Assembly: GCA_030141605.1 (NCBI GenBank)
Contig: JAQGDQ010000785.1
Coordinates: 31,970 to 95,969, forward strand
DNA length: 64,000 bases
Origin: Tubiluchus corallicola
Taxonomy: Eukaryota; Priapulida; Priapulimorpha; Priapulimorphida; Tubiluchidae
Reading direction: 5' to 3'
In this document: piece after piece, positions 1-64,000 of the stretch
Layout of the letters: every line of letters starts with the position of its first letter
Position numbering within the stretch: position 1 is the stretch's first letter
Made by a program: the position numbers and the translations under genes
Notes under the pieces: generated by a model
What the model was told of the DNA's origin: nothing
Databases searched by the model: none
The model's input: only the letters and a program-made list of their open reading frames with translations

Positions 1-3740
<3,740 letters not shown>

Positions 3741-6013
3741 AATCGCTTATTTTCGAGCAACCAGCGACGTCAGTAAATTGAGAATCACTAAGTATTCAGC
3801 TATTCATCATGTCTTTGTTATCTACAAATAACAGTGTATGAAATAACTAACAGTACTTAAACTGAGCGTAAACGACCACTAGTGTTTGTAAGAAATGCTT
3901 CGTAAATACTGTCATCCGAAACTGCTGAGCGATATGTTAAAGCTGAATTTAAAAAAGGTAATGTTATAAAACTGAGTTTTTATCACGTACGTTACTAACA
4001 CACATAATAAAAAACACATATAACTTCCTTAAATTTACTGAGAAAGTATTTTGTTCACTACTTGCTGTGGCATTTAATGGTATGTTTACACTGCAGTGAA
4101 GTATTAGCAAAAAGGCAAAAACAAAATATTGCTACATTTGTCATGTAAAAAGCTAACATATCTAAAGCTAGTGATATGCAGGTCTATGTGTCAACCAGGA
4201 CGATAATGAAAGGCTTACTGACACTGATTCATCTACTAATTTTGATAAGCAACTGTACAAATGCAACCTTTTACACAGCATTCTTATGACTTATCACTTC
4301 TAAAGAAAATAAACGTGTTTCTATACAACTTGTTTGCTATCCTAAATAAAAGTCAAGTCATACCAAGGAAACATATTATTTACCGACAAGGTTTCGGGTA
4401 AAATAAGAGTACCGGTACACGCCTTGTTCAGTTTTCGCTACCAAAACATGAAACGTTTTCTTCACAAAATCCACTCTCTCTAGTAAAAATCTGTAAAACC
4501 AATACTCACGTATAACTTCCGATGGCAATGCAGTAAATAACAAGGTATCATTTCTTTATCACTGGGATTGGTCGGGTTCACTATAATCACATTTTTCCAC
4601 ACTGACTGCACAATTACATAACTATTTCTCCAACATTAGACAGCGGACATGTTTGCTCATTGTATGGACGAAATGAATTATGGGACATGGGTGGCGAGAT
4701 TACTTCGCCACCTATAGTGAGCAAATTAAAATAAAGTTAATGTTGCCAGCCAGGCCAAATCTCTGATATTTTATCAATCAAAGCCTGCAATTTGAAATCA
4801 GTTATCTTCCATAAATAGAAAGGACTATATAATGTAATATTACGTTAAAATTCACAGTCAAGGAATATAAAACACCGATGCGAAATTGAGGAAAACACCA
4901 AAAGACTTGCTAAGATTATTCTCATAATTTTACCAATCAACAGCGGTAAAATTCATTCAATCTTGCTGTCCACCAACTAGATCTCAACAGTCTTTTACAG
5001 ATGGCAAAAAACAGAAAATGCGATACAATTTTCTTTCGCAACCACTTTGCGTTTTTTTTCTGTTTTAGCATGCATCTTCTGTATCCAAGTGAGAATGTTC
5101 ATTTTACCAGGCAAATGTGTGGCAACTCATATACGGAAAATGTTAATGCAGTCTGAATGTCATTTTTTATGCGATAGCATTATCGATTAGCTGATGACAC
5201 AAACAACAGGCCTACTCCACTTATCAGGCATGAAAACATACCTTGTCAAATCATGTCAATCACAAAAGGAACACAGTAGTTAGGACCAGTTATGCTGATT
5301 GCAAGGAATTCTTTAGACAGGTTATCCTTTGAACTCTCAGGTTAACTAGTATATGCAATGAATTAGCTCATAAAATAATTATTGTAAAAAACCAGCCTGA
5401 GACTGTCTAGAATCACCAAGAAAACAACAAAAAAACAAAAATTGTCTTTATCAGATTTATTACCAAATTTAGAAATCTTGCACAAATGTGTTAATTTGTA
5501 ATTAAGAACCTCGTTGTGGCTCAAGTGTGCTCAACCAGATCTTAAGTACAACTGAGGCATTTGTCACACATGCAGCCATAACAACCCTCATACATTACCC
5601 ATGACTAGCAAGTTTTAAAAATAACTGCAAATGTTACAGAAAATGTCACGGCAGTGCTGCACGTAAAACTGCAATTTTTGCTATTGCTCATGACACTCCT
5701 GTATGCAAAATTTACCATGTTCCAGTTAAAAATGCATTTTATGCATCATGCAATTACTTGATGCAATACACTGTACATAGCCTGATCATACAGGCATACA
5801 ATACATCACAGAACAAACCGTCTCTCATATGAGAAACATTCTTGAGTATTTACATTATAATATACTGTATGTACAAATATATACAAAAATCATAATTATA
5901 TATAGTTATATAATTGTAATAAAGTGTTTAACACTTTCACAGAAAATCGCAATTAGTACTAGTTTTAATTTTTTGCAATCAAAACAATCTACCAATAGAG
6001 AAATGTCGTTCTT
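3741..6013. other. Intergenic: MAP4K4-type promoter/5' UTR and INTS4 downstream region
   Basis: AT-rich spacer between the kinase start and the INTS4 poly(A) signal. A CRE-like GACGTCA half lies at about 3,768-3,774, about 30 nt upstream of the kinase ATG. No TATA box, CpG-rich core, coding similarity or repeat family was recognised. Confidence 0.5.
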
Positions 6014-6019
6014 TTTATT
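6014..6019 (-). terminator. INTS4 poly(A) signal
   Basis: TTTATT on the plus strand, AATAAA on the transcript, about 375 nt after the stop codon. It is the first canonical hexamer I see downstream of the stop, so it is the likely 3' end signal. Confidence 0.5.
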
Positions 6020-6394
6020 GGTTTTGGTTTTCTGGCATAAATCATGTACACTCAAACATGATTCATTTGATCTGCGTCTGACCTAACCAATGACCACAAA
6101 AGAGAAATGAATAGTACATCCACACACAAGCTGATTTAAATAAGGATAGGGACCACAACAATGTATGAAACATTGTCATTGTTTGCCTTCTGTATGTCTT
6201 CACCATGCTCTAGACAATGGCACATATTCTCTGCCATAGTTACTTAAAACATTGATATCAGCTTGTTGCGTTAATAAGCTATTTTTCTTATGCATGTTCA
6301 GCTATTGTGACCACAATGAAATTGACACTCTGCAATGTACACTGACGCAATTCTAACAACACGTTTCAAACTGTCTCTCTGTGATAATGGACAG

Positions 6395-6546
6395 CTAAGT
6401 TACGGAGCACTTTCTCACTGAAACCGGAGACACGTACACCTTAACGGTATTGCTCAGTTCGATGCCCTCTTGTAGATTTTCAGACTGCTTAGTCAAGTCA
6501 GTGTCTAAAGGAAGGTATGCGACACACAGTTCCACATGACACGCTT
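6395..6546 (-). CDS. INTS4: INTS4 coding exon 18 (terminal)
   Basis: Residues 898-947 and TAG stop (6,397-6,395). Matches the family C-terminus, with NTVKVYVSP near the end. Acceptor TTTTCAG|AAGCG. Confidence 0.9.
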
Positions 6547-8304
6547 CTGAAAATGCAAAAACCAAAATTTCAGTGGCACATCCCAAAGTAAAAACCCAAA
6601 AGTAAATAAACGAAAGACACTTTTTATCACCTGCCCTACATAGCCTGTTGTGTTTGTTAAAGACATTGTGCAGGAAAACTGATGATAATTGTAGAAGACA
6701 TGCAATACAACAGATAAACTGTCATACATGTGCTTGCAAATCAAAACCGTCCATAAGTCGACATAGTTAAAACTATGTTGTGGTGCTTCAAAGTAGAATG
6801 CACCAGAAATTTGGTCTAAAGTTCATTTTTTTGTTTTTTACAAAAACAAATGCTAAATGTATACAACTTTTATATTCTGGCATGAAATTATCAAGAAAAT
6901 GTTCAAAAATACTAAAAATCTAATTTAATCACTCCAAACCCACTTTTCTGTTTATAAACTAGTACTACAATTATAAAAAAAATTGCATTTCCAAACTCCA
7001 ATAATATCTCGTGGAAGCACTCATTTTGCTTCAGTTTTTTCCGTTGCCAAGCCCAGGTCTTTGTCAGGAAAAGCCACCTACTGGATTTAAATATAACTTC
7101 AATGGGCTTCATGCAAAATCCGTATCACCAACATTTCTGCGGTTGCTTAACGTTTTTTAAAAATGTGACATAAAACATTGGCAAACATTAACAATGATTT
7201 TCTCAAGATTGTTTTTTCAGTGAGCAGCCTGCACCTCAACTTCAACGTGGATTACCTCAGCTTAGAAATAACATAGAGCGATGAGCTTGGTATCAAAATG
7301 ATCCTGATGAAATGGAGATTCAGGAGATGTGAATAACTAGAAAGCTTAATTGCTGACTTGTGGACGATTTTGTTATGCAAACACACATATATTAAGTACC
7401 ACAGATTATCCAGATTTATTTGTCACCATCTTAAAATACAAGGCAAAATGCCTAGATGGAGACACAGAAAGTTGGAAGGATAGCCTTCTTAAATAAATGA
7501 ATTTCCTCTAGCACAGCAGACTGCCATTGCTAAAAAATTTGCTTGCAAAAAGACTGAATGGTAATGGCTGATAAACTCTTTTTTGAGTACCAATTTAAAA
7601 CTTAAAAATTTAAAAATTTATTGAAGTCAGATATTCGCCCATTAGCATGTAGGTCCATTTCCTCAATTAGAAGCCACCATAGCAAAGGAGATAAAGATTT
7701 AGAGTCAAAAATAAGGTGAAAAAAATGTCATAAAAATGAAACACTGTCAGAAAAGTGGTACACAAAGCTGAATGTTGTTAAAATGAATCATCTTTAAAAA
7801 AAGTTAAGCAAATAACTATTTATTACAAAAATTAAACACATGAAAACCAAAATTATAACACAAGTAACATTTTACAGGTACAGAAATGTTCATTCAAAGG
7901 CTTCAGCAATTATTTACCTGTCCAGACTCCATGAGAGAGGCAGATGCAAGTCACCAGTCTATACTGGCCATCTTTTCGCTTCTTGAAGTCAGATATTTTA
8001 GGAATCAGAAGATCCACTCTTTGATCAGGATACACAACCTAAACAAAAATCATTTTCTTGACGGTTTTCAATCCTTGTGTTGAAAATATTGAAGGTCTAA
8101 AGGCATATATGCAATAATAACCTTAAACGTGTTTCCTGTTTTTTTTAGTAAGAATGGAGGAGAGGGGGAAAAAGAGAGAGAGGCGGGAAAAGGGAGAGAG
8201 AGAAAGAGAGAGAGAGAGAGAGACAGAAGGAGAGAGAGAGAGAGAGGAGGAGGGAGAGAGAGAGGGAAGGAGGGACCAAGAGAGAGAAAGAGAGAGAGGG
8301 AGGA

Positions 8305-8375
<71 letters not shown>

Positions 8376-11300
8376 GAGAGAAACAAGGAAAAGAACCAGG
8401 TACATAAGCAGAAATGGTACAATTCACTGTATCAGAATTTCTACTTGCCTTTATACGAACACAACGGACATCAACTATATTATCTAACATAATGTCCATG
8501 TGTACAGGTAGTGTAAGCCCAGCAGTAAACTTCAGCGGGTTGTCCGACTCTGTACTGGGATGGACGATCCGTGCAGAAGACTGTTTCACATTACTAGATA
8601 CAGTCAGCATCGATGGTGAGTGTTCAGACATTGCAGATTGCAGCATCGTCCTGACGCCGCCCGTATCGTCAGCATCCAGTTTTGGAAACTCGTCGAACAC
8701 GGACTGAATGAAGCCGTCGGGACTCACATCGAGGTCGAACAACGCTCTGTAACAGGTAGACACATATCAAACTACTACAGCCTTTAATCTTTTGTTCTGG
8801 ATCAAAAATGGTGATCGATGTATTTGATTACTAAAGTAATTTGCATTTTGAGTAAAGAACGTTTTCATTTTTCACACAAAAAATTACAAGTAGGATTGAG
8901 ATAGTTAGGCTTTTTAACTAATCGTTCAAACGTCATTAACCGTTTAACCGTTCCTGATGACGTCGTTCATTCATTCCTTGCATAAGTAAGCGGTGCGGTT
9001 CAAATCTAGCATGCACCAGCGAGAATGTCCAACATGGCGGCATCCTCGTAACATACTCGAGTGAAAAGGTTTTTGCAATTTACCATTTAGATGCTTCTTA
9101 GGCAACCCGATTAATTGAAACAATGTTGTAAATAGTACAATTTTATGTAAGCAGGGCATTGCTAACTGTATATTTCAACTCCGAAAAGATACAAGGTTTC
9201 ATTAATACGTAGAAAACTTGGCTGAGTGACAGTTAAACGTCTCAGCCTCAGCGCTGGCATAAACGGTTAACCGTCTCAGCCTTAGCGCTGGCATAAACGG
9301 TTAACCGTCTCAGCCTTAGCGCTGGCATAAACGGTTAACCGTCTCAGCCTTAGCGTTGGCATAAACGGTTAACCGTCTCAGCCTTAGCGTTGGCATAAAC
9401 GGTTAACCGTCTCAGCCTTAGCGTTGGCATAAACGGTTAACCGTCTCAGCCTTAGTGTTGGCATAAACGGTTAACCGTCTCAGCCTTAGTGTTGGCATAA
9501 ACGGTTAACCGTCTCAGCCTTAGTGTTGGCATAAACGGTTAACCGTCTCAGCCTTAGCGTTGGCATAAATAACCGTCCTCAGCCTTGGGTGTTGGCACAA
9601 ACGGTTAACCGTCTCAGCCTTAGTGTTGGCATAAACGGTTAACCGTCTCAGCCTTAGTGTTAACATAAACGGTTAACCGTCTCAGCCTCAGCGTTAACAT
9701 AAACGGTTAACCGTCTCAGCCTCAGCATTGGCACAAACTGTTAACCGTCTCAGCCTCAGCATTGGCACAAACTGTTAACCGTCTCAGCCTCAGCGTTGGC
9801 ACAAACGGTTAACCGTCTCAGCCTTAGTGTTGGCATAAACGGTTAACCGTCTCAGCCTTAGTGTTGGCATAAACGATTAACCATCTCAGCCTTAATTACA
9901 AGTAGAACAAATTGATAACATTTATACAATGGTATTTTGCTTCCAGAAATTATAATTTAGCTGCATATGCAAATTTTAGTCACAGCTTCAAACGGTTTTG
10001 AGTTGAACTTCATATACAAACTAATATGATAATTCCATCCTCGCAGTCATACACATTATGTAATCAGTCCTAATTCTACTGCTTCCACAATCCGTGCTCT
10101 ACTTAAATTATTTTTATCTCCCTCTTGTCCCACATCCTAATATTTTCATTTACTCTCAAAGACCAAGTATTTAATCTCAGACGCTATACTTACAAATTGA
10201 ATAGCTGCAGCAGGATCAAAATCTAGCTCATCATAACAATATCTCAGATAAGACAATAAACTGGATGGTGCAGCTCAATGGTAGCATGCCCAATTCCCAC
10301 CCAGGAGGTCGCAGGTTCAACTCCTGATTGAGTCATACCAAATACTTGAAAAAATAGTACCGCTGGTTCATCGACTAAGTACGTGTGTTTATTGAAGTAA
10401 CACGTGGGTAATAATAATTAGAAGCGCTATGGAAATAACTGTTGAGTTACTTAAGATGTTATCACCGGATTATGCTCTAAACAGAAACATTTATTATTAC
10501 ACTGAAATAGAGGCATGTCTTAGCCACCAATCATTGAAATGAACTAGAAATTACCTTTGCAAACTTTTCATCTTGTCCAAGTAGTTCTGACACAACATGA
10601 CTTTACTGATGTGTCGCTGCGTCGTTTGCAAGCCGACAAGAAGTTGAACAGAAAGACTCCAACCCCACATGCATTTGACGATGCTCAGCTCAGCATGCGT
10701 CAGATTCAAGAAGATGTGCTCTAACTGACATGTCAAATCAAGTATCTATGGAGAAAAATCACTGGCAAATAGGTACACAAGTAAATATTCTACAGAAAAT
10801 ATGAGTGACTGCAACCTTGTTATAAGAAACAAAACACATAAGATGGATTAAATCTAATCATTACATTTTTAAAACCAAATTTAACAGAAAGGAAGAAAAT
10901 GTGAAAAAGTTAAAGTTGGATTTGAACCAGCCATCTTTAGATCACAAGTCAAATGCTAGAGCTATTAAACTGCATAGGCCATTGCGATCATAGCAGGTCT
11001 TAAATCAATCCTAAAACTTGCCAACAAACACAAACATTTTACGTCTTAATATGCTCGGGCTGGAACAACAAAAACTAAATTACATTTTAACACAAAATAT
11101 ACACAACATACGAACTAGCAACACTCGTGTTTATTGCACAGATGAGTGAAAAATTTTAACAAACTACACAGAGAATACAGGTCAGACATACATTAGTCGA
11201 CAGCAACTTACAAGGACAAAAACCCTGCTGTTGCAGTAGTTTTAATTAAGAAAGTTCACATAGGTAGTTGTCGACTTACAACCACAATACCCCCTGGCGG

Positions 11301-14300
11301 ATTGATCACAAGACGAAACAGATGCAAATAGATCCAAAAATGGTGCGCCACTACAGCAAGACGTTGTGTGTGTATGTGCACTAAGTATGGCAGTATTTGT
11401 TTAAAGAAATAGAGAGAAATATGACTTATAAATTGGTTGTGTATAATTAATTAAATTGCAGTCGGATCGTACAATCGAACAGTCATCAGTCACATGTTTT
11501 GAAAGTGGACGGCTACCTGTAGTGCATAAACCGTGACACTAACCTCAGTAAGACCAAGTAATGAAACTGAAACTATGAGTGGTTAAAAGATGTCTGGCAC
11601 AACGTATGACATGCACGAATCATGAAGACTGTGCTTGCACAACAATCCTCGAACCCGACACATCACTAGTTATTTGGCTGTTATACAATTTTTTAATTAA
11701 AAAGTTAAAAGTTAAAATCATGCCAAATGTTTCGACTGCCTGCTGCTGTCATCATCAGTGGTAAATTTCCAAACATACAAACTTTTTATATAGGCACAGC
11801 CTATTATGCACTAATTAAGTTAGTTAACAGAAGCCAAATAGACAAATTTTAGAGTTAAGGGGTTCAATATTCAAAAACCCTCCTCCACAAAAAACAAGTG
11901 ACTTTAAAATTTCATTCTAGAAAACATTCTTATGTTTTATAAAAAGAAAAATCAAACCAGACGACTTAATGGCTCCTACCTTGTGCAATATTAAACCCAG
12001 CACCACATACATTCTAAAAATCATAAACATTAGACATAGACAAACGTGTTTTACCTTTTCAGCTAAGAAGGTTGCCACGGAATTCTCTTGCAAGCCAAAC
12101 TCGACCCTCAGTACGCCGTTAGCACCTAGCAGGGCTTTGTGTAAGTACAACAAGCATTGAATGTAAAAGGAAAGACATTGAGCACGTGCAGACAACTCGG
12201 GTTCAACCTTCATTATACACTGAAGATCCCTGAGAAAAACAAAAGAAAATTCATATACAGTGGAACCTCGACTTCTTACGAGAACCCTATTATACGAAAA
12301 ATTTGGAATAAGAAACAGGCTTCGAAGAAATTTCGTCCCATTTAACATATTCGAGGTACGAAAACGAAAATCGAAAGTGCCGCTCGACAGCGGTCCTCCT
12401 AGAATGCATTTCGTAGCATCACGTGAACGCTTTGTTGTGCGCAACACCTGAACGCTTTGTTGTGCGCAACACCTGAACGCTTTGTTGTGCGCAACACGCG
12501 AACGCTTTGTTGTGCGCAACACGCGAACGCTTTGTTGTGCGCAACACGCGAAGGCTTTGTTGTGCGCAACACGCGAACGCTTTGTTGTGCGCAACACGCG
12601 AAGGCTTTGTTGTGCGCAACACGCGAACGCTTTGTTGTGCGCAACACGCGAACGCTTTGTTGTGCGCAACACGCGAACGCTTTGTTGTGCGCAACACGCG
12701 AACGCTTTGTTGTGCGCAACACGCGAACGCTTTGTTGTGCGCAACACGCGAACGCTTTGTTGTGCGCAACACGTGAACGCTTCGAAAGGTAAAGTGTCAT
12801 TATTGTAACATTATTATTTTTCATTGATTTTATTACTTTCTCATTGTTTTTTTACATTTATGTAAATGATTATGCTGTCATTAACGAACATATTTCTTTC
12901 GGGTGGGTACAATATTTACACTTTATATGACTGTTTTCGGGGAGGGGGGCTGTAATGAATTACGCCATCTATAGGGTAAATCTTGTATCATAATACGAAA
13001 ATTCTAAGATACGAAAGCCCCTCCAAAATGAGTTAATTTCACATCTCAAGGTATCACAGCATTAATCTTCTAATTATGACTGTTTTGAATAAGCCTTTTC
13101 ATAGTTTCGTTGTGCACACGCGCAGTTGCTGTAGGTCAAAGGTTAAGTCTACCACAGCAACACATCTTAACTACAACCGTAACGTGACATGTGTGTAAAG
13201 CAAAACCGTTGACGCTTATGGTTCAGTGCTTCAGTTGTTTTACGTGGAGTTTACTTAATTATGCATTAGTCTGTACGTACAGTGATTTACTATCAGGATT
13301 TTGCTTGCAAACAAGAAAAAATGAACTAGGTAAGGTTCCAGCTAGCTGTTAAAACTGATATTATTACAATAGCATGAGCTGCGAGGCGTAGTCAATTGTA
13401 CACAAATGCGTTGTCTGGTACACTTAACCTTTGACCTCTTCACGATCATCATCAATCGTTGTGAAAGGCTTATTGTTTTGAAATAAAATTCTAAACAGCT
13501 ATTATTTTAGAGAAAAAACTCAAACGAGGCATTTTTCTTTTTTAAACAAATAATTTACTTGCAAAGCTTTTCCTTATTACCGCACACAGGCAGAGAATGA
13601 AATGTGATGGAGTAACGTGACCTTATTTTTCTGTCATTTGGTTTTGTATTGCACGACGTGTATGTTCACAATTTAGTATCTCTCTTGTTTCCTTTTCAGA
13701 ATGTTGATTTTTGCAATTTTTACACATTGTATTTTTTATTGTATGAACATGACCGATCAAAACGCTGCAGATGTTTGCGACTGAAGAAAAACCTTGTCTT
13801 TGCTTAAATGTGTGTTGGATGTTATGTTCATATTAAGAAGTTGTTTTTCCAATCTCCAATACTTTACTTGAAGCAAGCATGGATTAATCTCTATAGTATT
13901 GCAATAATCACACTGTACTTGCTCTCAACGACATTATAGCAATACAACACAGTTTTACTTACTCCAGGGATGAGAATAACAAATTGCAAAAAACTCCGAA
14001 ACAGGCCGGGGGTTTAGGGGATGTGTAGGCCCCTGTGGGGGTTCAAGGGGGGAGAAGCCCCCTTGGAGCTAGCAACAAATTGCAATTTTGTGACCATAGA
14101 GAGCCTCTAAGTGGACTTAAAATATCAGTTACCTTGTTTCATGCATAATTTAAAATACCCAACTATCAAGGATACATGATACCTAATTGTCTCAAAAATG
14201 TCTAAGTACTGGCCGCTCCTATGCAAAAGTATATAAAAACTGTCTGCAATTGACTCATATAACTCCGCACAATTGATTCTATATTTTTATACATAGAGAT

Positions 14301-17300
14301 ATACACGTGGTTACACTGATGTATATGATGAAAACAAAGTGACGGCCTGCCAACTAGCGGTCAGCTTGTGAAATAATTTACAGGGTCCGTAAAAATTTTC
14401 TCAACGAATTTACGCGATTTACAAAAGTGGCACCACTGTTCTTCCAAAAACTCTGAATTCCGTGTATCCAAGGAAAATTCTCATGCTATTTATTTAGTTC
14501 AATAGAAAAATCCGCTTAGTATAGAAAAGTTAATAATATTTCAATTAGTAATTTTCACCTGAGCGAAAGTCGAAGTAAAGATAAGCGAGTTTTCTGGTCC
14601 ATATTATCAATGTCGGCTAAACGCTTTTCCACATTGGCAAAAAAGGCAAAAGCATCGGCCATCTTTGTTTCCACTACGTCAACTTTCAATGTTCTGTGCT
14701 GAGATAATTGCTGCAAACAGATACACGTTTTTTTGAAAACAATTCCTATAGCTAAAACCTGTTAACCCATTTGCTCACAATGCAAAGCAAGAATTTGAAA
14801 AGGCAAATTAATCAACAATGACATTTAACATGGTTTAGCTTAAAAAAACTAAATGTTTAAGCCTGTATTCACCTTGTATTTTAAGATCTCACGAGAAAGA
14901 AATGTAAAAAGTATAAAACAGTATGTACCAGTCTATATACACGACCACAGTTGCAAATAAACAGATTGACAATATCTAACCGAAATACAAAATTTTTTCA
15001 TAAATATCATTAGTTTGGTAATCTCAGTTAAATGGGTTGAGTTTCATTCATAATACAACTGACAAAAACTACAATTTAAAAAGTTTGATAGGACTGAGAA
15101 GATAATTACCTCATCTAGTAAAAGTACAGTTTTAATAGACAGTAGCCAAATGCTTAGACTGTTTAAACATGTAGTAAGACACAGCTAAATGAATTCAAAT
15201 CTTAATTCTGGTAAGCAAAAAGTGCTTAAAGGACAAGAAAAAGGTACCTGAAGTAAGTTTCAGAAAAATCGCCTTAAAAAAATTATAGAACTTTATAGCA
15301 ATTTTATGCGTATGTCTTACTCGCACTGAAAGGAATTTTAGTTTGTTTTCATTTTAAATCTCCCGCAACACTGTTCCGAAGTCACCATTACATGACGTCA
15401 TGTACCAAACGTAAACCAAGGGAAGAAAAGGCAATGTTAAATTATGTCTCAAAAGACTTTCTTTGCAAATCTATTTTACTCAGATTTTCACTTACCTGCT
15501 AGAAAGACTTATGTAACTAGAAAAGAAAATTATTAATTATTTAAAATGTTTTCACCAATTGGTAAAATGTCGCTGACTCATCCTCCAGGGTGCACCACTC
15601 ACTAACCAAAAAACGTTTTTTTAATCTTATTGACAAGATACAGTAATTTTAATTTTTTTTTAAATCTTGTGCGCTACGAATGCCCTGATTATTTTTTCAA
15701 ACTTTACAAAATGTTATCTAAACTTGTTTCAAATGACCTGTCGTGAAAATGGCTGCGTCTAACGGTCATCGCGGGAGTTTAAATTTACATGTTTTATACA
15801 GCGTTACTGCCGATTGAAGTCCTGCGTGCAAAAAGCCAGTATGTAAGCGATATAACATTTCAAAACGAATTTTTCAAGCTTTATGTTTCTGAAGGGTTTT
15901 CTTGTGCTTTAAATCAAATCCATATGAATAATACTGTAAAAACTTGTAGTATAATTTTACTTACACGAATCTCTGGTATGAGTTCCGGAAAGCTATCACG
16001 TAAGTAGGAGTAATGACTGATGGTAAAATCATGAAACAATGGTATCATTGTTGCACAGTGTTGCGCAGCATTGAATACCAAAACCAGTGTGCTAATATCT
16101 AAACAATGCGTAAACGAAAATAACAGTACAAAAATGCCTTTGCTTTTTATCACATGTATCACTAAATGGCAGAATATACTATATAATCCCAAGTGCTAAA
16201 TTCAAGATGCACTGTGCCCAATGTACCTTGGTTATTCATGTTCATATACTGTATGGATAAAATGTCATTATGTAGGTGCCTGAGTGGCAAGGATTTTACT
16301 GAAATTGAATTTACAAACCGAAACCGAAACTCATGAAACATAGAAAACCGATACGGAAACAAAACCGAACCGAAACATTTTTGCAAAACCAATTACTATC
16401 AGAACTGAAAAAAAAAGAAAATTTTAAAATAAGTAAAATATTTTGTTTCTTGTTTGTTTGGTTTTATTTACTGTGATGCAAAATTATTGATAAAAAATTC
16501 TAATACAAAAAGTACGAGGAAGTTTTATAGTGTTGAACCTCAATTTTGATAGAGTGGCTTACCTTAGAAAATGTGTTATAATGTTTTTTGATTTAAGTAT
16601 CATTAATGATTGATGTTTAAAGATCATAATGCTTCATTGAAAGTAAATCAAATTTTATTTCGTAGATATTTTGTTGCCTATATTTCATAAAATATAAAAC
16701 TAAACGCAATTTTGCTCAAGTAAATTCAAACGTGGTTTGATATTTCGGTTGATTGGGTCTGGAGACCCTAAAACTTTACAGTCATCAGCACTGAAGATAC
16801 GCCACATTGCCAATAAAAGTACATTGCAAATTGTTACATAAACAAAATTTTCTCTTTATGCGTACTAATTTAGCCATAATTTTTCAGCGATTTTTGACAA
16901 CTGGGAAAAAAGAAAAAGTAAATTGGATGAATACTAGTAAACCTCAGAAAAATGCAATCAAAAATTATCCGAAATTTTGGCTACCAAATTTAATGAAACA
17001 GAAAGTGCAATTATCGGTAAATTGAAACAAAATTCAACATCCCTGCTAGGTGGCCCACTCTGTAAAACCTCTACCTTTTATTCTAAAGTATAGCAGTGGA
17101 TACAAACTAGTATTAATGTTTCGTGTCACACCATAAAAATACCAGTAGTTTAAATTCGAATCTTCTTGAATTACATTTCTGGTGAAATATCTTTGACTCT
17201 TATTAGCTAAATTCTCGCACGCTTTGCTTTCAACAAATCAGGTTTTGTCTCGGCTCTGACTCTGACTCTGACATGTACACTAGTTTGGGAAGGTTATAAA

Positions 17301-20300
17301 GGGAAGGTCAACGCATGCTGTCCTTTGAGTTGCATTGGTTACTAAGATAAGGAGAGGTGGTTTGTCTTCGTGTCAATGCTCTCTTCTGACCAAGCTTAGA
17401 GTTTTCCTGCTACCACCTGAGGGGAGTTAGGTAGAGTTCTTCTTGGTTCATGTCTGTGTCATGCTTTTTGTTCTAATTAACCTAGCTATATTTCTTTCAA
17501 CTAAATTTAACAAACAATAATAGCCAACAGTGTTATTCAATTCAACTGTGCTTTATTCTCGTTATGTAGAAATCATTATTACGCTGCCCTGGCCCCACTT
17601 CTGCAGGCCCAAACCATCACCAGATGGCGTGGTTCCCCTAGCAGTTCAATATATTATGCAGTAAAAAATAAAAATGCGAATTATATAAGGATACACGCAG
17701 GATCGTCCATATCAGGTTCTGTAGAATCAAAGTACGGATGACTAGCAAGTAACTCCGGAATTAACGGCAGGGTAAGACTTGCATGAGCTTTACCAACGTT
17801 CTTCAAGCACCTAGAAATGTGAGATTATTTTTACATGGTTAATTTAACTATTTCTTGCCGATGTGGCTGTGTGTTATGCTAATACAGTAACATCTATTCT
17901 GACTGTTTGCAGCTTTGAGCAAAAGGTCATCACATTTCCGCATTTAGGACTAAATAATTTGAACAATTACACAGCAAAAATTAATGATTCTTTCAAAATC
18001 ACTTTTCAAGTTGTTATTGAGTTACTCTGATTTAAATTTAATTTTATTGAGTTACTCTGATTTAAATTTAATTTTACTGAGTTACTCTGATTTAAATTTA
18101 ATTTTATGGAGTTACTACAATTTAAATTTAATTTTATTGAGTTACTCTGATTTAAATTTAATTTTATTGAGTTACTCTGATTTAAATTTAATTTTATTGA
18201 GTTAGTCTGATTTAAATTTAATTTTATTGAGTTACTCTGAATTTAGACACACACAGAAAACTATGGATCAGAACCAAATAGCATCAATAGGTCTGCATTT
18301 GACACAATAGAAAGGTGTTTATTTTACTACAGAAGCATAAGCAGAATGAACTAGACCTACACAGACGTGCACAGGCTTAACAACATCCATTAATGGGAGC
18401 AGACTAACAGGCATGCAATCACTGCACCATATAATTATACTGAAGGTAAGTCAGTTAGTAGAATGCTACAAGATTAGCACCTAGATGGCAGCACCTTACT
18501 ACAATGTACATATAACAACTTCCACGCATTCAGTTGAATAGAAATAAATTCATTAGACTCGCTACGAATTTTGAAATGCTCTACAGTGAAATGTGTTACA
18601 AGGTGTTGACCATTCACCTTCACAGATTTTTAGCTTTAGACATTTATTGCGAAAAGTCATGTGTAAGAATTACATACTTCCATACTGATATACGATCCTG
18701 AGGATATCTCGTTAGATTAGCAAGGAGCTGGTGAATACACATCCTTATGCATTCCGTTGTACTTAAAGTAGAAGCACCCAGTAATTCATGAATACCTTCC
18801 CGTATCTCATATGAACTGTCCTACAAAAATAAAAATCAGATTGTTTATTGTTTTTAAAATGCTGTTTATTATCTTTATCATATTTTCTTCAGATTTGGGA
18901 ACAAATTACCATATATACTTATGTACAAGTCGATGTGCATTTTGAGACCGAAAATTGCACCATTTTATATGTTACCTGTGTACACGTCGACCATAAAATA
19001 TTAAGATTTTCCAGAGTAAATGATGTCAATAATTCCTTCCCATTTGAAGAAAAAATAATTTACTAAAATTAATAGCTCTGCGTATTTGTGTTTTATATAC
19101 GCGTGTATGCGTATTGGTTAATTTATAAGCCCAAACTTAGAAAAGCCCTGGAAATCGTGCAGAAATTCACATTGTTTCAAAAAGAATGCCCAGCCTCCGC
19201 ACGCATACGTGGCTAAAAACCAGCAAAGGGTGAGCTCGAAAACTAAATTTAATAAATTTAAGCAATGATTAGTGAATGGACAGATGACCACAGGGTTCAA
19301 CATTCTTTCTGGTCGTTCTTATTCGTACAGTAATTCTGGTTATTTCTCCTTTTAATGTAAACGTACAGTGCAGTGCACCACGTAGTCCAATGTCTTGTCT
19401 TAACTATTTAGTTTTAATAATGAACTATGTTCTGGTCCCATCACAACTGCGTGCATTAAGCAGGTATGCCACTGAGTGCTCAATTCTAATTTGCCCTGTG
19501 CCGAAGCTCGTAAAAAAATACATCATAAAGATCTTCCGCCCTCTGCAGCCGTGCTGCTACTAAGCACAAAACATTGGTTAGTTTTCATTATTGCAAAATG
19601 TAAAAGAACTGAGATACGTTCCAGAGGCAAAAATCACTGCTGCTTAAATCATATAAATTAAAAGTTTTATGGGTTTTGCTCAAGTTTCTATTGATTAATT
19701 TCTTTCTGTTTGCTTGAAACCACCTATATGTTTTACTAACCTAGCTAGCAGTTTCTCTTTCATTAACATTTAAGTCTAGGCAGCGGTTAAACAATAAACA
19801 CTGCAGCAGAGTCAAAGCCAAGTGCTGGGCGACCTTGGGAATTTTATCTAGTCTGGTTACTATAGCAACAGGTTGCACGCAAAATTCCTTGTTTCCAGGT
19901 CTAACTTGATACAAATGACTAGCGTTTAGTGGTCAGTCTTGAAGCAAAAAAACGTACATTTGTATAATAATTGCACTGCTTACTTTACTAGTGCATTTTT
20001 AGAACAATACGTTCTGTTTTAATGTATTAAATTAGTTAGAAAAGCTGCTGATAAATCAAAAATTTGATTCGAGCAAAGTAAAAAATTGTTGTTAAAATGA
20101 AACAGTGCGTTACTAAGTGAAAAAAGGTGTAGAATAATCAGCGTCCTTAAAATGAAACGTCGCTAAACAGGGAGTCATTAAGCGAGGATTTACTGTACTA
20201 GATCTACAAACCTGCAACACGGCTAGGACTAGATCTACAAACCTGCAACACGGCTAGAACAGTCTCTAACTGATCTTCACGCAACACAATGTGAGCCACC

Positions 20301-23300
20301 AACTTGAGTAGACAGTTAATCAAGCAGGCGTACAGATTCTACTGTACTAGATCTACAAACCTGCAACACGGCTAGGACTAGATCTACAAACCTGCAACAC
20401 GGCTAGCACAGTCTCTAACTGATCTTCACGCAACACAATGTGAGCCACCAACTTGAGTAGACAGTTAATGGCAAGCAAGCGTACAGATTCTATTTCATCA
20501 TTGAACATGTCGACGAGGAAATCCAGACTTTTCACGGCAAAATCAGCGTGAACGTGCGCAAGCTCACACATAGACATCACAGCTGCACTACGAGCTTCTA
20601 CAAGTGTAAAAAAGTATCAATATAATTTCCGTAAACAATGACAACAAATAACAACAAACTGCATCCCCTTAAAGGCCCATATGTCTAGCATTTTTCTCGT
20701 TGTCAAAATAAAAATGCCCATAAAAAACATTAATCGCAGCGAGAGGCGATATTGCACTTTTAAACGCTCACGAAAACAGCTAACACTGTAGCAAGAAAAA
20801 AGCTTTTGCACTGGAAGTAGATGCCTCTAAATTTATAGCAGAAACTTGAAGCAATAAGGCTAACCTTGCATGCGCTTTGCTGCACGCAACCACAAGTTGA
20901 AGATTACTGATATTACCTGTCCTACAAGCACAAGTATGGCAGCATAAGCGATATTTTCGCGAATTTCTGAAGATTTTAATAGAAATCCCTGAAATTCTTT
21001 AAAAAAATTATAACTATTTAGGTAATTAAACTATTTAGTATATTTTTCCTACCGACTCTAATGTTTTCGCAATCGGCAGATGTACACAAAGAAAAATAGA
21101 AACACAAAAGGTGCAAAATCCGATAAATATTTTTGCCAGAACAAGATGCATCAAAATGACTGGATCCCGTACATCTCTGGTATATTTTAGTATATATCTC
21201 AATTCCACTGCTTTCTTTGCAACATCCTGCATTATTGGGCAATAATTTCATCACTTGCAGCTGCTCATACTTTTACTGTTTTAACATTTGTTAACTTGTT
21301 TGAAGTATTTTCATCAATTTAAAAATTTAACATAATTTTAACTACTCCACTACCTAAGAATTCGTCTTCGAGGCCGTGTACAAAAGCACCACAAGCACCG
21401 GTGTTTATCACCGTTACACTTTCGGCACTGAGTAACTCCATGGGAGCATCGGAAGCCCACTTGTTACCGGTGGCCCACTCGCCCTTCTCAAAGTGCTTCT
21501 TTTGTCTTTCGTGTGCTCCAGCTTTCCTCTAAAACATGATTCATTGTTACAAAAAGAAATAAGAATTATACAAAAGTAATAGTACATCCCAATAACATAT
21601 ACGAGATTATAAGGTTGTTGTATCATTATTGTCAATTTCAGTCACTGGGCTTCCTTAGTATGTAAAAACTACATGACAATACTGTATTGTTATTGTCAAT
21701 TTCAGTCACTGGGCTTCCTTAGTATGTAAAAACTACATGACAATAATGTATTGTTATTGTCAATTTCAGTCACTGGGCTTCCTTAGTATGTAACAACTGC
21801 ATGACAATACTGTATTGTTATTGTCAATTTCAGTCACTGGGCTTCCTTAGTATGTAAAAACTGCATGACAATACTGTATTGTTATTGTCAATTTCGGTCA
21901 CTGGGTTTCCTTAGTATGTAAAAACTGCATGACAATACTGTATTGTTATTGTCAATTTCAGTCACTGGGCTTCCTTAGTATGTAAAAACTGCATGACAAT
22001 ACTGTATTGTTATTGTCCATTTCAGTCACTGGGTTACCATAGTGTCTAAACACTGCATGACAATAAGGTATCGTCATTACCTCGGACAGTTAAAGTTTGT
22101 TGTACTTTCAAAGTTAAGCACAGCTCAGCGAATCCAACTAAAACAGGCAATAGCGCCTTTTTGAAATATTAGCATGGCCGCCAAGTAGGAGCTGTACCGT
22201 GAAAAGGATGATCATGAACTGCAGCGTTATATCAGTGTGATGTAGAGCTTATTCTCGTGGCATTACATCAGCATCTTATAGCAATCTTCGCTTAAGCAAA
22301 CATGTTTGATGTGCAAGGAAGATGCCTACTATAGTTTGTGGCAAGCGATAGCTATGTTCGGTTGCCGTTAATTAACTTTCCAAGCTAATTTTTCAAATAT
22401 TAGAAATAATTGCTAACTTTTATATGCAAGAAAATGTATATTTTGGACAGTAAATTAAAATGAGATTGAGTGTAATCAGTCGTCCGATTTTCTTATAACT
22501 GTTAAAAATGGAATGACATTGAAAATTGCACCACAAACAAACACTTACCCTCATATTAGACATGAGTTTCTTATCCAAAGTTTGTTCCAGAAATTTGCTG
22601 CTAACTTGATGCATTGAACCCAACAATCTAGCAGCTTCAGCTCTAACTTTCATGCTGGTGTCGTTTAACATAAAACAAATCTTTGCAAAACCGTCATCAA
22701 CTAGCCGAATGGATTCTTTATCAGGTGCTTCAACCATCCTGCAAACATGACTTAAGCATAATGTCAACCATCCTGCAAACACGACTTAAGCATAATGTCA
22801 ACCATCCTGCAAACGTGACTTAAGCATAATGTCAACCATCCTGCAAACACGACTTAAGCATAATGTCAACCATCCTGCAAACACGACTTAAGCATAATGT
22901 CAACCATCCTGCAAACATGACTTAAGCATAATGTCAACCATCCTGCAAACACGACTTAAGCATAATGTCAACCATCCTGCAAACGTGACTTAAGCATAAT
23001 GTCAACCATCCTGCAAACACGACTTAAGCATAATGTCAACCATCCTGCAAACACGACTTAAGCATAATGTCAACCATCCTGCAAACACGACTTAAGCATA
23101 ATGTAATAAGTAATTACTGTATTCTACAAGAAAAAGTCATTTTAATTAACAACAGGGAAACTTAGAGTTGAGAAATAGGAAAGATGCTAAAGTGCCCAAC
23201 ATTTCATTTTTGGAATGAAGTTTGGAATTTAAGAGATCTTATTCATCTATGTAGAGAGTTTATAAAAAAGACCCACAGAACTTCTTCTAAAGGTCTTGCG

Positions 23301-26300
23301 AAACACCAAACCAAACATTTTTAAGTTGGCTCATAAAAATTTCAGCAATCATTTTAAAAACTGAGTAAGTGGTTTTAAATATCACCAACAGGAGTAACAA
23401 TAAGTGACCAATGAACGAGCCTATAATGACCACTGACAAGCAGATGACCGGAATGGCACTGGACACCTAAAGAACGCGGATTTTCGTTTTCCGTTTCTCC
23501 CAGTGACCTTAATTCGATAAATAAACCATCACTAAAAAATAGGTCAAGATTTTCAACTTGACACGTGCATTGTTGCAAATGATAAAACTAGTAATAATAT
23601 ATGCGAAAAAAACTCAACGGAATATCTTAAAGTTTGTGAGGTCAATTTTTTGCAATTTAGATTAGATTAGATATTGTTACCCTAAACCTCTACACAGGTG
23701 TCTCTTTTCTGTAATAAAGATGAGCTATTTTTAACAATCAGTTTTAACACCTTTCAGGATAGGTTTGCGTCATCTTCCAGAAAAGTTTCATGGCAGCGAG
23801 TCTAACGCCCTCGTAGCTGTCGGACAGGGAGCGGCCGGCTTGTTCGTAAGCGTTCGTGTGTAGTTCAATTCCCCGATCATGTAGGTTGAGCTAAAAGTAA
23901 GAATGCATAGTTAAAAACTGTACCATGAAATACGAGATAAGTGGGCAAATTCATCAGTCAGTCAGTGGCGGCTCGTGTGCAGGCACTGTGAAACTGCAGC
24001 ACCCCCTATTTTTACCCGATATTAAAAAGCCAAAAAGTTAATTTGCCAACTAAATCTGTCTTGTCTTCGTATCACAGTGATTATATTTTTAGCAAGATGC
24101 AATGCACACAGTAAAATGTACATTCAATACTCGGTGATAGACATACTGGATGTAGAGGGTTGTGGCAAAACTGGAACCTATCTCATCAACGATAATACTC
24201 TAGAACAGAGACATTGCCGATTACTAAGCTAATGCAGTAGGTGCAGTGTATTAGACTCATGGTAATGTAGAATCAATCACCTAACTGTCTAAAAATGTCT
24301 AATATGGGCTGCTCCTAGGCAAAAAAACTGTCGACAATTGACTCAAATAAATAGCTTGGCATAATTGACTCTAAACCACTTCCACACGTTGATTAAACCA
24401 CTAAATGCGCCGATATACAAGCGGCACAAGAGACGATACATGTTGTTTGGATGTAAGCAAAGTGATGGCCTGGCAACTAGCGATCAGCTTGCGAAATAAT
24501 GGACGGTGTCATAGCATAGAGGACTTTTTAACGGTCCAGATTTTGTCTGATTCTTCCAATATCCATAAAAGCGAGGTCCGGCAGACCGAGATACGAGTGT
24601 ATTGATGTGGTTTTGATAAAGAGACACAATTTGGTACACAATTTCTCAAAACTTATTTTTCTACGTCTATTTAATAGTTAAATGCTCGAATACTATGTGG
24701 AGGGATTCAAATTTCGAATTCTACACATACCAACGCTTGAAATGCACTGCTTCTGACCCTGGGATCCTGATCTTCAGTCAGTTCACCTAGCAACGTGTGC
24801 ACGGTAGAAAACTGCTCTTGCGAACTGTGTGCGGAAACCAAGTCTGCAATGAGTTCGATGCAGCGAATCCGAACTAGATGATCGTTCACTGTAAGATACT
24901 AAATACATAATCCACATATTAGAAAATACAACCACATGAATTAGAGTTACCAGTGGTGACTATCAAGCAATTATAATTTTTAACTCTTTCGCTACTTTGC
25001 ACTAGTCTTCGGATAGACTTGAATGGCTTAAAGCAAAATCGAACCCAATCTTAAACTGTAGGTCAAACAACCTAAAATATTGAAAGGAAACCTGCTTTTT
25101 TACAAAAATGACTTACATGGAAGAATTACCACCAGACAAATACAATTTTGCATTCGCACCACTAGTTCTTCGCTATTACATGCATTCCGCCATTCACTAG
25201 TAAGACGGGCACTAACGCCTGCATTGCGGAAATGCATTGTAGAAAAACAGGTGCTGTACCTCTCGGTTCAAATGTGTTCATTTCTGACATACTGCACACG
25301 TCGACAACTCATGCGTGAGCACAGAGGTAAATTTGAAGTTTGAATCTTTACCTTAAAACTTGCCTAGTTTTAGTACAACACACTGAATCTCTTACAGTAC
25401 CACTGTACTTCACAAACACGTGCAACACGCTAGTGAAACATTTTTGATGTTGAAATTTATGTTAGTTTGTGATGTCATTAAATTGGGCTAGTGCGCTGTT
25501 AACTGAGCTTTAATCTATTATTTAATTATCAGAAATGTTTTGCAGTATTAACTGTATTAAATGTGTAGTTTTTGCACTTGAAAATGGGGTAGTTGTGATG
25601 ATCGGTTATACCATCCATCATTGTCGCAACACCTATTTTGATATATCTTTCATATGTTGTTGTGTGTGCATAAATAATGATCTAATTACTTTATTGATTT
25701 ATTGCGCTGTTTATTTAAATTTACATTACATTGTGTGTTTTTGTAAGATTTTGACAGTAGATGGCTCTGGCCGCTTATTTCTCTGCTTACCTGTAATTAG
25801 GTTACCTGAAAATTCGAATACCAAATGGCTTCAACCTGTTTTGGGATCTTACTACAGAGTTTGTGTTTTACACTAGTTATGTTCTGACTGTCAAAGTTAC
25901 AGGGTGGTGGAGTTTTGCTGGTTAGTCCACATCCTGAGGTTATTTTATATGGCTGAACACCAAGTTTGGTGTGAACCTGTCTTTAATGGTACTCGTATGC
26001 AGTGAGATGATTTGGCACAAAGACAATGGTTTTGTCTACTTTTGTTTATTCATTGTTTGCTGTGATGACACTGTCTTGACATTCCAAGAAGCAAGTGTTT
26101 GGTAACCATATTTCCACCTGCAGAATAGGACTCAAATTCTCGCCCAATAGTAGTGGAAAACCAGTCGAGAACCAGTTCTACCTGGACCAATGGTCTGTCT
26201 GTTAGTCTGAACTGAAGGTTCTGTTTGTCACCCTGCAAAAAGGACGATATCTGGCTTTATTACTGGGAGTCTGAGGCAACCAGGCAAGAGTTCAATCCCG

Positions 26301-27454
26301 AGGCAACCAGGTACGAGTTCAACCGCTGAATTGCTGGAGCAGTTTTAAAGCGTGGTCCATGCAGAGGCTGGGTTGATGACCACTGGTAAAGAACTGCTGG
26401 CGAGGACGTGGCTGACTGCTGGAGATGAAAAGCTGATGTGGTATGGTTGGAGACTCAAGAGCGTGGTTGATAGATCCGGAAGCCTGATGAGAGACAGAAG
26501 CGTAGCCGGCCAACGTTACTTTTGGGGGAATTAGGTATTGTTCGAAATTGTTATCAATTTAATTTGCTATTGTTGTTTTACTGATTAAATTCTAAATCTA
26601 AATATTAGCTTTTAGTTCCGTTTTCGTTCTGATAAAATAATTTGCACGTGCACACAAGTGTTTCACCAGTGACACGGATTCACGTAGCCTACACAAATGA
26701 ATGATTATCCTGTAGATTTAGCATATAAAAGTGACAGAAACGCTCGAGAACCCTGAACACAGTACTCTGATTTCTTAACGTCCTGACTTAGTTATTACAC
26801 GGCGTCACAGTAGTATATGAAAAATGATTCTGTCTTCATTTAAGCTTAGTTGTACCTCTAGTGCATTAGCTATAATATCAATACATTTCTTCATCACAAT
26901 TAAGTATTTCCTATTATATCCACCCAGTTGCAAAAATTTGGGAAAAAAAGCCCTGATAAAGCAACTGACACGTTTGGTTGAATGCCACTTCAAGAATAAA
27001 GCTTGAGGTCTACAGTACTGTGACTGACTACAGCAAAAACAAACCAACTTTAAAGGTGCTACAAATTTGCACATTTAAGCAGTGAAGCACTGGAATTAGA
27101 TCACAGTAAATCACGAAAATGTATTCAGAAAAAAATAAAATTAGATCTTAGCAAATTATGGAAATACATTCAGTAAAAAATAAAGTTAAAACTCAGTAAA
27201 ATATGAATGCACATTCAGTAAAAACTAATAACTATCAATTTAGAGTTAAAACTACCCACCTTCTTTGCTACTTCCATAAGAGTTTTGTGCAGTTTAGCAT
27301 CATTTGGTGAATGGTTACCAATAAGTAACAAAGTCTGTACAATTTGAGCCAAAACTTTCTCAGAATCTAAAAACAAGAAATTATTTGATTAATAAAAATT
27401 ATTATCGTATATATTAATTCTACTGGTATATATATATATATATATATATATACC

Positions 27455-27489
<35 letters not shown>

Positions 27490-30400
27490 TAAGATTCAAG
27501 GCTACAGCTCGGACGACGGAACCATTTGCGGCGATCTATACATCAAACGAAAAGTGTCGATCTAGTGTCTGGAAGGAACGGGGACGAAAACCTCCAAAAA
27601 TGGCCATTTTTCGGCCGTTTTTTTGCAAAACTTATACGTCTGACATCTCAAGAACGGGAATGGGCCAAGGCGGCCATGGATAGATAGCCCGTTCAGCGGT
27701 GGGTGTAGTAGGCATATTTAGAATTTGCGAGACGGCCACGGCGTCCCATAACGGGCGTTTTCCCGGACCCAACTCGCGAATTTTTCGAAATTTTGATCAA
27801 ACAGCCTGCAGAAAAAACGTTCTAGCGACGCCTGGTGGGACTCTCGGAAGGAGATACACGGCTCTTTAGAAAGAGGAAGAACAGGGCTACACGATGATGT
27901 GGGCTATATGTTAGGACAGGTCCATTATTATTATTTTGTTATTTCCTATGTACAAGATATTGAGCAATTCGCTTAAAAAATAACATCACTCCACAATAGT
28001 GCGATATGTGATCAGCTGATAAAGAAGACCAGCTCATAGTGCAATGTGTACTGCTATAATTTTACTGCTACAGAAGTACCAAAAGAGGATACATAAGCAA
28101 AAACTGAAGAGATACCTGGCAACAAAGTAAGCGGGTAGAGCAAAGAAAGCAAGAACTATTTAATTGAGAAAAACAGTCAAGCAAGCTAGAGTAGATTAGA
28201 TTAGATTAGATTTATTGACTAACAATTACAAATACACAGAGAAAGAACTTAACAAGGAGAAAATTAGTCCAGCAAGAACAATAGTCAAATTGATCATGTA
28301 ACAATTAAAATAACTTCAAACAATCAGATACAAAACTAATGACTAGCTTAGTATCCTGGTGAGTGAAAATATTTAGTAGAGATGTTAATATCGTTAAAAA
28401 CAGTCTTGTTTCTGGCATATGCAGTTTTTTCAATAGCACGTGCTCTTCATCTTGAACTGCACCGTTAGCACAGAGTGCACAGTCACATACGAGCGTATGT
28501 CTCGGCCTATGCCTCCATCTTCCAGTTTCTATGAGTCTATGAGCGGATAACGTGCAATGAGTCCATCAAATTCTATCCTCTTCTGACAAACCCAGAGTAG
28601 ACTTTGAATACAATGGAAGAGACTTAAGTGAAGGATTCGTTGTTCTATAAGTTACCAAGCGGCTTCTTTCAGATATGCGAACACGCTCTGAACGGTTCAC
28701 CTTGTCTGGATGCTGTGGATGAAAACTTCTAACTACACTCCATTGTCACACAAGCAAGAACACGTTATATTTACATGATTGTCAGAATGGAAGATTTAAA
28801 GTGACTGCGTCATCAATCAATCGGGTGGAATGATTCAGTTTCAAAAATAAGTTCAACAATATGGACATTTTTACACAGCAGACATATTTTTACTCTTCTT
28901 GTTATTCCCACCATCCATCTCAACATCCTCATCTCCACCACACCCATTTTCTTCTCTTCGGTCTTCTTTAGAGAAGCTGCTTCCAGCCCATAGATTAGAG
29001 CGGGTCTGACTACTTCTCACCGACTCATTCATAGCAGGTTTTGGCGCAGTTTTACAGGCGAATGCCCTTCCTGACCCTAACCCTCCCTATTTATCCGGGC
29101 TTGGGACCGGTATTAAGTTAGGCTGGCTTCCGCCCCCCCCCCCCAGTGGCTAGGTTTAACAAGAAGCGATAAAATTAGAAATAATAATATCAGAGGAACA
29201 GTAAAAGTAGTGGAAGCCTCGCAAGATTGCGATGGTATGGACACCTGAAAAGAAGAGTCGGTGAAGATCATGTGGAAAGGGAAGACATAAATGAAGAGAA
29301 GGTAAACAAGAGGAAGGCGTGGAGAAGACTCATTCACAACGGCGACCCCACGTAGGGAAAAGCTGGGAAGAAGAAGAAGAAGAAGACATATTTTTACTCT
29401 GTCATTTAAGTGAGTCAAAAAATCATCTGAAATTTAAAATAAACTGATAATTTTTCTTCCGTAATTAGCTCGTGATCTCCGCATGACTATTATAAAGTGA
29501 TTAGTTTACATACCTTCTTGTTTAAGACACGAAATCAAATCACCAACAATCCAGTTGCTGTCAAAGTTTGGAGCGTGAACAAGAGTTCCTATTAGAGAGA
29601 CAACTTGCACACGAACATGTGATTCTTTCTCCTTGTAGAAATGGTCTAACAGCTGCCTAAATTAAGAAAACAATTCAGGTCATTTTGAAGCACAAGAAGA
29701 CACTCTTAATAAACAAACCTTAAAAAATTTGTCGTGAAATTTTATATCACTACATGCTGTGCTATTGCATATCAGGGCTGTGGATTCCTAGAGTCGGAGT
29801 CGGCAGTGAATCTACTGCTAAAGGAGTCGGATTTGTTAAAACTTAGAGTTTTGAAGTTGGAGTCAGGACTCGGAAGTACACTTTTTGTTAGAGGATTCGG
29901 TGTTAGAGTCGGTAAAAACAGACAAAACCTCAAAATCCAGTTACTTTTAACTTTTAACACATAATGTCCCTTTAGGAATGCTTTCATATTGGTTTTGTAT
30001 GCAGGGAGACTGTTTTTCGAACATAAGAAGTAACTATGAAATGCTACTGTAGCTAAATATTAGGAGTAACATAAACTATTACTTAAAGGCAGGAGTCGGA
30101 ATTGGAGTCAGGAGTTAGTGCTTCTAAGATTTTAGAAGTCGGAGTTGGATTTAAAATTTCATGAGCCGGCGGAGTCAGTTGGAGCCAGCGTTAGGAGTTT
30201 AATGTACTGACTCCACAACCCTGCTGCATACAGGGCTTGCATAAGCAGTAACGCTGTATAAAACTTGTAAATTTAAACTCCCACGATCATTGCTGGGCGC
30301 ACCCATTTTGACGGCAGGTCATGGGAAACAAGTTTAGATAACATTACATAAAGTGCGAAAAAATAATCAAAGCATTCGCAACATTTTTACTTCAACTAAA

Positions 30401-32929
30401 CATAACTTTAAATTACTTTATATTATCAGTAATATCAAGAAAGAGGTTTTTGTTTTGGTGAATCTTTGGTACTCAGATGACAAAATTATTTTCAATTATT
30501 AAAATTTAATTACATAAATCTTTCAAATACTTAACCGCAAGTTAAGTAACATAACTGCTAAGTAACGTAACTTTGTGTAGAAAGTTTTTTTTGTGATGTA
30601 CTCTAATATTCCCTTTTCTTCCCCATAAATCTGCAGGAAAAACATTTAATTCTGATCTACTTTGCATTTATTATAAAAAAACTTTTTCCAAGCTTATACG
30701 CATGCTATGTGTACTCTGCCAATGCACAGATGTCTCAAATTCTTGTATCTAACTGTTAATTTCTAACAGAATGAGCTGAATACAAGCACGATCAGGTTTA
30801 CTTATGCACTAAAAGACTACCCAACGTTCGCTTACCTTAATAACGTTTCTGGATCAGTTATTTCACTGAATGTCTGATTACGTCGAAAGCGCATCAGTTG
30901 CTCCATAGCCTGCTGGGAGTTGGCGACACTTTGCAAATCAAGACCGGCTGGCAGTGGTAAAGCCTTCTTCCGAAGTCGCAGTTTTTTGAGCGGGGGTTGT
31001 GCAGCATCAGCAGCAGAGCTCGTGGTAGGTTCCTCCTGATTAAATGAGGCATAAAAATGAAAGTACAGGCTTCCTACTGATTTTTTTAAAAACTTAAATC
31101 TTTTTAAAGGTGAAATGTTTCAATGACAGCTATATAATAGTCTATTAATCAACTTTGCTGCACTTTTCTATATACTCTGTCGCAATGCAGACTGGAATGC
31201 ACTCAAGACTGGACCTACTCAGTGTGTTTGCGGCAGCAGGGCCGGTTTTAAGCCAATGTGACAGATTCGTTCAAATTAAGCCCTGCGCCAAGAAGGGCCG
31301 GCAAACATGCTCGAGCTGAAGACTCTATGATGAATTAATCAGTGTTCAGTGTGCACGAAGTTTCTTAGTTCTCCTCGTGTATCTATATTTCAATTTTTTG
31401 CTGATCATTAGTTTATTGTTTTGTAATTTTAATTTATCTTCTGCATTTAGAATGTACATGAAGAAACAATATGTATCTTGACATGTAACGCAACATTAAA
31501 TATTTCATAAAGGTTTTCAATTTCTAGTATGTATCACTGTCACTAATGGTAGAACCTCAAGCCTTCAGCACTTTTTGGCTGGGATTAGCGTACTACAGAA
31601 AGCAAGTGGCGGCTCACAGGTAAAATCAGTAGGGGTGCTGCTTCAGAGAATTACATTTAGAAACGTTGTTGGCATCCAGTCTTGGAAGACAATGGAGAGA
31701 GTCAGTTATTGATCACATTGAAGGAGCTACAGCGCCGACTGTGGCTGAGCAGTGTTTCCAGGGCGCACGCCTGGGCAAGGTGTATGGAGATCCTGAGTTG
31801 CCCAGACAACAGGAGCCCCCTCTCTTCCTCCCTGGTGTAGTCCGGAGCGATACGTTTGGCACCAGGTTGGCTGCAGAAGCTGCCGGAGTCAGTGAGCATG
31901 CTGTACTGGTCCGCCTTCGGGGCTCCACTCCTGATTTGGAAGGTTTATTCCTCTACACATGGCTGTTGGGTCACTTGACCTCCTCCACCCTCTAACCGTT
32001 GGCTGCATGTGCAGCTCCTCCGCCTAGTGTCGAGATACAGTGTGGGGATCCCGCAAGCCTACAGCACCTGGTATTCCTAGACGGTAACCTATCCAAGTAC
32101 TAACCAGGTTCTACGTTGCTTAACTTCGGTGATCAGACGAGAACCGGTGTTTTCAACGTGATTTGGCCTTAGAAACATTAACTCACCTCTAAACAGCAAA
32201 CAGGAAAAACAAAACAACACGTTTTTATTTCACAGCCGCAAAGCCAACTTTTTCATTGGTACCATTCAGAATTATAGCTACAAATGTACTTCTTGTTGTT
32301 GCCCATTCCTAGCTGAGATATTTGAGTATTAATGGGCAGGATAAAATATCAATCTTTGGCTTTTGTAAGGTAGAGGGCCCCACCAACAATTTTCTAATGG
32401 AGCCCTGCACTTCCTAGCACCGGCCCTGTGCGGTAGTGACCGGTGCCTAGCTAATCATTGAGGATGTCCTTCTAAAATCAGCCAATGAATAACAGGCAGA
32501 TATGCATACGGACAACATGAATACAGCTGAGGAAAAAAATGAGATGATGAAAAAGAGGATTAAAAGAATAATAAAAATAAGTTTATAAAGAAGAGGAGAA
32601 TTCAGAACTACATTGCTGAGGACCACTACGAAGTTTAATAAAAACACACATGAATTTAGCACTTTCTCGGCATTTAGAACACATAACTTTATTATTTTTC
32701 AACAGAAGTAAACTTACATTTGGGCATACTCTAAAAAGGCACTGTTACCGAACAGTAGATAATAAAATAGATACAGCGCCATAAGTCACTTTATTCAAAA
32801 TAGCTCAGTTTCAACTAGAATTTCATCTTATTGCCAATTTACACTTTAAGACATTAAAAAGAAAAATTTGCATACTTGGATCACTTGCGTATACTCCGCT
32901 ACAGCTCTTTTCTTCAACAGTGCTGCCAT
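6395..32929 (-). CDS. INTS4: Integrator complex subunit 4
   Basis: INTS4 is the scaffold, together with INTS9 and INTS11, of the nuclear cleavage module that trims snRNA 3' ends and terminates paused RNA polymerase II. Coding exons in transcript order: 32,876-32,929; 30,836-31,035; 29,514-29,656; 27,260-27,366; 24,731-24,898; 23,751-23,890; 22,549-22,738; 21,354-21,528; 20,392-20,597; 18,678-18,820; 17,695-17,810; 15,965-16,098; 14,559-14,710; 12,055-12,229; 10,555-10,724; 8,449-8,746; 7,918-8,038; 6,395-6,546. All junction phases agree, giving 947 residues, close to the length of vertebrate INTS4 as I know it. Residues about 70-480 are HEAT-like helical repeats (SDQDPRVR-type [26 protein letters not shown]-type segment, [13 protein letters not shown]); the C-terminal third includes [12 protein letters not shown] and ends VKVYVSP. 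Start MAALLKKR has A at -3 and G at +4. Splicing oddities (GC donor, repeated acceptor, duplicated exon end) are given separately. Confidence 0.96.
6547..7917 (-). other. INTS4 intron 17
   Basis: About 1.4 kb, AT-rich. Donor ACAG|GTAAAT. No repeat, RNA gene or coding similarity recognised. Confidence 0.6.
7918..8038 (-). CDS. INTS4: INTS4 coding exon 17
   Basis: Residues 858-897, starting [14 protein letters not shown] and containing [15 protein letters not shown], which aligns with the INTS4 C-terminal beta-rich region. Acceptor TTGTTTAG|GTTG. Confidence 0.92.
8039..8448 (-). other. INTS4 intron 16, GC-AG intron
   Basis: Only 410 nt, beginning AAG|GCAAGT at 8,448-8,443 instead of GT. More than half of it is the (GA)n tract, read as (CU)n in the transcript. 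No other content. Confidence 0.75.
8156..8390. repeat. (GA)n / (CT)n microsatellite
   Basis: About 235 bp of almost pure purine on the plus strand, interrupted by GGA and GGG; its longest clean GA run is near 8,310-8,372. It lies in INTS4 intron 16, so the transcript carries a very long pyrimidine tract. The long ORFs across it on both strands are low-complexity artefacts. Confidence 0.95.
8449..8746 (-). CDS. INTS4: INTS4 coding exon 16
   Basis: Largest exon, residues 759-857 after the split arginine codon 758. Contains [15 protein letters not shown], the most recognisable C-terminal INTS4 motif. Acceptor GTTACAG|AGCG; donor is GC (ATAAAG|GCAAGT). Confidence 0.94.
9232..9893. repeat. 34-bp minisatellite, about 19 copies
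   Basis: Unit of 34 bp containing the perfect 10-bp palindrome CGGTTAACCG followed by TCTCAGCCTTAGCG and TTGGCATAAA. Variants (CGC/CGT/TGT, CATTGG, TTAACA) cluster in neighbouring copies, as expected from stepwise local duplication. One copy near 9,567-9,600 is rearranged. Confidence 0.95.
10265..10334 (+). repeat. tRNA-like sequence (SINE head or tRNA pseudogene)
   Basis: An A-box-like TGGTGCAGCTCAATGGTAGC is followed 30-odd nt later by a B-box-like GGTTCAACTCC, the spacing of a tRNA promoter. The clover-leaf stems do not close cleanly, so a functional tRNA is unlikely. Confidence 0.5.
10555..10724 (-). CDS. INTS4: INTS4 coding exon 15
   Basis: Residues 702-757 and part of 758, starting [17 protein letters not shown], with [12 protein letters not shown] matching the helical region following the HEAT repeats. 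Acceptor ATGTCAG|TTAG. Confidence 0.85.
10725..12054 (-). other. INTS4 intron 14
   Basis: About 1.3 kb, AT-rich, donor GAAAAG|GTAAAA. No repeat or coding similarity recognised. Confidence 0.6.
12055..12229 (-). CDS. INTS4: INTS4 coding exon 14
   Basis: Residues 643-701, beginning [19 protein letters not shown]; the RDLQ motif and the following helices match INTS4. The same frame stays open into intron 13 through the minisatellite, which is an artefact of the repeat. Confidence 0.9.
12258..13061. mobile_element. pogo/Tigger-like MITE remnant
   Basis: Starts TA|CAGTGGAACCTCGACTTC, a familiar pogo/Tigger-type terminus, and ends in the degraded inverse CTCAAGGTATCACAG. Inside, ACGAAAA motifs lie towards both ends in the usual MITE arrangement. 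The centre is occupied by the 25-bp minisatellite. The right boundary is approximate. Confidence 0.45.
12423..12783. repeat. 25-bp CpG-rich minisatellite, about 14 copies
   Basis: Unit GAACGCTTTGTTGTGCGCAA followed by CACGC. Copies are nearly identical; the first two read CACCT instead of CACGC. Because 25 is not divisible by 3 and the unit has almost no stops, most frames are open on both strands. These are not genes. Confidence 0.96.
14160..14395. mobile_element. Fragment of CACTCGTATCTCGG-family MITE
   Basis: Shares CAATTGACTC, AACTCCGCA, GTTACACTGATG and GTGACGGCCTGCCAACTAG with the full-length copy at 63,186-63,680, in the same order. Termini are not preserved. Confidence 0.6.
14559..14710 (-). 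CDS. INTS4: INTS4 coding exon 13
   Basis: Residues 593-642, [20 protein letters not shown] onward. Least conserved exon; supported by phase, clean splice sites (TTTGCAG|CAAT, CTCAG|GTGAAA) and its length, which fits the variable linker before RDLQ. Confidence 0.75.
14711..15964 (-). other. INTS4 intron 12
   Basis: About 1.25 kb; roughly half is the dispersed repeat at 15,226-15,828. Donor ATTCGT|GTAAGT. Confidence 0.65.
15226..15828. repeat. Dispersed repeat, longest copy
   Basis: About 600 bp. Its first 380 bp recur almost unchanged at 51,946-52,325, and its last 170 bp recur inverted at 30,231-30,400. Shared landmarks include CAGTAACGCTG (inverted copy), CCTCCAGGGTGC and AATCTCCCGCAA. Class unknown; no ORF. 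Confidence 0.8.
15965..16098 (-). CDS. INTS4: INTS4 coding exon 12
   Basis: Residues 549-592. [18 protein letters not shown] and [13 protein letters not shown] match INTS4 closely. The tyrosine codon split with exon 11 (T|AT) restores the family's DDPAYI-type junction. Confidence 0.94.
16099..17694 (-). other. INTS4 intron 11
   Basis: About 1.6 kb. Contains a repeat at 16,640-17,046 related to 60,670-61,096, and a stretch of CCGAAAC-type motifs at about 16,315-16,375. The 17,230-17,690 part is GC-richer and unrecognised. Donor GCGT|GTATCC. Confidence 0.6.
16640..17046. repeat. Dispersed repeat, copy 1 of 2
   Basis: Shares GCCTATATTTCATAAA, ATATTTCGGTTGATTG, CAGTCATCAGCACTGAAGAT and GTGCAATTATCGG-type strings in order with 60,670-61,096. 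Class not identified; a diverged transposon is likely. Confidence 0.7.
17695..17810 (-). CDS. INTS4: INTS4 coding exon 11
   Basis: Residues 509-547; [20 protein letters not shown] is strongly conserved in INTS4. Of two overlapping GT donors I chose GTATCC because it keeps frame with exon 12; GC|GTGTAT would give a stop. Confidence 0.94.
17811..18677 (-). other. INTS4 intron 10
   Basis: About 870 nt with a 30-bp minisatellite at 18,016-18,240. Nothing else recognised. Confidence 0.65.
18016..18240. repeat. 30-bp minisatellite, 7.5 copies
   Basis: Unit ATTGAGTTACTCTGATTTAA followed by ATTTAATTTT. The 30-bp period is divisible by 3, giving a spurious decapeptide-repeat ORF. Confidence 0.95.
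18678..18820 (-). CDS. INTS4: INTS4 coding exon 10
   Basis: Residues 462-508; [15 protein letters not shown] and [12 protein letters not shown] match INTS4. Acceptor TTTTGTAG|GACAG; donor GGAA|GTATGT. Confidence 0.94.
18821..20391 (-). other. INTS4 intron 9
   Basis: About 1.6 kb. Holds the duplicated exon 9 end (20,192-20,340), a MITE end with a TTAAGCGAGGATTTACTG terminus just before it (about 20,090-20,196), and a MITE-like stretch near 18,905-19,110. No other content recognised. Confidence 0.6.
20192..20340 (-). pseudogene. Duplicated 3' half of INTS4 exon 9 (pseudo-exon)
   Basis: A 149-bp copy of the adjacent block 20,341-20,491. It repeats the exon 9 coding end and its 5' splice site CAG|GTTTGT. 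Relative to the functional copy it lacks two bases (AATGGCAAGC became AATCAAGC on the plus strand), so it is frameshifted. No clear acceptor of its own is visible. Each block also contains an internal 31-bp duplication of the donor region. Confidence 0.9.
20392..20597 (-). CDS. INTS4: INTS4 coding exon 9
   Basis: Residues 394-461 after the split glutamate codon 393. [20 protein letters not shown] and [14 protein letters not shown] are hallmark INTS4 HEAT segments. The donor nearest the conserved frame is GTTTGT at 20,391; identical donors follow for exon ends at 20,361, 20,243 and 20,212. Confidence 0.94.
20598..21353 (-). other. INTS4 intron 8
   Basis: About 756 nt; donor TTAG|GTAGTG. No repeat or coding similarity recognised. 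Confidence 0.6.
21354..21528 (-). CDS. INTS4: INTS4 coding exon 8
   Basis: Residues 335-392; starts [20 protein letters not shown], with [15 protein letters not shown], both characteristic of INTS4. Acceptor TGTTTTAG|AGGAA. Confidence 0.95.
21529..22548 (-). other. INTS4 intron 7
   Basis: About 1 kb, nearly half of it a 64-bp minisatellite (21,617-22,075). Donor ATGAGG|GTAAGT. The rest is unrecognised. Confidence 0.65.
21617..22075. repeat. 64-bp minisatellite, 7 copies
   Basis: Unit contains TATTGTCAATTTCAGTCACT, GGGCTTCCTTAGTATGTAAA and CTGCATGACAATAC. Copies differ by a few bases; the last is the most diverged. Confidence 0.95.
22549..22738 (-). CDS. INTS4: INTS4 coding exon 7
   Basis: Residues 272-334; [20 protein letters not shown] and [20 protein letters not shown] are strongly INTS4. 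The 5' end of this exon (GATGG) is the last unit of the 34-bp repeat, so the acceptor TTTGCAG|GATGG exists in 11 tandem copies. Confidence 0.95.
22734..23104. repeat. 34-bp tandem repeat carrying a 3' splice site, 11 copies
   Basis: Unit read on the plus strand is CCATCCTGCAAACACGACTT followed by AAGCATAATGTCAA. Read on the transcript, each unit ends TGTTTGCAG|GATGG. The copy nearest exon 7 provides the genuine acceptor. Copies differ mainly at one or two positions (ACACG, ACATG, ACGTG), so the expansion is recent. Confidence 0.96.
22739..23750 (-). other. INTS4 intron 6
   Basis: About 1 kb. Donor CTGAAAG|GTGTTA is weak. The 3' end is the 34-bp repeat array. A (GATTA)-type short repeat near 23,658-23,672 resembles the tail of the non-LTR element at 28,190. 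Confidence 0.7.
23751..23890 (-). CDS. INTS4: INTS4 coding exon 6
   Basis: Residues 225-270 plus part of 271: [20 protein letters not shown] and [15 protein letters not shown], aligned with the INTS4 HEAT region. Acceptor TTTTAG|CTCAA. Confidence 0.92.
23891..24730 (-). other. INTS4 intron 5
   Basis: About 840 nt. Contains a truncated MITE at 24,248-24,599 and a short transposon-like fragment AGTGGCGGCTCGTG at about 23,965, also seen near 31,607 and 55,735. Donor GCGTTG|GTATGT. Confidence 0.6.
24248..24599. mobile_element. CACTCGTATCTCGG-family MITE, left-truncated
   Basis: Right terminus, read inward, is CACTCGTATCTCGGTCTGCC, followed outside by TA. Body matches 63,259-63,680 in order. The left terminus is absent. 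Confidence 0.7.
24731..24898 (-). CDS. INTS4: INTS4 coding exon 5
   Basis: Residues 169-224: [18 protein letters not shown] and [17 protein letters not shown], paired HEAT helices. Phase 0 on both sides; acceptor ATTTAG|TATC. Confidence 0.93.
25010..25470. repeat. Copy of the 50-kb dispersed repeat, rearranged
   Basis: Shares ATTGAAAGGAAAC near its left end and CTTAAAACTTGCC, AGTACAACACACTGAAT and CACGTGCAACACGCT near its right end with 50,126-50,830. The middle differs. Confidence 0.6.
26050..26530. other. GC-richer unrecognised block
   Basis: Clearly richer in G and C than the surrounding intron and with two nested CGAGGCAACCAGGTACGAG-type repeats at about 26,263-26,325. Two 60-codon ORFs on opposite strands have no similarity I know. 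Probably a mobile element fragment. Confidence 0.3.
27260..27366 (-). CDS. INTS4: INTS4 coding exon 4
   Basis: Residues 133-168: [20 protein letters not shown] matches the VLAQLLDTLLAIG-type INTS4 segment. Acceptor TTTTAG|ATTC. Confidence 0.93.
27427..27492. repeat. (TA)n microsatellite
   Basis: Near-pure TA alternation with one ACCA and one TG interruption. Confidence 0.9.
27493..27915. other. GC-rich block of unknown origin
   Basis: Abrupt change from AT-rich intron to sequence with many CpG (GGACGACGGAACC, GGCGTCCCATAACGGGCG). Contains the near-palindrome AATGGCCATTTTTCGGCCG. Stops interrupt all frames. The sharp edges, one of them at (TA)n, suggest insertion of a mobile element. Confidence 0.4.
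28190..28725 (-). mobile_element. Non-LTR retrotransposon 3' end (relic)
   Basis: Minus-strand reading gives [12 protein letters not shown], then a CxCxxC-type cluster (CDCALC) and QDEEHVLL at about 28,540-28,400. This matches the IETGRW...C.C...DE.HVLL.C motif at the C-terminus of many LINE reverse transcriptases. A stretch with [14 protein letters not shown] lies upstream. The element ends in AATAAATCTAATCTAATC, a (GATTA)-type tail. Frames are broken. Confidence 0.7.
28960..29165. repeat. Interspersed repeat, class unclear
   Basis: Contains GCGAATGCCCTTCCTGACCC, CCGGGCTTGGGACCGGT and GGCTGGCTTCCGCC, strings I associate with dispersed SINE-like repeats of aquatic animals. A poly-C run lies at 29,133-29,144. 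Confidence 0.35.
29150..29390 (+). mobile_element. RTE-like retrotransposon C-terminus and (GAA)n tail
   Basis: Plus-strand reading gives IRGTVKV, then [20 protein letters not shown], then a stop and (GAAGAA)n at 29,366-29,386. The LRWYGHV..R motif close to the stop is a signature of RTE-type ORFs. A 5'-truncated relic. Confidence 0.75.
29514..29656 (-). CDS. INTS4: INTS4 coding exon 3
   Basis: Residues 85 (split)-132: [20 protein letters not shown] and [12 protein letters not shown], matching the LLEHYYKEND.SVR type start of the HEAT array. Acceptor AATTTAG|GCAG. Confidence 0.94.
29773..30223. mobile_element. hAT-type MITE, GACTCCGACTCC family
   Basis: Starts CAGGGCTGTGGA and ends TCCACAACCCTG, with the hAT CAGGG...CCCTG signature. 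Flanks TTGCATAT and CTGCATAC look like a degraded 8-bp target duplication. The interior is built of GGAGTCGGAGTCGG-type motifs. Non-autonomous; similar elements occur in many animal genomes. Confidence 0.85.
30231..30400. repeat. Inverted partial copy of the 15-kb dispersed repeat
   Basis: On the minus strand matches the last 170 bp of 15,226-15,828, including GTTATCTAAACTTGTTTC, GGGAGTTTAAATTTACA and TACAGCGTTACTGC. Confidence 0.8.
30836..31035 (-). CDS. INTS4: INTS4 coding exon 2
   Basis: Residues 19-84: low-complexity [20 protein letters not shown] followed by an amphipathic segment [15 protein letters not shown]. The basic LKKLRLRKK resembles the KKLRL motif of vertebrate INTS4 and may be a nuclear localisation signal (inference). 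Acceptor TAATCAG|GAGG. Confidence 0.9.
31663..32169 (-). mobile_element. 5S rRNA-headed SINE (SINE3-like) nested in hAT element
   Basis: On the minus strand it starts with a 5S-like head (32,169-32,057) and continues with about 390 bp of unrelated body. The near-identical TTAGAAACGTT and TTAGAAACATT at the two ends (about 31,652 and 32,169) look like target duplications, which sets the limits. GC-rich relative to its host. The 109-codon ORF inside it is a frame artefact. Confidence 0.75.
32057..32169 (-). pseudogene. 5S rRNA-derived sequence
   Basis: On the plus strand GCCTACAGCACCTGGTATTC, CCAAGTACTAACCAGG, GATCAGACGAGAACCGGTG and GTGATTTGGCC follow the reverse complement of eukaryotic 5S rRNA almost end to end. 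The internal promoter is diverged (GGATAGGTTACC for GGATGGGAGACC) and a few bases are missing. It forms the head of the nested SINE, so it is not a functional 5S gene. Confidence 0.85.
32876..32929 (-). CDS. INTS4: INTS4 coding exon 1
   Basis: Residues 1-18, [18 protein letters not shown], matching the family start MAAHLKKR. ATG at 32,929-32,927 with A at -3 and G at +4. Phase 0 exit. Confidence 0.92.
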
Positions 32930-34110
32930 CTTTCACGCACAAGTTAGTACTGGTCTTGTTAAAGCTGCTTCAAATACCAACTTTATATAGAATTTCCTAA
33001 AAATCACAAAATAATGTTCTTAAGTTAATTTTAAACTACAACATATTTCAAATAGATAAGATAGCTATTTATATTTATAAGATAAATATAAGATAGTCTT
33101 AAATTTTGCTTTTATAAATCGATTATGGACCACACTCAAACAGTATAACATTTGTTAACAGTGATCAAGTAGTCATGTGCACATTTGATCGTAGTATCCA
33201 TTCTGCTATGCTTTCGACATGAACAATGGCCGTTTATAAATTCTGTTTTTCGTCCAGCTTCTTCTTTGTGGAATTCTTTACAGCAGTACTCTACAGTATT
33301 CTTTACAGAATTTCCAGCAGCTACTCACCAAAGTTGAACCAAGCATATCAAGAACCGAGCTTCATTTAAAGTCTATAATCATGCGGATCAGCTTAAGCAG
33401 TGTGAGTCAGAAGGATTGGTGGCATCCTGGTGTGGTGACTATGCCAGGTATGCGACCAATCATGACTCTTTGATTAATCTGCAGTCAGAACCACAGACTG
33501 ACAAAGAAACCAAGAAGCCAAAGAAAGAAAGAGGGTTAGATGTGTAAACATGTATAAATTGCAAAGATAAATTTTATATGCGTATTTTTCGCAAATTAAA
33601 TGAAAATCTCAGTATTTTTTTTTGCCAGTGTTTTGTAAAGATGGTCTTGGAATAAAGGGCTGAAATGTAAACATTTTAACCATATCTACATGTTTTACAG
33701 GGCCGTTTGATCACCTCTGGATACCTAAGTTTTTGTTCCTACCACTGCAGTCGCTTTTAGATTACAAACTACTGCTCGTTTTAACATTTATACAAGGACA
33801 CTGTGTGCGTATATATTGTAGTAATAGCACACATGTAATAGTACTAAATACTGTTTAGGTAGGTGCTATAAGAAAGTAGGATTTTACATGCTAAGTGGCA
33901 TTGTACGAGAACTTTTTACTCATAACAGACATGCCTTTAATTTGTTTTGTCTTGTGTTACTCATGCAAATTAGTATAAAATACTGCACAAATCATGACAC
34001 GCATGGGACTTAATGTGTCCCACCCATTTTTAGAACCACTGTGCACAAATAATGATGTACTCTGGAAGCAACAAACTCAATTCAAAACTTACACGACACG
34101 ATGATGGCAA

Positions 34111-34320
34111 TTGATGGTAACAATTTCACGGCACATTGGAAACAGGCAGGCAATTTTAGTACACTGCTTAGGAACAGAAGGGCAACGTTTCACACCTACA
34201 GTTAGTTACACCCCGGAGCAAGTAGACAATAATTACGATCAAGCTAAATGTCAAGCTAAGCAAAATGTCTTCTTAAAAATGTTACATTTTGAGGGAAGAA
34301 TTTTTACAGGAATTAACTCC
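34111..34320 (+). mobile_element. Gypsy-like gag fragment (degraded)
   Basis: Plus-strand reading RQAILVHCLGTEGQRF and, further on, YDQAKCQAKQNVFLKMLHF. The pattern of AxLxHCxGxEGQRxF followed by a YDxA...PKxNVxxxRxxF-type segment is typical of invertebrate LTR retrotransposon gag. No pol or LTR is visible, so this is a small relic. Confidence 0.5.
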
Positions 34321-34357
34321 AGCACAGCTTGTAATAAATTACTCACCTTGTACACCC

Positions 34358-34426
34358 TCTAAGCAACTTTCACTGCTGCCACTAAGCAACTCTCACTGCT
34401 GCCACTAAGCAACTCACACTGCTGCC
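34358..34426. repeat. 23-bp tandem repeat, 3 copies
   Basis: Unit ACTAAGCAACTCTCACTGCT plus GCC, three copies with single-base differences. Confidence 0.9.
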
Positions 34427-36025
34427 CCGCAGTTCAGTTGATTTGCTTGAACTTCTTGTCAAGTCCAACAATTGAAAAATGCTACTCGGCTGAAATAAGA
34501 AGGAAAACTGAAACAAAATTTGCACTAATTCCACTCTCGGATGTTTCTTCATTAGTAACTTTGGAGGCCAAATAACTTTTTCTATGGTTCGTGTTTTATA
34601 CAAACTGCTATTTTTGCCATTGCAAAGTATGAGCAACATTCGTTGCATAAAGTTCAAACACATCATTTATGAAACAAAGCATGGAATTAGATATTTTCTG
34701 GTTTTTGTTTAGACTTTAGAGTGTACAAATATATATATCTGCTTAAACTTTCATCATATAGGCAACTAGAGAGAGAATTCTAACTGGTAGAATTTAGTAA
34801 TTTGAAAGTTTTGTAATCATGGGCATTCAAAACCATTGCGAAATAAAAGACTGCAAAAAAATGGACGAACAACTTACAAAAATGAAATTCTTGTAAATCC
34901 ATTTTGTAAAACAATACTCTTAAATTCCTAAATAGCCATTCCGTAGTCTGTAGCATTTTACAGAGTTCTGTCACTATCAGTAACCCGTTATTGCTATGCT
35001 TGTGGAACAATTTCTATTGCCTGTTAGAATCAATAGTAATTTTTCCCAAACTACTTAAAGGATTTAAAAAATGACTTGGCACCCAACCAATAAAGGGGGC
35101 TGAAGATCATGGAGGACTTTATTAAAAAACTACAAATTTTTAAAATGACACATGGGCAGGACTTGTCAGCTCTACCTTGACAAGTAGAAAAACCCACAAG
35201 AAACAGCCTTTTTCAGGACAGACATAGTGCGTAGACGGAGTATGTGGCTCTTAACCTGTATTTTTAGTTTCATTACATAATTTATGATTATTATGAGTTG
35301 CAGCTACGGGAATTTGTGTTATATTATGTAATAATTACAGGCCGACAAATCTGTATTTCATGTATGTTAAGTTGTTAGCTGGTCAACTTGCAACAAAAAA
35401 TAAATTGCTTTCAATATTAAAAATATGTATCAGAATAGTGGTAGAGATGACGATGATAACAAAAATAACACTAGAATAATGGTGGTGATAATGAGTATCA
35501 CATACGTTTGTGATAATAACAGTGATGATGAGTGTTATAGGCCTACAATATAACTTTAAATAATAAAATAAAATTTAATATTTTTTTAGAAACTACAGCA
35601 TCACGAACGACAGCTGAAGCTTCAAACTAATTATAATTATAGGTAGGGCACAGGCCTTAAATAGAATATTTCTAGATCTAAAATGTCATTATAGTGCTGG
35701 GTCATTTTGCAAATTCTTTGCCACTAGTCGTTGTTTTTCTTCAAAAGACTTCCTGAATTTTTTGTTTCTCCTTCACTGTATAGTCATACCCAAGCTGACA
35801 TATAAAAGGAAATTATTTTAGACGACTACAATTATTTATCACTGATTTTATTTATTACTGTAGTATTATTAGATTATAAAATAAAGGCTGTTTTCTTTAT
35901 TTCGTAAATGCGGTTAAGGTAAAAGTGTGTCACGTGCCTTTTAAGTTAGGCCCTGATAATGCGTAAACTAATACGAAATTCATCACGTGACTCCACACAA
36001 GCATGATGGTGATACGAACTGTATA

Positions 36026-36354
36026 CAGTCGACTCTCGTTAAACCGGACCCCGTTAGCCCGGATATCGGATAAGACGGACGTCATCCGTGGTAAAGGAAA
36101 CTGACCGATTTGCGTCCGAGCCCAAGCGCTAAACACAACACGGCCTACCAACTGTACAATAATTTCTTTATCCTCACAGGTTAACTATTTTAAAGTAATA
36201 TACAGTATAGTATATAGTGCAATGTATATACGCCTTATTAAGGTGATTATTCCTGTATAATATAGACCATATATAGGCATATCGGATAAATACGACAATC
36301 GGCTAAACCGGACCACCCACCCCCCAATTAGTCCGGTTTAACGAGGGTTGACTG
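36026..36354. mobile_element. pogo/Tigger-like MITE, complete
   Basis: 329 bp. TIRs CAGTCGACTCTCGTTAAACC and its inverse GGTTTAACGAGGGTTGACTG (24 bp with two mismatches), flanked by TA on both sides. No coding content. Confidence 0.92.
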
Positions 36355-39317
36355 TAGTAATTATTTGTAATTATACACTAAATATATGACTAAATTATCA
36401 CGAGATTATCGGAAACATTCACTGATGACGTGAGAATAATAGAATAGTGACTTACGAGCCTAGAAACGAGTAATAACTTAGAAAAAAGTAGGAGGTGCGA
36501 AAGTGTAATAGTGCCTTTCAGTTATTGTTACACATTTATTTATAATATTAATTAGTAGTCTATATATACGACAAGCACACATGGAGTTAAGTGATTCAAA
36601 ACAGTGATACCTAACCAGATAATTTCACCTCATGTTAGATACTGTTTCACAAAATTTCTTAGAACCATACAAAGAAAAGAGCCCTTGAAATCTTCCACAG
36701 ATGAGACAGGCCTCATTTAATGAAATTTTCATGAAAATGTAAACAAGCTTGTACTCTAAGAACTTTATTTTTTTGTAATTAGTAATTTATTTATTCGGAA
36801 ATACATTTATACAATTAGCGCAAACAGAATACAGAATAATTTATTTGTCTCAACATAGTCAACATAGCATTAACAAATGATGTGACAGCTAAGAGAGACA
36901 AGGAAAAAATTGGCAGTTAATAATTAATGATTATGATATAACATCATGCATAATATATATTATATTATTAATAATAATTGATGGCAAGAACCAGAAGTAA
37001 AAATTTGTTAGGTGCTTGCACCACTTATAATGTAATTTAATTGTATAGTATAATAACTATAATCTATACTCCGAAATAGCAAGAGTAGCCGCCTACGTTT
37101 CACGGGACATACGAGGGGGTTTCGGGAAGTTTATCAAACAGTACTTTCACAATCTATCACCTTTAACTATCTTCCAATAAACAAAAGATTCCATCAATTC
37201 CCACTGTTCCAGTTCTCGCTTTCACTAATAGTTACATTAAGTAATATGAAAAACTAACGAGTTTACAAAGAAATTACTAAGAAACATCACAATCAGTCCC
37301 AGATTTTCGTGAAATAACTTACCTGGAAATCGCTGCACGCGAATGGCAATACAGTGAACCTTCTTTTTTGTAGTTTTCCGACTTTATTTTACTCGAAAAG
37401 CTTGCGCAGTTTGATGTTATTAGTTTAATTTAGGTGAGTTTATTTATTCCAAATGTTAGTTCACATAAAAATAACGTAAATTACAATGGGTAAGACAAAT
37501 TATCAGCTCAGACCAAAAGTAAAACTTGTGAGATCTGATCTCAGTTTTGTTTGGTCCTTTTCTTTCTTTCGACTTCAGATAATAAAATGTCGTGTGCACC
37601 AAAAAAGTAAAATGGATTGGCTTGCCATAAAAGCAGTATTAAAAATAATGTTTTAATAGAAATGATAATTACAATATTGGTAAAATGGTAAGATAATAAT
37701 AATAATTGTAATAAGAATAACAACAACAATAAGAATGACAGCAGCAAGAACCATAAAAAATTATATGTAATAGTAATTATTTCTCTATCTTGAGAAAAAT
37801 ACTGGTTACCATTCAATAGTTTGTAATGCTTTAAGATAGGAACATAAAGCTTATTAGCCTTTATCAGCAATTCGCTATTGAATATCACAAAAAAGCACAG
37901 GCAACCTACGACCTGCAAACTTATAGTGATAAGGCGATATACCTTTATAGGCTTATCAAACAGCTTTTGTTATCCTACCTGGCCTCTTTCTAGTATCTCA
38001 TTTTAAAAACAATACATTGCAAGTTTCTTTGCATTATAACCTCCTCATTATGATTTGCATCTATGAATTTGTCTCTCTGATCCAATGAGAGATCCTCTTG
38101 AAATGATTATAGCTTTCGTGTGCGATGACTTAAAACATTGTTCATATGTACTATTCTGGAACTTTAAGAAGCAGTATGGCGCAAATCTGTCATGTTGCTT
38201 ATGCTGCAGCAAAGCTGAAGAAAACCGCAGTTTAAACTCCAGCCAAACTAATCTGAGCCAAAAATTAAAGGATTTTTGGGACTTGCTCTAACCTATCTTG
38301 TAGCAAGTTTGGTGATTAACTTCATCAATTTTGGTTTTATTGCGTGGACGCTCCTACAGGCACGACTAAATTCATGCATTGATTGACTAGCGTTGACTTG
38401 GGTGTCTCTCCACTAGCAATGAGCATCGAACATAGAGTTCGAATCAAATGCCAACATTAGAATTCGAACAATTTTTTTTATTTTAATTACCTTCATACCT
38501 AAAATTATGGATTCGTATAATTCACCACTTTAACTACATATTTTTTTATTAAAATGTTTGAAACAGCATCCAATCAGTACAATTCCTATGCACAATTTTT
38601 AAACAAATTATTGACGTTTTTACTGTCAAACACAATCAAATGATATGCTGGCTTTGCGAGACCTGCTTTTTATTTATGATTCAAAAATTCATTCGAAAAC
38701 CTTTAAACCTGAATTTGCACTCGATTTAGATTCAAAATATTGAAATTTGGTTTCATTCCTGTTCGAAAGTCAGAAATTTGATTCAATTAGAATGCAGTGT
38801 CTGATAAAGAATGCTCACCCCTAATATCCACGTGTACATCCAAATTACTCACGTTTTAGCTTCAGCTCAAATTACCGACTACAGACATTGAAATAGGTGC
38901 AACAGACACACTGCAATTTCTACATTCACTCTCTGTAAATTTCACGCATCAGCTTTAACAATAATGTAAACATCAAGCCAACCTTTCACACACTTACCTA
39001 TCCGTTTCTACTTCGAGTGACTGTGTAGTCAAATTAATTTACTTACGTGCTTTATTTTTATGCTAAATTCTGTTGCAAATAACTATTGGTATTAAATTTT
39101 TTTGAAAGATTTCTGTCACGGCACAATCTGCTATTCATGTAATCCACATTATGGTGTTCATGCTTTAATTTGTGTTTTAGTTATGATTTCCTTATCAATG
39201 GTAAACTTGCTTAGTTTCACACCTCAACACTTCACAGCAAGAGCAAGATAGCAACCAAGACATTTGTCCACGTTTAACACAAATATTAACAAAATACAAA
39301 AGAAATTCCATCTTAAA

Positions 39318-39323
39318 TTTATT
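39318..39323 (-). terminator. RPL8 poly(A) signal
   Basis: AATAAA on the transcript, about 24 nt after the stop codon, giving the very short 3' UTR typical of ribosomal protein mRNAs. Confidence 0.65.
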
Positions 39324-39346
39324 AATTAGAGACATACAATAATCAA

Positions 39347-43586
<4,240 letters not shown>

Positions 43587-43719
43587 CTTGCCTGGATAAC
43601 ATAAGACAAAAAGTTAGTGGAATGCAATGGCTGCGTTACTCAACTATTCCCATGAAAACATACTTTGACAGCGAAGAAAAACTAAAACCCCAAATGTCAT
43701 AAATCTTGGGTCATCTTAC

Positions 43720-43795
43720 CTTGGTCTATTTTACCCATTGCACTTGCCTCATACTACATGAGTAGCAGACAGCTGCAAAGTAACCGTGAAGGCTG
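43720..43795 (-). other. Probable RPL8 5' exon with in-frame upstream ATG
   Basis: A strong donor ACCAAG|GTAAGATG at 43,719 fits the acceptor before the canonical start, giving a 128-nt intron. Human RPL8 likewise has an intron just before its ATG (from memory). The exon contains ATGGGTAAAATAGACCAAG; spliced, this reads MGKIDQGK directly in frame with MGRV. The upper limit is a guess based on a pyrimidine-starting CCTTCACGG (about 43,790) that could be a TOP-type start; an ATTGG (inverted CCAAT) lies near 43,813-43,820. Confidence 0.5.
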
Positions 43796-44649
43796 CTATT
43801 AGCCATACCTAGCCAATAGATATAGGTCTCACAGTGGGGTTTACTTCTCAGGATACGCCAGCAAAAAATTCACATTCGACAGCTTACAACTATTCAGTAT
43901 TATAAACGTGCGTCCAATAATTTCAGTTAGTGGTCGCTTTTTTATAATATCCGCACAAAAAACAAAATCTCAGTGATACTAGGGTTTCATTGGCACAGAA
44001 AGCAAAAAAATTCATCATGTGAAGAAAATGTATCATAGATTTCATTGTCATGAAAGTGAAACATTGCGACTAGGTTTACTGTACTCTAATAAAATAATGA
44101 AATTAATGCAATGTACTATTCCACAATATCTACAACCAGGGTTTAGCTTTAATAATTAAAAAGGCTTTACAATATATGGTTTGATAAGTCTTATGCTTGA
44201 AACTACTTAAGAAGATTTTTTGGGTTACTTTAAATTCACAGACATAACTAAAAAACGACCAATTAAGTGTGAGTTAGTCCAAGAATGGAGAGTTTCCTGA
44301 GTCAGCTTTAATCACAGAACATTGCTTCATGATTGTGAGAGCGGGATTGGCATCATCTTACTGTCGTAATGATCATAGATTAGAATCATTTGTAATGTAG
44401 AGTGCATTTTACAATCACAAACTTGTTACAGAATTTTTTAGCAAATGTCGATAGCTTCTGCAGAATTTCGTATTACATAGCATCAACAGATCTAGTTTAA
44501 GTTGTAGCTGTTGACATTTCAGAATCTGGATTTTTTATTTTTGACTACAACGGAAACTCTAAAAGTTAATTTAACTGAATTAAAAACACAAAATTATGGA
44601 TTGTGGATATTTTCAGTGACCTCATTCATCCATCATAATTAAAAACACA

Positions 44650-44860
44650 GATCAGATTAGATAGATTTATTTTTCTCCAACTTACATTACAATAAATACA
44701 CAAAATACTATGTAGAAAGGGACAAAACAGAAAGTGTAGTGAGAAACCTATAGCTAACGAGTAAACAGACATACACTGAATAAATTCGACTACCAGTAAA
44801 GTTCGATTTCGAACAGAGTCACCCACTTATAGACGCAGATGACGAGTTGCCCTAATCTAG
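44650..44860 (-). mobile_element. Non-LTR tail fragment
   Basis: ATCAGATTAGATAGATTTATT resembles the AATAAATCTAATCTAATC tail at 28,190, in the same orientation. Only the end region appears to be present. Confidence 0.35.
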
Positions 44861-45189
44861 TCAAGAAATAATAAGACTTTCGCCATTCGTCCAGGCCTAA
44901 TTTCATTTACTCAGCAATTAAATCTATGTTTTAACTTTCGTTTACAATTTAAATTTGTTTTCCGAATTGCAACGAATGCCTGATTAAACTAGATTTTTAC
45001 GGCATTATTTTGTTTTCTTCACTTACTCTCTAGAAGAGCCTGTCGTAAAGGTAGAAAAGCGAAAGTTTTCAAATGAATAAAATAAAATATATAAAGAAAT
45101 AAAATACTGTTTCAAGCATAAACACTTAGAACGCTCACAATTATTAGTGGCTCTTTTTTAATAAAACTGCATTTAGCTGCGATATATTT

Positions 45190-45690
45190 ACTTAATAACT
45201 AATTAGTGCACTGCCACATTCTCCGACACCAAAAAAACCAAAAAGGGGTCGTATAGAAATTAAAGATAGAACTGAGTGGAATGCTCTGATAAATGTTGAT
45301 GCCGCCAATGCCTACAATAAGTGGAATTAGATTTTGAAATAGAAATTAAAACCTTGCAAAAGCCACCTGGCAAACCTAAAACAACTTTGATAACTAAGAT
45401 AAATAAAGATGTTCAACAACTTCAACCAAATCTACGTTTAGGAGTAAAAGAACTTACGCTGTTAGCTGCAGATAGAAGTGGGTGAAATATTCTGATAAAA
45501 CTGACTTTGGTACCTCAATGCCTACGATAGGTGAAACGAGATTATGAAGAAGATAAAAATTAAACTGGTTCTCCCACAGCCCACTGCTACAGACAGCATA
45601 GCATGCTATAATTGCTTCATTTTTTGATGGATTACTTGCTGTGTTCACCTGTCACTGTCTTGAGGGTAGATTTCTTTTATTTTAGAATTT
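45190..45690 (+). mobile_element. Non-LTR retrotransposon C-terminal relic
   Basis: Plus-strand reading PPGKPKTTLITKINKD then LRLGVKELTLLAADRSG and a stop. The GKPKTT...L..LA.DR..W layout is the usual C-terminus of several LINE clades (GRPRTTW...A.DR..WR). A second DRTEWNAL-like segment precedes it at about 45,265. Confidence 0.55.
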
Positions 45691-47426
45691 TACCTGCCAG
45701 TGTCTATAATAGATCTACTGGACGTATGAAGATTATTAAAACTATATAATATTAAGATTTGACTAAAATACTAAAATTTATCAATATTGGATAATCTACG
45801 TGTACAAAAAACATGTATTAATTACACATCCTTGTACATGTACAAATACACATACGTAGCAGTTTATATTTTACATGTGTGTTGATACTGTAGGTATTTA
45901 GCTGGAATAAAGTGCATCGTATTATTCGTCTCATGATGCCCTGACCATTATTATAGCCATAATCATTGATGGTAATTTAGCATTGCCTGTGCATAATTCT
46001 GAGTACAACATTATGTATAATATTTGGGATTACAAAATTTACAATAAAATTTACATGTTGTTATCACTATTGCTGCTAGTAGATTGGCGCAAATTTAAGA
46101 AGCACATACATATCACGTGTGCCAGTGTGGTCTAATATCTATGCATGCACTGCACAGGCCAAGGTCGTAACTTAAATAGAATAATGGGGACTATATTATG
46201 AAGGTTTCATGTACTTTTCAACCTACCTAACACAATTAACTTAGCAAACACTGCATGCGTAGGAAGAAATTCAAAATTATCATCAGCTTTGAATGAATTT
46301 ACATCGAAATTTTCATTCTTAGGCTCATGACACAGTTATCCAATTTTGCATGTTAGCTAGGTAACCCATGACCTACAAGAGATTGTTACTGTTAAATTAG
46401 CAAATTCAGTTGTATGACATTATGAAAGAAAGCTGATTAATAATGATTATGTAATATGCACTGAATAGTCAGACGTAAAAATCATGACCTTTGTTGACTT
46501 GCAGATAAAAAGTGTATCTCGAAGTGTCAACGAAATACGTAGAGTGTATAATGCAAATTCAGTGATGGGATAAGTGTTAATTTAGTCTAGATAAGCATTA
46601 TAATTGTTTATGTAGCTAACAGAAAGTGAATTAAAAATTTGTTAATTGATTCAGGGTTCATACATGACTGTTTCAATAATAAAATGCCATATTATTTCAG
46701 TAATACTATACCATGATGGTTATTAAATATTAAAAATGTGCTATGTGAAATAATTAGCTTTTGTCTTTATGCAAGAAGATGCTGTATTATTTTAACCCTC
46801 TTTCAAGAGTCTCAATGCCCATGACCAAATCTGGATTATTGAATTCGTGTGGGCATTAATGCTAAAGGTTATCTAGCAGTTAAGAACTGTATCTGGAAAT
46901 AATTATCGGTGAAAAATCTTTCTATTTAATTTTTGTATATTGCTAAGATAACTAAAATTAATAAAAAAACACACTAGGAATGAATGAGGTTATGACTTTT
47001 TATGTAGATCGTGGCATGGCTGTTAAACTTGAGAAATACACCATCACATAGATCTTGAAATAAAAACAAATCATATCTGACTCCAAAATAAAGAAAACAT
47101 TATTGTAGTTAGCTACATAAAGCGAGAAATAATGTTAGGAATTTGAAGATAAACCCTTTAGTGCAGTAGTACCTACAAATAATTAGGATAATTTAGACAG
47201 CTGTACAGGCACACAAGGCTGCAAACTTATTCTGGGGGCATTATATCTTACTGCTTTTACTATAATATTAACACAATCAAATACGAATAATTATATTATA
47301 TAAGATGTTTCTTGTATTGCTTCTGATTTTTTTACTTATGATCGTGAGACGTGACGTGCGTGCTTAGCGCATAAACGCAAATTGAATTCAAATTTTATAT
47401 TAAGATGATCCCCATCCCGGTGTCAA

Positions 47427-47434
47427 TGACGTCA
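47427..47434. promoter_or_regulatory. CRE/ATF palindrome upstream of DDX3
   Basis: Perfect TGACGTCA about 104 nt upstream of the DDX3 ATG, next to a GC-richer CCCCATCCCGG. Position fits a core promoter-proximal site. No TATA box is evident. Confidence 0.5.
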
Positions 47435-47537
47435 TTTTCCACAGAGGCTGGCTTTTGTCATTCCTTATTTTATGCCTGGCTAGTAGTCATATTTTTCAAT
47501 TAATAATTTCTGAAGTTTAAACCCAATTGTGTGTAAT

Positions 47538-63959
<16,422 letters not shown>

Positions 63960-64000
63960 TAACTTACTTTTATTGGGGAAGCTTTCTGTGTATGGAAGTT

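Follow-up and report, generated by a model that had tools for sequence, protein, structure and literature searches.

An eleven-copy 3' splice site in the INTS4 gene of Tubiluchus corallicola, probably a tolerated boundary minisatellite of the mirage type

A 3' splice site of INTS4 stands in eleven tandem copies in the priapulid Tubiluchus corallicola. The array is real and is an amplified 3' splice site; it lies in the window, the whole 64,000-nucleotide stretch of DNA that was analysed. We favour, at a probability of roughly 0.7, the reading that the array is a mirage, that is, an intron-exon boundary which was duplicated in tandem, grew as a minisatellite and is carried as a tolerated passenger while the exon-adjacent copy is used. 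The features involved are listed below in window positions, a slash marking a splice boundary.

22730..23104, minus strand: 34-bp tandem array of 11.0 copies (TRF; copies listed one by one)
22738, minus strand: genuine acceptor, the array's last copy (first base after the AG)
22772..23078, minus strand: ten decoy acceptors, first base after the AG at 22772, 22806, 22840, 22874, 22908, 22942, 22976, 23010, 23044 and 23078, each leading to a TGA 43 nt in
22549..22738, minus strand: INTS4 exon of 190 nt whose acceptor is the last array copy; donor GTAAGT after 22549
22739..23750, minus strand: intron containing the array
23751..23890, minus strand: upstream INTS4 exon of 140 nt, ending GAAAG/GTGTTA (…YPE + AG)

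TRF gives the array a period of 34, 11.0 copies, 96% matches and a score of 708. The list of individual copies agrees, bearing out the initial annotation, which had counted eleven copies of a 34-bp 3' splice site with ten of them upstream at 34-nt spacing. On the transcript, each unit joins 25 nt of intron end to 9 nt of exon start and reads CATTATGCTTAAGTC(GTG, ATG or ACG)TTTGCAG/GATGGTTGA; the 11 copies follow one another on the minus strand in exact 34-nt steps, with the first base after the AG at 22,738, 22,772 and so on to 23,078. CAG is present in 11 of 11 copies, and the variable triplet is GTG in seven, ATG in two and ACG in two. The unit end originally described, TGTTTGCAG, is found in 9 of the 11 copies but not in those at 22,806 and 22,976, which read CGTTTGCAG.

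The stitched exons match human INTS4 (7cun_D) with 429.8 bits. The body of the array-adjoining exon is 71% identical to the human protein over 56 aa, and its translation aligns with the human stretch IVPIP…EEIRLVDD. The exon-derived part of the unit reads MV and thus looks like original coding sequence, since human INTS4 has IV there. Joining the exon end at 23,751 to 22,738 produces the in-frame junction AG/G ATG GTT GAA GCA, and the joined exons (23,751 to 22,738-22,549) keep an open frame across the following exon at 21,528. The earlier identification of the gene, of the genuine acceptor and of the upstream exon end at 23,751 is upheld by the human match and the frame, but its label 'exon 7' is not: this is the sixth recognisable INTS4 exon, and further 5' exons may exist. 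Use of the acceptor at 22,738 is what the reading frame, taken by itself, would predict.

When the upstream exon was joined in turn to each of the 11 acceptors in a frame simulation, only one, 22,738 beside the exon, left the frame open. All ten decoys met a TGA after 43 nt, within the next unit, as had been proposed, and 181-487 nt ahead of the next exon junction. By the usual rule, a premature stop more than 50-55 nt before a junction leads to NMD; messages spliced to a decoy are therefore of the NMD type in 10 of 10 cases, in line with the earlier expectation. If the array intron is retained, an in-frame stop codon is complete 7 nt into it; if the 190-nt exon is skipped, the frame is shifted and stops follow. 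The stops behind the decoy acceptors arise because a unit of 34 nt (1 modulo 3) carries TGA in one of its frames, and with so trivial an origin they are no sign of design.

The decoys look like complete 3' splice sites, with the strength of ordinary acceptors according to a weight matrix. The matrix was built from 66 acceptors of the same genome (16 hand-picked, 50 taken automatically from CCT and adaptin exons) and applied with leave-one-out; the automatic sites were chosen by pyrimidine content, which favours pyrimidine-rich sites and may have included some wrong ones. For the automatic set, 51 of 88 exon rows were used and 50 of these 51 yielded a site; the remainder were rows of bacterial genes or of genes without introns, rows with multiple stops, and others left out for neither reason. 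Array copies scored between 3.85 and 5.11, while the 66 real acceptors had a median of 3.9. The genuine acceptor scored 5.11, equal to the copy at 22,908, while seven of the others reached 4.57 and two reached 3.85; depending on the copy, 33-47 of the 66 real acceptors lay below. Of the 16 hand-picked acceptors, the genuine copy outscored 13, the copies at 4.57 outscored 8 and those at 3.85 outscored 6. When every AG within 23,750-22,500 was ranked, the array copies took the top 11 of 68 places, followed by an AG a little upstream of the array, at 23,123 (score 3.8).

Because the decoys score as ordinary acceptors, local sequence cannot explain the choice of the last copy, which appears to be set apart by its position beside the exon body and its donor. 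Going by general splicing biology, selection of this copy would need exon definition or exonic enhancers; exon definition is known as a deciding force from other systems, and simple 5'-to-3' scanning for AG would favour the first copies over the last. RNA structure hiding the decoys received no support from folding of 22,700-23,140, which gave -112.6 kcal/mol and a z-score of +0.62, nothing unusual, with 72 of 100 shuffles folding at least as well. With eleven nearly identical acceptors before one conserved exon, the array is a natural duplicated-splice-site experiment, for which scanning predicts the upstream copies and exon definition the last copy.

Minisatellite-like tandem duplications of exon/intron boundaries have been described in lancelets as mirages (PMC3087553). 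The available text of that report covers the globin genes BflGb6 and BflGb9 and cites Adh3, and that of a second one adds PGBD5 and cites TnC (PMC3902484). The BflGb6 mirage lies at the 3' boundary of an intron, with 6 and 3 units in the two haplotypes, and mirages have been proposed as seeds of new introns (PMC3087553). Data on Adh3 and RT-PCR of the globins, as given in the accessible parts of both papers, suggest no interference with regular splicing (PMC3087553; PMC3902484). As far as these sources describe them, the mirages of Adh3, BflGb6, BflGb9, TnC and PGBD5 resemble the INTS4 array in being minisatellite-like duplications of a boundary, 5' or 3', and in having many AG- or GT-bearing copies with the authentic copy retained beside the exon. 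They differ from it in dimensions, the INTS4 array having 11 copies of a 34-bp unit compared with 6 or 3 units of 150-160 bp in BflGb6 and units of 10-72 bp in Adh3. The host gene also differs from the lancelet mirage genes, the assembly's Hox genes have a spiralian rather than a chordate look, and the INTS4 array is a DNA-level observation. Four structural features of mirages, for which the cephalochordate host of the named cases is no criterion, were looked for, and each was found here: head-to-tail units of minisatellite size (34 bp x 11.0), intronic together with exonic sequence in the unit (25 + 9 nt, confirmed by the frame), AG or GT signals as possible cryptic sites (CAG in 11/11 copies; matrix scores 3.85-5.11), and an authentic boundary beside the exon with an open frame. 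Structurally, the INTS4 array would therefore qualify as a mirage.

Related arrangements have been reported outside lancelets. In human segmentally duplicated genes, variable internal tandem repeats with units of 30 bp on average occur at exon-intron boundaries (PMC2812944); as described in the available portion of that paper, they too are boundary minisatellites able to change splicing. There, with evidence from RNA, the repeats make introns longer or give rise to new ones in recent paralogs (PMC2812944), in contrast to the INTS4 array, which is seen at the DNA level in a conserved gene at one locus. A potato RdRp gene acquired an intron when a segment spanning an intron-exon boundary was duplicated in tandem (PMC4974935, as far as excerpted); there one duplication made a new intron, whereas the 11 copies in INTS4 are predicted to make none. 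Among the matches listed from the open-licence literature, no boundary-spanning minisatellite was found outside lancelets and humans. The passages at hand on earthworm metallothionein genes and an abalone kinase gene describe minisatellites inside introns, and those on a prawn lectin family describe repeats in coding sequence, none of them across a boundary. The present arrays are thus apparently the first of their kind outside chordates within the literature searched, and the INTS4 array suggests that mirages are not peculiar to lancelets. A human interferon-induced transcript reportedly contains a minisatellite whose units give several splice donor sites; as far as it is described, its units supply donors, unlike the acceptors of the INTS4 array.

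The array was most likely made in place rather than imported, judging from the uniqueness of its sequence. A 23-base core of the unit, allowed up to 3 mismatches, occurs at 12 places in the 343.5-Mb assembly, 11 of which are the array itself; the reversed 23-base control occurs at none. A DNA search of the same assembly with the full array returned this locus alone, in one copy, a result that is strong rather than absolute as the search passes over very common words and some stretches read as N. Apart from one core match with 3 mismatches no other copy was found, which is what local amplification would give and a dispersed repeat would not; a dispersed origin was rejected on these searches, in which the unit did not recur at other loci as that of a dispersed satellite or mobile element would. 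Tandem arrays abound on the contig (TRF reports 26 rows for the window, with some overlap), which could suggest that a minisatellite or satellite family already present at other places inserted at the junction and either provided the acceptor or took its place. With the single imperfect core match and a DNA search returning only INTS4, this explanation is largely refuted and we consider it very improbable. The breakpoint itself combines an intron flank, TTATT-A-CATTATG, with an exon flank, GGTTG-A-AGCACC, into the junction GGTTG-A-CATTATG. The flanks have a single base, A, in common, which would suffice to account for the initial duplication.

A trace of later growth is preserved in the order of the unit variants.

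22730..22899, minus strand: five-unit block of 170 bp, whose variable triplets counted from the exon are ATG, GTG, ACG, GTG and GTG (variant list)

Counted from the exon, units 1-5 and 6-10 are identical as 170-bp blocks in an identity test; the block duplication shows a past change in length. This pattern also bears on whether reads were collapsed or expanded at a short repeat during assembly. Such an error has a precedent, as the BflGb6 mirage is stated, in the available text, to be aberrantly assembled in the lancelet draft genome (PMC3087553). Against an error here stand three unit variants whose order is not trivial and recurs every five units, an array of 375 bp that fits within one read of many technologies, and independent boundary duplications elsewhere in INTS4 and in HSP60. 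An assembly artefact is hardly to be expected.

Under the mirage reading, an initial 34-bp duplication across the intron-exon boundary would have been followed by unequal exchange or slippage, with the 170-bp five-unit duplication as the latest visible step. INTS4 would have stayed functional because growth of the array left a complete boundary beside the exon. The spliceosome would mostly take the exon-adjacent copy, as exon definition should prefer a 190-nt exon over versions of 224-530 nt; the donor and enhancers of the 190-nt exon may back exon definition, and NMD would clear mis-spliced messages. The net effect of the array on INTS4 output is probably small. Copy-number variation between individuals is plausible: the 170-bp block duplication records a past change, and a lancelet mirage differs between haplotypes, according to the part of the source at hand (PMC3087553), but the assembly search found one locus copy of the INTS4 array. 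The INTS4 array also suggests that arrays growing across exon boundaries are survivable if one intact boundary remains beside the exon.

Each internal junction of the array also brings a candidate branch site.

22764..23070, minus strand: branch-point-like pentamer TTGAC, its A at 22764 + 34k (yTnAy scan)

In the yTnAy scan, TTGAC is present in copies 1-10 from the exon, 25 nt ahead of the G of CAG, and arises where the exon-derived GTTGA joins the next unit (CATT); in the copy farthest 5', CTTAT (A at 23107) takes its place. It is conceivable, though improbable, that the array is an acceptor platform with multiple branch points which acts as a copy-number rheostat on INTS4 output. In such a platform, the joining of GTTGA to CATT would give ten acceptors a new branch site each, with TTGAC before every AG except the 5'-most, and binding of U2AF and U2 would be spread along the chain. 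Copy number would then set the share that reaches the exon-adjacent copy, the remainder going to NMD, and a fourfold donor two exons downstream would be an echo of the same arrangement.

That fourfold donor belongs to a second boundary duplication in INTS4, which reads in sequence as a donor-side mirage of the same gene.

20187..20492, minus strand: 149-bp x 2 duplication, each copy with a 31-bp x 2 duplication inside (TRF, sequence, frame simulation)

The donor of the INTS4 exon 20,597-20,392 (…GTGTTGCAG/GTTTGT; TTGCAG/GTTTGT) occurs four times, with last exon bases at 20392, 20361, 20243 and 20212, and lies two exons downstream of the 11-copy acceptor array. The nested 31-bp and 149-bp duplications also copy about 100 bp of the exon, and 3 of 3 extra donors lead to premature stops. 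A further array affects a donor of an HSP60 gene on another contig (G000:C29), named by its match to GroEL proteins.

L012:4707-4978 (G000:C29): HSP60 donor array, donor …GTGATAACAGTGAAG/GTGAGTGA (...GTGAAG/GTGAGTGA)

Here GTGAGTGA occurs 12 times with the genuine donor included, 11 times after AG and once after AA. The genuine, exon-adjacent donor is open into the next exon, and 11 of 11 others run into a stop.

Boundary arrays are thus found in 2 of 20 gene regions (INTS4, HSP60, 5 CCT, 7 adaptin, 6 MCM), at 3 boundaries in total. None was found in the 18 regions of the five intron-containing CCT, seven adaptin and six MCM genes, where exons were placed by profile matches, so that an array next to an unrecognised exon could exist; this survey judged arrays above the TRF score 40-100 class. 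Within these 18 regions, only L023 has arrays of at least 2.5 copies with a TRF score of at least 100, and two MCM regions have repeats of about 2 copies, away from the matched exons. As 18 other gene regions lack one, boundary arrays are not general in the genome.

Arrays and junctions were compared by Monte Carlo random placement, with 5 arrays and 24 junctions in INTS4 and 8 arrays and 14 junctions in HSP60. In INTS4, 2 arrays lay at junctions against 1.52 expected (P 0.48), with an incomplete exon model in which four edges are approximate (first exon start, tenth end, both ends of the eleventh). In HSP60, 1 lay at a junction against 2.31 expected (P 0.95); this model is also incomplete, as the stretch between the exons near L013:1430 and L013:5517 is unlocated and arrays lie there. 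The HSP60 array at L013:7725-7995, outside the modelled span, was excluded, and the 22-bp array across L012 and L013 was counted once. Targeting of junctions by arrays was rejected, there being no excess over random placement in INTS4 and HSP60 at these small numbers; since the matches are about as many as random placement gives, or fewer, no targeting need be assumed. Given the small numbers and incomplete models, the junction counts speak for a minisatellite by-product over targeting or selection.

The same counts bear on a regulatory role, in which competing acceptors would slow splicing or feed NMD and copy number would set the INTS4 level. In its favour, the ten decoys are of ordinary strength and all give NMD-type messages, and the fourfold INTS4 donor follows the same logic with stops from 3/3 extra donors. 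These stops are trivial given the TGA and the unit length, however, and a similar donor array exists in HSP60, which is functionally unrelated. Moreover, junction matches in both genes are not above random placement, and lancelet mirages are reported, in the text available, without disturbance of regular splicing (PMC3087553; PMC3902484). We therefore hold regulatory decoys to be unlikely. Nothing found here supports the slowing or tuning of INTS4 splicing that the initial annotation had suggested, and tolerance is the likelier reading; boundary arrays most likely come about as minisatellites grow and are tolerated, on the assumption that they are neutral in an essential gene.

Further arrays carry motifs that resemble splice signals. 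In the next INTS4 intron, a 64-bp x 7 array (window 21619-22065, minus strand) contains 6 TACTAAG, the ideal branch-point motif, and 5 TCATGCAG, and stops 90 nt short of the exon at 21528. An HSP60 intron (L012:7549-7997 and L013:1-1207, G000:C29) consists mostly of a 22-bp repeat, CTAATTTTGTTTACTTTGTAGT, which resembles a branch point, pyrimidine tract and AG and gives numerous decoy acceptors that lie over 100 nt ahead of the real acceptor. At window 41558-41641 (minus strand), a 42-bp x 2 repeat lies about ten bases past the donor of an exon of the ribosomal protein L2/L8 family (Pfam PF03947), with a donor-like GAA/GTAAGT in each unit.

The ratio of observed to expected CpG differs among the gene regions (L004-L013, L021-L037 and the window), being 0.46-0.65 in some and about 0.7-1.2 in others. 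The low-CpG regions have no arrays at a TRF score of at least 100, except L023 (0.55, two arrays). The contrast in CpG ratio and array density raised the idea that two animals are mixed in the assembly, which was rejected as INTS4 matches are confined to one contig (7/7). Animal-type MCM matches fall on about eight contigs, four further weak matches looking bacterial, and together with the single INTS4 contig this favours an assembly of one animal. Methylation differences are presumably the likelier cause, and the CpG classes are possibly classes of gene-body methylation with different tolerance of arrays.

The assembly includes symbiont or contaminant genomes, as six contigs (L014-L019) carry bacterial-type GroEL genes, L014 being confirmed by NCBIfam TIGR02348. 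Among the eight homeobox matches that were read, out of 34, homeodomain signatures suggest one of Post2 type, one of Post1 type and one of Lox4/Lox2 type, the last followed by QALKEMKEQ; such types would point to a spiralian and not to a lancelet. A search of the assembly for COX1 gave no match. Two shortened 18S rRNA copies (L002 and L003, G000:C555), with about 1.1 kb matched of the 1831 model, are oppositely oriented and separated by about 24 kb, and the L003 copy adjoins a rhodopsin-family receptor gene (Pfam PF00001).
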